Assembly: GCA_013140455.1 (NCBI GenBank)
Contig: JABFSU010000039.1
Span: 1 to 64,000, forward strand
DNA from: Nitrospira sp.
Lineage (GTDB): Bacteria; Nitrospirota; Nitrospiria; Nitrospirales; Nitrospiraceae
Reading direction: 5' to 3'
Length of the DNA stretch: 64,000 bases
In this document: piece after piece, positions 1-64,000 of the stretch
Layout: every line of letters starts with the position of its first letter
Position numbering within the stretch: position 1 is the stretch's first letter
Notes under the pieces: model-generated
Seen by the model: the letters and a program-made list of their open reading frames with translations, nothing else
Database searches by the model: none
Told to the model about the DNA's origin: nothing
Made by a program: the position numbers and the translations under genes

Positions 1-52
1 CATCCTTGAGCACTGCGATAATCTGTTCCTCCGTGTGTCGTTTCCGAGTCAT
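1..52 (-). mobile_element. IS3-family transposase OrfA, N-terminus only (truncated by window edge)
   Basis: Reverse complement of 1-52 reads MTRKRHTEEQIIAVLKD, the typical N-terminus of IS3-family OrfA proteins; possible terminal repeat near 103-121 (tggtctagttttcgggggg). Confidence 0.75.
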
Positions 53-116
53 GGGCCCCTCCTGTGGGCCCCATCTCAGCACAGGCGAACTTCCAAGCCA
101 ATGGTCTAGTTTTCGG

Positions 117-326
117 GGGGAAGGTCAAGCGAGGGAGCAAGGAAAGCGGTTGGGAAGGCGTCCATTAACCGATCCAAGCCTTTTGCGGACGGTTCTACAG
201 ATGAAGGCTCAAGGGAAGTCGATTCGAGCGATTGCCGAGGCGGTAAAGGTGTCGAAGTCGTTTGTCCATAAAACCTGCAAGAATTCCGATTCTGAAACCC
301 TCGAAAATTCAGCCTTCCAGACCTAG
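117..326 (+). pseudogene. Serine recombinase/resolvase C-terminal fragment (HTH region), apparently cut by the adjacent IS
   Basis: Translation AREQGKRLGRRPLTDPSLLRTVLQMKAQGKSIRAIAEAVKVSKSFVHKTCKN matches the Hin/resolvase C-terminal HTH; no catalytic domain upstream. Confidence 0.7.
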
Positions 327-491
327 GCTCTCTCCTGTCCTCAAATCAGATGCTTCGAGGCCATACTGAACACTGCGAGCCAGCAATTCACCACTCACAG
401 TTTCTTTCGAGCATGCGGTCCCTTATTCCAGTTGGCGCTATCTCATTCGCAATTCGGTTCGCCACACACCTGGAATTGGGCCTACCATTTT

Positions 492-1523
492 TTAGTCTAT
501 GGAAAGTGTGCCTCCTGGGCTTGTCAGGTACTCTCTGATAGTTCGTTTCATCTCTTTGAGCTGATCTGATGTATGACGATCCACATTTGAGCCAACACGT
601 TTATGGTACTTATCTTCCCTCTCAGTTCGTTGACTCGCAACGAAAAATTCAAGGCTGTTCTCAAATGAGGCTGCATTTACTTCTTCGCAATCAGGTCGTA
701 TGGTGACTCCTGATACATCGCCTATTAAGAGGGATCGATCGGACAACGGGAACCAAACTACTTGTGGCATGCCATGAAGAACTCGCCCCCAATCCGCTGA
801 TTCATCCCCACGAATAAGCGGCCCGATATCTCCAAGGATAAGGGAATGGGCCTCATATAGCTCAACCCGCCACGACATGCTCCCTAGATCATGAATTCGT
901 TTTTCGAGGTTGCGGCTGCTTTCTAGCACCTGTCGCTGAGATGATCGAACCGACTCTGCTGTGTCTATGATATTAAGGGTGGGGAGGATCATGCGACGAA
1001 GCATCGCGTGCATATCAGGGTGAAGAAGTATTTCGCGCATGACGGCTTCAATCATCGAGCGGGCCTCAGGCGGAGTTGCTGCCAAGATATCTCTAGCAGG
1101 TGGTTCGTTCAACGCATCTTCAGCGAGCTTGGCTAGTAGTTGCGGGGTATATTCTGGGTTCAGGAATTCCTGAAAGCTCTCTCTCATTACAGCTACACCA
1201 ATGTCATGAACTCCCTCTCTGAATGCTTGAGTCCTGACAAGAGAATGTGCAACGAACCTATCAATCTGGGGCTTGCTCTCTGGCGTGGAGTTCCCTTCGC
1301 GGAGGGAACGGACTAGGTTGGCAAACTGAGTCTCTGCTACAGAAAGTATTGTCTCAATGTCTCCGTCGCCATAGAAGTTACCCTGAGCCGCAACTCTTTT
1401 TATGTTTGGAGAGAATTGGGCTCCGTCCTTTCTGAAGACGTGGACATAGAATTCTTCTCCCTCTTGACGGAAAGCGAACCCCTTCAGCAGGAATTGAGGT
1501 ATGAAATGAGATCTTGTTGGCAC
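492..1523 (-). CDS. DUF4238 domain-containing protein
   Basis: 343-aa ORF; N-terminus SHFIPQFLLKGFA resembles the DUF4238 start (HYVPQFYLRNF). Confidence 0.7.
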   Translation of the reverse strand: MPTRSHFIPQFLLKGFAFRQEGEEFYVHVFRKDGAQFSPNIKRVAAQGNFYGDGDIETILSVAETQFANLVRSLREGNSTPESKPQIDRFVAHSLVRTQAFREGVHDIGVAVMRESFQEFLNPEYTPQLLAKLAEDALNEPPARDILAATPPEARSMIEAVMREILLHPDMHAMLRRMILPTLNIIDTAESVRSSQRQVLESSRNLEKRIHDLGSMSWRVELYEAHSLILGDIGPLIRGDESADWGRVLHGMPQVVWFPLSDRSLLIGDVSGVTIRPDCEEVNAASFENSLEFFVASQRTEREDKYHKRVGSNVDRHTSDQLKEMKRTIREYLTSPGGTLSID

Positions 1524-1667
1524 TCTCCGGTTTACCTCAATGAGTCACTATATATTCTACTTACTTCGTGGGGATTGATCTATTGCTGAGATAGTGATGG
1601 ATGGTTAAGAACTAGGGTTCCAGCCGGTTGCGGTCAAAAGCGGTCCCTGATGGCATATCTTGCTTTG

Positions 1668-4142
1668 TCATCCCCCATGGCATTTCTTGTATTTCTTTCC
1701 ACTGCCACATGGACATAGTTGGTTTCGGCCAACGCCTTTAGGAAGAAGCCGTGCCTTGTTTAGGCGTTGTTGGGTGAGTGTTTCAGCTCTTGATTTGAGT
1801 TTAACAAGGTCTTTGGGTGGAATGGCCGCTAGTGATAGGAAATCATGCTCAATGCCTACGAGCTTTCTTTGTTTATACGATAGTTGAAGGAGCAGTCGGT
1901 CGGGCTCGTTAGTGGCTAACATGACGCTCCGAACATGATCTACGGCATCTTGGTGATTCGGACTTCCAGATTCGGTGTGCCAACAGAAAACTGTTATTCG
2001 AGGTTCGCCATGGAGAGAAAAGGATTGCGGTTTCTTCGATGAAGCCTGGCGCACCAATTCTTCGTCAATGATCCTTGCTATCTTGTTTCGCCAGTCTCCT
2101 GAACAGTTAAGTAACGTACTTGCTAATTGCCGTCGCCCGCTTTTGTGGGAACTTCCTAGAAAAGCAAGAATCTCTTCAAGACGGTCGGGCATCTTTTGCC
2201 TTAACGAACAGGGCACCTTGGGATCGGTTATCCTTTGGTTGAAAAAGTGATCGATATCTACTCGATACCCATTCCATCTGACTGGGCCGCTGGCATTTAT
2301 TTCTTGAATGTACTGAGTATAGAGGTTGTGCTTCAGGTATAGACCTAGATGATCTAGCTCATCCTCTGTTTCAACGATGTCGAGTTTGGAGGCCTTCATT
2401 CTTTCTTCGACAAAGTGCAAAAAGACTAGAGGATTGTCGAACAGTTCTGTGTATACCCGTAGATCATCGATAGATATGGACCAAACAGGGTGTGGTCCAA
2501 GATCGAGGCCAAGCTTTTTTAAGTGCTGCGTCCGAGATGCTATCTCCGTGAAAGGGTCGAGTGTGACAGCGCAGATTGCAACGTGCTCAAACTGATCGCG
2601 GGATATGGTGCCTACTTCGACGTGGTTCCTATCGTAGAGTTTAACTGAACGGTCGCTCTCAAGGTATGATACAAAACGCCTGCCTTGCTCGGCAGGTTTT
2701 AGAATCAAGTTCCTCAGTGATGCAAAATGTGCGTTGAAGTCAGTGGTTGGTGAGGTGTGGGTGAAGGCTCCTCCTCGTACCTCAACAATTATTAAATAGT
2801 CTTCGTATAGAAGGAGAGCATCAGCTTCGCACCAATTCTTATCTCCAACCGACCCTGTATGCCAACGATAATGAACAGACTTAAAGACTTGAGCAGTTGG
2901 TAACAGCTTCTTGAAAAGCTCAATCGGGACTCGCTCTGAGACTTCCTGTTGTTTGTCCTTCCATGAAACCTCATATTCAGGCTTCTTCTTGATGATGATG
3001 CGTTGGAGGACCCGGTATACATTGTCGAATAGGCTGAAATTGTCAAAGCAGTAATGCCGCCCATTTAGCTTCAGAAAAGGCCGTTTGTTTATTGGCCATT
3101 CTCTTAAAGGCCAGCCACGGTATTCGCCTTCCTTGAAAAAGTCTTTGTCTTCTCCTTGTGTCCATGAGAGATCCTCCAATAGAGCCTTCGGCAAGTTGGT
3201 TAGTGTTTCGATATCGTGCAGGTCCATTTCTGAAAATCTTGCCACGATGCAATCTCTCCGGCTGCTCCATCCTTTCTCTTTAACAATGTCCTCAACGAGA
3301 GAGCCGGAATTGCTCGCTGTTTCAGGGCTTCCGCTGGCGACTCTATTCTCAAGCTCCTTAGTAATATCGGACTGAAAAGTCTTCATGTCTTCAAACAATT
3401 CCCCAATTCCAAAAGTCTGAGATGCTTGAATCTTCTGAAGACCATTCACAAAGTCTTGCGCCCCTATTCCATAGAGTTCTCTCATCACTTCATTGTGTGG
3501 AAGGAGGGCATCTTGGAGGAATGGAATATTGTGAACCTGGTAACGTTGCCCTCGTATGTTGCACCAATAGATTTGGGCTTTGGCAAAGAAATCTTCAAGA
3601 TCGGGGCTGAGCTCTAGCTCCTTCCGTTTCAAGGCTCCTTGGCACACGAAGAATTCATCGTTGAGTTTCGTAAAAAGGTTCTCTACGAGCGAGCGAAGTG
3701 CCTGCCATTCCTGATCAGTAACATCGGTATGGATAGATTCAGAAGGCGGGACGGAAGCTACGACACTCTGAACGTAATCGACCATTCTCAGCGAGACCAT
3801 ACCCTCCTCGCCAACTTCAGTTTCACTTTGAACTCCCATATGATGTCGGGCTGCTTCCCAATATGCACGTTTTAACAATTCACCAGGTGGGAGTTGGCTA
3901 ATCATCAAGGCTATTTGGAAAGTGATGTTGTTGATTTCTTCGACAACATGCGGAAGGCGTTCGATCAGCTTTGCCTGAATTGCCTCTGCTTGTTCCTGAG
4001 ACATGCGATTCCGCATCAGTATGGCCTTGCCAAATCGAGCCACCTCCAAAGGGCCATATCGAAAATACTCGTCAGGCCTAGATTTCCTCCTCTTGGGTGG
4101 AAGATGTCTTGCTTCTTTCTTTCCTCGGCTCTTCTTGCCCAT
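1668..4142 (-). CDS. SEC-C motif protein with putative restriction-endonuclease-like segment
   Basis: 824-aa ORF; C-terminal NQLCPCGSGKKYKKCHGG (SEC-C zinc motif); internal WCEADALLLYEDYLIIVEVRGG resembles a degenerate PD-(D/E)XK core. Confidence 0.75.
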   Translation of the reverse strand: MGKKSRGKKEARHLPPKRRKSRPDEYFRYGPLEVARFGKAILMRNRMSQEQAEAIQAKLIERLPHVVEEINNITFQIALMISQLPPGELLKRAYWEAARHHMGVQSETEVGEEGMVSLRMVDYVQSVVASVPPSESIHTDVTDQEWQALRSLVENLFTKLNDEFFVCQGALKRKELELSPDLEDFFAKAQIYWCNIRGQRYQVHNIPFLQDALLPHNEVMRELYGIGAQDFVNGLQKIQASQTFGIGELFEDMKTFQSDITKELENRVASGSPETASNSGSLVEDIVKEKGWSSRRDCIVARFSEMDLHDIETLTNLPKALLEDLSWTQGEDKDFFKEGEYRGWPLREWPINKRPFLKLNGRHYCFDNFSLFDNVYRVLQRIIIKKKPEYEVSWKDKQQEVSERVPIELFKKLLPTAQVFKSVHYRWHTGSVGDKNWCEADALLLYEDYLIIVEVRGGAFTHTSPTTDFNAHFASLRNLILKPAEQGRRFVSYLESDRSVKLYDRNHVEVGTISRDQFEHVAICAVTLDPFTEIASRTQHLKKLGLDLGPHPVWSISIDDLRVYTELFDNPLVFLHFVEERMKASKLDIVETEDELDHLGLYLKHNLYTQYIQEINASGPVRWNGYRVDIDHFFNQRITDPKVPCSLRQKMPDRLEEILAFLGSSHKSGRRQLASTLLNCSGDWRNKIARIIDEELVRQASSKKPQSFSLHGEPRITVFCWHTESGSPNHQDAVDHVRSVMLATNEPDRLLLQLSYKQRKLVGIEHDFLSLAAIPPKDLVKLKSRAETLTQQRLNKARLLPKGVGRNQLCPCGSGKKYKKCHGG

Positions 4143-4479
4143 CGTATGGCCTGTGCTAAGAATAGATTGCTAAACACAAACGAGTGGAGCAAAGCTTTCG
4201 AAGAAACTCACTGAAATACACTAGGATCTTACGTTTTCAGGATTGGCCCGGTCTATCCCTTATGGAGCTTGCTTGCAACTTCCTGCACTATAGTGAGGGG
4301 TCACCTCTTCTTCAGGGCAAAGAGTGCCGGTTGGTCGTAAAACGGTCGTATAGCAGAGCGATTTTCCGCTCATTCCATGTCACTCAATCGCACTCCGTCT
4401 CATAGCGCAAACCATTGACATATTAGTGTAAAGACTATGATATGCGCGTCAGCATTGAGAGCGCTGAGTTAGTCTAAAA

Positions 4480-4501
4480 TCAAATCCCGCCTTCGGCACC
4501 A
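4480..4501 (+). repeat. tRNA-Leu 3'-end fragment, putative att site of a genomic island
   Basis: TCAAATCCCGCCTTCGGCACCA equals a tRNA T-loop/acceptor/CCA end without the rest of a tRNA; 21/22 identical to the 3' end of tRNA-Leu(GAG) at 60456-60477 (minus). Confidence 0.65.
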
Positions 4502-4621
4502 ACCTTCTCTTCAGGTTGCTCATCAGCTGAATCGCCCACCCAGGCGTTGAGTGTTCCCATCTGCCCGCAGTTTCGCTATTTGTAAAAATCAACACGAGCG
4601 AGGAGCTGGTCGGTATCTTGG

Positions 4622-5542
4622 CTAGGAGCGAGCGGCCAGCCTGTGTGTCGAAAGAATCATCATCAGGCGGCCGTGCAAGGCGGTGAGATCATCGAGCAGT
4701 TCGATCTTGGTACCGCGAAGGCGGTCTTCAATGGCCCGGGCGCCCTGGCCGCCTATGGCGACAGACCATCGGGTGGCGAGTTGTTCAAGTTGCTGGATGT
4801 GGTGGAGCGTATCAGTCTCCTGCCTCAGCTGGGTGAGGGAGAGGAGGACGAGATCGGGTGAAACCTTCTCACAGAAAGCCGCAAGGTCTGAATAAGGAAG
4901 GTTAGGGCCGAGATAGTAGGCATGGCATCCTTTCGTGGCGGCGATGTAGGCCGCTGCTTGGGCGCCGATCTCATGGGTTTCACCTTCCGGACAGGCGATG
5001 AGGATTCGTGGACCGAATTCATTCACCGGAAGTTGGTTCATGACGGAGAATAACTTCTGCTGAATGATCTTCGTCACGTAGTGTTCGACGGCAACATTCA
5101 AACGGCCTTCGTGCCAGAGCTCTCCGATGCGCCGCTGTAACGGAAGTAAAATACGCTGAAGGGCTTCTTCAAATGGAATCACGGCCACGGCACCGTTGAG
5201 TTTTCTTTCGAAGGCCGCCTTGTCGAGCGGATCGAGCGATCCTACTAAATCATCGAGCAGGCGTTCGTGCGGTTTCTGTTCTTCCGGAGGAACCGGAGTC
5301 GCGAGTCGCATGCGAGCGACAAGCGCATCATGTCCCTCTGCTGCCAGTCCACCGATCGTAGCGCCTTGCTCCATCTGTGCTTTCACAAACCGGAGAAGTG
5401 CCACTTCCTCATCGCTATATTCTCTATAGCGGTTCGAGCTTCGTGACGGTTTGACGAGCCCGTATCGCCTTTCCCAGACCCGAATCACATCCTTTGACAG
5501 GCCCGTGAGTTTCGCAACTCTATGAATTCTATGAGTATTCAT
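4622..5542 (-). CDS. MerR-family regulator with B12-binding domain (CarH/LitR-like photoreceptor regulator)
   Basis: MerR HTH (RVAKLTGLSKDVIRVWERRYGLVKPSRSSNRYREYSDEE) plus W-x9-EH (LWHEGRLNVAVEHY) and the cobalamin His motif (CPEGETHEIG). Start set at MNTHRI because the longer ORF start (5584) overlaps the promoter. Confidence 0.88.
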   Translation of the reverse strand: MNTHRIHRVAKLTGLSKDVIRVWERRYGLVKPSRSSNRYREYSDEEVALLRFVKAQMEQGATIGGLAAEGHDALVARMRLATPVPPEEQKPHERLLDDLVGSLDPLDKAAFERKLNGAVAVIPFEEALQRILLPLQRRIGELWHEGRLNVAVEHYVTKIIQQKLFSVMNQLPVNEFGPRILIACPEGETHEIGAQAAAYIAATKGCHAYYLGPNLPYSDLAAFCEKVSPDLVLLSLTQLRQETDTLHHIQQLEQLATRWSVAIGGQGARAIEDRLRGTKIELLDDLTALHGRLMMILSTHRLAARS

Positions 5543-5555
5543 GGTGACGTTATCC

Positions 5556-5584
5556 ATTATATTCATGCGTCCAATGTTTGTCAA
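5556..5584 (-). promoter_or_regulatory. Sigma70-type promoter of the carH-like gene (TTGACA-N17-TATAAT)
   Basis: Minus strand: TTGACA at 5584-5579, TATAAT at 5561-5556, 17-nt spacer containing ACATTGGAC (5577-5569). Confidence 0.7.
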
Positions 5585-5603
5585 AGAAAATATATCACAA
5601 CAC

Positions 5604-5632
5604 TTGACACATTGGACGACATGGTTTATACA
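5604..5632 (+). promoter_or_regulatory. Sigma70-type promoter of the divergent cluster (TTGACA-N17-TATACA)
   Basis: TTGACA 5604-5609 and TATACA 5627-5632 with a 17-nt spacer. Confidence 0.7.
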
Positions 5633-5662
5633 TTAGACATACTTGATTCAAACATTGGACAT
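5609..5662 (+). promoter_or_regulatory. Tandem ~11-bp direct repeats, predicted CarH-type operator
   Basis: ACATTGGACG(5609) ACATGGTTTAT(5619) ACATTAGACAT(5630) ACTTGATTCAA(5641) ACATTGGACAT(5652); inverted copy CAAACATTGGAC at 5580-5569. Confidence 0.7.
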
Positions 5663-5681
5663 GCAGCCTACGGAGGTGACT

Positions 5682-5975
5682 ATGGCAACAGCAGCGGGAG
5701 CAAGAGCGGATCAGCCGGAAAGACGAGAAGCGTGTTCTGTGGTCACCCATCAATCAATCTGTAGCCGATGTGGCGGACTGATGGTGAGTGACTTCTGCAT
5801 GGACTTACTGAACAGCACCGGTGAACTGGAGTTTGCTGCACAGCGTTGCGTTCAATGCGGCGAAGTCGTCGATCCGGTTATTCAGCGTAATCGTCATCTC
5901 AGGCAGGACATGCGGACCATTCGAAATGTCCCGAGGCCGGTTGCAAATAACTTCGGGGCGAAGAGTCCCTACTAG
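5682..5975 (+). CDS. Small zinc-ribbon-like protein (two CxxC pairs)
   Basis: RBS GGAGG then ATG at 5682; ICSRCGGLMV...RCVQCGEVVDPVIQRNR; paralogue at 9768-10091. Confidence 0.75.
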   Translation: MATAAGARADQPERREACSVVTHQSICSRCGGLMVSDFCMDLLNSTGELEFAAQRCVQCGEVVDPVIQRNRHLRQDMRTIRNVPRPVANNFGAKSPY

Positions 5976-6029
5976 TTCGTTGTTCCAACCAGGGGTGTTC
6001 CTGGTGTTTCCAAACCAAGGAGGTTTCTC

Positions 6030-6998
6030 ATGCGGAGTCAAACGGTTTTTCAGATCGGATTGGGGGTGGCGTTAGTGGCGGGGACCATATCCATGGCGGC
6101 GGCGGAATCGCCTACCGGCGACAAGGATATGGTGTCGATCCCCAGAGGCGAGTTCACCATGGGGAGTCACGAACATTCCGATGAAGCAGCGCATCAAGTC
6201 GTCCTTGATGCCTATCTCATCGACAAGTACGAAGCCTCGAATGCGCGGTACAAGGAATTCATGAAAGCGACCGGCCATCCGGCACCGGCCTACTGGGACG
6301 ATCCTCGACTCAGTAAGGCTAATCAGCCGGTCGTCGGCGTGAGCTGGACCGACGCCGAGGCGTTCTGCAAGTGGGATGGGAAGCGTCTGCCGACCGAAGC
6401 GGAATGGGAGCGGGCAGCCAAAGGCCCGGACGGTGACAACCATTATCCCTGGGGCCACAAGCTTGATCCGAAGAAAGCCAACTATGGACAGAATGTCGGT
6501 CGCACTATGCCCGTCGATTCCTATCCGGAAGGCGTGAGCGGATTCGGGGTCTACAACATGGCCGGCAATGTGTTCGAGTGGGTGAATGACTGGTATGACC
6601 CGAAGTCCTATAAGGACAGCCAGGCCCTCAATCCCAAAGGGCCTGACAAAGGCTACAACTTTGCTAACCAGGGTGCGGTCAGAGTACTGCGGGGCGGATC
6701 CTGGCTTGCTCCGGAAACATCCTTGCACACGAGCCACCGGTTCTGGAATCAACCGGAGAACAATTCCTACGGTGTGGGGCTCGGATTCCGTTGCGCCAAG
6801 TCGGCACAGACGATTTCCGACGAAGCTATGCAGGCCGGGCGCGATGCCTTCATCCAGGCCTTAGTGGCCATGGGGGCGGAGAAGAATGCCGATGCGATGG
6901 CCTCCATCGAGAAGGCGCTGGCTTCAGAACCGGGCAACAAGGAGTACCTGGCTACCCGTGATCTGATCAAGAAGAGCATGGGCATGAAGAAGAAATAA
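6030..6998 (+). CDS. Secreted SUMF1/FGE-sulfatase-fold protein with C-terminal TPR-like extension
   Basis: Signal peptide; MVSIPRGEFTMGS, RLPTEAEWERAAKG, YNMAGNVFEWVNDWYD, VLRGGSW, GFRCA motifs. Confidence 0.88.
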   Translation: MRSQTVFQIGLGVALVAGTISMAAAESPTGDKDMVSIPRGEFTMGSHEHSDEAAHQVVLDAYLIDKYEASNARYKEFMKATGHPAPAYWDDPRLSKANQPVVGVSWTDAEAFCKWDGKRLPTEAEWERAAKGPDGDNHYPWGHKLDPKKANYGQNVGRTMPVDSYPEGVSGFGVYNMAGNVFEWVNDWYDPKSYKDSQALNPKGPDKGYNFANQGAVRVLRGGSWLAPETSLHTSHRFWNQPENNSYGVGLGFRCAKSAQTISDEAMQAGRDAFIQALVAMGAEKNADAMASIEKALASEPGNKEYLATRDLIKKSMGMKKK

Positions 6999-7066
6999 CC
7001 GCATGGGCTGATTGGGGGGCGGCGTTGCCGCCCCCCTGGGACCGAGCGTCAGGCAGGAGGTCGACG

Positions 7067-8125
7067 ATGAATCTTTCTAACACCATGACGGTAGCACTGT
7101 TTGTCACGGGGGCTCTGCTGCCTATTGGCATAAGCGAGGCGGGAGAATCGTTGATTCCCCAGGATATGGCGTATGTCGCGCACGGGCCATCTGTCATGGG
7201 AATTGACAAAGAAGCCCCTGCCTCAGCGGCCAAGAAATCCACAGCCTACGAGCGACGAATGAATCAGCCCTGGTCCGCCGATGCCTTGAACGATGAGGGT
7301 CCGGCCCACATGGTGTTCCTGGATTCGTATCTGATCGACAAGTACGAGGTATCCAACAAGCAGTTTGGCGACTTCATGCGGGAGAAGGGTCATCCGGCCC
7401 CGGCCTACTGGGACGATCCCCGCTTGAACAAACCCGAGCAACCGGTCGCCGGAGTGAATTGGGAGGATTCCAAGACCTTCTGTGAATATCGTGGCAAACG
7501 TCTCCCAACCGAGGCGGAATGGGAAAAAGCGGCTCGTGGACCCAAAGCCAATCTGTATCCTTGGGGGAATGAATTCGGTCCGGCGAAAGCGAACTATGGC
7601 AGGAATCACGAGGCGACGATGCCGGTAGATTCCTATCCCGAGAGCGTGAGCTACTACGGTGTGTACAACATGGCCGGGAATGTTTTTGAGTGGGTCGCTG
7701 ACTGGTATGACCCCCGATATTACGGTCGGCTCGAGACCATGGTGAATCCGACCGGTCCGGCCAAAGCCATATGGATGGGCGGGACGGGCACTTATGTCGA
7801 TCGGTTGACGGTCGGAGAAAAGCGAGTCATTCGCGGGGGTTCGTGGATCGCACCAGAGGGCACGGTCAAGGCAACCCATCGGTTCTGGAATCATCCGCTC
7901 AATAACAGCTATGGCGTGGGCTTGGGGTTCCGCTGTGCCAAGACCGCCCCGCCGGAAATCGAACAGCAGATCAGGGATGCATACATCACCGCACTTGTGG
8001 AGATGGGACGTGAGCGGTTTTCGGACGCTCAGCAGGCAGTGGCTCGCGGCTTGGCCATTGACCCGAAGAATGTCGAACTGTTGGAGCTCAGCCCGTTGAT
8101 CGAGCAGTCGATGAAGAAATCGTAA
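7067..8125 (+). CDS. Secreted SUMF1/FGE-sulfatase-fold protein (second copy)
   Basis: RLPTEAEWEKAARG, YNMAGNVFEWVADWYD, VIRGGSW, GFRCA; start at MNLSNTMTV downstream of AGGAGG. Confidence 0.87.
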   Translation: MNLSNTMTVALFVTGALLPIGISEAGESLIPQDMAYVAHGPSVMGIDKEAPASAAKKSTAYERRMNQPWSADALNDEGPAHMVFLDSYLIDKYEVSNKQFGDFMREKGHPAPAYWDDPRLNKPEQPVAGVNWEDSKTFCEYRGKRLPTEAEWEKAARGPKANLYPWGNEFGPAKANYGRNHEATMPVDSYPESVSYYGVYNMAGNVFEWVADWYDPRYYGRLETMVNPTGPAKAIWMGGTGTYVDRLTVGEKRVIRGGSWIAPEGTVKATHRFWNHPLNNSYGVGLGFRCAKTAPPEIEQQIRDAYITALVEMGRERFSDAQQAVARGLAIDPKNVELLELSPLIEQSMKKS

Positions 8126-8175
8126 GGAATCGGCACCGTCCGTCGTGACGGTGGGATCGAGACGGAGGAGTAGTC

Positions 8176-8544
8176 ATGACACAGTACACAAGAATTGTCC
8201 TCGTGATTTCACTCAGCGCGCTATTGGGAGCAGCAACGGTTCAGGCCGGACCTCTTGATCCGGACCGCCACCCGCACCCGGACAGCGCCAAGGCGGTTCA
8301 TGAAGCGGAACACGACGTGGATCACGCTTGGGAGATCTATCATCGCGCAGCGCTAGGGGGGACGGTGGCCTCACCGGCTCTGCAGGCTGACATCGAGGAA
8401 CATTTGCACGAGGCCAGAACCCTCGTCACTCAGGCGCAGGAAGCGGCTGAGCGGGGGGATAAGCGCCAGGTAGAGCGGCTGGTCGGCCAAGTCAAAATCC
8501 ATACGACCCACGCCATCGAGGGGAGCAAGGAGCAGAAGAAATGA
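8176..8544 (+). CDS. SmbP-like small secreted His-rich metal-binding protein
   Basis: 122 aa, signal peptide, helical His-rich repeats (HEAEHDVDHAWEIYHRA, IEEHLHEARTLVTQAQEAA). Confidence 0.6.
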   Translation: MTQYTRIVLVISLSALLGAATVQAGPLDPDRHPHPDSAKAVHEAEHDVDHAWEIYHRAALGGTVASPALQADIEEHLHEARTLVTQAQEAAERGDKRQVERLVGQVKIHTTHAIEGSKEQKK

Positions 8545-9386
8545 CACCAGGTCTCAGGAGTAACACAGCTCGCTGGAACATCATGGCCGCGATCGTGGCG
8601 ATTGTCTGTGCTGTTGTGCAGCCATCGGCCATGGCGGCGTCGCCGGCTGCGAAAGAGCTTGATCCGGTCCCCATGGTAACGATACCGGCAGGAGAATTCT
8701 TGATGGGGAATCCCGAGGGAAAAGGTCGTGCCGACGAGTGGCCGCAGCGATCTGTCTATCTCGATGCGTTCGCCATCGATCAAGTGGAAGTCACGAACGA
8801 ACGGTATCTGGCTTTCGTCGCCACCACGGGCCATCGAAATCCTCCGAGTCCCTATGGCACGGGTCCGCTCGTGTCGGCCAAGGGCATTGAGCAGCTCCCG
8901 GTTGTGCAGACGACGTGGTACGACGCCAAGGCCTATTGCAGTTGGGCCAAGAAGCGGCTGCCGACTGAGGCGGAATGGGAAAAGGCGGCACGTGGAACCG
9001 ATGGCCGTCTCTTTCCCTGGGGCAATGAGCCGGCGACCGTTAGGCGCGCCAACTTTGATCGTGAATGGGAAGAGGAGAAGACCTTGCAACCGGTGGGGTC
9101 ATTGCCCGACGGCGATTCGCCCTACGGAGTCAAGGATATGGCCGGCAATGCCCGGGAATGGGTGTCCGACTGGTATGACGCGGACTACTACAAACATGCG
9201 CCGGCCCGGAATCCTCAGGGGCCCGACAAGAAAGGTGTGGTGCGCTCGATTCGTGGCGGCTCGTGGCATAGCCCGCTGGCCGATATCACGACATCAGCCA
9301 GAGGCCGGGGCGGATTTGCCCTCCAGACTCATGGCACAGGCTTCCGTTGTGCCCGGGGTCTCGATGGAGAGGTCCAGCAGAAATGA
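8541..9386 (+). CDS. Secreted SUMF1/FGE-sulfatase-fold protein (third copy)
   Basis: MVTIPAGEFLMGNPEGKGRADEWP, RLPTEAEWEKAARG, DMAGNAREWVSDWYD, SIRGGSW, GFRCARG. Confidence 0.87.
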   Translation: MTPGLRSNTARWNIMAAIVAIVCAVVQPSAMAASPAAKELDPVPMVTIPAGEFLMGNPEGKGRADEWPQRSVYLDAFAIDQVEVTNERYLAFVATTGHRNPPSPYGTGPLVSAKGIEQLPVVQTTWYDAKAYCSWAKKRLPTEAEWEKAARGTDGRLFPWGNEPATVRRANFDREWEEEKTLQPVGSLPDGDSPYGVKDMAGNAREWVSDWYDADYYKHAPARNPQGPDKKGVVRSIRGGSWHSPLADITTSARGRGGFALQTHGTGFRCARGLDGEVQQK

Positions 9387-9500
9387 GTGGCGAGGTGATG
9401 GTGTGATGGACTTCAATGATAATGCCCGAAATCCGGAGGCCGGTTTCTTTTTCCTGTCCGGGTGGCGCCGCGACTCCGCACGGCGTCTCCCGCTGAGGTA

Positions 9501-9530
9501 GATGGGTCTCTCCATCCGGAGAGACCTGTC
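9501..9530 (+). other. Strong intergenic RNA hairpin
   Basis: ggtctctcc-atcc-ggagagacc, perfect 9-bp stem, extendable to 13 bp with G-U pairs; no U-tract follows. Confidence 0.55.
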
Positions 9531-9600
9531 CCCTCGGTGAAGTTCTGAAACCGGTTCCATGAAGCCGGGTGGCGCAGTCGATTATGACAAGGAGGACAGG

Positions 9601-9723
9601 ATGACCACCATGATCATGTTGTTTCTGGCGATCGGATCGTTGAGCTGCTGCATGCAGGTAATGCATCGGGAAACCGCCACGGTGAAGCGGCGGCAGGCCG
9701 GGGCGAGTATGCCTCGTGTGTAA
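9601..9723 (+). CDS. Putative 40-aa membrane-anchored small protein
   Basis: AAGGAGG upstream; MTTMIMLFLAIGSLSCCMQVMHRETATVKRRQAGASMPRV with a hydrophobic N-terminus. Confidence 0.45.
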   Translation: MTTMIMLFLAIGSLSCCMQVMHRETATVKRRQAGASMPRV

Positions 9724-9767
9724 TAAGACCGGCAGGGCCACCACTTACGATCGCGCCGAGGGACGCT

Positions 9768-10091
9768 GTGGACTTGAATGGAAGTCCGAACAATCCTCCC
9801 ATTACACCGCACGAGGACGACTACTGTGCGCGTTGCGGCGGACTGATGGTTGTGGAGCACTACATCGATTTGCAGGACGACACGGGGCAGATCGGTCTGA
9901 CGGCGTTGCGCTGCATGAGTTGCGGAGAAGTCATCGACCCCGTCATTCTTCAGAATCGTGAGAGACCGGCGCCCAATCTCTTGTATGGCACGAAGCAGCG
10001 GAAGTACGCGCAGCCAGTCGATCCGGGGGAATCTGGTGGCTCCGGCAACCGGGAAGGCGATGACAGCGGCGGAGCATCCCGGCACAATTGA
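9768..10091 (+). CDS. Small zinc-ribbon-like protein (paralogue of 5682-5975)
   Basis: YCARCGGLMVVEHYIDL...LRCMSCGEVIDPVILQNR. Confidence 0.72.
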   Translation: MDLNGSPNNPPITPHEDDYCARCGGLMVVEHYIDLQDDTGQIGLTALRCMSCGEVIDPVILQNRERPAPNLLYGTKQRKYAQPVDPGESGGSGNREGDDSGGASRHN

Positions 10092-10144
10092 CCCGTGACC
10101 CGCCGGGCAGCCAGGAGTGTTTCTGTGAATGAGGAGAGGCGATC

Positions 10145-11062
10145 ATGAACGTGGTGGTGACAGGCGGAACGGGATTTATCGGTCGGCCCCTCTGTACGGC
10201 GCTTCGCCGGGACGGTCATACCGTCACGCTCCTGACGCGCAGGCCGGCAGAAGCCCATCACGTATTCGGTCGTGCGGTAGCCGTTGTTGAGTGGAATAGT
10301 CGAGAGAGGGGATCCTGGGAGAAGACTCTGGAGGCGGCCGATGCCGTGATCAACCTGGCCGGCGCTCCGATTGCCGATGCCCGCTGGACCACTGCGCGGA
10401 AGCGCCTGCTCATCGACAGCCGGGTGTCGACGACTCGCCTGTTGGTTGAAGCCCTGTCCCGCCGGTCCTCTAAACCCCGCGCGCTGATCAGCGCGTCGGG
10501 CATCGGCTACTACGGTGCGAGCGACGATCGCATCCTGGATGAGGGGGCCGTCCGCGGTCAGGGATTTCTGGCTGACCTCTGCCTTGAGTGGGAAGCGGCA
10601 GCGTTGGCGGCGGCATCGTTCGGAACTCGTGTGGTGATCTTGCGGACCGGAATGGTGCTTGAACAAGACGGCGGTGCGTTGCCCAAGATGCTGTTGCCGT
10701 TTCGGCTGTTCGCGGGCGGTCCGATCATGCCGGGCACGCAGTGGGTGTCCTGGATCCATCGGCGCGATCACATCGGTGTGATCCAGTGGGCGCTTGCCAC
10801 GTCGAGCGTCTCCGGTCCCGTCAATACCGTCGCCCCCGGCGCGGTGACGATGGAGACGTTCTGCGACGAGCTCGGACGAGTACTTCATCGCCCTTCCTGG
10901 CTGCCGGTGCCAGGGTTCGCACTCAAGGCAGCTCTGGGGGAATTGGGGACGTTGATGACGACCGGACAGCGGGTCGGTCCGGCGAAAGCGCTCGCGGGCG
11001 GCTATACGTTTCAGTATCCAACCCTGGAGCCGGCGTTGCGGGCGATTCTCACGAAGGCGTGA
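10145..11062 (+). CDS. TIGR01777 family NAD-dependent epimerase (YfcH/SulA-like)
   Basis: MNVVVTGGTGFIGRPLCTALRRDGH...SASGIGYYG...MLLPFRLFAGGPIMPGTQWVSWIHRRDHIG. Confidence 0.92.
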   Translation: MNVVVTGGTGFIGRPLCTALRRDGHTVTLLTRRPAEAHHVFGRAVAVVEWNSRERGSWEKTLEAADAVINLAGAPIADARWTTARKRLLIDSRVSTTRLLVEALSRRSSKPRALISASGIGYYGASDDRILDEGAVRGQGFLADLCLEWEAAALAAASFGTRVVILRTGMVLEQDGGALPKMLLPFRLFAGGPIMPGTQWVSWIHRRDHIGVIQWALATSSVSGPVNTVAPGAVTMETFCDELGRVLHRPSWLPVPGFALKAALGELGTLMTTGQRVGPAKALAGGYTFQYPTLEPALRAILTKA

Positions 11063-11075
11063 AGGAGGATGGATC

Positions 11076-11540
11076 ATGGACACCCTCATCCAGTTTATTC
11101 ATGCGTTAGCGGTTGCCATTCTGGTCGGTAAAGTCGTGCTCTTGTCCTTCGTGGTGGCGCCTATCCTGGCAAAGAATCTCGACCGGGAACCGTTCGGGAA
11201 AGTCGTGCGGCAGTTGTTTCCGGCTTATTACGGGTTAGGGATGGGGACGGCAGTTGCCGGATTCATCGCGGTGAACGGGCTGGTGGCGATGCACTCGAGC
11301 AGTGCGCGGCTGCTTATTGCCGGCGGGCTCTGGATTCTCGTGCTGGTGACCGAAGCCTACTGCCGGTCGACATTGACGCCCCAGAGCAATGCGATACGGG
11401 ATCGGCTTAAGGAACAGGAGTCGCGGGGAGCCGTTGATCCGGTCCTCCAGGCCTCGTGGCAGCGGGTGCATCAACGGTCTGTCTATTTGAATTCCAGCGT
11501 GCTCCTTGCCGGCTGTAGTTTGATAGCGCTGATTCGTTAG
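11076..11540 (+). CDS. DUF4149-like membrane protein
   Basis: Four hydrophobic segments; FIHALAVAILVGKVVLLSFVVAPILAKNLDREPFGKVVRQLFPAYY. Confidence 0.65.
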   Translation: MDTLIQFIHALAVAILVGKVVLLSFVVAPILAKNLDREPFGKVVRQLFPAYYGLGMGTAVAGFIAVNGLVAMHSSSARLLIAGGLWILVLVTEAYCRSTLTPQSNAIRDRLKEQESRGAVDPVLQASWQRVHQRSVYLNSSVLLAGCSLIALIR

Positions 11541-11568
11541 TGGCGATCCAACATGAAGGAGGGACAAC

Positions 11569-12021
11569 ATGAACAGGAAAACCGCCTATCTGGCCGGTTG
11601 TGTGATGTTGGGGGTGTTGTGCAGTATGGAGGTGCGCGCGGCGGAAGGCCAGGCGACGCCGTCTCCGTACGCCCATGGCGATGAAGCCGCGCTGCCGAAC
11701 GGTGTCATCGGCGTCTCGTTGCAGGTCGGGGCTGAGCGGATCGGCGATCCGGCAGTGTTGTATGTCGGCATGGTGCATCCGGAAGGTCCGGCCCATCAGG
11801 CGGGGCTGGCGCACGGAGACGAGATTGTGACGGTGGATGGAACGGCCACGACGGGCAAAAGCTACGAGCAGGTCGTGAAGATGATTCGTGGCACAGCCGG
11901 GACTGTGGTCAAGCTGGGCGTGAAGGGCGAGGGAGGCATGCGGGAACTGTCGATCACCCGCGTCGCCGGTGACAAACTTCCGAAGGGCCCGGCCGGATCG
12001 CACGGCGGTCCATCGAAATAG
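11569..12021 (+). CDS. Secreted PDZ-domain protein
   Basis: Signal peptide; PEGPAHQAGLAHGDEIVTVDGTATTGKSYEQVVKMIRGTAGTVVKLGV. Confidence 0.85.
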   Translation: MNRKTAYLAGCVMLGVLCSMEVRAAEGQATPSPYAHGDEAALPNGVIGVSLQVGAERIGDPAVLYVGMVHPEGPAHQAGLAHGDEIVTVDGTATTGKSYEQVVKMIRGTAGTVVKLGVKGEGGMRELSITRVAGDKLPKGPAGSHGGPSK

Positions 12022-12029
12022 GAGTCATC

Positions 12030-12563
12030 ATGGTCTGTCGCTGGACGTTCATTGCACTATTTGCGCTGCTGGTCTTCTTGGGGCACGGGGCGGCGTCAGC
12101 TGATTCAGGAAAGGTGAGCGCAGTCACGGCTCACCCTACCCTGGCAAAGGCGAATCTCTTCTTGGCAGCCGGCGATTATCGTCGTGCGCTCGAAGCCTGC
12201 CAGCGAGCCATCGATGACGCACCGTCGGCAGCCCATTACATCCACCTGACCTATGTGTACCAGGCGATCGATGCCTATTTGGAACATCTGTCGCAGGAAG
12301 AGCGATGGATGGCGGTCGAGCACCTCTATCTGAATCTGGCCTATCGCGACACGGAGGACCTGGTCGATCCTCCGGGAGGTCTGGCTCGCATGGCCAAGGA
12401 AATGATTCAGGCCAGTGTGCGGCAACAGTCCGACGTCAGTGCGGCGATGGCCAATCGACTGGATAGGGCCGAGTCGGATCGTCTTTGGGTGGAACAGACA
12501 CAGTGGCGGGCCGCGAATCCGAAGACCTGGTGGCAGGGGGTGCCCCCCGCCTGGATGCGATAG
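12030..12563 (+). CDS. Hypothetical secreted TPR-like protein
   Basis: 177 aa with signal peptide; KANLFLAAGDYRRALEACQRAIDDAPSAAHYIHLTYVYQ is TPR-like. Confidence 0.6.
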   Translation: MVCRWTFIALFALLVFLGHGAASADSGKVSAVTAHPTLAKANLFLAAGDYRRALEACQRAIDDAPSAAHYIHLTYVYQAIDAYLEHLSQEERWMAVEHLYLNLAYRDTEDLVDPPGGLARMAKEMIQASVRQQSDVSAAMANRLDRAESDRLWVEQTQWRAANPKTWWQGVPPAWMR

Positions 12564-12572
12564 GAGGGAGAG

Positions 12573-12995
12573 ATGCGCGCACAGCCGGTCGGAGCAGATA
12601 TCAAAATATGGGGCGGGCTGTTTTTGATCGTCGGCACGATGGATCTGATCATCATCGTGTTGTTTCCCGCCTATGCGCTCAAGCTGTTCGGGACCAGTGT
12701 GGCGGGGCCCGCCTCGTTCCTGATCAAGCTCCACTCCCCTGCCGTGCATCTGTTGATCGGTTACGGGTTTCTCTGGCTGCGCCCGTGGGCCTGGGGTTTG
12801 AGTCTGGCCTATGCCGGGTTCGGCATTGTGAGCGAGACGATGAATCAGCTCGCCTTTGGATTTCATGGCGTCCGTTCGGGGTTCATCGCCACGACTCTTC
12901 TGTTTGCCCTGTATCTCATCCGGCGACGTACGGTCTTTGTCGATGAGCCGATGTCCGGCAACAAACCGAAACGGGCCTCACAGGAGTTGCTCTGA
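12573..12995 (+). CDS. Hypothetical membrane protein
   Basis: 140 aa with several TM segments; overlaps the photolyase start (TGATG). Confidence 0.65.
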   Translation: MRAQPVGADIKIWGGLFLIVGTMDLIIIVLFPAYALKLFGTSVAGPASFLIKLHSPAVHLLIGYGFLWLRPWAWGLSLAYAGFGIVSETMNQLAFGFHGVRSGFIATTLLFALYLIRRRTVFVDEPMSGNKPKRASQELL

Positions 12996-14440
12996 TGCGT
13001 GGCCTCGTCTGGTTCAGACGGGATCTCCGACTGCTCGATCAACCGGCGCTGACGGCGGCCTGTCAGGAGTGCGATAAGGTGCTACCGTTTTTTGTGTTTG
13101 ATGAGCCGCTGCTCCAGTCCCGTGAGTTCGGTTCCGCCTGCGTGAACTTCATGCTGGGTTGCCTCCAGGAATTGTCGGCATCACTGGCCGGCCGGGGACT
13201 CGCGTTGCAGTGGCGACGGGGTGAACCCGTGGAAGCAGTGGTGCAGGCCGCGCGAGAATGGAAGGTCGACGTCGTCTATTGGAATCGCGACTATGAGCCT
13301 GTGGCGATCGAACGTGATCGCCGGGTGCAGCTCGCGCTTGCCGAACAGGGTATCCGTACCATGACGTTCAAAGATCATGTGGTGTTTGAGGCGGAAGAGA
13401 TCCGGGGCGCCACTGGAGATCCGTTGCAACGGTACAGTGCCTATCGTGCGCGCTGGTGGGCCAAGTGGCAGGCTTCGAAACCGTCACCTCTGGCGAGCCC
13501 CAAGCTCAAGACATCGACCGTGGTTCCATCGCTATCCGCCCCGCGTGCTCTTCCTTCTCCGGTAGAACTAGGGTACGACCGGGTCGTCCCATGGATCAAT
13601 CCGGGCGAGCGGCAGGCGCAGATGCGGCTGCAGGAGTTTCTCGGGAAATCTGTCCACACGTATGGTGATGGGAGAAACCGGCCGGGTGTGGACGGGAGTT
13701 CGCGTCTCTCTCCGCATTTCCGTTTCGGCACACTGTCGGTTCGCACCGCTGTTCATGAAGCCCTGGCTGCTCTCGCGAAAGGCAGGCGGGTGTCGAGGGC
13801 GGACGTGCTCATCTGGATCGATGAGCTGGTCTGGAGAGAATTTTTTCAGCAAGTGCTCTCAGCCTTTCCCCGGGTGGTGAAGGGTCCGTTCCGCGACGTG
13901 GCGGTTCCTCCTGTCCGCACACCGGGGTTTGAACGGGACCGGTTGTTTCAGGCCTGGTGTCAGGGAAGAACCGGTTTTCCGATCGTGGATGCGGGCATGC
14001 GGCAGTTGAATCAGACGGGATGGATGCACAATCGGGTGCGGATGATCGTGGCCTCGTTCCTGATCAAAGATCTGCGGATCGACTGGCAAAGCGGCGAGCG
14101 GTATTTCATGCAGCACCTGCTGGATGCCGATGTGGCGGCGAACAATGGAAACTGGCAGTGGTGTGCTGCAACCGGGACGGACGCGATGCGCGGGTATCGT
14201 ATTTTTAATCCGGCGCTGCAAAGCAAGAAATTCGATCCGGATGGTCTCTACCTCCGTGCGTACCTGCCGGAATTGGCGAACGTAACGGGTAAGTGGATTC
14301 ATGAGCCGCATCTGATGACTCCCGATGAGCAGGATCGGGCCGGATGCCGGATCGGTATCGAATACCCCTCGCCTCTTGTGGATCACGCGCAGGCCCGCCG
14401 GGAGTATCTGGATCTCGGCAAACAGACGGTGACGACATGA
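12995..14440 (+). CDS. phrB: Deoxyribodipyrimidine photolyase / cryptochrome family
   Basis: RGLVWFRRDLRLLDQPAL; DGSSRLSPHFRFGTLSVR; ELVWREFF; GNWQWCAATGTDAMRGYRIFNPALQSKKFDPDG. Confidence 0.95.
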   Translation: MRGLVWFRRDLRLLDQPALTAACQECDKVLPFFVFDEPLLQSREFGSACVNFMLGCLQELSASLAGRGLALQWRRGEPVEAVVQAAREWKVDVVYWNRDYEPVAIERDRRVQLALAEQGIRTMTFKDHVVFEAEEIRGATGDPLQRYSAYRARWWAKWQASKPSPLASPKLKTSTVVPSLSAPRALPSPVELGYDRVVPWINPGERQAQMRLQEFLGKSVHTYGDGRNRPGVDGSSRLSPHFRFGTLSVRTAVHEALAALAKGRRVSRADVLIWIDELVWREFFQQVLSAFPRVVKGPFRDVAVPPVRTPGFERDRLFQAWCQGRTGFPIVDAGMRQLNQTGWMHNRVRMIVASFLIKDLRIDWQSGERYFMQHLLDADVAANNGNWQWCAATGTDAMRGYRIFNPALQSKKFDPDGLYLRAYLPELANVTGKWIHEPHLMTPDEQDRAGCRIGIEYPSPLVDHAQARREYLDLGKQTVTT

Positions 14441-15390
14441 CGACCGGACCGCTCCGTCTCGGGATCAGCCGCTGTCTCCTCGGAGACCAAGTCCGGTTCG
14501 ACGGGGGGCATAAGCGCGACAATTTTCTGACCGATGTGCTCGGCCCCTACGTGGAATGGGTCCCCGTCTGTCCGGAGGTTGAGGCAGGACTGGGGACTCC
14601 TCGCGAGGCGATGCGGCTGGTGGGCGATCCGCAGAAGCCTCGACTCGTGACGATCAAGAGCGGGACAGATCACACACGCGCCCTGGAGACGATGACCACG
14701 CATCGTATTGCGGAACTCAAAGAGCTGGATCTGTCCGGCTTTGTCTTCAAGCGGGGTTCGCCAAGCTGCGGAGTCGAGCGGGTGCGCGTCTACACGGGGC
14801 AAGCGATGCCGAGCCACAATGGCGTCGGGGTTTTTGCACGGGCCTTCACCGAGCATTTTCCGCTGATTCCGGTCGAGGAGGAAGGGCGGCTCTGTGATGC
14901 GCCGTTGAGAGAGAATTTTATCGAGCGAGTCTTTTGCTATCGCCGCTACCAGGATCTGCTTCAGAACGGAGTCACGAGGCAGGCGGTGGTGCGATTTCAC
15001 ACGATCCACAAGTATCTATTGCTGGCCCATAGTGCACCGCACTATCAAGCCCTCGGTCGCCTGGTCGGCCAAGCGGAGCACTATCGACCCAAGGAGCTGG
15101 CCCTCAAGTACGGGGAGCTGTTCATGAAGGCGTTAGCCGTGAAGGCCACAGTCCGCAAGCATGTCAATGTGCTGCAGCACATGCTGGGCTACTTCAAGAC
15201 GCAATTGGGGGCCCCGGAAAAAGCAGAGTTGTTGGGCGTGATCAGTGATTACCATCAGCGTCTGACGCCATTGATCGTGCCGCTCACGCTGATCAAGCAT
15301 TACGTGCATCTCTTCGACGTGGGCTATATCCGTGAGCAGGTCTATCTCAATCCGCATCCGAAGGAGCTGATGCTCCGGAATCATGTGTAG
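14437..15390 (+). CDS. DUF523/DUF1722 protein
   Basis: LRLGISRCLLGDQVRFDGGHKRD (DUF523) and YHQRLTPLIVPLTLIKHYV...VYLNPHPKELMLRNHV (DUF1722); ATGA overlap with photolyase. Confidence 0.92.
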   Translation: MTTGPLRLGISRCLLGDQVRFDGGHKRDNFLTDVLGPYVEWVPVCPEVEAGLGTPREAMRLVGDPQKPRLVTIKSGTDHTRALETMTTHRIAELKELDLSGFVFKRGSPSCGVERVRVYTGQAMPSHNGVGVFARAFTEHFPLIPVEEEGRLCDAPLRENFIERVFCYRRYQDLLQNGVTRQAVVRFHTIHKYLLLAHSAPHYQALGRLVGQAEHYRPKELALKYGELFMKALAVKATVRKHVNVLQHMLGYFKTQLGAPEKAELLGVISDYHQRLTPLIVPLTLIKHYVHLFDVGYIREQVYLNPHPKELMLRNHV

Positions 15391-15402
15391 AAAGGACGGA
15401 CG

Positions 15403-15774
15403 ATGCCGCATGTAGTCATAGAGGAAGCCGGAGATTTGCAGGGGCTTTATCAGGCCTTCGTTCCGATGATGCGTCGAGCGGGGACCGACATCCTGAAAGT
15501 GCAGGAGTTTTATGTGGGCCGGAGCGGGAAGGAAGCCTTGCTGGAGTCGGTGGCGATTGAACAGGGCGTCGCGCGCAGTTTCTTCGTCCAGCTCAAACGA
15601 CACGAGCGCTCCATTACGGTCCGTCTCCTGCCGGCCACCGACCCTGAAAAGACTCCCGCGGTGAAGCAGGTGATGGCATTAGTAGCTGGATTCATTCGGA
15701 CTGTGTACCCGGAGAGTCACTATGGGAAGACCAATCTTCAAGAGTTTTTGAACGTGACGACCAATTCAATTTGA
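15403..15774 (+). CDS. Conserved hypothetical protein
   Basis: 123-aa ORF with good spacing between cluster genes; no family recognised. Confidence 0.65.
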   Translation: MPHVVIEEAGDLQGLYQAFVPMMRRAGTDILKVQEFYVGRSGKEALLESVAIEQGVARSFFVQLKRHERSITVRLLPATDPEKTPAVKQVMALVAGFIRTVYPESHYGKTNLQEFLNVTTNSI

Positions 15775-15804
15775 GCAAAGCAAATTAACCAGAGGAGACA
15801 TGAC

Positions 15805-16314
15805 ATGACGGTCGCAAGACGCGGTGTAATTTTAGTGGGTCATGGCGGCATCCCCAAGGGCTGTCCGCAGGAATTGGTCACGAAACTGAAGCGGCTGGAG
15901 GGTCAGCGGCGTGCCGCGAAGCTGCCGCCGTCGGCGGAAGAGATCGAGTTGGATACCAAGATCCGCCAGATGCCGAGGACGCCGGAAACTGATCCCTATC
16001 AATCGGGACTTGAAGCGGTCGCAGCTCAGTTGCGGGCTAACCTGGGTGATGTCTTGTTCGCAGTGGCTTACAACGAGTTCTGTGCGCCGACGTTGGAAGC
16101 GTCGGTGGAGGAACTCGTCAAGAAGGGCGCGACCCACATTACCGTCATCACCACGATGTTTACGCCTGGTGGCTCACATTCGGAAGTGGAGATTCCTGAA
16201 ATTCTCGATCATTTGCGCCCACAGTATCCCGGGGTCGAACTGCGTTACGCCTGGCCGTTCGATCTTCAGCTGGTCGCGAATACGTTGGCCGAGCAGGTGG
16301 AGCGGTTTTCATGA
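15805..16314 (+). CDS. CbiX/sirohydrochlorin cobaltochelatase family protein
   Basis: GVILVGHGGIPKGCP...FAVAYNEFCAPTLEASVEELVKKGATHITVITTMFTPGGSHSEVEIPE. Confidence 0.82.
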   Translation: MTVARRGVILVGHGGIPKGCPQELVTKLKRLEGQRRAAKLPPSAEEIELDTKIRQMPRTPETDPYQSGLEAVAAQLRANLGDVLFAVAYNEFCAPTLEASVEELVKKGATHITVITTMFTPGGSHSEVEIPEILDHLRPQYPGVELRYAWPFDLQLVANTLAEQVERFS

Positions 16315-16365
16315 CGATGGCTAAGACGTCCTCCGGATGCGCGCCTTTGCTTGGAGACTAAGCCT

Positions 16366-17430
16366 ATGCAACATCTCACTCGTCTTGCACTGAATCTGGC
16401 CGAACAGGGATTGTTTCCCGATGTGGCGATTCGATGGGGGATTCGGCAGTTGCTTAAGCAGCGCCTCCGGGAGATCCGTTCAGATGACGCTCGAACAGCA
16501 GCGCGGCAGGAAATGCGATTTATCGAGGAGATGCGTCGTGCGCCCATCGCAGTGGTACCGGAGAAAGCCAATGATCAGCACTACGAGGTCCCGGTTGAGT
16601 TGTTCCGGCAGGTCCTCGGGCCTCACCTGAAATACAGCAGCGCGTTCTGGCCCGCCAACGCGACGACGCTAGCCCAAGCAGAAGCCGCCGGTCTGCATGA
16701 GTCCTGCCTGCATGCGGGCCTGATGAACGGGCAGACGATTCTGGAACTCGGATGCGGCTGGGGCTCCCTTACGTTGTGGATGGCTGAGCACTACCCCGAC
16801 AGCCGTATCACGGCGGTCTCCAATTCCCGCTCGCAGCGGGCTTACATCGAGGCCCAGGCCAGGGAACGAGGCCTGCAGAACCGGGTTCGGGTGGTGACCT
16901 GCGACATGAACACGTTCGAGATCGACCCCGGGCAATTCGATCGGGTGGTGTCGGTGGAAATGTTCGAACATATGCGTAACTGGCCTGACCTATTTGCGCG
17001 CGTCCGACGATGGCTGAGACCCGGCGGCCAGTTTTTCATGCATGTGTTCGTGCATCGCGCTACTTCGTACCTGTTCGAAGACCGGGGGCCCGCCGACTGG
17101 ATGAGTCGTCAGTTTTTCACGGGCGGGATGATGCCCAGCGCTGGCCTGCCGCTGGCTTGTCAGGATCATCTCGCCTGTGTAGCCCGCTGGCAGTGGGACG
17201 GCACGCACTATGAGAAGACGGCCAACGCCTGGCTGGCCAATATGGGTGCCGCCCGCGAGACACTCTGGCCCGTGATCGAGCGTGTCTACGGTAAGGCCCA
17301 CGCGCGAGCCTGGTGGGGGCGGTGGCGTATCTTCTTTATGGCCTGTGCCGAGCTGTTCGGCTATGAGGAGGGCCGACAATGGGGGGTCAGTCACTATCTC
17401 TTTGAAAAACCGGCGGCGAGTGCTTCATGA
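16366..17430 (+). CDS. SAM-dependent methyltransferase, CFA synthase-like
   Basis: ILELGCGWGSLTLWMAEHYPDSRITAVSNSRSQRAYIE; FDRVVSVEMFEHMRNWPDLFARVRRWLRPGGQFFMHVF. Confidence 0.87.
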   Translation: MQHLTRLALNLAEQGLFPDVAIRWGIRQLLKQRLREIRSDDARTAARQEMRFIEEMRRAPIAVVPEKANDQHYEVPVELFRQVLGPHLKYSSAFWPANATTLAQAEAAGLHESCLHAGLMNGQTILELGCGWGSLTLWMAEHYPDSRITAVSNSRSQRAYIEAQARERGLQNRVRVVTCDMNTFEIDPGQFDRVVSVEMFEHMRNWPDLFARVRRWLRPGGQFFMHVFVHRATSYLFEDRGPADWMSRQFFTGGMMPSAGLPLACQDHLACVARWQWDGTHYEKTANAWLANMGAARETLWPVIERVYGKAHARAWWGRWRIFFMACAELFGYEEGRQWGVSHYLFEKPAASAS

Positions 17431-17978
17431 AGATGAGCACTACGATGATCGTGAGCAATTTCGTGCTCTTTCAAATCGGCTGGTTTGCGTGCGTGTGGAG
17501 CGCCGCGGTCCACCAGCCATGGATCGGCGTGCTGGTGACGACCGGGGTGGTGGTCGCGCATGTGCTCCGCGCTCCCCTGCCGATGGCGGAGCTCACACTG
17601 GTATTCCTGGCACTCGTCTTGGGACTCGTCTTCGATAGCCTGTTGGTCTGGCAGGGCTGGCTTCAATATTCCTCGGGAATCATGATCCAAAACATTGCCC
17701 CGTATTGGATCGTGGCGTTGTGGGGGCTCTTCGCAACCCTCTTGAATGTTTCGTTGCGTTGGATGAGGGGGCGCTGGGTCATCGCAGTGGTGTTTGGAGC
17801 TGCCGGAGGTCCTGCCGCCTACTATGGCGGCCTCCGCCTGGGCGCGCTGGAATTCGGCAATATGCCCGCGGGTCTGTTAGCTCTGGCCATCGGCTGGGCG
17901 GTGCTGACGCCGCTGCTGCTGGCGTTGTCAGTTCGTTTTGACGGCTATGCCGGCCTGCTGGAGAAGAAGACGTCATGA
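17427..17978 (+). CDS. DUF2878 membrane protein
   Basis: NFVLFQIGWFACVWSAAVHQPWIG; multiple TM; ATGA overlaps on both sides. Confidence 0.75.
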   Translation: MKMSTTMIVSNFVLFQIGWFACVWSAAVHQPWIGVLVTTGVVVAHVLRAPLPMAELTLVFLALVLGLVFDSLLVWQGWLQYSSGIMIQNIAPYWIVALWGLFATLLNVSLRWMRGRWVIAVVFGAAGGPAAYYGGLRLGALEFGNMPAGLLALAIGWAVLTPLLLALSVRFDGYAGLLEKKTS

Positions 17979-18784
17979 GTCTATCGCTCTATGTCTTGGG
18001 ACTGGTTTCAATGCTGGGTCTGGCGACGCTGACATGGGTGGTCAGCGTCCTCAAGCGCGATGTGAGCATCGTGGACGGCGTGTGGGCCTTGATGCTCCTC
18101 GCCGCCGCGACGGTGTACGCCACCGGTGCGGAGCCCTATACGGGGCGGACGACGCTCATCCTGACGCTGGTTGTGCTGTGGGCCCTGCGCCTGTCAGGTC
18201 ATATCATTCATCGCAACTGGGGTGAGCCAGAGGACCGGCGTTATCGAGACATCCGCCAGAAATACGAACCCAATTTCGCATTGAAGAGTCTTGGCCTCAT
18301 TTTCTGGTTTCAGGCGGGCCTGGCGTGGATTATCTCCCTGCCCCTGTGGCCGGCTCTCACCGTACCGGTCGATGTAGGGGCATGGGATGTACTGGCGGTG
18401 ACGGTATGGACCGTCGGCATGATCTTCGAAGGCGTCGGAGATTGGCAATTGTCACGGTTCAAGGCCGACCCGGCGAACCACGGCAAGGTGATGGACCGCG
18501 GACTCTGGCGCTACACACGGCATCCCAACTACTTCGGCGAATGCCTGATCTGGTGGGGCTTCTCCCTCTTTGCGCTGCCGGCCGGGGCCTGGTGGACGGT
18601 CGTGGGGCCGCTGCTCCTCACATACATGCTCTTGAAATTCTCAGGCGTGACCTTGGTGGAGCAGACCATCGTCGAGCGGCGACCGGCGTATCGAGCCTAC
18701 ATCGCAAGGACCAATGCCTTCATTCCCGGTCCGCCGAAACAGGGTGTGCAGGCCTCCATTCCAGGAAAGAGACGTCATGATTAG
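17975..18784 (+). CDS. DUF1295 (steroid 5-alpha-reductase-like) membrane protein
   Basis: RDVSIVDGVWALMLL; NWGEPEDRRYRDIRQKY; GLWRYTRHPNYFGECLIWWGF. Confidence 0.9.
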   Translation: MSLSLYVLGLVSMLGLATLTWVVSVLKRDVSIVDGVWALMLLAAATVYATGAEPYTGRTTLILTLVVLWALRLSGHIIHRNWGEPEDRRYRDIRQKYEPNFALKSLGLIFWFQAGLAWIISLPLWPALTVPVDVGAWDVLAVTVWTVGMIFEGVGDWQLSRFKADPANHGKVMDRGLWRYTRHPNYFGECLIWWGFSLFALPAGAWWTVVGPLLLTYMLLKFSGVTLVEQTIVERRPAYRAYIARTNAFIPGPPKQGVQASIPGKRRHD

Positions 18785-19448
18785 CGCGTATTCCGTGACC
18801 AGCGGGTTTCGTATCGCGGTGGCCCTCCTCGGATTTCTGACGTGCCTTGGAAGCGCCTCCCAACAGGCTTGGAGCGCCAGCTCGCAGACCTATGACTTCA
18901 AGGTCTTCCTCGGCAAAGATGAAATCGGACGCCAGCGCTTTGACGTCTCTTCGGAAGGCGACCGGACCCAGGTCCGGGTAGACGCGCAGTTCAAGGTCAA
19001 GTTCCTGTACATCACGGTCTACACCTATCGGCATACCAATGTCGAAACATGGGAGGGAACGTGCCTGCGCGAGATTCGCGCGGAGACGGATGATAACGGC
19101 GATGCTTTCTTTGTGAACGGAATCTTTCGGAACGGTCAGTTGCAGGTTCAGACACAGGCCGGGAACTGGGCCGGCGAAGGATGTATCAAGACCTTTGCCT
19201 ACTGGAACCCTGAGTGGATCAAGGGCGAGCGATTGTTGAATTCGCAGACCGGCGAACATCAGCCGGTGTCTATTCTTGCGGTGGGTGAAGAAACGATCTC
19301 CGTGCAGGGAGTTCCGACGCGAGCCATTCACCGCCGGATCGTGACGGATAAGTTCGCGGTCGATCTCTGGTACACCTTGAACGGCAGATGGGTCGCGCTC
19401 CAATCCACCACAAAGAAGGGCGACACCCTTCGCTATACGCTCCAGTGA
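18777..19448 (+). CDS. DUF6134-like secreted protein
   Basis: Signal peptide; YDFKVFLGKDEIGRQRFDVSSEGDRTQVRVDAQFKVKFLYITVYTYRHTNVETWEG. Confidence 0.65.
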   Translation: MISAYSVTSGFRIAVALLGFLTCLGSASQQAWSASSQTYDFKVFLGKDEIGRQRFDVSSEGDRTQVRVDAQFKVKFLYITVYTYRHTNVETWEGTCLREIRAETDDNGDAFFVNGIFRNGQLQVQTQAGNWAGEGCIKTFAYWNPEWIKGERLLNSQTGEHQPVSILAVGEETISVQGVPTRAIHRRIVTDKFAVDLWYTLNGRWVALQSTTKKGDTLRYTLQ

Positions 19449-19455
19449 GGACTTC

Positions 19456-19986
19456 ATGTCATCTGTGAGGCCATCATTCTTCATGCCCGTTGCGCTGCTC
19501 GTACTCGCAGCCTGCAGCAGCCCGCCACCCATTCACACCGCGACGGCCGTGGACTTGGAGCGGTTCATGGGGGACTGGTATGTCATCGCCAATATTCCAA
19601 CATTTATTGAGACGAATGCCTACAACGCCATGGAGTCCTATCGCCTGGCCGGAGATGGCACCGTGGCCACGACCTTCAGTTTCCGCGAGGGCGGATTTGA
19701 GGGCGCGCGCAAGACCTATCATCCGACCGGCTATATCATCGACAGGCAATCGAATGCCGTCTGGGGTATGCAATTCATCTGGCCGATCAAGTCCGACTAT
19801 CGCATCATCTACGTGGATGATGCCTACGATCAGACCATCATCGGCAGGATACAGCGCGATTATGTCTGGCTGATGGCGCGCAAACCGCAGTTCTCTGAAG
19901 TTGATTACCAGCGGTTTCTGCGGCTCATCGCTGAGCAGGGCTACGATGTCTCTAAAGTCCGCAAGGTGCCGCAGCGGTGGAACTAG
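19456..19986 (+). CDS. Lipocalin family lipoprotein (Blc-like)
   Basis: Lipobox LVLAACSS; DLERFMGDWYVIANIPTFIE; IIGRIQRDYVWLMARKPQ. Confidence 0.9.
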   Translation: MSSVRPSFFMPVALLVLAACSSPPPIHTATAVDLERFMGDWYVIANIPTFIETNAYNAMESYRLAGDGTVATTFSFREGGFEGARKTYHPTGYIIDRQSNAVWGMQFIWPIKSDYRIIYVDDAYDQTIIGRIQRDYVWLMARKPQFSEVDYQRFLRLIAEQGYDVSKVRKVPQRWN

Positions 19987-20160
19987 TGTGTCCCAGGAAA
20001 GAATGGAACCAGTCGATCGCTATGTGTTGACAGGCCTGCCTGGCTGGGGATTCAGTTGGAGCTCAACGGCCAGCGCAAGGGAATCATACCGGGTGTCGAT
20101 ATTGTGGCGACCTATATTGCGATCTGGTCCGGACCCGATCAACGAGGCGCTGAAGATCGT

Positions 20161-21420
20161 ATGAAAATCGCGATTGTCGGCACAGGCATCTCCGGAATGG
20201 TCGCGGCCTATCTCCTTCACCGGGATCATGAGATCATCGTGTTCGAGGCGGCTGACTATATCGGAGGACACACGAACACGATCGACGTGCAAATGAATGG
20301 CCGGACCTATGCGGTCGACACGGGATTCATCGTCTTCAACGACTGGACCTACCCGAATTTCATAGCGCTGCTGAAAAACCTCGGCGTCGTATCGCAGGCG
20401 AGCGACATGAGTTTCAGCGTGAAGTGCGAGCAGACCGGTCTGGAGTACAACGGCACATCGATGAACACCCTCTTCGCGCAGCGCCGAAATCTGCTCCGGC
20501 CGTCGTTCTATCGCATGATCCGCGACATCCTGCACTTCAATCGGGAATCGGTGGAGCTCCTCAGCCAGCCGGAGCCCGGCCCGTCGCTCGGGGCGTATCT
20601 CAAGGCGAACCGCTACTCCAGAGAGTTTATCGAGCAGTACATTGTGCCGATGGGAGCCGCAATCTGGTCGGCCGACCACGCTACCATGTGGGGATTTCCG
20701 GCGCGCTATCTGGTGCAGTTCTTCAAGAATCACGGGATGCTGTCCGTGAACGAGCGTCCTACCTGGAGGGTGATCAAGGGCGGCTCGCAACGTTATATGG
20801 AGAGGCTGATCGCGCCATTTCGTGATCGGATTCAGCTGAATGCACCGGTCGAGTCCGTCGTCCGCCACTCCGACTCGGTCGAGATCCGTCTGACGCAGAG
20901 GGGGGTCGGGCGCACGATGCGGTTCGACCATGTGATCATTGCGGCACATAGCGATCAGGCTCTTTCGATGTTGGCGGATGCCTCACCGGCGGAGAGAGAA
21001 ATTCTCGGCGCAATCCCCTATCACGATAATGAAGCGGTCCTCCATACCGACGCCTCGCTCCTCCCCCGGCGCAAACTGGCCTGGGCTGCCTGGAACTATC
21101 ATCTGCTCCGGAATCAGCCGGATCGCGCGGTGGTGACCTATCACATGAACCGTCTGCAGGACCTGACGGCATCCCATGAGTTCTGCGTCACGTTGAATCA
21201 TACGCAGGCCATCGATCCCAGGAAGATCATTCGGCGGATCACCTATCACCATCCGGTCTATTCCCCTGCCGCCGTCGCGGCGCAGAAGCGGCATGGTGAG
21301 ATCAGCGGCGTGAACCGGACGTCGTATTGCGGGGCCTATTGGGGGTTCGGGTTTCACGAGGACGGGGTTAAGAGCGCCCTGGCGGTCTGCAGGCCTTTCG
21401 GCAAGGATCTGTCGTCATGA
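20161..21420 (+). CDS. FAD-dependent oxidoreductase (flavin amine oxidase family, phytoene-desaturase-like)
   Basis: MKIAIVGTGISGMVAAYLLHRDHEIIVFEAADYIGGHTNTI Rossmann motif; VDTGFIVFNDWTYPNF. Confidence 0.92.
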   Translation: MKIAIVGTGISGMVAAYLLHRDHEIIVFEAADYIGGHTNTIDVQMNGRTYAVDTGFIVFNDWTYPNFIALLKNLGVVSQASDMSFSVKCEQTGLEYNGTSMNTLFAQRRNLLRPSFYRMIRDILHFNRESVELLSQPEPGPSLGAYLKANRYSREFIEQYIVPMGAAIWSADHATMWGFPARYLVQFFKNHGMLSVNERPTWRVIKGGSQRYMERLIAPFRDRIQLNAPVESVVRHSDSVEIRLTQRGVGRTMRFDHVIIAAHSDQALSMLADASPAEREILGAIPYHDNEAVLHTDASLLPRRKLAWAAWNYHLLRNQPDRAVVTYHMNRLQDLTASHEFCVTLNHTQAIDPRKIIRRITYHHPVYSPAAVAAQKRHGEISGVNRTSYCGAYWGFGFHEDGVKSALAVCRPFGKDLSS

Positions 21421-22208
21421 ACAGTTGTATCTATACAGGGACGGTTCGACACCGGCGTGTCAACCCGGTGCCCCATGCGTTCACCTACCGGCTCTTCATG
21501 ATGTACCTGGATCTGGGCGAGCTGCCGGCGGTGTTTCAGCAGCGCTGGCTGTGGTCTGTAGATCGCCCCAATGTGGCGTCGTTCCGGCGGAGCGATCATG
21601 TCGGCGATCCGGGGACGCCTCTGGATGGTTCTATCCGGGCACTCGTCGCGGAGCGCACGGGGCAGACCCCGGCCGGTCCGATCAGGCTGCTCACTCATTG
21701 TCGCTATTTCGGCTATGTTTTCAATCCGGTGAGCTTCTTCTTTTGTTACGACGGGTCTGGGGAACACGTCGAGGCGATCGTGGCGGAGATCACGAATACT
21801 CCGTGGGGCGAACGCCACTGTTATGTACTTGGCGACAGGGACAACCTTGCGACCGGTTCACGCAAGCGGTTTCATCTCGACAAAGTGTTTCATATTTCTC
21901 CCTTTATCGACATGGACGTGGCCTATGACTGGCGGTTCACCGAACCGACGAGGCAGCTGACGATTCACATGGAGAACCTGCGCGACGGGCATCCCTTCTT
22001 TGACGCGACGATGGTGTTGCAGCGAAAGGAGCTGTCCGGAACTACCCTGGCGCGGGTGCTGGTGCAATATCCTCTGATGACGGCCAAGGTTATTGGTGCG
22101 ATTCATTGGCAGGCCTTGCGGCTCTGGATGAAAGGGGTGCCATTTCTTTCACATCCGAAGAAACGGAAGGAGGCGTCGCCTGCGGCGACGAATGATCTAC
22201 ACCTATGA
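21417..22208 (+). CDS. DUF1365 family protein
   Basis: YTGTVRHRRVNPVPHAFTYRLFMMYLDL; LLTHCRYFGYVFNPVSFFFCYD; KVFHISPFIDMD. Confidence 0.94.
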   Translation: MNSCIYTGTVRHRRVNPVPHAFTYRLFMMYLDLGELPAVFQQRWLWSVDRPNVASFRRSDHVGDPGTPLDGSIRALVAERTGQTPAGPIRLLTHCRYFGYVFNPVSFFFCYDGSGEHVEAIVAEITNTPWGERHCYVLGDRDNLATGSRKRFHLDKVFHISPFIDMDVAYDWRFTEPTRQLTIHMENLRDGHPFFDATMVLQRKELSGTTLARVLVQYPLMTAKVIGAIHWQALRLWMKGVPFLSHPKKRKEASPAATNDLHL

Positions 22209-23509
22209 GCGACACCACGATTCCATCAGATGTGATGGGTGAACGGACATCGGGCCCGGTCTCCCCGCCTTCACGTGTGCTGGCGCAATTGTACCGGCTT
22301 ACCCGACGAGCGGTCTTTGTCCGGATGAAATCTCTCCGCCAGGGCTCAGTGATCGTGGTCGACGGGCGCGAGAAGCATACATTCGGCCAGCTGACCCCGG
22401 CCTGTCCGCTACAAGCGACGATCACGATCCGCAATCCGCGCACTTATGCCGATATCGCCTTGGGCGGGACGATCGGGGTTGCCGATGCCTACAGGCGTGG
22501 ATTCTGGAGCTGTGACGATCTCACGACACTGGTTCGTATCTTTGTCCTCAATCGCGAGTTGCTGGACGGTGTGGAAGGAGGTCTTGCGATACTGACCCGG
22601 CCCTTGCTCAAGGCCATGCACTGGCTCAATCGCAATACGAAGGCGGGCAGCCGGAAGAATATCGCCGCCCATTACGACCTGGGTAACGAATTCTTTCGCC
22701 TCGTGCTTGATGAGACGATGATGTATTCCTGCGCGTACTTCGAACGTCCGGATGCCACCCTTGCGGAAGCGTCGCGTGCCAAGAACGACCGGATTTGCCG
22801 GAAGTTGCAGCTGTCCGCCAGCGATCATCTGCTGGAGATCGGCACCGGCTGGGGTGGGTTCGCCATTCATGCAGCCTCGCAGTACGGGTGTCGTGTGACG
22901 ACGACGACGATCTCCCGACAGCAGTTCGATTTGGCGGTGCAGCGTGTGGATGCAGCGGGACTGCGGGATCGGGTGACGGTCATTCAGACAGACTATCGCG
23001 ATCTACCTCAGTTGAAACATCGCTTTGACAAGCTGGTCTCCATCGAGATGATCGAGGCGGTCGGCCACCATTATTTCGAGGCCTACTTTGATGTCTGCAA
23101 TCGGATGTTGAAATCCGACGGACTGATGCTTCTGCAGGGCATCACGATCGACGAGCAGCTCTACGAGCGGGCCAAACGGTCCGTCGACTTTATCAAACAT
23201 TTCATGTTTCCCGGCAGTTGTATTCCTTCGGTCAGTGCGCTGATTGCCGCGTCGGCGAAGAGCGGAGGGCTCAATCTCGTGCAGTTGGAAGACATTGGGG
23301 CGCACTACATTCCGACGCTTCAAGCCTGGCGGAGGAATGCGGCTCAGGCGCTTTCGCCAATCACGGCACTCGGGTATCCGTCGGACTTTCTGCGGCTGTG
23401 GGAGTTTTATCTTAGCTATTGTGAAGGAGGTTTTACAGAGCGCTCGATCAGTAATGTTCACCTGCTCCTGGCCAAATCCGGCTGGCGTGGCGCCCCCATC
23501 GCATGCTGA
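22205..23509 (+). CDS. cfa: Cyclopropane-fatty-acyl-phospholipid synthase family methyltransferase
   Basis: HYDLGNEFFRLVLDETMMYSCAYFERPDATLAEASRAKNDRICRKL; LLEIGTGWGGFAIHAASQYGCRVTTTTIS. Confidence 0.92.
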   Translation: MSDTTIPSDVMGERTSGPVSPPSRVLAQLYRLTRRAVFVRMKSLRQGSVIVVDGREKHTFGQLTPACPLQATITIRNPRTYADIALGGTIGVADAYRRGFWSCDDLTTLVRIFVLNRELLDGVEGGLAILTRPLLKAMHWLNRNTKAGSRKNIAAHYDLGNEFFRLVLDETMMYSCAYFERPDATLAEASRAKNDRICRKLQLSASDHLLEIGTGWGGFAIHAASQYGCRVTTTTISRQQFDLAVQRVDAAGLRDRVTVIQTDYRDLPQLKHRFDKLVSIEMIEAVGHHYFEAYFDVCNRMLKSDGLMLLQGITIDEQLYERAKRSVDFIKHFMFPGSCIPSVSALIAASAKSGGLNLVQLEDIGAHYIPTLQAWRRNAAQALSPITALGYPSDFLRLWEFYLSYCEGGFTERSISNVHLLLAKSGWRGAPIAC

Positions 23510-23717
23510 ACAGGGTCGCCATCGATGCCGCCGTTCAACTCATCCGGTGGGCGTCATCATGGGGAGACGGCTTCTTAGAAGAACGGATCGGGCCGGCATC
23601 GGCAGCCTGCATTCTGCCGCTCCACGTGCCTGTGGACCGCTACTTTGCTTCAGCGGGTGCTGCCTTCCATCGCTCAACCGTGTAGAATAGTGTCCCACTG
23701 TTCATTCACCTCGGCCA

Positions 23718-24302
23718 ATGGAGGGATCTGTGCGGGAGCAATTAGCAATAGCGTTTCACGAGACGCACTCCTTTAAGTGGGATCCCCAGGGCGGGTTTAA
23801 GCTGGCGTCGGGGATCACGAGCCCTTTCTATGTCGATTGTCGCGCGCTCATGGCGCATCCGGGCGCACGGCGTCTGGTGGGGCAGCTGGCCTATGAGGCG
23901 TTGCGCGGGGTGGAGTTGCAGTGTCTTGGCGGGTTGGAGATCGGGGCGATCTCAATTGCCACGACGATTTCCGACTATGCCTTCACGGCTCAACCGGCAC
24001 GGGACTGGCGGACATTTGTTGTTCGCAAGCAGGCTAAGGATCATGGATTGGGAAAGTTGATCGAGGGGGCCTACAAACCCGGTGAGCGGGCGCTCATTGT
24101 GGACGATGTGCTGACCAGCGGCGGATCACTCTTAAAGGCGGTCGCGGCGGCGAGAGGGGCCGGATTGACCGTCACCCATGCGTTGGTGATTGTCGACCGG
24201 CAGGAGCAGGAGGGACGTAAGAAAGTTGAAGCTGAAGGTCTCACGCTGGTGAGTCTTCTGACAATCGAGGATCTGACGAAGCACAACAGGGCCGCGCGCT
24301 AG
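23718..24302 (+). CDS. pyrE: Orotate phosphoribosyltransferase
   Basis: FKLASGITSPFYVDCRAL; VVRKQAKDHGLGKLIEG; ERALIVDDVLTSGGSLLKAV. Confidence 0.92.
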   Translation: MEGSVREQLAIAFHETHSFKWDPQGGFKLASGITSPFYVDCRALMAHPGARRLVGQLAYEALRGVELQCLGGLEIGAISIATTISDYAFTAQPARDWRTFVVRKQAKDHGLGKLIEGAYKPGERALIVDDVLTSGGSLLKAVAAARGAGLTVTHALVIVDRQEQEGRKKVEAEGLTLVSLLTIEDLTKHNRAAR

Positions 24303-24313
24303 TCTTTCGCGAT

Positions 24314-24652
24314 CTACCTGCACTGAAACTGAATCCCCCAGCGGCGCTCCTGGACGGCCTCTTGGGCACCCTCGACGGGGCCGGTAACACGGACTCGCCC
24401 TTTGGTTTCTCCCTCCCGGATGATCGAGTAAGCTCCGCCGCACTTCTCTTTCATGATGGCCAGCGCATCTTTTCTGAACGAGGACAGCATGGCACCCTGC
24501 TCGCCCTTGAACGGATACACGACGACTCCGCCGCGGTCAGACTCCTGTATCAATGTCGCGCCCTGTCCGCAGCCGGTCAGTAAGAGGGGTAGGAGGAGAA
24601 GCAGGGATCTTGACCCCTCGTTTAACTTCTTTTTATGATCAGGCAGCATCAT
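24314..24652 (-). CDS. Putative lipoprotein
   Basis: Lipobox LLLTGCGQG; start chosen at MMLPDHKKK. Confidence 0.65.
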   Translation of the reverse strand: MMLPDHKKKLNEGSRSLLLLLPLLLTGCGQGATLIQESDRGGVVVYPFKGEQGAMLSSFRKDALAIMKEKCGGAYSIIREGETKGRVRVTGPVEGAQEAVQERRWGIQFQCR

Positions 24653-24693
24653 GTTCGACTCTAGAAACGTATTGCGAACCATGAGGAGGTCTT

Positions 24694-25119
24694 ATGCAAC
24701 GGTGGAAGTGGGGACTCATGGGCGCTCTTCTGCTGAGCAGTCTCGCTGTCACCAGTCAGGTGTGGTCATACCATTCTTACCTGCTGACCGTCCAGCAACT
24801 GCAGGCGGGATTGGCCAAAGCATCGACCCCGGATAAGAAGGGTTTCGTGTTGGTTGATGTGAGAAGCCCTGAAGAGCACCGGACCGGCATGATTCCCGGT
24901 ACGGACCTGAATATCGAATTCCGAGACATGAAAACCAGACATCGTGAACTCGGGGCTCAGTTAGACGAACACATTGTCGTGTATTGCCAGTCCGGCCACC
25001 GCAGCAACATCGCCGCAGAAACGCTGGCCGATCTGGGCTATCGCCACGTTTATAATGTATCGGGAAGCATGAATGCCTGGATGGAAGCGGGATATCCGGT
25101 CGCGCGCCCTGGACGTTAG
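24694..25119 (+). CDS. Rhodanese-like domain protein with signal/TM segment
   Basis: FVLVDVRSPEEHRTGMIPGT; IVVYCQSGHRSNIAAETLADLGY. Confidence 0.9.
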   Translation: MQRWKWGLMGALLLSSLAVTSQVWSYHSYLLTVQQLQAGLAKASTPDKKGFVLVDVRSPEEHRTGMIPGTDLNIEFRDMKTRHRELGAQLDEHIVVYCQSGHRSNIAAETLADLGYRHVYNVSGSMNAWMEAGYPVARPGR

Positions 25120-26015
25120 GGTTTTGGCGAGAGCTTAGCTGCGCCCGTGACGCTCTCTCGCGGACTGAGGCCGATGATCGTGGGCAGCGGAATATGTGCG
25201 GTTGACCGGCCGGCGAACACGTCTTTCCAATTCGCCCGCGTGTCTGAGGGTTCTCCGTTTTTCCAGAGGGATTCTGAGACGAAGAGATCGGACGAGGATC
25301 CACCATCCATGGCCATGGCGAGTGTGATCGATGGGAATGTATCCCGCAAACATTGGCCGAGCCCATGTAAGGTGACAAGACCGAGGCTCTTCAGAATCAG
25401 AATGTGCCCGTCTTTGTCTTCAGCCACCACGGTTTGGTAAGCTCGCTTTCCTGTCTGCCGCACGCGTATGGTTCCTTTACGATCAAGCAGCATCAACGAC
25501 TGGGCTGCTTCCAGATATGCGGGTGTCTCTTCATGAAAGACATCGCTGGCCAGGTCCAGCACCCCTGCTTTGGGCGTCGAGAGAGGCGTGTGCGGTTCTG
25601 CGACGAACAGCCCTTGCCAGATGCTGTGGCGCCGACTGCCGAGTGACTTCCCGTCTTTAAAGAGCAGGCCGAGGTACGCGAAGTTCTCTCTGAACAGTCC
25701 GGCGTTGAACAAGATCTCGTGATTGGTTCGTTTCTGCCATTCGTCAATAGTGGGGGGATGCAGCAGACCTTCCTGAGTAAAGTAGTGTACCGAAAAACGA
25801 TGGAGGGCCGGATTGACCTTGATAACCAACAATCGGTCAATGTCGGGACATCGCTCGTCCGGCTGCCAGATCGAGGCGGTCAGGCCTGGTCGGAGAGGCT
25901 CCCAAAGTGGCTCTTGTGCAAGTGCCGGCGTTGTTGACCAGAGCAGGAGTGCGATGAAGAACACGTAGGGCATGCGGCAGGAACGGTGTGTCGTCTGAAG
26001 GTCCATGAGGCCCAT
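25116..26015 (-). CDS. Phosphodiester glycosidase (NAGPA/DUF2233) family protein
   Basis: EILFNAGLFRENFAYLGLLFKDGKSL; SITLAMAMDGGSSSDLFV. Confidence 0.85.
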   Translation of the reverse strand: MGLMDLQTTHRSCRMPYVFFIALLLWSTTPALAQEPLWEPLRPGLTASIWQPDERCPDIDRLLVIKVNPALHRFSVHYFTQEGLLHPPTIDEWQKRTNHEILFNAGLFRENFAYLGLLFKDGKSLGSRRHSIWQGLFVAEPHTPLSTPKAGVLDLASDVFHEETPAYLEAAQSLMLLDRKGTIRVRQTGKRAYQTVVAEDKDGHILILKSLGLVTLHGLGQCLRDTFPSITLAMAMDGGSSSDLFVSESLWKNGEPSDTRANWKDVFAGRSTAHIPLPTIIGLSPRESVTGAAKLSPKP

Positions 26016-26049
26016 CCATGGTGGCGCCGTGATGCGGCACCCTGTGCGA

Positions 26050-27666
26050 TTACGATGCGTGAGAGGTGGAGGTTTCCTTCCGCGGCGAACCGTTCTGTGG
26101 GAGCGGCGTCAGATCGAGGAGCTGGCGAATCCGTTGGCTCAGGGCTTCCGGCGTAAACGGCTTCTGGAGGTAGTCACTCAGCTGATCAGTCGCACCGATG
26201 CCGACATCGTCTGTATACCCCGATATGAAGAGAATCCTGAGGTCGGGCTTGAGGATGCGCAGATGTTGTGCCAGTTCGGTCCCGCTCATGCCGGGCATGA
26301 CCACATCGGTGAGGAGAAGCTGATAATTGCCTATCTGCTGTGTGGCGACCAGGCAGGCTTCCAGTCCGTTTTTGGATTCCAATATGCGATAGCCGAGTTT
26401 TTTGAGTTCATCCCGGACGAGGTCACGCACGGAGGCGTCGTCTTCGACGAGGAGGATGGTTTCACGTCCCCGGTGTGATGAACGAGGGGCTTGGTCGGAC
26501 GTGGTCGGATCGGGATGTGATCGGACCGCGGGGAAATAGACGTCGAAGCGACTGCCTTGACCAATCCGGCTGGTCACATCGAGGCCTCCCCCACTCTGGG
26601 TGACAATGCCAAACACGGTCGACAGACCCAGGCCGGTGCCTTTCCCTTCTTCTTTGGTGGTGAAAAACGGTTCGAAGATATGGGTGAGGGTATCGGGCGA
26701 CATCCCGCTTCCGGTATCTGACACGCTGAGTTTGACGAATGTTCCGAGCGCAGGAAGCTGGACATGATACATCGGCGTCCTTGTCAGCTCGACCTGCGCG
26801 GTCTCGATCCTCAGCCTGCCTCCCTTGGGCATCGCATCCCGCGCATTCACGACGAGGTTCATGAGGACTTGTTCAATCTGGGCGGGATCGGCGCTGATGC
26901 GGAGATCCTGAGGTGCCAGGGCGAGGGTGAGCTCCAGATCTTCGCCGATCAGCCGGCGCATCATCGTTTCGAAATTGGTAATCAGCGGATTCACGCTCAG
27001 CACTTTTGGGGTCGACGGTTGCTTGCGGCTGAATGTCAGGAGCTGACGGATCAGCGTCGCGGCCCGATCACCCGCCTTCTGCATTTCTTCGACCTTGGTC
27101 CGGAAGGGATGTTCCGTCTCCATCTCGTTGAGCAGGACCTGGGCATGGCCCATGATGACGGTGAGGAGATTGTTGAAATCGTGGGCGAGCCCTCCGGCGA
27201 GACGGCCGACGGCTTCCATCTTTTGGGCCTGCCGGAGCTGCTTCTCGCTTTGTCGCAGGGCTTCTTCAACGCGGGCGCGCTCCTGCCGTTCCTGCAATTC
27301 CCTGATGGCACGTTGGAGTGACGGCACGAGCCGTCCGAGGCGCTGTTTTAAGATGTAATCGGTGGCGCCTCGATGCATGGCGTCGATGGCCAGTTCCTCG
27401 CCGAGGGTTCCGGAGACGAAGATGAACGGGATATCGGGCCTGAGTTGTTGCGCGAGCGAGAGGGCGGTGATCCCATCGAATCCGGGAAGAGAATAATCCG
27501 CCAGGATCAGGTCGATCTTTCCTGCTTTCAATGCGTCGACAAAGGCATCCCGTCGATCGACCCGGCTGGTCTCACACGGAATGCCGCCCTCGTTGAGGGT
27601 CGCCAGGATCAACTCGGCGTCGGCGGGGTTGTCCTCAAGCTGGAGGAGTCTCAGCGGGGTCGTCAC
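26050..27666 (-). CDS. Hybrid histidine kinase (REC-HisKA-HATPase-REC)
   Basis: [67 protein letters not shown]. Confidence 0.94.
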
Positions 27667-27687
27667 AGAACCTCGGGGTGCGTCATA

Positions 27688-28143
27688 TTAGTTAGTGGAC
27701 GCCGACCCTTCGGGGGGTGGCTCATTGATCACGCCCCAGAACGTGCCCAATTCTCTCACGGCTGTGAGAAACTGGTGAAACTCAACGGGCTTCACGACGT
27801 AGGCATTTGCGCCGAGGGCATAGCTTTCTGCCAGGTCTTTTTCCTCCCTCGAAGAGGTCAACATGACGACGGGAATCGGACGCAGGCTGATGTCGGACTT
27901 AATGGTGCGGAGCACTTCGAGCCCGTTGACCTTGGGCATTTTGAGGTCCAGAAAGACAACGGCGGGATTGCCTTTGAGGCGTGACTTGAATTGCCCTCGG
28001 CAATAGAGATAGTCCAAAACCTCGGCGCCGTCATGACACAGGACGACCTTATCTGAGATATGCTCTTCTTCCATGGCCGCGAGTGCGAGTTCCGCATCCC
28101 GGGGGTTGTCTTCGGCCAGTAAGATGGGTTTTGCAGCCGTCAT
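27688..28143 (-). CDS. Response regulator (Rcp1-like single REC domain)
   Basis: ILLAEDNPRDAELALAAMEE...VVFLDLKMPKVNGLEVLR...VMLTSSREEKD. Confidence 0.93.
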   Translation of the reverse strand: MTAAKPILLAEDNPRDAELALAAMEEEHISDKVVLCHDGAEVLDYLYCRGQFKSRLKGNPAVVFLDLKMPKVNGLEVLRTIKSDISLRPIPVVMLTSSREEKDLAESYALGANAYVVKPVEFHQFLTAVRELGTFWGVINEPPPEGSASTN

Positions 28144-29636
28144 GTTCGAGGTCTCCTGGTTGGGAGGGTGACAAAGAACGTCGCGCCTTGATCGGGGATG
28201 CCTTCAGCCCACACCCGCCCTCCGTGGCGATGGACGATTCGGCGTACATTGGCGAGGCCGATGCCGGTCCCTTCAAATTCATCTGCGCGGTGCAGCCGCT
28301 GGAAGACGCCGAAGAGTTTGCCGAGATATTGCATATCGAACCCTACTCCATTATCGCGGACAAACACGGTGATTTCCCCGGCACTTTGTTTCTCAAGTCC
28401 GACGGCGATCTTGGCGATGGGCCGCGTGCTGGTGAACTTGAGCGCATTCGAAATCAGATTCACAAATACCTGTCGGAGCATAGCGGGATCGCCCGGTACT
28501 TCCGGCAGTGTGTCAATTGTCCAGGATATTTCCCGTCCTTGCAAGTCAAGACGTAAATCGTAAAGGATGGTCTTAATGAGCTGATCGAGATTGACCGTGG
28601 TGTGAAGCATTTCTTGACGACCCATGCGAGAAAAGACGAGGAGATCATCGATCAACTGGCCCATCTGTTTGGCAGAGTCGGAAATCGTCTGGAGGTAGCG
28701 CTTGGCCTTGTCATTCAGGCTGTCGCCGACAGCTTTGCTCAGGAGCGAGGCATAGCCATCGATGTGGCGGAGCGGCGCACGGAGGTCGTGCGAGACCGAG
28801 TAACTGAACGCCTCCAGCTCTTTGTTGGCCGCTTCGAGGAGTTCTCCGCGAAGTTGGAGTTCCGCGGCGACCTTACGACGAGCGGTAATATCGTGCCTGA
28901 TGAGGTAATAGACGGAGGCGAGGAGCACCAGTTGGAGCAGCGCTCCTAAGGCGAGGAGCACGATGGTATTGGTTGTGCTGAGCGTCGATTCGCTGAGGCG
29001 TCGACGCAAACTCTGGCGCTCGTCGCTCTCCATCTCAGCGATGATTCGGTGAATGGTCGCGAGTTCTTGTTTGGCTGCTCCCTCAAGGGCGATTCGACGG
29101 ACGGCTTCGAAGCCCCCCCCATCTCGTTTGGCGATCGCTCCCGTTTCCGCATTGATTTGCTGTTCGATCAGCTTCTGGAGTGTGTGGACTCGACTCTCTT
29201 GCAGCGGTAGCCCTGCTGTGAGGTCTTTCAGATACTTCAGATAGGTTGGTTTCTGCTCCGTGAGCGACCGGAAGCTCTTCAAGTAGACGACTTCTCCGGT
29301 GACAAGATAACGGCGATGGTTATTTTCGGCCTCATCCATCGCCACATCCACGGTATTCAACAGCTGGAGGAGGTCGTGGCTTTTCGTGTCCAAATGGCTA
29401 TTCGCGATCAGGATGGTCGTATTGCGGTAGGACACGGCCCCGATAATAAGGATGCCGATAAAGACCAGACTGAATCCTGCCAGAATCCGGCGTTCAATAG
29501 TTTGTTTGCGGAACCACATAACCAAGGTCCGCTTGGCCGGTTGTGGCGAACTGAGAGCCGGTATAGAGCCTGTTTCAGGGGCGGGATCTCCGGCGATGGG
29601 AGGCAGCGGCGGTCGATCGCTCGTCACTGTGTCCAT
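28140..29636 (-). CDS. Membrane histidine kinase with CHASE3-like sensor
   Basis: TM, CHASE3-like region (LDTKSHDLLQLLNTVDVAMDEAENNHRRYLVTGEVVYL), FSYSVSHDLRAPLRHIDGYA, HATPase. Confidence 0.92.
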   Translation of the reverse strand: MDTVTSDRPPLPPIAGDPAPETGSIPALSSPQPAKRTLVMWFRKQTIERRILAGFSLVFIGILIIGAVSYRNTTILIANSHLDTKSHDLLQLLNTVDVAMDEAENNHRRYLVTGEVVYLKSFRSLTEQKPTYLKYLKDLTAGLPLQESRVHTLQKLIEQQINAETGAIAKRDGGGFEAVRRIALEGAAKQELATIHRIIAEMESDERQSLRRRLSESTLSTTNTIVLLALGALLQLVLLASVYYLIRHDITARRKVAAELQLRGELLEAANKELEAFSYSVSHDLRAPLRHIDGYASLLSKAVGDSLNDKAKRYLQTISDSAKQMGQLIDDLLVFSRMGRQEMLHTTVNLDQLIKTILYDLRLDLQGREISWTIDTLPEVPGDPAMLRQVFVNLISNALKFTSTRPIAKIAVGLEKQSAGEITVFVRDNGVGFDMQYLGKLFGVFQRLHRADEFEGTGIGLANVRRIVHRHGGRVWAEGIPDQGATFFVTLPTRRPRT

Positions 29637-29744
29637 GGAAAGAAACCGCGTTGAAAGGTGTAGGGAAAACTCTGGGCACTCTACTCTCGGCCGTTCACAG
29701 GCCGCAAGATCTATTTTAGCAGATCTGCGACGGCTGCTAGACGG

Positions 29745-31241
29745 CTAGCCGCCGAGAGGGGGGATCGGAGGGAGAGCGGTCGCAGCGGGTGCTGGGAGAT
29801 GGGAGAACATCATCGTTGCCGAGACCACCCAGTCGATGAAGGGCTGTGGATAGATACCGATCAATAGTGTTCCGGCAAGGCCGACATATACGACGGCCTT
29901 CATGGGACCGGAAATCCGAATGGGTGATGGGTCAATCGGCTCGGCAATGTACATTTTCTTTACTACGATGAGGTAGTAGTACATGGAAATCACGATATTC
30001 ACGAGCCCGACGGTAATAAGGGTATAGAGCCCCTCCTTGATGGCTGCCACAAAGATATAGATCTTTCCGATAAACCCGGCTAAGGGCGGCACGCCGGCCA
30101 GCGACAGGAGAAAGAGCAGCATGGAGAAAGCCAGAAACGGCGATCGGCGATTGAGACCGCTGTAGTCGTTGATTTCTTCACTGCCGATGGCCTGGCTCAT
30201 GGCGATCACGACCGCGAAGGCGCCGATATTCGCGAACAGATAGGTGAGAAGATAAAACAGGATCGCATCGTTGCCCATCTTGGTGCCCGCTGCCATCCCG
30301 ATGAGGACGTTTCCGATTTGGGCAATGCCGGAATAGGCCAGGAGGCGCTTCATATTCGTTTGGGCGATCGCCACGATGTTCGCATAGGTCATCGACAGAA
30401 CAGAGACTGCTGCGAGCAAGAGCACCCACATCGGTTTAAAGGTGAACAGGGCAACGAAGAACAACCGGAGCAGGATGGCGATGGCTGCGCCCTTCGGTGC
30501 GATGGAGAGAAATGCCGTGACGGGCGTGGGCGCACCGTGATAGGTGTCGGGAATCCAGGAATGGAACGGGACGGCGCCGATTTTGAAACCGAGCGCCGCG
30601 AAGATCAACAGGAAGCCGATGATCAAACCCGGGGTGGCCGGCGCAGAGGCCATATCTGAAAAGACCAGCTTGCCGGTTTCTCCGTAGACCAAGCTGATTC
30701 CATAGGCCAGGAGACCGGCGGCAAAGACTCCAAGAATAAAGAACTTGAGGCCGGCTTCATTCGAGGCGAGGTCTTCGCGCAGGTACGCCACGAGCACATA
30801 GAACCCGAATGTGGAAAACTCCAGCGTGACGAACAGGGACAGTAAATCGTTGGCGGAGGCCATAAACATCATGCCGAGGGCGGACATGACGATGAGGAAG
30901 TAGTATTCCCCACGGAAAAAGGCAAAGCGGTTGACATATTCGATGGAGGCGAGGATCACGAGAATGCTCGCTCCGATGATGAACATCTTAAAGAAGATGG
31001 ACATGCGATCGAGCACAAACATGTTTCCGAATAGGGCTCCAGAGATTTGTGTCAAGTCGAACCAGGCAAGGCAGCTCAGGGTGACGACGAGCCCAACGAC
31101 GCTTAAGTAGGCCAGCTGTTCCTTAGGCAGTCGGGGAAATGCAAAGTCGACAATCAAGACCAGGCAAAGCCACAGCGTCAGGAAGATCTCCGGGAGGAGG
31201 AGGAGGAGATCGGCAATCGTCATGTTGAGTTCAAAGTTCAT
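29745..31241 (-). CDS. nuoN: NADH-quinone oxidoreductase subunit N
   Basis: Antiporter-like multi-TM protein; FLIFAALGFKIGAVPFHSWIPDTYHGAPTPVTAFLSIAPKGAA. Confidence 0.94.
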   Translation of the reverse strand: MNFELNMTIADLLLLLPEIFLTLWLCLVLIVDFAFPRLPKEQLAYLSVVGLVVTLSCLAWFDLTQISGALFGNMFVLDRMSIFFKMFIIGASILVILASIEYVNRFAFFRGEYYFLIVMSALGMMFMASANDLLSLFVTLEFSTFGFYVLVAYLREDLASNEAGLKFFILGVFAAGLLAYGISLVYGETGKLVFSDMASAPATPGLIIGFLLIFAALGFKIGAVPFHSWIPDTYHGAPTPVTAFLSIAPKGAAIAILLRLFFVALFTFKPMWVLLLAAVSVLSMTYANIVAIAQTNMKRLLAYSGIAQIGNVLIGMAAGTKMGNDAILFYLLTYLFANIGAFAVVIAMSQAIGSEEINDYSGLNRRSPFLAFSMLLFLLSLAGVPPLAGFIGKIYIFVAAIKEGLYTLITVGLVNIVISMYYYLIVVKKMYIAEPIDPSPIRISGPMKAVVYVGLAGTLLIGIYPQPFIDWVVSATMMFSHLPAPAATALPPIPPLGG

Positions 31242-31257
31242 AGTGTCGACTGGTACC

Positions 31258-32934
31258 CTATTGAGCCACGCGCGAGTCAGGAAGCTGCGCACCGCGGGCC
31301 GCTAACTGTTCGTGCAATACTGTCGCCGTTGTCTCGGGAGCCGGTAGCGCGGCCACGGGCACGACGTGCGTAATCTTCGCGATGAGCGGATCGACCCCTG
31401 AGCGAACCACGTTGTACAGGTGCATGGGGAAGAGTCCGAATCCCACGCTGACGGAAATCATGATCAAGAGCGGGAGACGGTCGACGAAAGCCACGGCGTC
31501 ATGGGAGTGGCTGTATTTCTGATCCATTGGGCCGTAGAACAGGCTCCGCATCATCTTAAAGAGATAGGCCATCGTCAGCACGATCCCGAGCACGGCGACA
31601 ATCACTTGTAGGGGATATTTGTTCCAGCTGCCCACGATGATCATGACTTCAGCGATGAAATTGATCGTGCCCGGCATGCCGATGGACGCCATGCAGCCCA
31701 CCACGAAGCAGGCGGAGATAAAGGGCATCTTATTCGACAGTCCACCGAGTGAAGGGATATCGCGGGTGTGGGTTTGATCGTAGACCCAGCCGGCCATCGA
31801 GAAGAGCATGCCCGTAGCCATGGCGTGGGCGAACATGTAGATGATTGCGCCGCTGAGGCTGATGTAATCCAGGGCGGCCATGCCAAGAAACACATAGCCC
31901 ATGTGACTCGAACTGGAATACCCGATGACATACTTGGTGTCTTTCGCGTAGTACGCGACGAACCCACCGTAGACGATACTGAACATGCAGAGCACGGCCG
32001 CCATCGGCATGAGCTCTCGCGTCGTTTCGGGAAGAATTTCATAGGCCACGCGGATGATCGAGAAATGCCCGAGCTTCATGAGAACGCCGGCGTGCAACAT
32101 GCTCGTAGCTGCGGGAGCGGCGGCGTGTCCCACCGGTGACCAGGAATGGAGAGGCCAGAGCGGTGCGATGGAAGCGAATCCGAAGAAAATCAGGACCCAG
32201 ATGATTTTGTCCAGAGTCGTACCCAGCACGGGAATGTTCATGAGATTGGCATGTTCGCGGAGCACCAGGATATCAAAGGTGTTCAGGCCTGAATATTTAT
32301 AGATCAGGAGAATGCCCATGAAGGCGGCGACGGCAAAAGCTGAGAGAAACAGCACCAGCTTCATGGCCGCGTATTCTTTGCTGTTTGAGCCGAAGTTGAA
32401 GATGAAACCAACGGAATCGCGTTGTTTGACGCCTTCCGGATCGGTCATTTCCAGATACTTCTTGGTGTGGCTGCCCCACATACCCAGCAGCAGATACATC
32501 GGAATGACCGACATTTCGTAGAAGAAGTAGAGGAAGAAAAGATCCAGCGACATGAACACGCCGATGGTCGCGGCGGCCAGAATGAGAATCCAGATGTAAA
32601 ACTCTTTTGCACGATCTTTGATGTGCCAGGAGACAAAGATGCCGGCGAACAACAAGATCGACGAGGCCAGGACCAGGGGTGTGCCGATGCCGTCGACGCC
32701 AAGGTACAGCGAGATACCGAGTTGTCGCGACCATTCAAACCGTTGGATGAACTGGAATCCGCCTCTGACAGGATCGTACGAATAGAACAGATAGAGGGAC
32801 GCCATGAGCGAAATAAACGCCGATCCGGCGGCAATGCCGCGCACCAGGAGCGCCTGGCGGTTGGAGACGAAGATCAACGCGAGGGCGCCGAAGAACGGAG
32901 CGAAGAGAATGTAGAGTAAGGCGTAATCACCCAT
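31258..32934 (-). CDS. nuoM: NADH-quinone oxidoreductase subunit M (copy 1)
   Basis: GVDGIGTPLVLASSILLF; FASIAPLWPLHSWSPVGHAAAPAATSMLHAGVLMKLG. Confidence 0.92.
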   Translation of the reverse strand: MGDYALLYILFAPFFGALALIFVSNRQALLVRGIAAGSAFISLMASLYLFYSYDPVRGGFQFIQRFEWSRQLGISLYLGVDGIGTPLVLASSILLFAGIFVSWHIKDRAKEFYIWILILAAATIGVFMSLDLFFLYFFYEMSVIPMYLLLGMWGSHTKKYLEMTDPEGVKQRDSVGFIFNFGSNSKEYAAMKLVLFLSAFAVAAFMGILLIYKYSGLNTFDILVLREHANLMNIPVLGTTLDKIIWVLIFFGFASIAPLWPLHSWSPVGHAAAPAATSMLHAGVLMKLGHFSIIRVAYEILPETTRELMPMAAVLCMFSIVYGGFVAYYAKDTKYVIGYSSSSHMGYVFLGMAALDYISLSGAIIYMFAHAMATGMLFSMAGWVYDQTHTRDIPSLGGLSNKMPFISACFVVGCMASIGMPGTINFIAEVMIIVGSWNKYPLQVIVAVLGIVLTMAYLFKMMRSLFYGPMDQKYSHSHDAVAFVDRLPLLIMISVSVGFGLFPMHLYNVVRSGVDPLIAKITHVVPVAALPAPETTATVLHEQLAARGAQLPDSRVAQ

Positions 32935-32939
32935 GGGTC

Positions 32940-34499
32940 TTAGCGATCCAATCGTTGAACTGGTTCAGTCAGCACGGCGACGGTTCCATGATCGAGACGG
33001 TCTACCAGCGCTTGGATGGAGCCGTTCATGATGTGGAGGAACGGCGAGGGATAGAGCCCGATCCAGAGAATCATGACGGCGAGCGACACGGCAATGACCA
33101 TTTCCCGTAATTGTAAATCGGCCATCGTATTCTTCACGGATTTTCCGAGAGGGCCCAGGATCGCTCGTTCGTAGTACCACAGAAAATAGGCCGCACCGAA
33201 GACGACTCCGGTGACGGCAAAGGCACCGAAGACCCAATTGGCTTTAAACGTACCGAGAAGAATCAAGAACTCTCCGACAAAGCCGTTGGTACCGGGCAAG
33301 CCGATTGAGGCCAGCCCGATCAGTAAAAAGAACGAAGCCAGGAGGGGCACCTGTTGCGCCATCCCGCCGAAGGCCGATAGGTGTGTAGTTTGCTGTCGCG
33401 AGTAGAGGAACCCTGCAATAAAGAAGAGTCCCGCGGTACTGAATCCAAGATTGATCATTGTCAGGAGACTACCCTGGAGTCCTTGATAGTTCAGCGCAAA
33501 GAGCCCCATCATTACAAAGCCCAAGTGGCTGATACTGCTGAACGCCAGAAGTCTCCGGAAATCCGGCTGGATGAGTGCCATGATCGCGCCGTAGGTAATG
33601 GCGGCAATTCCCAGAACCATAATGACGGTCACGACGGTATGGCTCTTTGAGGCTTCCGGAAGTAATGGAATGCTGAATCTGATAAAGCCGAATGTTCCGA
33701 GCTTGAGTCCGGCGAGGACGACAGCCATGCCGATAGGCCCTTCGAGCAAGGCGTCAGGCAGCCAGGTGTGGAATGGAAACACCGGGGCTTTGAAGGCAAA
33801 CCCCATGAACATCAGCCAGAAAATAAGGATCTGTTGATCGATCGGAATGGGGACTGCCAGCAGATCGAGGAGGTCGAAAGAGTACAGCTGATCGGTATGC
33901 CGGAGGACCGCCCAATGGTGGAAATTCAGATCTAGCAGCGCAATGCCCACGAGCATGAAGACGCTACCCAAGAGGGTGTAAAGGACATACTTCAATGCGG
34001 CATGATGACGTTCGGCCCCGCCACCCCAGAGCTTGATCAGGAAGTAACTCGGGATGAGCATCAATTCCCAGAAGACGAAGAAGAGAATGAGGTCCAGTGA
34101 AACGAAGACGCCCATGGTCGTCGTTTCGAGGGCCAGGAGACACATCATGTAAAGTTTCACCTGGTGGCGAATGGTGTCCCAGGAATATACAATCACGAGA
34201 ACTGTCAGGAACGCGGTCAACCCGACAAAGAGCACGCTGATGCCATCGACTGCCAGGTGATAACTGATGCCCAAAGCGGGAATCCATCGAACATGTTCGG
34301 CAAACTGCATCGCAGCGGAATCGGGGACGAAGCGAAGCAGCACAAAGACGGCCAGCGCCAGTTCGACCAGGCTGATCGTCAGGGCGGATGTCCGAACCAT
34401 ATCCTCGTCATCAACCAGCCAGAGCACGGCAGCTCCGACAAAAGGGAGGAAGAGGAGGCAGGACAGAATTGGAAAACCAGCTGCAAGTTCTTCTAACAT
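32940..34499 (-). CDS. nuoM: NADH-quinone oxidoreductase subunit M (copy 2)
   Basis: AVDGISVLFVGLTAFLTVLVIVYSW; FAFKAPVFPFHTWLPDALLEGPIGMAVVLAGLKLGTFGFIRF. Confidence 0.93.
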   Translation of the reverse strand: MLEELAAGFPILSCLLFLPFVGAAVLWLVDDEDMVRTSALTISLVELALAVFVLLRFVPDSAAMQFAEHVRWIPALGISYHLAVDGISVLFVGLTAFLTVLVIVYSWDTIRHQVKLYMMCLLALETTTMGVFVSLDLILFFVFWELMLIPSYFLIKLWGGGAERHHAALKYVLYTLLGSVFMLVGIALLDLNFHHWAVLRHTDQLYSFDLLDLLAVPIPIDQQILIFWLMFMGFAFKAPVFPFHTWLPDALLEGPIGMAVVLAGLKLGTFGFIRFSIPLLPEASKSHTVVTVIMVLGIAAITYGAIMALIQPDFRRLLAFSSISHLGFVMMGLFALNYQGLQGSLLTMINLGFSTAGLFFIAGFLYSRQQTTHLSAFGGMAQQVPLLASFFLLIGLASIGLPGTNGFVGEFLILLGTFKANWVFGAFAVTGVVFGAAYFLWYYERAILGPLGKSVKNTMADLQLREMVIAVSLAVMILWIGLYPSPFLHIMNGSIQALVDRLDHGTVAVLTEPVQRLDR

Positions 34500-34535
34500 A
34501 ATCGTTGCACGACTCCGACGATCCCTCGACGTGAC

Positions 34536-36512
34536 TTACTTCTGCACGATCAGTTGTACGACTAAGGCCAGCAAGAAGAGGCCGGCGACAATAATTGCCG
34601 CATAGTGATGGACCATGCCGCTTTGGAGCTTGCGTCCCTGGCGAGCTGCCAGATGATTGCCGAATCCAATCACGTTGAGGCCGGCATAGACCACGTATTT
34701 TTCTATCCAGGTGGAGCCGGCAGATCCCCATTCGGCCATCTGTGCGACCCCATTCACGAGCCCATCGATCACTGTCCGATCAAACCAGTCCAGGAATTCC
34801 CCCAGGCGTTTGGTCGGCTCAACGAACAGGAAGTCGTAGAGCTCGTCTACGTAGTACTTGTTCAAGAGAGTTGTGTAGGCACCTTGGAATTTGGCTGACC
34901 AGTTGTCCGCAGTCGAAGGACTTAAACTATAGAGGAAATGAGCCAGACCCCACCCGACGAGTGCAATGCCGGTTGCCGTTCCCATAAGAAGCAGGGTGGT
35001 CGCAACGCTGGTCTCATGCCCGCCGGCTGCGCCTGCAACGGGGGCCAAGAACCCATGGAGCCAACCATGCTCAGGCGGGAAACCCAAGATGAGTCCGCCG
35101 AATACGGATAGGACACCGAGCGCCATCAAAGGCCCGACCATCACCATGGGCGATTCATGGACATGCTCTTCGGTGTGATGGTCCATGCGAGAGGCGCCGT
35201 AGAAGGTCAGGTACGTCAGCCGGAACATATAAAAAGACGTGAGAAACGCGCCGATCGCCGCCAGTCCATAGAAGAGGAATTGGTGATTCACGAAGGCGTG
35301 GCCCATGATCTCGTCTTTACTCCAGAACCCGGCTAACGGTGGGATACCTGCGATCGCGATGGTGCCGATGAGGAAGAGCCGATAGGTCCAGGGTATCTTC
35401 TTGCTAAGCCCGCCCATTTTCCGGATGTCCTGCTCACCTGACAGGGCGTGGATGACGGAACCGGCGGATAAGAACAAGAGGGCCTTGAAGAAGGCATGGG
35501 TCATGACATGGAAGACGGCGGCCGTATAGGCGCCGATTCCGCACGCGAGAAACATGTAGCCGAGTTGGCTGACCGTCGAGTAAGCGAGCACACGTTTAAT
35601 GTCGGTTTGCACCAGTCCGATAGTCGCTGCAAATAAGGCGGTGCAGCCTCCGACGATTGCGACGGTCTGCATGGCAATGGGAGAGAGATCGAAGATGGCA
35701 TGGTTCCGCACGATCATATAGACGCCTGCCGTGACCATGGTGGCGGCATGGATCAGCGCGCTGACCGGTGTGGGCCCTTCCATCGCATCCGGCAACCAGG
35801 TGTACAGAGGGAGCTGGGCGGATTTCCCGACCGCGCCGACTAACAGGCAGAGGGCGATGGCGGTGGCCATGTCGGGCGAGAGTTGCCCCAGCTGGGCAAA
35901 GACCTTCGTGTAGTCGAGCGTCTTGAAATTGATAAAGATCAGGAAGATAGCCAGGAGAAAGCCGGCATCGCCGATACGGTTGACGACGAAGGCTTTTGAG
36001 GCGGCTTTGGCGGCGGAGACTTTATCGTAGTAATAGCCGATGAGCAGATAGGAGCACAGTCCGACGCCTTCCCATCCGATGAACAGGACTGCATAGTTGT
36101 TGCCCATGACGAGCAGCAACATGGAGACCATGAACAGGTTCATATAGGTGAAGAACCGAGTGAAGCCGGCCTCGCCGTGCATGTAGCCGACGGAATAGAC
36201 ATGGATTAAGAATCCAATTCCGGTGACGACCAACAGCCAGACGCAGGTGAGTGGGTCTACGAGATAGGCCAGGTTGATGGTGAGGTCGCCGCCGAAGATC
36301 CATTGATAGGCGACAACTTCGTGAGTAGCGCCGGTGCGCAGGACATCTGCGAAAACTCCGATCACGCAGAGGAACGAGAGTCCCACGGATCCCCAGGCGA
36401 GACGGTGGGCAACCTCATGGGAGTACCGGCTGCCAAGGAGCCCATTGGCAATGACGGCCAGCAAGGGGAAGACCGGAATCAGTTTAATAAGCAGATCAGT
36501 TAAGTCGAACAC
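34536..36512 (-). CDS. nuoL: NADH-quinone oxidoreductase subunit L
   Basis: FFTYMNLFMVSMLLLVMGNNYAVLFIGWEGVGLCSYLLIGYYY; AQLPLYTWLPDAMEGPTPVSALIHAATMVTAGVYMI. Confidence 0.96.
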   Translation of the reverse strand: MFDLTDLLIKLIPVFPLLAVIANGLLGSRYSHEVAHRLAWGSVGLSFLCVIGVFADVLRTGATHEVVAYQWIFGGDLTINLAYLVDPLTCVWLLVVTGIGFLIHVYSVGYMHGEAGFTRFFTYMNLFMVSMLLLVMGNNYAVLFIGWEGVGLCSYLLIGYYYDKVSAAKAASKAFVVNRIGDAGFLLAIFLIFINFKTLDYTKVFAQLGQLSPDMATAIALCLLVGAVGKSAQLPLYTWLPDAMEGPTPVSALIHAATMVTAGVYMIVRNHAIFDLSPIAMQTVAIVGGCTALFAATIGLVQTDIKRVLAYSTVSQLGYMFLACGIGAYTAAVFHVMTHAFFKALLFLSAGSVIHALSGEQDIRKMGGLSKKIPWTYRLFLIGTIAIAGIPPLAGFWSKDEIMGHAFVNHQFLFYGLAAIGAFLTSFYMFRLTYLTFYGASRMDHHTEEHVHESPMVMVGPLMALGVLSVFGGLILGFPPEHGWLHGFLAPVAGAAGGHETSVATTLLLMGTATGIALVGWGLAHFLYSLSPSTADNWSAKFQGAYTTLLNKYYVDELYDFLFVEPTKRLGEFLDWFDRTVIDGLVNGVAQMAEWGSAGSTWIEKYVVYAGLNVIGFGNHLAARQGRKLQSGMVHHYAAIIVAGLFLLALVVQLIVQK

Positions 36513-36513
36513 G

Positions 36514-36816
36514 TTACCACTTCAAAAGGTTCATTTCATCGACGTTGGTTGAGAGTTTCCCGCGGAACACGACAATGATGATGGCTAAGCCGATGGCCGC
36601 TTCTCCGGCGGCGATCGCAATGATGAACAGGGCCACCAGCTGGCCGGCCATGGATTCAAGATAATGGGAAAAGGCCACGAGGTTGATATTGGCGGCGTTG
36701 AGCATAATCTCGACGGACATCAGCACGATAATAAAATTGCGTCTGATCAGGACGCCGAGGAGTCCGATCATGAACAGGACTGCGCTGACTGCCACATAGG
36801 CGGCTAACGGGATCAT
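36514..36816 (-). CDS. nuoK: NADH-quinone oxidoreductase subunit K
   Basis: IGLLGVLIRRNFIIVLMSVEIMLNAANINLVAFSHY; AAGEAAIGLAIIIVVFR. Confidence 0.95.
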   Translation of the reverse strand: MIPLAAYVAVSAVLFMIGLLGVLIRRNFIIVLMSVEIMLNAANINLVAFSHYLESMAGQLVALFIIAIAAGEAAIGLAIIIVVFRGKLSTNVDEMNLLKW

Positions 36817-36819
36817 GCG

Positions 36820-37341
36820 TCAGTCTTTCCTCAAGTTGAGCGGCTTGGGTGTTTTCGCCAACACGATCGCGCCGATAATGGCGCCTAACAAGAAGACCCC
36901 CACGATTTCAAATTGCAGGAGATAGTCGCTGAACATCTTGATCCCGATCGCGGCCGTGTCTCCGTCTTGTAAGACGGCAACGGCTGGTGCATCGCCTTTC
37001 GCTCCGGCAAAAGGCGAGTGGAGCAAGAGATATATCACGTAGAGAGATCCCAGAACGGCCGGGGTCAAAAAATACAGATAGGTGGAGTGAAAATAGCGCT
37101 CGTCCGTTTTGAGATTCAGGAGCATTAGGACGAAGAGATAGAGCACGAGAATGGCTCCGGCATACACGATGACTTGGACGGCCCAGAGAAACTCTGCATT
37201 GAGCAGGACGAAAAATCCCGAGACGTGCAGAAGAAGGGCCAGCAACGCCAAGCCGCAATGGACCGGATTCTTGAGCGCAACCGTCATGACGGCGGCCGCA
37301 ATACTCATGAGCGCAAAATACGAAAAGAAGACAGCAATCAT
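36820..37341 (-). CDS. nuoJ: NADH-quinone oxidoreductase subunit J
   Basis: VLLNAEFLWAVQVIVYAGAILVLYLFVLMLLNLK. Confidence 0.94.
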   Translation of the reverse strand: MIAVFFSYFALMSIAAAVMTVALKNPVHCGLALLALLLHVSGFFVLLNAEFLWAVQVIVYAGAILVLYLFVLMLLNLKTDERYFHSTYLYFLTPAVLGSLYVIYLLLHSPFAGAKGDAPAVAVLQDGDTAAIGIKMFSDYLLQFEIVGVFLLGAIIGAIVLAKTPKPLNLRKD

Positions 37342-37350
37342 CGGGGTGTC

Positions 37351-37938
37351 TCAGCTCAAATGCTTGGGAGTCGATTGTGTGGCTTTGAGGACCGACTGCG
37401 GGAAATAGTATCGGTACTCACGACTCTCCTCGACATTTTTCTCCTGGTTATGGGCGTAAAGATATTTTTTCGCGTCACTGAGATGACGCTCACCAATGTC
37501 GTAGAGCCGCTTCTTGTCGAAGAGGAGGGTGCGCTTGTCATGCGTGGAGAATTCGTACATCTTGGTCATGGCCAGCGCATTGACGGGGCAGGCTTCCACA
37601 CAGTAGCCGCAGAACACACACTTCGTGATGTCGATATAAAACTCTGTCGCGTACCGCTGGAGAGGTCGGGTCGGGTCCTCCGCGCTGATCACCTTAATGC
37701 AACGGGACGGGCAGGCGGCCTCACAGAGATCGCAGCCCACGCAGCGTTCACGGCCGTCGTCGTAGCGCAGCAGCGATAATGCGCCCCGATGGGTATCGGG
37801 AAGGGTTCGCTGTTCACGCGGGTACTGAAACGTGATCGGGCGATGGAACATATGGCGAAATGTCACCTTCATCGCATCCCAGATCTCATAGAACAGGGCT
37901 GCATGTAGAATCTTTTTTGTCAGTGTGGCAACGCTCAT
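37351..37938 (-). CDS. nuoI: NADH-quinone oxidoreductase subunit I
   Basis: Two 4Fe-4S motifs CVGCDLCEAACPSRCI and CVFCGYCVEACPVNAL. Confidence 0.95.
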   Translation of the reverse strand: MSVATLTKKILHAALFYEIWDAMKVTFRHMFHRPITFQYPREQRTLPDTHRGALSLLRYDDGRERCVGCDLCEAACPSRCIKVISAEDPTRPLQRYATEFYIDITKCVFCGYCVEACPVNALAMTKMYEFSTHDKRTLLFDKKRLYDIGERHLSDAKKYLYAHNQEKNVEESREYRYYFPQSVLKATQSTPKHLS

Positions 37939-37978
37939 CGTCGGCTCCCGCCCATCGATACGAAGATCTGTATTACTG

Positions 37979-40672
37979 TTAAGCCTTTTCGATACTGACC
38001 CACGTGTGTTTGAAGGATGGCACGCCGGTGACGGCATCCACCTGTACGGCCATCAAGTCTTTGACCGGGGGTTCATTGAAATGTTCCGGGAAGAAGCAGG
38101 TGTTCGGCGCCTGTGCTATATCGGGCTGCACGCCCAGTTGGAGTGAGCCTCGTTCCGAGGTCACGCGAACCTTTGTGCCTTCTTGGAGTCCCAGTCGTTG
38201 CATATCGCCTGCGTTCATCCGAAGTTTGCCGGTGTTCGGCGCAATGTTAATCAGTCCCGGCGCTTCTGTCGACATCTTGCCTGAATGGACGAGCAATTGT
38301 CCCATCACCAGTGCGAAGGGCCGTTTGGCATCGGTGACCGGTGCCGTGGCGCGATAACGAGTTTTCACTTCGGCGGCGTACCCGTTGGTCAGGTACTGAT
38401 CGGGAGCCGGTGTCACTTTACGCGGCTGGCCGAGGTTGTAGTACCCGGGCAAGAGTTTCATGATCTCAGTTTGAATGTCGTTGGCCGATTCGTATCCCCA
38501 CTGGGCCCCCAGTGCATTGGCCAGCGCGGTCATAATGTGCCAGTCCGGCAGGCTTTCTCCCACGGGATCCATGGCCTGGCGCACGCGCAGGACGCGCCCT
38601 TCCAGATTTGTAAACGTTCCCTCTTTCTCCGCGTAGGTGCAGGCGGGCAGGACAAAATGAGCCTGCCGGCCGGTGTCGGTCAAGAAGGGATCCTGCACCA
38701 CCAACAGTTCGAGCCGTTCGAGCGCGCTGCGAACTTCAACCGAAGCCGGGAGTGTGGCCAAGGGGTTTTCGCCGATGACATACAGAGCCTTGATCTGACC
38801 GCTTTTGCAGCGCTTCAAAATTTCCATCAGGTTGGCGCCGGTTGCAGTGGCGGGTAACGTGGTTTCCCATGCCTTGCTGAATCGATCACGCGCTGCCGTA
38901 TCGTCGTAACGGCCCTGGCCGGGTAAGAATTCAGGCGCGACGCCCATGTCGACGGCGCCCTGCTCATTTGGTTCCTCGGTCAGGGTGTTGACGCCGCAAC
39001 CGGGCTGGCCGAGCTTTCCAGTAATCCAGGCCAGGTCGATGAGCTTCAACACATTCTGATAGCCATCAGGCCGCCGCACGATACCCTCTGCGCAGAGGAA
39101 AATAGAACGTGGCACTTCGGCCATGATGGCGGAGATTTCTCGATAGGCGTCGCCGGAAATTCCGGTGTACGTGGCAATCTGTTCAAGTGAGATGTTCGCC
39201 AAGGCGGCTTTCAAAGCTTCGTAGGCTTTCGGGTGCTTGCTGATGGCATTTTCGTCGACGAGATCCTGATCGATGGTAGCTTTGACGAGGCCATCGATGA
39301 CCCATCCCTCTGTGCCTGGCTTGATGAGGAACGGATGGGAGGCCAGCTTGCCGATGTTTGTGACGGTCGAGTCGAGAACGACCACCTGCGCTTTGTAGAC
39401 CCGAATGGCTTCCTTTATGCGAACCGCGGTCAAGGGGTTGGTCTCGGTGATGTTGGAGCCGATTACCAGAATGGCCTTGGCTTTGGTGAGATCTTCCCAG
39501 TCGTTGGGAGTCCGGCCGAAGCCCAGGGCATGGCGCGAGGCATGGACGAAATTCATGTGGCCGTAACGGGCACTGCTGTCGAGATGATTGCTGCCGAACA
39601 CGGTCCGCATGAGTTTTTGGAACAGATAAAGTTCTTCGTTCGTGCAACGGGCGGTAATCAGTCCGGCAATCGCATCCGCGCCGTGCTTCTGCTTCACGTC
39701 GGTGAAGCGGTCGACGACTTGGTGCATCGCTTCGAGCCAGGGTTTCGGCACGAGCTGATTGCCCTCGCGCACCAGAGGCTGGGTGAGCCGGGTTTTGCTG
39801 TCGAGATATTCGAATCCGAACCGCCCCCGCACGCAGAGTCCGCCATGTCCTTTGGCGGTTTCCTCGCGATCGCCCCATTTGTTTTTCCAGGACAGGGGGG
39901 AGGTCACCCGGATGACTTCGGAGTCTTTCGTTTCAAGATAGAGCTGGCAGCCGTCACCGCAATAATTACACGTAGTGGCGGTCTTTTTCATCTGCCAGGG
40001 CTTGTAGAGGTATTTCGAATACTTGTTCGTGATCGCACCGACGGGGCATACGGCGAGACAGTCGCCGCAGAATTCGCAGGATAAGGGGAGATCACCCTTG
40101 GCCACGACCTGGTTGAATCCGCCCTTTTTCATGAATTGCAGGGCGTCGATCATCAGTACGTCTTTGCAGACGTTGATGCATTCGGCGCAGGCGATACAGC
40201 GATTCATGTTGAAGTCGAGCACCAGGCTGCGGGTATCTTCCGGAATGAATTTCTGCTTGGCGCTGGCCAAGTTGGTCACACCGTGCTGGAACGCCATGTC
40301 CTGGAGTTCGCAGTGACCGTCCGCGTCACAGACGGGACAATCCAGCGGATGAACCGAGAGATGTTTCTCGACGGCTTTCTTTCGCGCCAGGAAGAGATCC
40401 TCCCCTTCCGTCCGGATCACCATCCCGGCGGTGGCTTTGGCCGTGCATGAGCGAACCGGAGCCTTCTTGCCCTCCTGCATGACGAGGCACATCCCGCACG
40501 AGCCAAAGGGGTCGAAGGTATAGTGGTAGCACATGGCCGGGATGATCTTGCCGGTGCTGGAAATCACGTCGTACAGCGAGACACCGTCTTTGGCGACGAC
40601 GGTTTTCCCGTCAATGCTGAGTTCAATCGACGTCGCTTCGACATCCGGATTGGTGGCTGGCTTCAAGCCCAT
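37979..40672 (-). CDS. nuoG: NADH-quinone oxidoreductase subunit G
   Basis: 2Fe-2S N-terminus (CYHYTFDPFGSCGMCLV), HPLDCPVCDADGHCELQ, CIACAECINVC, molybdopterin-like region. Confidence 0.94.
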   Translation of the reverse strand: MGLKPATNPDVEATSIELSIDGKTVVAKDGVSLYDVISSTGKIIPAMCYHYTFDPFGSCGMCLVMQEGKKAPVRSCTAKATAGMVIRTEGEDLFLARKKAVEKHLSVHPLDCPVCDADGHCELQDMAFQHGVTNLASAKQKFIPEDTRSLVLDFNMNRCIACAECINVCKDVLMIDALQFMKKGGFNQVVAKGDLPLSCEFCGDCLAVCPVGAITNKYSKYLYKPWQMKKTATTCNYCGDGCQLYLETKDSEVIRVTSPLSWKNKWGDREETAKGHGGLCVRGRFGFEYLDSKTRLTQPLVREGNQLVPKPWLEAMHQVVDRFTDVKQKHGADAIAGLITARCTNEELYLFQKLMRTVFGSNHLDSSARYGHMNFVHASRHALGFGRTPNDWEDLTKAKAILVIGSNITETNPLTAVRIKEAIRVYKAQVVVLDSTVTNIGKLASHPFLIKPGTEGWVIDGLVKATIDQDLVDENAISKHPKAYEALKAALANISLEQIATYTGISGDAYREISAIMAEVPRSIFLCAEGIVRRPDGYQNVLKLIDLAWITGKLGQPGCGVNTLTEEPNEQGAVDMGVAPEFLPGQGRYDDTAARDRFSKAWETTLPATATGANLMEILKRCKSGQIKALYVIGENPLATLPASVEVRSALERLELLVVQDPFLTDTGRQAHFVLPACTYAEKEGTFTNLEGRVLRVRQAMDPVGESLPDWHIMTALANALGAQWGYESANDIQTEIMKLLPGYYNLGQPRKVTPAPDQYLTNGYAAEVKTRYRATAPVTDAKRPFALVMGQLLVHSGKMSTEAPGLINIAPNTGKLRMNAGDMQRLGLQEGTKVRVTSERGSLQLGVQPDIAQAPNTCFFPEHFNEPPVKDLMAVQVDAVTGVPSFKHTWVSIEKA

Positions 40673-40697
40673 GGTTCGAATCCTTGTCTCTCTCTGG

Positions 40698-41942
40698 CTA
40701 CCGGTCGCATTCGCCCATGACGATATCGTATGTGCCGAACAGCGTAATCGCGTCGGCGATCATATATCCGCGTGACATGTAATCAAATGCGCCCATATGG
40801 ATGAAGGAGGGGGCGCGGATTTTCAGGCGGTAGGGTTTCCCACCGCCTGTGCTGACAATGTGGAATCCCAGCTCGCCTTTGTGCGCTTCCGTTCCACAAT
40901 AGATTTCACCTGCAGGGGCATTGAAGCCCTGCGAGAAGAGTTTGAATTGCTGAATCATCGATTCAAGATTGGTGAAGACCCGTTCTTTCGGCGGCAGGGT
41001 GACACTCGGGACGTCCGCCATGATCGGACCTTCCTGCATCTGTTCGAGGCATTGCCGGATGATTTTCACGCTCTCGTACAGCTCCATGACCCGGATCCAA
41101 TACCGATCGTAGGTGTCGCCGTTTTTCCCCACGGGGACACTGAACTCACACTTGGGGTAGGCCGAATACGGTTCGTATTTGCGCAGGTCGTAATCGACGC
41201 CTGATCCTCGCAACGTCGGGCCGCTGAGGCCGAAGCTGACGGCATCTTCCGCCGAGATGACGGCGACGCCTTTCGTGCGTGCGACCCAGATACGGTTCGT
41301 TTCCAGGAAGATGATGTACTCATCGATCTTGGGAGGGAAGTAGTCGAGAAACTTTTTGAGTTTGTCGAGCAACGACGGGGTGAAGTCGCGCTCGACTCCG
41401 CCGATCCGGTACCAACTGGTCGTTAGGCGGGCACCGCAGAGTTCATCGAACCAGTCCAACAGGATTTCCCGGTCGCGGAAGCAATAGAAGAACACCGTCA
41501 TGGCCCCGATATCGAGCGCCTGGGTTCCCAGCCAGAACTGATGACCGATGATGCGTTGAACTTCCGCGACGATGGTACGGAGGTACTCGGCCCGCTCCGG
41601 CACCTGGAGATTCAGCAGCTTTTCGACGGCGCGGCAATAGGCGAAGTTGTTGTACATCGCACAGACATAATCAAGCCGGTCGGTATGGGGAATGAATTGA
41701 TGATACGTGCCGTCTTCGGCCAGTTTTTCAACGCCACGGTGGAGAAAACCCAGGACCGGTGTGGATTTTACGAGCCGTTCACCCTCCAGCTCCAGGATTA
41801 CTTTGAGCACACCATGGGTGCTGGGATGCTGAGGTCCCATGTTGAGGAGCAATTCTTCGGTGCGAAGTGTCGGGAGCGACTCGCTCTCCGGATGCTCCGG
41901 ATCGACTTTATAGACGGTGGTTCTCTGATCTTCAAACGCCAT
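40698..41942 (-). CDS. nuoD: NADH-quinone oxidoreductase subunit D
   Basis: LLLNMGPQHPSTHGVLKVILELEGE; HRGVEKLAEDGTYHQFIPHTDRLDYV. Confidence 0.96.
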   Translation of the reverse strand: MAFEDQRTTVYKVDPEHPESESLPTLRTEELLLNMGPQHPSTHGVLKVILELEGERLVKSTPVLGFLHRGVEKLAEDGTYHQFIPHTDRLDYVCAMYNNFAYCRAVEKLLNLQVPERAEYLRTIVAEVQRIIGHQFWLGTQALDIGAMTVFFYCFRDREILLDWFDELCGARLTTSWYRIGGVERDFTPSLLDKLKKFLDYFPPKIDEYIIFLETNRIWVARTKGVAVISAEDAVSFGLSGPTLRGSGVDYDLRKYEPYSAYPKCEFSVPVGKNGDTYDRYWIRVMELYESVKIIRQCLEQMQEGPIMADVPSVTLPPKERVFTNLESMIQQFKLFSQGFNAPAGEIYCGTEAHKGELGFHIVSTGGGKPYRLKIRAPSFIHMGAFDYMSRGYMIADAITLFGTYDIVMGECDR

Positions 41943-41956
41943 TGTGCGTCTCGTTC

Positions 41957-42454
41957 CTACCGTGGCACTTCATCAAGAAAGTCGAAGGTGTCCCGCCACC
42001 CCTTGCCGCGGAGCGGGAAATCCTTCCGGAGCGGATACCCTTCCGTGTAATCGTCAGGCATGAGAATGCGGCGCAGGTCCGGGTGATTGCGGAAGCGGAT
42101 GCCCATCATGTCGTAGACTTCGCGCTCCATGAAATCAGCACCCTTCCAGATGTCGGTCAACGAATCGACGATGCAATCCGGTTCGGGCACTCTGGCCTTG
42201 AGTCTGATCCGTTGGCGCTTCCTGATCGAGTAAAATTCCCAGACGACTTCGAAGCGCTCCTCGTCGTCGGGCCAATCGACGGAACTGACATGGACGATGT
42301 AATCAAAGTCCATTCCCGGATCGTCGTGCAGGAACTGGGCAACTTCATGAACCTTTTCTCGCGTGACGGTCACGGATACATCGCCCCGCCATTCAGTGGA
42401 TGACACAAAGCCTACGGGAAAGGTGTCCTGAACTCGTTGAGCTAGTTGGTGCAT
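41957..42454 (-). CDS. nuoC: NADH-quinone oxidoreductase subunit C
   Basis: ADFMEREVYDMMGIRFRNHPDLRRILMPDDYTEGYPLRKDFPLRG. Confidence 0.95.
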   Translation of the reverse strand: MHQLAQRVQDTFPVGFVSSTEWRGDVSVTVTREKVHEVAQFLHDDPGMDFDYIVHVSSVDWPDDEERFEVVWEFYSIRKRQRIRLKARVPEPDCIVDSLTDIWKGADFMEREVYDMMGIRFRNHPDLRRILMPDDYTEGYPLRKDFPLRGKGWRDTFDFLDEVPR

Positions 42455-42464
42455 CGCGCCGTTC

Positions 42465-42992
42465 CTAAGCCTTCAAGCTGAATTTGACCTGGTCGGGCTG
42501 CGTGACAAAGACACGCTTTTGCATGATGCGCTCTTGTAGTTTCAGAATGCCATCGAACAACGCTTCCGGCGTGGGCGGGCAGCCAGGGACATAAATATCG
42601 ACGGGGACGAACCGGTCGACACCCTGGACGACGCTATAGCTATCATAGATATTGCCGGAGGTGGCGCACGAACCCATCGCGATGACGTACTTGGGTTCGG
42701 GCATCTGATCGTAAATCTTGCGGATCACAGGGGCCATCCGTCGGCAGACGGTTCCGGCGACAATCATCAGGTCCGACTGCCTGGGGGAGGCACGAAAGAC
42801 ACCGGCCCCATAGCGGTCCATGTCATAGCGGGATGACACGGCGGCAATCATTTCAATCGCGCAGCAGGCCAGTCCGAAAGTCATGGGCCAAAGCGAGCCT
42901 TTACGTGCCCAGTTTACGGCTTTTTCGACGGTAGTAGTAATGACATCGGGAGAGCCGTCTTTGTCTGGACGCCCCAGTTGGATCAGTCCCAT
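42465..42992 (-). CDS. nuoB: NADH-quinone oxidoreductase subunit B
   Basis: [70 protein letters not shown]. Confidence 0.97.
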
Positions 42993-43366
42993 TCAAGTGC
43001 CCCTTTTCGCCAGGCGTAGACATATGCGACCAGGAACAGCGCGATAAACACCATCATTTCAACCAACCCAATGATTCCGAGCTTTTCGAATACGATGGCC
43101 CAAGGATAGAGAAAGATCACTTCAATGTCGAAGATCACGAACAGCATGGCGAAGACGTAGTACCGGACGGGAAACGGCATGCGGGCATCTGAAAATGGTT
43201 CGGATCCGCACTCGTAGGTCGATAGCTTTTCCGGCTCAGGATATCTCGGTTGCACAAAATAACTGATCACCAGCGTCACCACCCCGAATGCCAGAGCGAT
43301 GAATATGAATAGCAGTATCGGGAAATATCTGGTGAGGTACTCAAGCAGAAGATCAAGACCGCTCAT
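42983..43366 (-). CDS. nuoA: NADH-quinone oxidoreductase subunit A
   Basis: [41 protein letters not shown]. Confidence 0.95.
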
Positions 43367-43947
43367 CGTTCCCATCTCGCAAGATGTTGAACTGGAAAGA
43401 AGAGTCGAGATCTTAGTTCTGCGCTCTGGGGGATAGCAAGCGGACAAAGGACCTACGAAAAGCGACCCGAAAGCCCTAGGTCATGAGGATGCGGCACGTG
43501 TATATGAAAGAGCGGAAGCTTCTCACCGATTGATCGGTCTCGCGAAGTATTGAGTTTGTTAGAAGCGGGAGTGAGGCACGCGGTATTCTACTTTGGGATT
43601 CGAGGTAAGCGAGCAGTGGCAGGAGTTCGAAGCTGGATTGGAGGAGTTCCCTGGGAGAGATCCCATTCTGCTTCCAAGGGGGACAAGGCCTTCGCCTTCC
43701 GACGCCGGTGGATTTGGGTTTCGATCCGCGGTTGTTTCGCCGGATCGGGATTATACGGTGATTTTGGGAGAGTCATGTCCTCAGATGCCAATTCCCTTTG
43801 AGGGAGAGTGTTGATCGAATTCCTGTACGATAGCACCCTGCAAAAACCTCCGTCAAACTGCCGTGTAATCAGGAGAAATTCTTGACAATACCCTATTATT
43901 TGCTATGGTTTGCGAGGATCCACTCGCCTCAACCAAGGACAACTTTT

Positions 43948-45519
43948 ATGAAAACGACTACTTCTCTCCTCTTGGCCCTGGCATTGTGTGTGGTCGCGGC
44001 GCCGGCTGGAGCCCAGCCGGTTGATACGAGCACCATACGATTTGGAGAAGGCGCCTTAGCATTTGCTGAGGGAGCAATTCAAAAAACGACGCCTCGTGAT
44101 GGCATCGTGAACCTCATCACCGGTGATAATCAGTCGGCCGGTGATCGAATGATTCTTGGGCAAAATGATGCGTTGTATCTCAAGCTCGATAATCCCCATG
44201 ACGTCGCGCCAGGGGATCTGTATACCGTCTATCGTCGAGTGCGGAAGGTCTTTCACCCGGCCACGGGCGAATATTTTGGGTTTGTCGTTATACGGCTGGC
44301 GGTGGTGCAGGTGACGCAAGTGGATCATGCACTGACGACGGTTGAAGTCGTGCGGAGCTATGGGGTGATTGCCCCCGGCGATCCTGTGATGCGTTTTGTG
44401 CCACCGGTTTCTTCAGAAGAGCCCAGTCAAGTGAGTGATGTGGCGGAACTGCGGGGAATGATCGTCGAACTCCAGGCCGATAAGCCCATGACTCTTGTGT
44501 CGCAGTTCGATATTGTCTATCTCGACCGTGGAAAGGGAGATGGCCTCAGGAGCGGAGACCTTCTGGAGTTGCATCGCCACAGCCAGGGACTCCCGCCGCG
44601 GAAAATCGGACAATTGAAAGTGATCGCGACGGAGGATCGGACGGCGACGGCCATGATCCAGGGCGCTACGACCAGAGTCATGAAGGGAGATCGATTCAAA
44701 CTGGTAGGGCATTCTGCGCCGGTGGTTTTACCCGTCGAGACCCCCGTTCAGCCGCTGTCTCAGCCCAAGTCTCTCCAAATGGAGAAGACGGTGGCAGCGG
44801 TTCCCTCGGATCTCGTTGCCAGGAAGCTGAGGGTGCAAGATGCCGCGGGAGAGAGCCGGTTGAATCTTGGCGAAATCACGAATTTTCTCCGGTACGATTC
44901 AGGAGAGGCTTCAATTCGGCCGGAAGGATACAAAGTCCTGGATCAATTAATCGAGTATCTGCGCACTAGCGGAGACGCGCGAATGATCCGGGTCGAGGGC
45001 CATGCGGACAATGTTGAGATCGGTCCGACCCTGAAATCGCGGTATCCGAGCAATTGGGAGTTGTCCAAGGCCCGTGCGAGCGGCGTGCTTCGCTATCTCG
45101 TCGAAAAGGGTGGATTGGATTCGGCTCGCCTGGCGTCCGTCGGGTATGGTGATGGTCGCCCAGCTGCGACGAATGCGACGGAGGAGGGCCGGACCAGTAA
45201 TCGCCGTGTGGAGGTCCTGCTCTACGCCCCCGCCTCAACTGAGGCCAATCCTCCACAGCCGGTCATGCCAAAGACAGTGGACACGCTGGGTAGTGATCCT
45301 GGCAGCCTCAGCGCTAAGGGGGCTCACGATTCTTTATCTGTTCCTGCTGCACAGGATGCTGTTGGTGGTTCCTCTGATTCTTCAGCAATCGGACAGGATG
45401 CCCTCCCGGCCAACGATGGGCCCGGGACGCTCAGCCTTCCTGATTCTTCAGGCCCGGCTGGGCTCCCGGATCCGGCCGCGCAGGATTCGGCTGTACCCAC
45501 TGGTCGGCCCCTAGAGTAA
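43948..45519 (+). CDS. OmpA-family outer membrane protein
   Basis: Signal peptide; OmpA C-terminal domain (IRVEGHADNVEIG...NWELSKARASGVLRYLVEKGGLDSARLASVGYGDGRPAATNATEEGRTSNRRVEV). Confidence 0.9.
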   Translation: MKTTTSLLLALALCVVAAPAGAQPVDTSTIRFGEGALAFAEGAIQKTTPRDGIVNLITGDNQSAGDRMILGQNDALYLKLDNPHDVAPGDLYTVYRRVRKVFHPATGEYFGFVVIRLAVVQVTQVDHALTTVEVVRSYGVIAPGDPVMRFVPPVSSEEPSQVSDVAELRGMIVELQADKPMTLVSQFDIVYLDRGKGDGLRSGDLLELHRHSQGLPPRKIGQLKVIATEDRTATAMIQGATTRVMKGDRFKLVGHSAPVVLPVETPVQPLSQPKSLQMEKTVAAVPSDLVARKLRVQDAAGESRLNLGEITNFLRYDSGEASIRPEGYKVLDQLIEYLRTSGDARMIRVEGHADNVEIGPTLKSRYPSNWELSKARASGVLRYLVEKGGLDSARLASVGYGDGRPAATNATEEGRTSNRRVEVLLYAPASTEANPPQPVMPKTVDTLGSDPGSLSAKGAHDSLSVPAAQDAVGGSSDSSAIGQDALPANDGPGTLSLPDSSGPAGLPDPAAQDSAVPTGRPLE

Positions 45520-45526
45520 GTTTCTC

Positions 45527-45571
45527 GGTTCAATGGGCGGGCGCATGTCTCATGTGTCCGCCCATTGAACC
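45527..45571. terminator. Long intrinsic hairpin, probable terminator
   Basis: ggttcaatgggcgg ... ccgcccattgaacc perfect 14-bp arms, extending to a 21-bp stem (2 G-U) with loop tct. Confidence 0.6.
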
Positions 45572-45646
45572 GTTCTTCAGCGGTCAGCCTCCCCTCACTT
45601 TTTTCTCTTCATTGTTCTGGCTTTCGGCTCGCTGTTAGAATGCCGG

Positions 45647-47950
45647 ATGCCCATCGATTCTCGTCTACGTATCGATTGTCCGAATGCACCCATGTTTGCC
45701 GACGTGATTGTCCCGCGGCATCTGACGAAGACCTTCACCTATCTTGTTCCGCCGTCGCTTTTGAGCCGGGTTGGAGTGGGGCAGCGGGTTGTCGTGCCAT
45801 TTGGGCGAACGACGTTGGAGGGGGCGGTTATAGGATTGACTCGCGATTTGCCCAGCGGGGTGAATGTGTCCCAAATCAAGGCCATTACCTCGGTGTCGAA
45901 GGGCGATGGTCTATCCGGGTATTCTCCCGGGATGTTCGAGCTCTCGCGGCAGGTGGCCGAAGAATATATCGCTCCCTGGGGGCAGTGTTTACGGCTTGTG
46001 GCCCCGCCGGCTCGCGCAGTTGCTCAACCGAAATGGTGTTATATGGCCACACCACAGGGACGCCTGGCTTTGGAGCAAGGGAGTTGTCCGGACGCGCATC
46101 TTCCGCTACTCCAACGAATCGCGCGCAGGAAGAAGGGTCTTTCTGCTTCGACCATTCAATTGTCTCGACGGAACAGTGACCGTCAGGCCCTTCTGTTTCT
46201 CGAAGCTCAACAATGGATTCTCCGGAGCGAGGGAACCGTCTCCAATGGTCCGTCTCGTATCCGTCGGAGTGAGACCGAGAGTGAGCTTTCGACTCATGTA
46301 TGTGTGCCGATCGCTCCGGCGGTTGAGGTGATGGAGCGGATCCAAATGCTCATGCAGGCTTGTCCGACAAGGGTGCTGATCGACGGGGTCTTGGACTATC
46401 GAGTTGGTATCATGGCAAGGGCGGCCCAATTTGTTCTGGAACAAGGGCGGTCCGTGCTCATTATTATTGGTGAAGTGGTGCGAGCCCAGTGGTTGGCTCA
46501 GGTCCTTCAAGAGGCCACAACATACCCCGTCACGCTTCAGTCCCGCGGTGTGTCGGGAGTCGGTGGTGAACTGAATGGGAAGGTCACCCCGCAGATTGTG
46601 GTAGGAACCCGTTCAGCTATTTTTTATCCCCTTCGATCGATTGGGTTGATCTGGGTTGATGGGGAAGAAGATTCCGCCCTCAAAGAGCCTCAGGAGCCGC
46701 ACTATCATGCACGAGAAGTGGCATGGATGCGGGCGCAGCGCGAGTCTGCACTGTTGGTGTATGGATCTGCCCATCCGTCTCTGGAAGTGCGGAGCGTGGG
46801 CGAGATCGAAAGGGTGGCTCAATGCAGTGAGCCAGACAGTTTCCCCCAGATCGAACTGGTAGATATGAGCCGGGAGTACGGCGGAGCGCCATTCAGCGCG
46901 ACCCTCACGGCCGCTCTGCGAGCCACAGTGGCGCAACAAGATCGCGCGATTCTGTTTCTCAACCGCCGGGGATATGCCGGGGCTCTCGTCTGTCGCGATT
47001 GTGGATGGGTGCCGCGCTGTGCTTCGTGTGCCGTCGCCTTCGTGTACTACCGGGAGTCCGCGCGTCTGGTCTGTCGCTATTGCGGGTGTAGAGAGTCGCT
47101 GCCCGAAATCTGTGGCGCCTGTGGAGCGTCACGCTTAAGCCCGATTGGGGAAGGAACAGAGCGAATCGAGCAGGAAGTCCGCCGGCTCTTTCCCGGGGCA
47201 CGGATTCTCCGAATTGATCGCGACACGACTCGTGGGGTGGTGTCCACGCGTCGACTGTGGCAGCAAGTCCATTCCCGGACCTGGGACATCCTGATCGGGA
47301 CACAGGCATTGTTTCAACGGGAGCCCATTCTGCCGGTCGGTCTCGTTGGGATTGTCCATGCCGATTCCGGTCTGCACCTCCCGGATTTTCGGGCGGCTGA
47401 ACGGACCCATCAGTTGTTGATTGATGCGGTGAATCTGGCGCGGCCGGCGCCTTCAGGGGGGCGTGTCATCTTGCAGACTTCTTTGCCGATGCATCACGTT
47501 ATGCAAGCGGTGGCCGCGCACGATCCGGCTTTATTTTATGATGAAGAGATTGAGGCGCGTCGCTTGTTGGGTTACCCGCCGGTCCAGCATCTCATCTACT
47601 TGACGGTGTCAGGGAAAGATCGGCGGCTGACCGAGTTGGCGGCGCAGCGATGGGTGAGTGAGTTACACAAGATTCTATCTGTTCGTCCAGCTGCGACACC
47701 ATCTGGATTAGCATCGGCGCAGCAGAGTCTATCGGCGGATCCACAGAGTCAGGGGATCGTCGTTCTCGGACCGGTGGCGGCGACAGGGGTAGGCTCCAGA
47801 GGAACATTGGGGTGGCACATCATGGTCAAGGGTGGAGATCGCACGGCGATGCGTGACGGAGTCCGCCGATCGCTCGAGACGATGGAACGAGCGTATCCGG
47901 GTCGAAGCTTCAAGTTTAGTGTTGATGTCGATCCGGTCGATATGGGGTAA
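45647..47950 (+). CDS. priA: Primosomal protein N' (PriA helicase)
   Basis: RAILFLNRRGYAGALVCRDCGWVPRCASC; RYCGCRESLPEICGACGASRLSPIGEGTERIEQEVRRLFP; Cys-rich zinc-binding region. Confidence 0.93.
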   Translation: MPIDSRLRIDCPNAPMFADVIVPRHLTKTFTYLVPPSLLSRVGVGQRVVVPFGRTTLEGAVIGLTRDLPSGVNVSQIKAITSVSKGDGLSGYSPGMFELSRQVAEEYIAPWGQCLRLVAPPARAVAQPKWCYMATPQGRLALEQGSCPDAHLPLLQRIARRKKGLSASTIQLSRRNSDRQALLFLEAQQWILRSEGTVSNGPSRIRRSETESELSTHVCVPIAPAVEVMERIQMLMQACPTRVLIDGVLDYRVGIMARAAQFVLEQGRSVLIIIGEVVRAQWLAQVLQEATTYPVTLQSRGVSGVGGELNGKVTPQIVVGTRSAIFYPLRSIGLIWVDGEEDSALKEPQEPHYHAREVAWMRAQRESALLVYGSAHPSLEVRSVGEIERVAQCSEPDSFPQIELVDMSREYGGAPFSATLTAALRATVAQQDRAILFLNRRGYAGALVCRDCGWVPRCASCAVAFVYYRESARLVCRYCGCRESLPEICGACGASRLSPIGEGTERIEQEVRRLFPGARILRIDRDTTRGVVSTRRLWQQVHSRTWDILIGTQALFQREPILPVGLVGIVHADSGLHLPDFRAAERTHQLLIDAVNLARPAPSGGRVILQTSLPMHHVMQAVAAHDPALFYDEEIEARRLLGYPPVQHLIYLTVSGKDRRLTELAAQRWVSELHKILSVRPAATPSGLASAQQSLSADPQSQGIVVLGPVAATGVGSRGTLGWHIMVKGGDRTAMRDGVRRSLETMERAYPGRSFKFSVDVDPVDMG

Positions 47951-47954
47951 GGGA

Positions 47955-48431
47955 CTATCGCTTTTTCTGGCGTGAGGGCCGTTTGGTGTGTTCAGGTGTG
48001 GAGGGGGTGGTCGGGGGAGTGGGTGTTCCAGGCTTTCGTTTGAACAGGCCGTAGGAAAAGGACATCCAAAAGACCGACGAGAACAGACCAAGGACCACCG
48101 CGGAGAGAATCGTACCCATTTCTTCATCAGAGGGTACTAATGCAGCTGATTTGAGCTGTAGCATTAGTTGCAGCGGCCACGCGAAACTCTCGAGCCCGAG
48201 CAACAGTGTCGACCAGGCCCAAATCTCCGTGATGGTACAGCACTTCCAATATAAAAACGATCCGACCAGCGCGACCCACAGGACAATCACCTCGGGCACC
48301 AGCGTGCCCCAGAGCAGCCAGAATCCTATGGCCACGACGAGTGTGCCGAGGCTGATATTCAGCAGCAGGATTCTTTGAGTGGCTGGAGGCATGGAGGCGG
48401 CAGTGTGCCGGGCAGGATGCCGTGATGTCAA
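47955..48431 (-). CDS. Hypothetical membrane protein
   Basis: 158 aa with several TM segments and a Pro/Thr/Lys-rich tail. Confidence 0.6.
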   Translation of the reverse strand: MTSRHPARHTAASMPPATQRILLLNISLGTLVVAIGFWLLWGTLVPEVIVLWVALVGSFLYWKCCTITEIWAWSTLLLGLESFAWPLQLMLQLKSAALVPSDEEMGTILSAVVLGLFSSVFWMSFSYGLFKRKPGTPTPPTTPSTPEHTKRPSRQKKR

Positions 48432-48458
48432 TGCGGAGTGAGGGATTATGGACGTGAG

Positions 48459-48830
48459 TTAGTGACTGAGTTCTGATTGGGCCGCGTCCAGCAGTGTCTG
48501 CATATCGAACGGTTTCTGAAGGGTTCGTCGGGCTCCAAGCATTTTGGCCACATCAAGGAAATTCAAGATGCCGATCATGTCACTGCCACCGGTAATGGCG
48601 ATCACGCGCGAGGCCGGGAACTCGCGGCGCAGTGTCATGATGCTTTCGAGCCCGTCTTGATCGGGCATCAGAATGTCCATGATCACGAGATCCACGGGCT
48701 TAGTCCGATACCGCTCCAGGCCCTGCTTCCCGTTGCTAGCTTCCTGTACGTCGTATCCCGCCTGTTCCAGGGTCTCTCGGATCAGTTGGCGGATTTGATC
48801 TTCGTCGTCAACGACTAGGACTGATGGCAT
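48459..48830 (-). CDS. Response regulator (single REC domain)
   Basis: MPSVLVVDDEDQIRQLIRETLEQAGYDVQEASNGKQGLERYRTKPVDLVIMDILMPDQDG. Confidence 0.92.
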   Translation of the reverse strand: MPSVLVVDDEDQIRQLIRETLEQAGYDVQEASNGKQGLERYRTKPVDLVIMDILMPDQDGLESIMTLRREFPASRVIAITGGSDMIGILNFLDVAKMLGARRTLQKPFDMQTLLDAAQSELSH

Positions 48831-51800
48831 CGTGTTCCTCAACAAGTTCGCGGGCGAGTTCACGGTATCGCTGATGGGCGGACGGAGTCTCAGAGGCCGC
48901 TTGGTCCAGCACCTGCCTGATGGTGCGAGCCACATCCTGCAGCAGCAACGGTTTTAAGACATATTTGGTCAAGCCTTGGACTTGCTTGGCTTCTGCGGAC
49001 AGCGTGTGTTCCGATCCTGAACAGAGAATAATGGGAAGATCGGGACGTAATAGGCGACAGTCTTTCGCTAGCGCAATGCCGCTCATGTTCGGCATCGTAA
49101 CGTCGGTGATCAGAAGGTCAAACCGCTGAGGGGCCATGCGAAACGCCTGTAAGGCTTCCGATGCACTCATACGCACCACGGCATAATATCCCAGCGACTC
49201 TAGCATCTCCCCTCCAAAACGGGCAAGGGATTCCTCATCGTCGACAAAGAGAACGCACTCATGCCCTTGCGGAAGCGGCTCTTCGGCGTTGGGAGAGACG
49301 GACGTGGTGTTCTGGGTGGGGATAATCGGCAGGTAGACCTCGACGGTCGTACCGGTTCCCGAGGCGCTGTCCACAAAAATGGTTCCACCATGGGCGGTGA
49401 TGATGCCATGCACGACCGCGAGGCCCATGCCGCGCCCTGTACCAAGATCTTTCGTGGTAAAGAAGGGATCGAAGATGCGTTCCTGAATGTCAGGCGGCAT
49501 CCCTTCCCCCGTGTCCTGGACCATCAGCCGCGCATAGGCACCGGGCTCCAATCGCGCCTGGGGGCCGACTCGCAGTTGTGCAACCTGAATTTCCTCCAGC
49601 GCGACGGTGAGGGTTCCGCCCGTTTTCTGCATGGCGTGTAACGCGTTTTCCACAAGATTGAGCAGCATCTGATGCATCTGGGAGGAATCGGCGGACACCG
49701 GCGGCGTCGGCACATGGATGCGCTCGTTGAGGTGGACCCAGGAGGGGACCAGCGGCCGGAGCAGTTTCAGTGATTCCTTGATGAGAATGTGCAACGAGAG
49801 CGGGCGTTTGAGATGGCGCCCTTGCTGGCTGAACGTGAGGAGTTGATGGACTAGGTCGCGAGACTTCCGTCCGGCGGCAATGATCTGATCGAGGTGTCGC
49901 CGGACCTTGTGATCCTTGGAGATAGCTTTGAGGGCCAGTTCACTGAATCCCAGGACGGCAGTCAGGCTATTATTGAACTCATGCGCGATTCCACCGGCCA
50001 AGGTTCCGATCGCCTGCATCTTTTGGAGGTGTTGCGTTTGAGTGAGGAGGTGTTCTCGCTCTTGCTCCGCCTGCTTGCGGGCCGAGATCTCTTCGTGTGT
50101 GACGACCAATCCGTCCCAGGGTCCGTGAAGCGGCATGACGGTCATGGCAAACCACCGAGCCTCAGTGGGAGTTTGGCAAGGGTATTCGAGAGAAAACCGG
50201 TTACGGGTCCCTGTTCGGACGGCCTCGATTCCTTCCAGTGCGCTCTGCGCAGTGGTATCCCCTCCTTGTGCCGCGTTCTGGAGGCTGACAAGGTAGTTGT
50301 GCCCCGGCGAGATCGGTGCGGCCTCGCCGGCTATGGTCTGTCCGAATTGCCGCCACGCGGTGTTGACGGCCGTGATCTGGCCGGTTTGGTCGAGCACGGC
50401 GACTTCAGCCGTCAGTGAATCGAGCACGGCCTGATTCAAGGCGTCCTTTTCACCCAGCAGTTCGTCCAGGGCTTTGCGAGCGGATATGTCCACGATGGTG
50501 GCGAGAACATGAACTCCGGTCGACGTGCGAAGCGGGGCGAGTCCGATTTCAACAGAGATCTCCGTCCCATTTTTTCTTCGCGCGAGAAACTCACGACCGG
50601 CGCCCATCGGGCGAGAGACCGGTGAGGAGAAGAAGCTTCGGCGCTGATCGGTGTGGCTGGACTTGAATTCATCCGGCACCAGGATGTCGACCGAGTGGCC
50701 GATGAGTTCGCCGTGACCGTAGCCGAATATCTTTTCGAGAGTCGCATTTGCCAGCGTGATCGTTCCGTCCTCCGACGTCAGGAGAATACCGTTCGGGGCG
50801 GATTCCACCACAAGTTGGAACTGAAGATCTCGTTCCTTCGCGATCTCCTCAATCAGCCTGTAGTCGGTCAGGTCCTGCACCGTTCCCGACATGCGAATCG
50901 GCTGATGGGTCTCGTTGCGTGTGACCATTCCCCGGCATCGAACGAAGCGGATGTCTTTGCTCGGCCGGATGATGCGGCAGTCCACATCGTATGGAGCATC
51001 AAACTGAAGTGCGTTCTCGACGGCCGCGAGCACGCGGTCACGATCGTCCGGATGGAGGGCAGACTTGAAGGTCTCATACGTGGGCGTCAGGGAGCCCGGC
51101 TCATAGCCGAAGATCCGGCATTGTTCATCGGACCAGAGTTCTGTCTGATCGAGAATGTTCCACTCCCAGCTGCCGAGATGGGCAATCGCCTGAGCGGACT
51201 GTAGATGGGCTTTATGGTCTTCGAGGGTCGTGTCGACTGGAATGTGAGGGGACGTATGTGAGAGCCGTAGGAGAACGGAGGCTTTTCCTTTCCAGAGTAC
51301 GGGTGAGGCGGAGACCATGACGGGGACGACTTTGTGAAGCGTGTGCGAATCCAAGCAGACGAATCGCTCTTCGTAACAGGTGCGTGGATCCCCTGCGCTG
51401 CGCAAGTGCTGTAGGCGTTGCCGCGCGGCCTCTTGCCGGTCAGGAGGCAGTATCGCCGCCAGGGGATTCCCAATGAGTTGTTCCGGCGAAGTGGCTCCGA
51501 GGAGTCGAATTCCGGCAGCATTGATGTAGACAATGCGGTTATCTTCACCGATTACCAGAATGGCCTCGGTCATGAGCTCAGCCAACAGATGTGAGGGATC
51601 GTGCGTGTATTTGAGGGCTTCTTCAGCCTGCTGTCGTTGGGTGACATCGTTCATCACCCAGATAAACTGGATTACGGTTCCCGCCCGATTCTTGACGGGG
51701 GAGAGCGTGACTTCGTTCCAGAATGGAGTGCCGTTCTTCCGATAGTGGCGGACGGTGACGCGACAGGCCCGGCTGTCCTGAAGCGCCAGCCCGATTTTCT

Positions 51801-52086
51801 CAATCGCGGTTCGGTCGGTGTGGGCTCCGTTCAGAAAATGAGTCGATTGTCCCAAGACCTCGCTCTCTGCGTAGCCGGTCAGGAGCCGGAATGCCGGATT
51901 GGCCTCGATGATCGGATGGCGGGGGACGGAGGCATCGGTGACAAGCACGCCGGAGTTTGTGGCGGCAATCACCCTCGATTGAAGAAAGGTGTGACGTCGT
52001 TCGCGAACGAAGGCCCAGAGGGCGGCTCCAGAGAGAAGGGTGCTGCCAAACAAGAGGCTCCCAGTTACATCCATGCCGGGCTCCAA
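48808..52086 (-). CDS. PAS-rich hybrid histidine kinase with C-terminal REC
   Basis: Multiple PAS segments, GGIAHEFNNSLTAVLGFSELA, HATPase, CVLFVDDEESLARFGGEML. Confidence 0.94.
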   Translation of the reverse strand: MEPGMDVTGSLLFGSTLLSGAALWAFVRERRHTFLQSRVIAATNSGVLVTDASVPRHPIIEANPAFRLLTGYAESEVLGQSTHFLNGAHTDRTAIEKIGLALQDSRACRVTVRHYRKNGTPFWNEVTLSPVKNRAGTVIQFIWVMNDVTQRQQAEEALKYTHDPSHLLAELMTEAILVIGEDNRIVYINAAGIRLLGATSPEQLIGNPLAAILPPDRQEAARQRLQHLRSAGDPRTCYEERFVCLDSHTLHKVVPVMVSASPVLWKGKASVLLRLSHTSPHIPVDTTLEDHKAHLQSAQAIAHLGSWEWNILDQTELWSDEQCRIFGYEPGSLTPTYETFKSALHPDDRDRVLAAVENALQFDAPYDVDCRIIRPSKDIRFVRCRGMVTRNETHQPIRMSGTVQDLTDYRLIEEIAKERDLQFQLVVESAPNGILLTSEDGTITLANATLEKIFGYGHGELIGHSVDILVPDEFKSSHTDQRRSFFSSPVSRPMGAGREFLARRKNGTEISVEIGLAPLRTSTGVHVLATIVDISARKALDELLGEKDALNQAVLDSLTAEVAVLDQTGQITAVNTAWRQFGQTIAGEAAPISPGHNYLVSLQNAAQGGDTTAQSALEGIEAVRTGTRNRFSLEYPCQTPTEARWFAMTVMPLHGPWDGLVVTHEEISARKQAEQEREHLLTQTQHLQKMQAIGTLAGGIAHEFNNSLTAVLGFSELALKAISKDHKVRRHLDQIIAAGRKSRDLVHQLLTFSQQGRHLKRPLSLHILIKESLKLLRPLVPSWVHLNERIHVPTPPVSADSSQMHQMLLNLVENALHAMQKTGGTLTVALEEIQVAQLRVGPQARLEPGAYARLMVQDTGEGMPPDIQERIFDPFFTTKDLGTGRGMGLAVVHGIITAHGGTIFVDSASGTGTTVEVYLPIIPTQNTTSVSPNAEEPLPQGHECVLFVDDEESLARFGGEMLESLGYYAVVRMSASEALQAFRMAPQRFDLLITDVTMPNMSGIALAKDCRLLRPDLPIILCSGSEHTLSAEAKQVQGLTKYVLKPLLLQDVARTIRQVLDQAASETPSAHQRYRELARELVEEHDAISPSR

Positions 52087-52363
52087 TGCGGGGCCGCTTT
52101 CGGCATGCGGGGCTTCTTGTGAACGCGCTTGCGGTCCGGTCGAAGCCCGACGCTCTGGCCTGAGGTTTTCGCAAGGAAGACGAGAGCCAATTGATACAGA
52201 GAAGGGCCAAACAGCATCACGGGAGAATAGCAGCGAGGGATAGGTGCGAAACAGGCCATAGATTACGGATAAGTATAAAGAAAGTCATGCGAATAGCCTA
52301 GAGGTAGACGCGTCGTCTCAAAATAAAAATAGGACCTATTGCAGTAGAGCCATCCGACTCCAG

Positions 52364-53020
52364 CTATTGTTTCCGTTTTGCGAAAAACGCAGCAGCTTGG
52401 GCTCGCCGCGTGACCCGTAGCTTCTGAAATACATTCGCTAAGTAGTTTTTGACCGTTTTATCGCTGAGGCTCAGGGCGGTGGCGATTTCCTTGTTGGTTT
52501 GACCTTCTGTCACGAGGGCCAGCACCCGCTCCTCTTGGGGAGACAACGGCTCGGTTCTCGGCGGGGCTGAGCCCTTGCCGATGCCTCGCAGCCATTTGAG
52601 CGCTCGTTCCGTGACGCTGGGGTCGAGAATGGAGTGACCGTCTGCCACGGCATGCACTGCGCGGAGCAGCGCGGCCGAATCGATCTCTTTCAGCACATAC
52701 CCGTGGGCGCCTGCCAGCACCGCCGCGAGGACCGAATCATCATCGGCGTATGAGGTCAGGAAAATGACGCGAATGTGCGGGTGGGCCGCGAGAATTTCCC
52801 GGCAGGCATCCACACCGGATCCGTCCGGGAGCCGCACGTCCATGAGAATGACGTTCGGCTTCAGCCGTGCCGCATCCCGAACCGCATCGGCGACGGTCGA
52901 AGATTCCCCGACGACCGTGACATGCTCGTGTTGGGTGAGGACGGTGCGGAGCCCGACCCGGACGACCTCATGATCATCGACGAGCAGCAGTCGAACCGTG
53001 TTGGCTTTCACTTTCGGCAT
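52364..53020 (-). CDS. NarL/FixJ-family response regulator
   Basis: REC (VRLLLVDDHEVVRVGLRTVL) and LuxR HTH (LSPQEERVLALVTEGQTNKEIATALSLSDKTVKNYLANVFQKL). Confidence 0.95.
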   Translation of the reverse strand: MPKVKANTVRLLLVDDHEVVRVGLRTVLTQHEHVTVVGESSTVADAVRDAARLKPNVILMDVRLPDGSGVDACREILAAHPHIRVIFLTSYADDDSVLAAVLAGAHGYVLKEIDSAALLRAVHAVADGHSILDPSVTERALKWLRGIGKGSAPPRTEPLSPQEERVLALVTEGQTNKEIATALSLSDKTVKNYLANVFQKLRVTRRAQAAAFFAKRKQ

Positions 53021-56000
53021 GGCCGGTCTCCTTCGGTAAATCGATGGTGATGCGGGTTCCCTGTTGTGGAACGGATCTGATCGCGAACCGTCCGCCGACT
53101 TTCCGGGCTCGGGCCTCCATGTTCGTCAGGCCGTGTCCCGCTCCGTGCATACTGGCGGGATTGAACCCCCTCCCGTTGTCGGCGATCGTCAGGCGGATGG
53201 AACGGGACAGCGATTTCAAGGAGACGGTCGTTTTCGTGGCCCCGGCGTGGCGGAGACTATTGCTGAGGGCCTCACGTACGACATTCAGTAAATGAAGGGC
53301 CTGTTCGGTGGAAAACGTGTTGGCCAGACTCTCATCAATCGTGAGGGTGCAGGGAATCGGATGGTCTGCGGTGAGTGTCAGGACCATGGTCCGCAGTGCC
53401 ATCGGGAAGGTGCTCCCCTGGAGGATCTGAGATTCCAGCCCGGCGATAAAGTTCCGCACCTCGCTCATGACGTGATTCAAGTGTCCGATCGCCCGGTCCA
53501 TCGATGCGGCGGCTTTTTTATAATGCCGTTGGGTCATGAAGGGCTTGCAGGCTTCAAGCCCGAGCCCGACCGCATAGAGGGATTGAAGAATGCCGTCGTG
53601 AAGATCCTGGCTGATACGTTCCCGCTCATCGAGTGCGGTACGAAGGTCGCGTTCTCGTTGCCGAAGCGCTTCTTCTATCCGCTTCCGTTCGGTAATGTCG
53701 GTGGAGGCGCCGAGCACCATGGTCGCCTGTCCTGATTCATCCAGGATGGGGCGTTTGACGGTTTGGAGCCAGCGCGTGCGTCCCGTCGAATCCGTAATCA
53801 TTTCTTCGGCAATAAACTGTTCGCGGAGAGAATTCAACACTTCGAGATCTTTCTTTCTGAAGAATTCGAGTTCCCGCGTATTGGAATTGAAATCTGCATC
53901 AGTTTTCCCGATGAGCCGCTCAACCGAGGTGCCGTAAGCCTCGGCGACGGCCTTGTTGACGAGAGTGAAATGTCCCTCGCGGTCTTTGGCGAAGATAAAA
54001 TTCGGATCGGTGTCGATGATTTGCCTGATGAACGCATGGGATCGCCGCAGATCTTCTTCAGACTGTTTGATCTGCGAGATGTCGTGGGCGACTCCGATGA
54101 TGCCGATCATGTGGCCTGCGGCATCGCGGTAAGGGGCTTTCGTTGTGAGGTAGGTGATGCGCCGGCCTCCCGCCATCGTACTTTCCTCGACGGTCTGCGC
54201 GGATCCGGTCGACAAGATTTGCCGATCGGCCTCTTTGCAACAGGCCGCGAGATCGGCGGGCCAAATGGCATCGTCGTCTTTCCCGATGATCTCTTGAGGA
54301 GGCAGCCCCACAACCCGGGCTCCGGCGGGGTTCATGTGGAGATATCGTCCTTCCAGATCTTTGACAAAGACGATATCCATTGTGGCTTCCATGATAGCTG
54401 AAAGCAGGGCATGGTTCTGCCGAAGCGCGTCTTCTGCCTGTTGTTTTTCGCTGATATGGCGACTGCGTTCTATCTCGACAGCGATTCGTTGGCCGATGAT
54501 CCGCAAGAGTTCGTGCTCTTCTTCGGCGAGCTCGTGCAGGTTGTTGTCGAGGAGGCAGGTGACGGCTACGACGGCTCCATGACTGTCTAAAGCCGGGAAA
54601 CCGCAGTACATGTAGGCTTCGTGGTCTTTGAGAAAAGTAGCCTGGGGAAAGCGCTCCATGACGCGGTCGAAAATCCGCATATCTTTGGCCTGCGCGACGG
54701 TGGCGCAAGGGGTAATGGCCAAGGGACAATGTTCCTTGCTCCTTAAAATCTGGCCGTCGATATAGACCGATTTGAAATGCAGTTCCTCGCCGACGATTTC
54801 CGATAAACAGACGACCTGTACGTTGAATAGTTCGCCGATGATGCGGACGACCTGATCGAAGACTACGGCCGGATCGCCCGACAGCGTCATGCTGAGCTCG
54901 GAGAGCTTCTTCAGTTGCCTGACGCGCGAGGCTTCCCGCTCGGCGAGCTGCTTACGTTCGGTGATGTCCTCGATGATGGCGATCATGTGATGATCGGTGT
55001 TCCCTCGAAGGGGGAGGCTCGTGGCATTGACCGTCACCCAGATGGGTTGTTTGTTTTTCCGAATATACCGCTTTTCCAGTCGATAGCTGGCCCGCTCGCC
55101 TTGATGGGCCTCAGCGGCTCCGGCCAGGTTGGAGGTACGATTGTCAGAATGGATGAAGAGTGCGGAGGTCTGTCCGAGAATCTCCTCCTCGCGGTATCCC
55201 ACCAAGTTGCAAAAGGCTTGGTTCACCTTCACATAGCAAAAATGTTCGTCGAGAAGCGTGATCCCTAGCGGCGCGCCTTCGACCAACAGCCGGAACCGTT
55301 CTTCGCTTTGGCGCAAGGCTTCTTCGGCCTGCTTTCGCTCCCCGATATCCCGTATGATGGCACAGTTGTATTCGCTCCCTTCGTACTGCAGATAGTTGAC
55401 GGTGACCTCCGTGTCCAGCACGCGACCGGTTCTCGACCAGTGCTTCGACTCAAACGTCAATGCGCCGGTCTGCTTCAATTCCTCCCAATGGGCCGCCCAA
55501 GCCTCTAGAGGAAAGTTGGGGTCGATGTCGTGTACGGTCATGTTCGTGAGTTCGTCGCTGGTATATTCAAGCATGCGGCAGGCCGCCTCATTCACGTGCA
55601 GAATTTTGGCATCTGGACCAATCCAGAAAAATGCCTCGACGGCATGATCAACAGAGAACTGTGTGAGTTTCAGTGCTTCTTGGATGCGGCGGAGGTCGGT
55701 CAGATCTTCGTTCAGGATGACGGCGCCGATCGTTGTCCCTGACTCATCCTTCACCGGGACAGTCGTATTGCGAATCGTTTTTCTTCTGCCATCGATATCC
55801 TCCAGATCCAAGGTCTCGTTGAGCGAGGCTTCTCCGGTGGTCAGTGCGTGGCTCAAGGCCCAGCGATGGGGTTCGTTGGCCGGTTCAAGAGTCTCCCACC
55901 AGCCGGACGGGTTCTCCTGGGATTGCAAACCGACTTGCTTGATGTTCGACCAGATCTGTTTGGCGGCTGGATTGGCGAGGAGAGTCTTGCCGGTTCGATC

Positions 56001-59000
56001 GGTAAACCAGACGCCGATCGGCAACGAATCGAGCACGGTACGGAGCTGGCGTTCACTCGTTGTCAGGGCCTCCTCAGCCTGTTTGCGCTGCGTGATATCG
56101 AGCATCGTTCCGACGATCTGTAGGGAGCCTTGTCCATCGTCGTTCAAACGGGCGCGGTTCTCGATCCAGCAGTAGCGACCATCTCGACGGCGGAGACGGT
56201 ACACAAAAGTCTGGGCTCCGTTGCTGAGCAGTTGAGGCATCCCTGTCGTCATCATGTCTCGGTCATCGTCCGGGTGAATCGCCTGATCTAGGCGATCCGG
56301 ATTGGTCAGGATATCGATGCTGGTGTGTCCGAGCAGCTCGTAGACGTTCGGTGTGATGAAGGTAAAGGGCCAGCCGTTTCCCACCTGCCGGGTATAGACC
56401 ACGGCCGGATTACTTTCCAGGATGTAGGTCAACCTCGTTTTCGACCGGCGAAGTTCCTCTTGGGCTCTTTTCCGCTCGGTAATGTCGCGCACAAATGCAC
56501 AGTGGAATTCCTGTCCTTCGTAGGAAAGATAGTTGACCTGTATTTCGACGGGGAGCAGACGGCCATCGCGGGTTTGATGGGACGTTTCGAACACCATGGT
56601 GCCCCGCTGTTGCGTCTCTGCCCAAAAGCCGGGCCACATGTCGGCCTGGAAATTAGGATTGAGATCATGGATGGTCATCGTGCAGAGGTCTTTTTTCGAG
56701 AATCCCAGCATCTCGCTGGCAGCCTCGTTCACATCCACAATCCTGGCTTGCGGATCAATCCAATAAATCGCCTCCACCGCGTGATCGATCGTGAATTGTG
56801 TGAGCCGCAATTTGCGCTCTGCCTGTCTGCGTTCGGTGATGTCGGAGAAGAAGCCTTGAATGGCCGGCTTGCCGTTCCAGGTGATCCGCACGGCTTCGAC
56901 TTGCACGTGGATGGGGGTGCCGTCCATTTTGAGGTACACCCGCTCCGCCCGATGCACGGTGGCTTCGCCGGCTAAGACGCGGCGGAGGTTCTTGGTGACG
57001 TCCTCATGGTAGTTGGGATGAATGAACTCGAAGGGGGAGCGCGCAAGAATATCGTTCGGCCCCGTGGCGCCGAGCAGGGTCATGGCCATGGAGTTGACGT
57101 AGACGGTTCGCCCTTCACTGAACACAAAGACGCCGGAGGGGGAGAGTTCGACCAAGGTCCGGTAACGTTCTTCGCTTTCCCGCAGCGCCTCTTCTGCCCG
57201 CTTGCGCTCGGAGATGTCACGGATGAAGGCAGTGAACATCCGCTGTCCGTCGACTTGCGATGCGGCGATGGCGAATTCGACGGGAAACTCTTGCCCGCTT
57301 TGATGGAGGGCAAAGAATTCAAAGCGGCGTGTTATGGCTGTTCCGTCGTCGCTCTGCAGCATGCGGTTCATGCCGTGAGTATGGGCTTGGCGGTATCGAG
57401 CCGGGATTATCGTTTCGTCCAAAGGACGTCCCAGTACTTCGGTCGGAGCATAACCGAACAGGACCTCCGCTTGGGGGTTCCAGCCGATAATCTGGCCGCT
57501 CTCGTTGATGGACACGACGGCGTCCAATGCCGTTTCAAGAATCGAACGGGTCCGCGCTTCGCTTTCTCTGAGAGCCAGCTCGACCCATTTGCGTTTGGTG
57601 ATGTCGGTATGTGATCCGAGCAGGCGTACTCGGCGACCATCGGTCTCCGTCACAAACGCGGCGCGCGCTTCGATCCAGCGGTAGCTCCCATCCTTATGCC
57701 GCAGCCGGAATTCTTGTTGGTAGTCACCCTCGGGACTGGCGAGATAAGCCTGCACGTAGGCAATGACCCGGTCATGGTCTTCAGGATGCAGGAGCGATTC
57801 CCACGATTCGAACGTATCTGTCAGTTCCGTTTCTTCGTATCCGAGTTGATATTTCCATTCTCTGGAAAACGAAGCCTCGTTCGTATCCGTATTCCAGTCC
57901 CACAGGCCGGTATGGGATGCGCGGAGCGCCTGCTGGAGCTTTTCCTGCGAGGTTCGCAGTGCCCCCTCCGCCTGCTTGCGCTCAGTCACGTCGCGAGTAA
58001 CCGCCAGGTGCTCTACACGGTGCTCGATGGGATTACTTAATGGCACGGCATGCGTTTCCAGCCAACGCCGCCTGCCCTTCAGCCCGACGACCTGAAACTC
58101 AAGGGTTTGCGGATTCCCCCGGATTACGGCGTCGTGCATGCGGCGGAATTGTTCTAGGGATTCCGGTGCGATGAGCCCGTACACAGACCGGCCGGCCACT
58201 TGCTCAAGGGCATCGCTTTCGATGAAACCGAGCCCGGCCTTGTTCATATGCAGAAGTGTTCCGTCCGCTGCCACGCGCTTGACGCATTCGGGCTCCGCAT
58301 CGAGGATTGAGCGGAGGAGCGTGTCCTGTTCCTCCAGCTGTAATAGGGTCTGCCTGTGCTCGGAAATATCGGTTTCCGATCCGGCCATGCGGACCGGGGT
58401 GCCATCCTTCGCCCAGAGGGCGACGCCACGATCCAAGATCCACATATAGGATCCGTCTTTGCGCTGAACCCGGTACTCTTCGCAAAAGGCGGAGATCTGT
58501 TTGGCCAGATAGTGGTCGATGCTCTGGAGCACGCGGTCCAGATCGTCGGGATGGATGCGGCTGCGCCACTCGTCGATGTGGTTTCTGACTTCATGGTCAG
58601 CGAAGCCGCGCATGGCTTTCCATCGTGCGGAAAAGAAGATCTCCCCGGTGTGGATATTCCAATCCCAGATGCCGTCGTTGCTCCCGTGTATCGCCAGGTG
58701 CCATCGTTCTTCGCTGGCCCTGAGAGCTTCTTCTGCTTGCTTGCGCTCGGTGATGTCGAGAGCGGTGCCTGCCATTCTGATCGGATGTGCGGTGGCATCA
58801 CGCTGGACGTCTGCGCGCATGTGAATGACGCGAATATCCCCGTTCGGCCGGACGATGCGGCATTCCAGATCCAGCGGGCATTTCCCGAGCAAGGCGTCAT
58901 TGACGGCCGCCAGCACGCGATCGTGATCGTCAGGAAGAAGCGCGGCTAGAAACGTGTCATACGTGACGGCGATGGCCTCCGGCTCATGTCCGAAGATGCG

Positions 59001-59981
59001 GAATTGCTCCTCCGACCAATCGGTCTTCCCGCTCTCGATATCCCATTCCCAGCTACCCAAATGGGCCAGCGCCTGGGCCTCCAGGAGATGATGGCGCTGA
59101 CGCTGTAAGGACTCGGCTGCCTGTTTCTGTTCCGAGACATCTCGGCCGACTCCCGTGATCCCGATGATCTCGCCGGTTTGGTCCCTGAGTGCCGCCCCGG
59201 TCCAATGGTAGGGAATGGTGTGGCCGGCCTTTGTCAGGAGATGTCCGTCGAGTTCAGCATGTCCTTCCGTGAAAGCCCGCTGAATCGCCTCGGCGGTCTG
59301 TGCTTGTTCGTCAACGGGGACAAACGCCAGCGCGGGTTTGTTGAGCAGTTCCTCCGGGCTGTATCCCGTGACGGCGGCGAGACGGCCATTCCAGCGTATC
59401 AGGTTGCCGCCGGTATCGAGCGTAAACATGATGTCGGGAACCGTCTCCGTGATGTTTTGGAGATCGGCGAGGGCCTGCAATCGTTCCTGCTCGATGCACT
59501 TTCGAGCCGTAATATCCCGGATGATACCGCACGTATAGCCTTTCCCCTCATGCTCAAGATAGGTCACTGAGGTTTCAACGGGAAACTCCCTTCCGTCCTT
59601 GCGGCGGTGAACGGATTCGTAGATAGCCGCCCCACCCTGCTTGATCTCATCGAGCCGGCGCTGGAAACGTTCCGGATCATGGTGCGGGGCAATATCGGCG
59701 ATGCGAAGGCCCAGGAGTTCTTCTCGCGAGTAGCCCAGCGACCGGCACACGGCGTCGTTGGCATAGATAAATCGTCTTGATTCATCGGCCCACAAGACGC
59801 CGTCCACGGCGTGATCGATCGCAAACTGTGTGAAGCGGAGTCGGCGCTCGGTCTCCCGCTGCGCCGCATCAGCCTGTTGCCGGGCCTGCACGGTCTGATC
59901 TCGTTCGGCCAATTCTCGTGCAAGGTCGGCGACCTGCGATCGCAGCGATTCAAGTTCGGGAAGATGTCCGGTGCTACTCAT
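52974..59981 (-). CDS. 2335-aa multi-PAS/GAF sensor histidine kinase (HisKA_3, NarX-type)
   Basis: About 15 repeats ending in DITERK-like motifs, one GAF-like region, ERISQDLHDGILQSLYAVGLGLEAC and C-terminal HATPase (GRGFNPASMHGAGHGLTNMEARA). Confidence 0.93.
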   Translation of the reverse strand: MSSTGHLPELESLRSQVADLARELAERDQTVQARQQADAAQRETERRLRFTQFAIDHAVDGVLWADESRRFIYANDAVCRSLGYSREELLGLRIADIAPHHDPERFQRRLDEIKQGGAAIYESVHRRKDGREFPVETSVTYLEHEGKGYTCGIIRDITARKCIEQERLQALADLQNITETVPDIMFTLDTGGNLIRWNGRLAAVTGYSPEELLNKPALAFVPVDEQAQTAEAIQRAFTEGHAELDGHLLTKAGHTIPYHWTGAALRDQTGEIIGITGVGRDVSEQKQAAESLQRQRHHLLEAQALAHLGSWEWDIESGKTDWSEEQFRIFGHEPEAIAVTYDTFLAALLPDDHDRVLAAVNDALLGKCPLDLECRIVRPNGDIRVIHMRADVQRDATAHPIRMAGTALDITERKQAEEALRASEERWHLAIHGSNDGIWDWNIHTGEIFFSARWKAMRGFADHEVRNHIDEWRSRIHPDDLDRVLQSIDHYLAKQISAFCEEYRVQRKDGSYMWILDRGVALWAKDGTPVRMAGSETDISEHRQTLLQLEEQDTLLRSILDAEPECVKRVAADGTLLHMNKAGLGFIESDALEQVAGRSVYGLIAPESLEQFRRMHDAVIRGNPQTLEFQVVGLKGRRRWLETHAVPLSNPIEHRVEHLAVTRDVTERKQAEGALRTSQEKLQQALRASHTGLWDWNTDTNEASFSREWKYQLGYEETELTDTFESWESLLHPEDHDRVIAYVQAYLASPEGDYQQEFRLRHKDGSYRWIEARAAFVTETDGRRVRLLGSHTDITKRKWVELALRESEARTRSILETALDAVVSINESGQIIGWNPQAEVLFGYAPTEVLGRPLDETIIPARYRQAHTHGMNRMLQSDDGTAITRRFEFFALHQSGQEFPVEFAIAASQVDGQRMFTAFIRDISERKRAEEALRESEERYRTLVELSPSGVFVFSEGRTVYVNSMAMTLLGATGPNDILARSPFEFIHPNYHEDVTKNLRRVLAGEATVHRAERVYLKMDGTPIHVQVEAVRITWNGKPAIQGFFSDITERRQAERKLRLTQFTIDHAVEAIYWIDPQARIVDVNEAASEMLGFSKKDLCTMTIHDLNPNFQADMWPGFWAETQQRGTMVFETSHQTRDGRLLPVEIQVNYLSYEGQEFHCAFVRDITERKRAQEELRRSKTRLTYILESNPAVVYTRQVGNGWPFTFITPNVYELLGHTSIDILTNPDRLDQAIHPDDDRDMMTTGMPQLLSNGAQTFVYRLRRRDGRYCWIENRARLNDDGQGSLQIVGTMLDITQRKQAEEALTTSERQLRTVLDSLPIGVWFTDRTGKTLLANPAAKQIWSNIKQVGLQSQENPSGWWETLEPANEPHRWALSHALTTGEASLNETLDLEDIDGRRKTIRNTTVPVKDESGTTIGAVILNEDLTDLRRIQEALKLTQFSVDHAVEAFFWIGPDAKILHVNEAACRMLEYTSDELTNMTVHDIDPNFPLEAWAAHWEELKQTGALTFESKHWSRTGRVLDTEVTVNYLQYEGSEYNCAIIRDIGERKQAEEALRQSEERFRLLVEGAPLGITLLDEHFCYVKVNQAFCNLVGYREEEILGQTSALFIHSDNRTSNLAGAAEAHQGERASYRLEKRYIRKNKQPIWVTVNATSLPLRGNTDHHMIAIIEDITERKQLAEREASRVRQLKKLSELSMTLSGDPAVVFDQVVRIIGELFNVQVVCLSEIVGEELHFKSVYIDGQILRSKEHCPLAITPCATVAQAKDMRIFDRVMERFPQATFLKDHEAYMYCGFPALDSHGAVVAVTCLLDNNLHELAEEEHELLRIIGQRIAVEIERSRHISEKQQAEDALRQNHALLSAIMEATMDIVFVKDLEGRYLHMNPAGARVVGLPPQEIIGKDDDAIWPADLAACCKEADRQILSTGSAQTVEESTMAGGRRITYLTTKAPYRDAAGHMIGIIGVAHDISQIKQSEEDLRRSHAFIRQIIDTDPNFIFAKDREGHFTLVNKAVAEAYGTSVERLIGKTDADFNSNTRELEFFRKKDLEVLNSLREQFIAEEMITDSTGRTRWLQTVKRPILDESGQATMVLGASTDITERKRIEEALRQRERDLRTALDERERISQDLHDGILQSLYAVGLGLEACKPFMTQRHYKKAAASMDRAIGHLNHVMSEVRNFIAGLESQILQGSTFPMALRTMVLTLTADHPIPCTLTIDESLANTFSTEQALHLLNVVREALSNSLRHAGATKTTVSLKSLSRSIRLTIADNGRGFNPASMHGAGHGLTNMEARARKVGGRFAIRSVPQQGTRITIDLPKETGHAESESQHGSTAARR

Positions 59982-60455
59982 ATGGAAACTCCTTGGGGAA
60001 GGACGCGAAGTGGTACTGGTCCCGCAGAAAGACGGAGCCGTGATGTGCGCGGTGGCGATAGCTGACCGGTCGTGTTGTGGGGGTGTCGGAAATCAGCAAG
60101 GAGGAAGGTTGAAAAGCTGTCAGCTGTACGCGAATCGAGCAACCATGCCAACAAGTTCCAGGACTGTGGGTGCAGATCGGGTTGCCGGAACCGCATGCCG
60201 CACGCCCTCACCGGTGGTCCTGAGCCCAGCGTCAGGAGGGGGCTAGTGTCCTACGGAACAGTCCAGAAGTCCAGATCCAAATGGACCGAGTGGCAGCCTG
60301 CTCGTTTGCACAATCCGAGAGTTCATGGAGCGGTGCCGGGATTGCTGGTGTGAGTGGTGTCGAGGCCGGGCAGAACGGCGAGGTGTTTGAGTGCGAGATC
60401 TCACCCACCAGAGAGGCCTGCTTGTGAGGCGACTGTTCGGCGAGTGGGATAAAGT

Positions 60456-60539
60456 TGGTGCCGAAGGCGGGACTTGAACCCGCACGGCTTGCGCCACACG
60501 CCCCTCAAACGTGCGTGTCTGCCATTTCACCACTTCGGC
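60456..60539 (-). tRNA. tRNA-Leu(GAG), CCA encoded
   Basis: GCCGAAGTGGTGAAATGGCAGACACGCACGTTTGAGGGGCGTGTGGCGCAAGCCGTGCGGGTTCAAGTCCCGCCTTCGGCACCA; 7-bp acceptor stem, loop TTGAGGG. Confidence 0.93.
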
Positions 60540-60547
60540 TACCGGGT

Positions 60548-60667
60548 AGGATGCTGAAAAAGCCTTCCAGCTTCGTTCTCACATCGTTCGGAGACTCCAC
60601 GTACGCATCCAGTACGCGTCGCCTCCTCACTCGTTGCGGCCTTGCTGGAAAGCTTTTTGAGCATCCT
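60548..60667. repeat. 120-bp imperfect palindromic repeat (MITE-like)
   Basis: Ends aggatgctgaaaaagccttccagc / gctggaaagctttttgagcatcct, 22/24 inverted identity. Confidence 0.7.
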
Positions 60668-60821
60668 GCAGCTCGGCCATCGAACGACGAGGAAGGTCCG
60701 AGGGAGGCGCATTATAGAAGGCGGGCAAAATTCTTGTCAATAAAGGAGACGTCCGGTAGAATCGCCCCACTTTCACGCTGAGGTTCCCCTGTTTCCTTCT
60801 GTCGAGGAGATCGTCTGCACC

Positions 60822-61511
60822 ATGTCGGTCGCTTCCTCTGCATCCCAACGTCGGGTGGCCACGTCGATCGCCGCGTTTTTCGACGTCGACAATACGCTCT
60901 TGCCCGGCGAAGCCAGTGAGGTGGGATTTTTCCGCTGGCTGCGGCAACGTGGAGTGGTCGGCTGGCCGGAAGCCCGTGCAAGTGTGGCCTGGTGGCTGCG
61001 GCATCTCCCATCGCTGTCGCTGCAGCCACTGCGTGAACGCAAATTGTATCTGGCGGGAAAGCCTGCGCAAGTCATTGAGTCGTTGGGTGAAGAATTTTGT
61101 CGTGAAGCCCTCTGCCCGCGTGTGTCTCCCGCTGCCATGACGGCGATTGAGCGACATCGGAGTGAGGGGCATCTGGTGATTCTGCTGACGGGGTCGCTTG
61201 ATTTTCTGATGGAGCCCATCGCCGACTCTCTGCAAGTTGATCGGTGTGTCGCCAGTCAATTGGAACAGATGGAGGGGGTCTACACCGGTCAGGTGGTTCC
61301 TCCGCTGCCGTATGGTGAGGGAAAGCTCACCCATGTGCATCGGCTTGCGCAAGAGCTGGAATTGGATCTTGATGCCTGTTTTGCCTATGGCGACAGTCCG
61401 GGAGATCAGGCCGTCTTGACCGCCGTGGGGTATCCTACTGTGGTGAATCCGATTCGCGGCATGGGCCGCGTGGCTCGCCGTCACGGCTGGCCGGTGGTGT
61501 CTTGGCGATGA
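60822..61511 (+). CDS. HAD-IB family phosphatase (SerB-like)
   Basis: AAFFDVDNTLLPGEAS; VILLTGSLDFLMEPIADSLQVD; CFAYGDSPGDQAVLTAVGYPTVVNP. Confidence 0.9.
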   Translation: MSVASSASQRRVATSIAAFFDVDNTLLPGEASEVGFFRWLRQRGVVGWPEARASVAWWLRHLPSLSLQPLRERKLYLAGKPAQVIESLGEEFCREALCPRVSPAAMTAIERHRSEGHLVILLTGSLDFLMEPIADSLQVDRCVASQLEQMEGVYTGQVVPPLPYGEGKLTHVHRLAQELELDLDACFAYGDSPGDQAVLTAVGYPTVVNPIRGMGRVARRHGWPVVSWR

Positions 61512-62176
61512 ATGCTCCCCTCCAAACCCAGGAACAGACGCTCCGGGTGACTGAAATCTTTCATAGTATCCAAGGAGAGTCGACCTACGCGGGGCAGCCC
61601 TGCGTCTTCGTGCGGCTCACGGGTTGTCCGCTCCGGTGTACCTGGTGCGATACCGACTACAGTTTTTACGGCGGGACGACTTTCTCCATCGACAAGATTC
61701 TGAGCAAAGTTCGGGAGTATGGCTGTCAGCTGGTTGAAGTAACCGGCGGCGAGCCACTCGCGCAGCCGGCGGCGCTTCCACTGATTGCTCGTCTGTGCGA
61801 TGCCGGCTATACGGTCTTGATCGAAACCAGTGGTGCGATCGACGTGCAGCCGGTCGATCAACGGGCGACACTCATCCTGGACGTCAAATGTCCGGGGAGC
61901 GGCATGACTGATCGGATGCATTGGCCGAATCTCGACTGCCTGACAGCGAAGGACGAAGCGAAGTTCGTCCTGGCCTCGCGCGCGGATTACGAGTGGGCTC
62001 GCGGCATCGTGGCCCAATATCGTCTTACGGAGCGCTGTACGGTGTTATTCAGTCCGGTATTCGAGTCGCTGGATCTCCGCCCGCTCGCAGAGTGGATGCT
62101 GGCGGATCGGCTATCAGTAAGGTTTCAGTTGCAGATGCACAAATATATCTGGGCCCCGGATATGCGGGGCGTGTGA
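61508..62176 (+). CDS. queE: 7-carboxy-7-deazaguanine synthase (radical SAM)
   Basis: EIFHSIQGESTYAGQPCVFVRLTGCPLRCTWCDTDYSFYGG; VEVTGGEPLAQP. Confidence 0.95.
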   Translation: MNAPLQTQEQTLRVTEIFHSIQGESTYAGQPCVFVRLTGCPLRCTWCDTDYSFYGGTTFSIDKILSKVREYGCQLVEVTGGEPLAQPAALPLIARLCDAGYTVLIETSGAIDVQPVDQRATLILDVKCPGSGMTDRMHWPNLDCLTAKDEAKFVLASRADYEWARGIVAQYRLTERCTVLFSPVFESLDLRPLAEWMLADRLSVRFQLQMHKYIWAPDMRGV

Positions 62177-62227
62177 CGAGTGTGTCGTTCAGCGTGTCAC
62201 GCACGACGATCAATGAAGGAGATGTGA

Positions 62228-63736
62228 ATGAAGATCATGCGAGTAGATGCACGGGCCGGGCGAGTGGAGACGGAGTCGACCGAGGTCTTGGTGTTGACCC
62301 ATTGCGAGGGTGACGTATTTTCGAAGCAGGCGACGATGATCGATAAATCGATGAACGGGGCCTTACGAGAGTTGCTGCAGTCGAAAGAATTTGAAGGCAA
62401 GGCCAATGAACTCGCCTTGGTGCATACCCAAGGGAAGGTGCCTGCCAAGCGGATTCTCCTGGTGGGGTTGGGGAAAGAGAAGGATGTGACGGTGGATCAG
62501 CTGCGGCAGGCCATGGGGCATGCGGTGAAGCGGGTACGCCAGGTCAAGGCGAGCTTCTTCACCGTCGCCGTTCCGTCCGTGACCCCGCAGGGCTCGTCCC
62601 ACGTTGAGGTGGCGCAGGCGATGGCGGAGGGGGCGATTCTGGGCAGCTACCAATTCACGGCCTATCGGAGCGAGGGGGCATCGGGAAAAGATGTGAAAGG
62701 AATTGCGCTCCTGGCGGCTCAGACGAGCGAGATCCGGTCGATTGCTGAGGGAATCCGGCGCGGTGTGGCGACTGCTGAAGCTGCCGTCCTGGTTCGGGAT
62801 CTGTGCAATCATCCGTCGAATGTGATGACGCCGACCAAGATCGCGAATGAGGCGAAGGCCATTGCCAAAGAACAGTCGCTGACGTTGAAGATTCTGGAGC
62901 AGAACGATATTGAAAAGCTGGGCATGGGGGCGCTGCTTGGCGTAGCGCGAGGCAGCCACGAGCCGCCGAAGTTCATTATTCTCGAATACAAGGGATCCAA
63001 GAAGAAGGACGACCGTCCGGTTGTGCTGGTGGGGAAGACGATCACGTTCGATACCGGCGGCATTTCCCTCAAGCCGGCGGAGAACATGGAGCATATGAAG
63101 GCGGACATGACCGGTGGCGCCGAGGTCCTGGCGTCGATCCGCGCGGCGGCCCGGTTGAAGCTGCCGCTTCATCTGATCAGCATTCTGCCGGTGGCTGAGA
63201 ACATGCCGGGCGGCCGGGCGATGAAGCCGGGCGATGTCGTCACGACGCTCTCTGGAAAGACCGTCGAAGTGCAGAACACGGACGCGGAAGGTCGTCTGAT
63301 TCTGGCCGATGCGCTGGCCTACGCTACCCGCTATAAACCGGCGGCGTTAATCGACATTGCGACACTCACGGGAGCCTGTGTGGTGGCGCTCGGACAATTT
63401 GCCATCGGGATGTTCGGAACCGATACAGGGGTGAAGGAGTCGGTGCGCAAAGCCGGTGTGCGTGCGGGCGAGCGTGTGTGGGAAATGCCGCTCTGGGATG
63501 AATACTTCGAGCAGCTGCGCAGCGATGTGGCCGATATGCGCAACATCGGGGGGCGTGGGGGCGGGATGATCACGGCCGCATTATTCTTGAGCAAGTTTGT
63601 GGGTGACTGTCCCTGGGTCCATCTCGATATCGCCAGCACGGACTGGAGCGAACGGGAGCGGGCCTATGTGCCCAAGGGTCCTTCGGGGATCGGCACACGA
63701 CTGCTGATTCAATATTTGATCGATCGAACGCTCTAG
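62228..63736 (+). CDS. pepA: Leucyl aminopeptidase
   Basis: VGKTITFDTGGISLKPAENMEHMKADMTGGAEV; NTDAEGRLILADAL. Confidence 0.96.
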   Translation: MKIMRVDARAGRVETESTEVLVLTHCEGDVFSKQATMIDKSMNGALRELLQSKEFEGKANELALVHTQGKVPAKRILLVGLGKEKDVTVDQLRQAMGHAVKRVRQVKASFFTVAVPSVTPQGSSHVEVAQAMAEGAILGSYQFTAYRSEGASGKDVKGIALLAAQTSEIRSIAEGIRRGVATAEAAVLVRDLCNHPSNVMTPTKIANEAKAIAKEQSLTLKILEQNDIEKLGMGALLGVARGSHEPPKFIILEYKGSKKKDDRPVVLVGKTITFDTGGISLKPAENMEHMKADMTGGAEVLASIRAAARLKLPLHLISILPVAENMPGGRAMKPGDVVTTLSGKTVEVQNTDAEGRLILADALAYATRYKPAALIDIATLTGACVVALGQFAIGMFGTDTGVKESVRKAGVRAGERVWEMPLWDEYFEQLRSDVADMRNIGGRGGGMITAALFLSKFVGDCPWVHLDIASTDWSERERAYVPKGPSGIGTRLLIQYLIDRTL

Positions 63737-63840
63737 CAGGATGATCACACTGGAGTTGGGACGTTACGAGGGATTGTGACTGTAGATGTTCAGAGAGCGG
63801 GGGTTTCCTCAATCTCCTAAATCGTGTGAGGGGCAGTGCG

Positions 63841-64000
63841 ATGTTGATGTCACGCGAGAAGATCGGCCAATTGTTCATGGTAGGGTTCGAGGGGACCTCG
63901 GTGACGCCCGACCTGGCGGCATTCATCAAGGAATACAAGCCGGGTGGCGTGATTCTTTTTTCGCGCAATCTTGAATCGATCGAGCAAATTGTCGAGTTGA
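63841..64000 (+). CDS. nagZ: Glycoside hydrolase family 3 / beta-N-acetylhexosaminidase, N-terminus (truncated)
   Basis: MLMSREKIGQLFMVGFEGTSVTPDLAAFIKEYKPGGVILFSRNLESIEQIVEL. Confidence 0.8.
   Translation, partial: MLMSREKIGQLFMVGFEGTSVTPDLAAFIKEYKPGGVILFSRNLESIEQIVEL

What the first reader, a model, noticed from the sequence alone, without database searches (positions are those of the whole stretch)
5556..5662. Divergent back-to-back promoters overlaid by ~11-bp-phased ACATTGGAC repeats next to a B12/MerR regulator
Sequence shows five tandem units at 5609, 5619, 5630, 5641 and 5652 (ACATTGGACG/ACATGGTTTAT/ACATTAGACAT/ACTTGATTCAA/ACATTGGACAT). They run from the -35 (TTGACA 5604-5609) through the -10 (TATACA 5627-5632) and beyond. 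An inverted copy (CAAACATTGGAC, 12 nt identical) lies in the spacer of a perfect opposite promoter (TTGACA-N17-TATAAT, 5584-5556) driving the regulator. Established: T. thermophilus CarH binds ~11-bp direct repeats over a promoter and releases on light exposure of adenosylcobalamin. Inference: this is the operator for both autoregulation and control of the cluster. Five units would exceed the three I recall for T. thermophilus, suggesting a different oligomer stoichiometry.
Basis: partly seen in the sequence, partly recalled or inferred. Interest (0 to 1): 0.88.

Follow-up and report, generated by a model that had tools for sequence, protein, structure and literature searches.

The report
Light-switch (CarH) operator in Nitrospira
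A vitamin-B12 light sensor in the nitrifying bacterium Nitrospira sits back-to-back with a sunlight-protection gene cluster, and the repeated DNA words between them are almost certainly where the sensor binds; the switch type is known, but I found no earlier description of it, its layout or its target genes in nitrifiers.

Summary
The sequence facts in the finding are exact, and both promoters and the inverted 12-nt copy are there. Only three of the five "units" are real repeats: 5609 (9/11), 5630 (10/11) and 5652 (11/11), spaced 21 and 22 bp. Units 5619 (7/11) and 5641 (5/11) fail the published CarH repeat rule nnnnTnnACAn, which ACATTGGACAT fits. The regulator is CarH/class I LitR-like: MerR plus B12-binding domains, T. 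thermophilus CarH as best PDB match, and AdoCbl signature residues, with W131, H142 and H177 equivalents invariant in 60 orthologues. The operator is conserved in 68 distinct carH upstream regions. When the third repeat is lost it reappears 11 bp nearer, several independent times, and extra operators sit at other cluster starts. So this is very probably a genuine CarH operator governing carH and a long photoprotection cluster (photolyase, RudS, fatty-acid-modifying genes) without carotenoid genes. More than three units does not imply a new stoichiometry: B. megaterium has four, M. xanthus three full plus two pseudorepeats. New variant of a known kind; binding and light response are untested.

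The parts
4622..5542 (-). carH-like regulator (MerR HTH + B12-binding four-helix + Rossmann domains), conserved start ATG 5542-5540
5556..5584 (-). carH promoter TTGACA-N17-TATAAT
   Evidence: 12/12; conserved in relatives
5578..5588 (-). CarH-type repeat containing the carH -35 (TTCTTTGACAA)
   Evidence: TnnACA; exactly 11 bp from the next repeat in 59/65 relatives
5567..5577 (-). CarH-type repeat in the carH promoter spacer (ACATTGGACGC)
5604..5632 (+). cluster promoter TTGACA-N17-TATACA
   Evidence: -35 exact in 61/68 relatives, TATACA in 29/35
5609..5619 (+). repeat DR1 (ACATTGGACGA, one base off the rule)
5630..5640 (+). repeat DR3 (ACATTAGACAT), overlaps the -10
5641..5651 (+). pseudorepeat in slot 4 (ACTTGATTCAA); a full repeat in this slot in about a dozen relatives
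5652..5662 (+). repeat DR5 (ACATTGGACAT), downstream of the predicted start site
5672..5676 (+). Shine-Dalgarno-like GGAGG before the first cluster gene
5682..5975 (+). first gene of the cluster, small zinc-ribbon-like protein (ZR1); name is by eye from its CxxC pairs, no Pfam match
6030..9386 (+). three SUMF1-like genes (6030, 7067, 8541) and a small gene (8176)
   Evidence: first two by Pfam; 8541 by resemblance and synteny
12995..14440 (+). DNA photolyase, best model 8-HDF type
14437..15390 (+). RudS (TudS-DUF1722), tRNA 4-thiouridine desulfidase family
   Evidence: PMC11417400
16351..23509 (+). CMAS, DUF2878, DUF1295, DUF6134, lipocalin, amine oxidase, DUF1365, CMAS genes; probable continuation of the light cluster

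Best explanation
The 5556-5662 region is a divergent CarH operator. [quoted passage not shown] Light cleaves the Co-C bond, CarH comes off, and RNA polymerase transcribes carH and a photoprotection cluster running from 5682 at least through RudS and perhaps to 23509. Shown here by sequence: repeats, promoters, protein family, cofactor residues, conservation, synteny. Inferred from CarH of Thermus, Bacillus and myxobacteria: dark binding, light release, repression. Also inferred: strong repeats 22 bp apart can be read by the two DNA-binding domains of one head-to-tail dimer, which in the T. thermophilus complex contacts the non-contiguous DR1 and DR3.
For: Protein: MerR + B12 domains; T. thermophilus CarH is the top PDB match over residues 16-305 of the reading frame searched; NCBIfam CarH is the best model. 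AdoCbl light signature GxxW, EH, GxxH, GxxxP (PMC11796333) present; W131, H142, H177 equivalents 60/60, H132 and E141 59/60. DNA: ACATTGGACAT fits the published repeat nnnnTnnACAn (PMC9304148). 68 distinct upstream regions keep both promoters and repeats. Slots 1-3-5 in 40 loci, 1-3-4 in 7, 1-3-4-5 in 2; in all 9 loci that lack slot 5 but have a strong third repeat (score 9 or more), it is at 37/38, one 11-bp step nearer; the slot-4 label needs 6 changes on the CarH tree, 4 forced by well-supported branches. On the carH side two TnnACR lie 11 bp apart in 59/65. Extra arrays in 10 of the scanned loci (857 kb) lie just before other ZR1 or SUMF_a genes, plus one on the far side of carH in L052. 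Arrays go with carH: 14 of 27 carH+ versus 1 of 34 carH- genomes. carH and photolyase co-occur in the genus (19 both, 5 discordant, 13 neither, p = 2e-5). Two genomes with photolyase/RudS but no carH also lack the array and the front of the cluster.
Against: No binding, light or transcript data. The NCBIfam CarH score is far under its curated cutoff (157.8 vs 400). Neither adenosyltransferase family (PF01923, PF02572) was found in this assembly, though PF01923 is in 56 of 61 genomes searched, so this may be an assembly gap. Some relatives keep carH with only one or two recognisable repeats on the cluster side. Whether the whole run to 23509 depends on this promoter is unknown (gaps of 381 and 168 nt).
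Confidence: 0.87

Rival explanations
1. Same protein and same operator, but the physiological signal is the supply of adenosylcobalamin rather than light: the regulator represses when AdoCbl is plentiful and lets go when it is scarce.
For: AdoCbl is needed for DNA binding by known CarH proteins, so its supply would matter as well; this assembly shows no adenosyltransferase of two families.
Against: The target set is photolyase, RudS and genes like those of the light-induced Pseudomonas operon, not B12 metabolism apart from a CbiX-like gene; the complete light-response signature is present.
Confidence: 0.07
2. The regulator binds these repeats without using B12, as CarA of M. xanthus does, and is released by a partner protein or by reactive oxygen, as class II LitR is released by a LOV protein.
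For: CarA-type and class II LitR relatives exist with comparable operators or target genes.
Against: Full B12 module with invariant ligand His, Trp and Glu-His across 60 orthologues; no LOV or CarS-like gene noticed among the cluster genes annotated here, though no dedicated search was made.
Confidence: 0.04
3. The repeats are ordinary promoter sequence or sites of another factor and not the operator of the adjacent regulator.
For: TTGACA and TATACA themselves fit TnnACA, so part of the signal is promoter consensus; in a single sequence the repetition is only mildly unusual.
Against: DR5 and the repeat in the carH spacer are outside the promoter hexamers and still conserved; slots 4 and 5 swap in 11-bp steps; the arrays go with carH across genomes.
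Confidence: 0.02

Closest known systems
Thermus thermophilus CarH and its operator
   Same: 11-bp repeats nnnnTnnACAn over a -35; same domain plan and cofactor residues
   Different: Three contiguous repeats there; here strong repeats 21-22 bp apart with slot 2 empty and a pseudorepeat in slot 4; inverted copies on the carH side; no carotenoid gene seen in the cluster
Bacillus megaterium CarH/LitR operators
   Same: More than three repeats (four, or three plus a pseudorepeat) overlapping -35 or -10
   Different: Tandem, contiguous repeats; carotenoid targets
Myxococcus xanthus / Cystobacter CarH (and CarA) operator
   Same: Five slots mixing full repeats and pseudorepeats (DR1-dr2-DR3-DR4-dr5), one including the -35
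   Different: Different slots occupied; carotenoid operon; CarS antirepressor in that system
Pseudomonas class II LitR light regulon (PhrB, RudS, UfaM)
   Same: Similar light-induced gene set
   Different: That regulator keeps only one of the two B12-binding domains, uses TGTACA-N12-TGTACA sites, and P. mendocina PmlR2 is released by a LOV protein

Membership tests
CarH / class I LitR photoreceptor | N-terminal MerR domain plus four-helix and Rossmann B12-binding domains | tested here: met
CarH / class I LitR photoreceptor | Wx9EH motif and lower-axial His (AdoCbl light signature GxxW, EH, GxxH, GxxxP) | tested here: met
   residues W143, E153, H154, H190 counted from ATG 5542
CarH / class I LitR photoreceptor | NCBIfam CarH equivalog cutoff (400 bits) | tested here: not met
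   157.8 bits, far ahead of the next model. This is a cutoff for a narrow named equivalog; it counts against the strict name, not against working like a CarH
CarH / class I LitR photoreceptor | AdoCbl-dependent DNA binding that is lost in light | not testable with these tools
   needs purified protein
CarH operator | 11-bp direct repeats nnnnTnnACAn overlapping a promoter | tested here: met
   DR3 and DR5 full, DR1 with ACG; carH side TTGACA and TGGACG 11 bp apart
CarH operator | Three or more contiguous full repeats | tested here: not met
   Slot 2 empty in all 68 loci, slot 4 degenerate in the window; mapped operators with one or two full repeats plus pseudorepeats are known, so this is not strictly required
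[quoted passage not shown] TGTACA-N12-TGTACA sites | tested here: not met

The most novel reading that the evidence does not exclude
Nitrospira CarH reads an operator whose strong repeats lie two helical turns apart, as head-to-tail dimers or paired tetramers spanning the whole promoter, and with it puts carotenoid-free photoprotection (photolyase, tRNA 4-thiouridine removal, membrane-lipid genes) and its own near-leaderless mRNA under direct light control in nitrifiers.
Probability: 0.3. Interest if true: 0.6.

Novelty: new variant of a known kind. Interest (0 to 1): 0.5.

Why it matters
If true, many Nitrospira sense light directly through B12 and switch on DNA, tRNA and membrane protection, which would make the documented light sensitivity of nitrifiers testable at gene level. 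The 68 natural operators, in which slots 4 and 5 have swapped several times, are a ready data set on how CarH oligomers tolerate gaps between repeats. I found no paper describing CarH in the genus Nitrospira in the held full-text library; the one hit for both words concerns Leptospirillum.

Tried and rejected
Five equal repeats: rejected. -35 in phase with the array on the + strand: rejected for most loci (9-bp offset), but 11 bp in six loci and on the carH side. Other CarH targets in the genome: the two-repeat pattern finds none; a 15-mer with up to 3 mismatches is uninformative (98 hits versus 65 in the reversed control). AMO family search for comammox status: control empty, no conclusion. 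Missing adenosyltransferase as evidence against AdoCbl use: weakened by the relatives. The papers on the B. megaterium and P. putida regulators are not held. First extraction of upstream regions was wrong for minus-strand loci and was redone. Single-sequence shuffling gave only weak significance, so the case rests on conservation.

Full report
What is there. The window belongs to a Nitrospira-type genome (G000, 3.79 Mb; nearest named relative on the regulator tree is Nitrospira sp. CG24D). Every coordinate in the finding is right. The array holds three good repeats at 5609, 5630 and 5652, spaced 21 and 22 bp; the units at 5619 and 5641 match ACATTGGACAT at only 7 and 5 of 11 positions. The published CarH repeat is nnnnTnnACAn (PMC9304148; given as nAnnTnnACAn in PMC8156234). 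ACATTGGACAT and ACATTAGACAT fit the first form, and ACATTGGACGA is one base off.

The regulator. It has the MerR and both B12-binding domains, its best solved relative is T. thermophilus CarH over nearly the whole length, and it carries the four-part AdoCbl light signature reported for CarH-type photoreceptors (PMC11796333). Across 60 full-length sequences the Trp, the His of the Glu-His pair and the cobalt-ligand His are invariant. The NCBIfam CarH equivalog cutoff is not reached, so the strict name is not earned by that rule, although no other model comes near.

Conservation. 75 loci were fetched from named genomes and 30 from unnamed relatives; 68 distinct upstream regions were compared. 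Both promoters are kept: TTGACA-17-TATACA toward the cluster, and a TTGACA-17-(TATAAT-like) promoter toward carH. Measured from the cluster -35, repeats lie at about +5, +26 and +48 in 40 loci. In 7 loci the third repeat is at +37/38 instead of +48; in two (including Nitrospira moscoviensis) both are filled; a few further loci without slot 3 also use +38. Whenever slot 5 is empty and a strong third repeat exists, it is one 11-bp step away. On the CarH tree the slot-4 label needs six changes, four of them forced by well-supported branches, so the 11-bp lattice is real even though the window's own unit 4 is degenerate. Slot 2 is never a repeat; its place is taken by promoter spacer and -10. Mean information is 1.65-1.78 bits per position in the repeats, 0.83 in the stretch between the two promoters and 0.32 after the array.

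Chance. Within one sequence the repetition is only mildly unusual (67/2000 shuffles). Genome-wide the two-repeat pattern occurs only here, with zero hits for the reversed pattern in 61 genomes. Arrays occur in 14 of 27 carH-bearing genomes and 1 of 34 others (p = 1e-5); the exception (G026) contains none of the window's cluster genes around the hit and may be chance. In loci where the cluster is split by other genes, a further array appears just before the next ZR1 or SUMF_a gene; one further array (L052) lies on the far side of carH, probably with another carH unit. Genomes G024 and G027 keep photolyase, RudS and CbiX but show no carH, no array and no first half of the cluster.

Target genes. 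Downstream of the + promoter the first gene is a small protein with CxxC pairs, followed by SUMF1-like genes, an NAD-dependent epimerase, a photolyase (best model 8-HDF type), RudS, a CbiX-like gene, then two CMAS methyltransferases, DUF2878, DUF1295, DUF6134, lipocalin, flavin amine oxidase and DUF1365. Gene spacing is tight except for gaps of 381, 168 and 208 nt, so a single transcript is plausible but not shown. The set resembles the light-induced Pseudomonas operon under class II LitR (PMC9758184), and RudS is known from light-responsive operons (PMC11417400). No carotenoid gene was recognised among them.

Mechanism. By analogy with characterised CarH proteins, the dark AdoCbl form represses both promoters and light releases it (inference). 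The repeat pair on the carH side (TTGACA and TGGACG, 11 bp apart) points to autoregulation. In T. thermophilus one head-to-tail dimer contacts the non-contiguous DR1 and DR3 (PMC9304148), 22 bp apart; the 22-bp spacing of strong repeats here fits that contact pattern, but which oligomer binds cannot be told from sequence. One of the two glycines reported as important for tetramer assembly appears conserved (60/60) while the other position is not glycine, as in many myxobacterial homologues (the residue numbers G160 and G192 that I used to find these positions are from memory).

Novelty. The kind is known. New, as far as the held literature shows, are its presence and conservation in Nitrospira, the 21/22-bp layout with interchangeable slots 4 and 5, and a photoprotection target without carotenoid genes. 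Limits: no experiment; genomes are mostly metagenome bins; the repeat matrix was trained on the same loci, though the TnnACR counts use only the published consensus.

Noticed in passing
window 5540-5561, minus strand: The carH -10 ends 13 nt before its ATG, and 10-13 nt in most relatives: the carH mRNA is probably leaderless or has a leader of only a few nt.
   Followed up: partly
L093, carH at 10001-10870 and upstream cluster: A relative whose photoprotection cluster is 74-99% identical to the window's has a CarH only 52% identical (DBD 68%, rest 44%) on the same operator layout: the regulator seems to have been exchanged.
   Followed up: partly
G036:C53, G008:C17, G005:C71, G025:C279: Two or three CarH genes a few kb apart in one genome, with arrays near several of them.
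   Followed up: no
G000 whole assembly: No corrinoid adenosyltransferase of PF01923 or PF02572 found, while 56 of the 61 genomes searched have PF01923; probably missing from the assembly.
   Followed up: partly
window 5682-9386: The conserved front of the cluster (small CxxC protein plus SUMF1-like genes) has no known role in light protection; its steady place behind the CarH operator is unexplained.
   Followed up: no
L115 (G024:C1): Photolyase gene with an in-frame TAG in a genome without a carH match.
   Followed up: no
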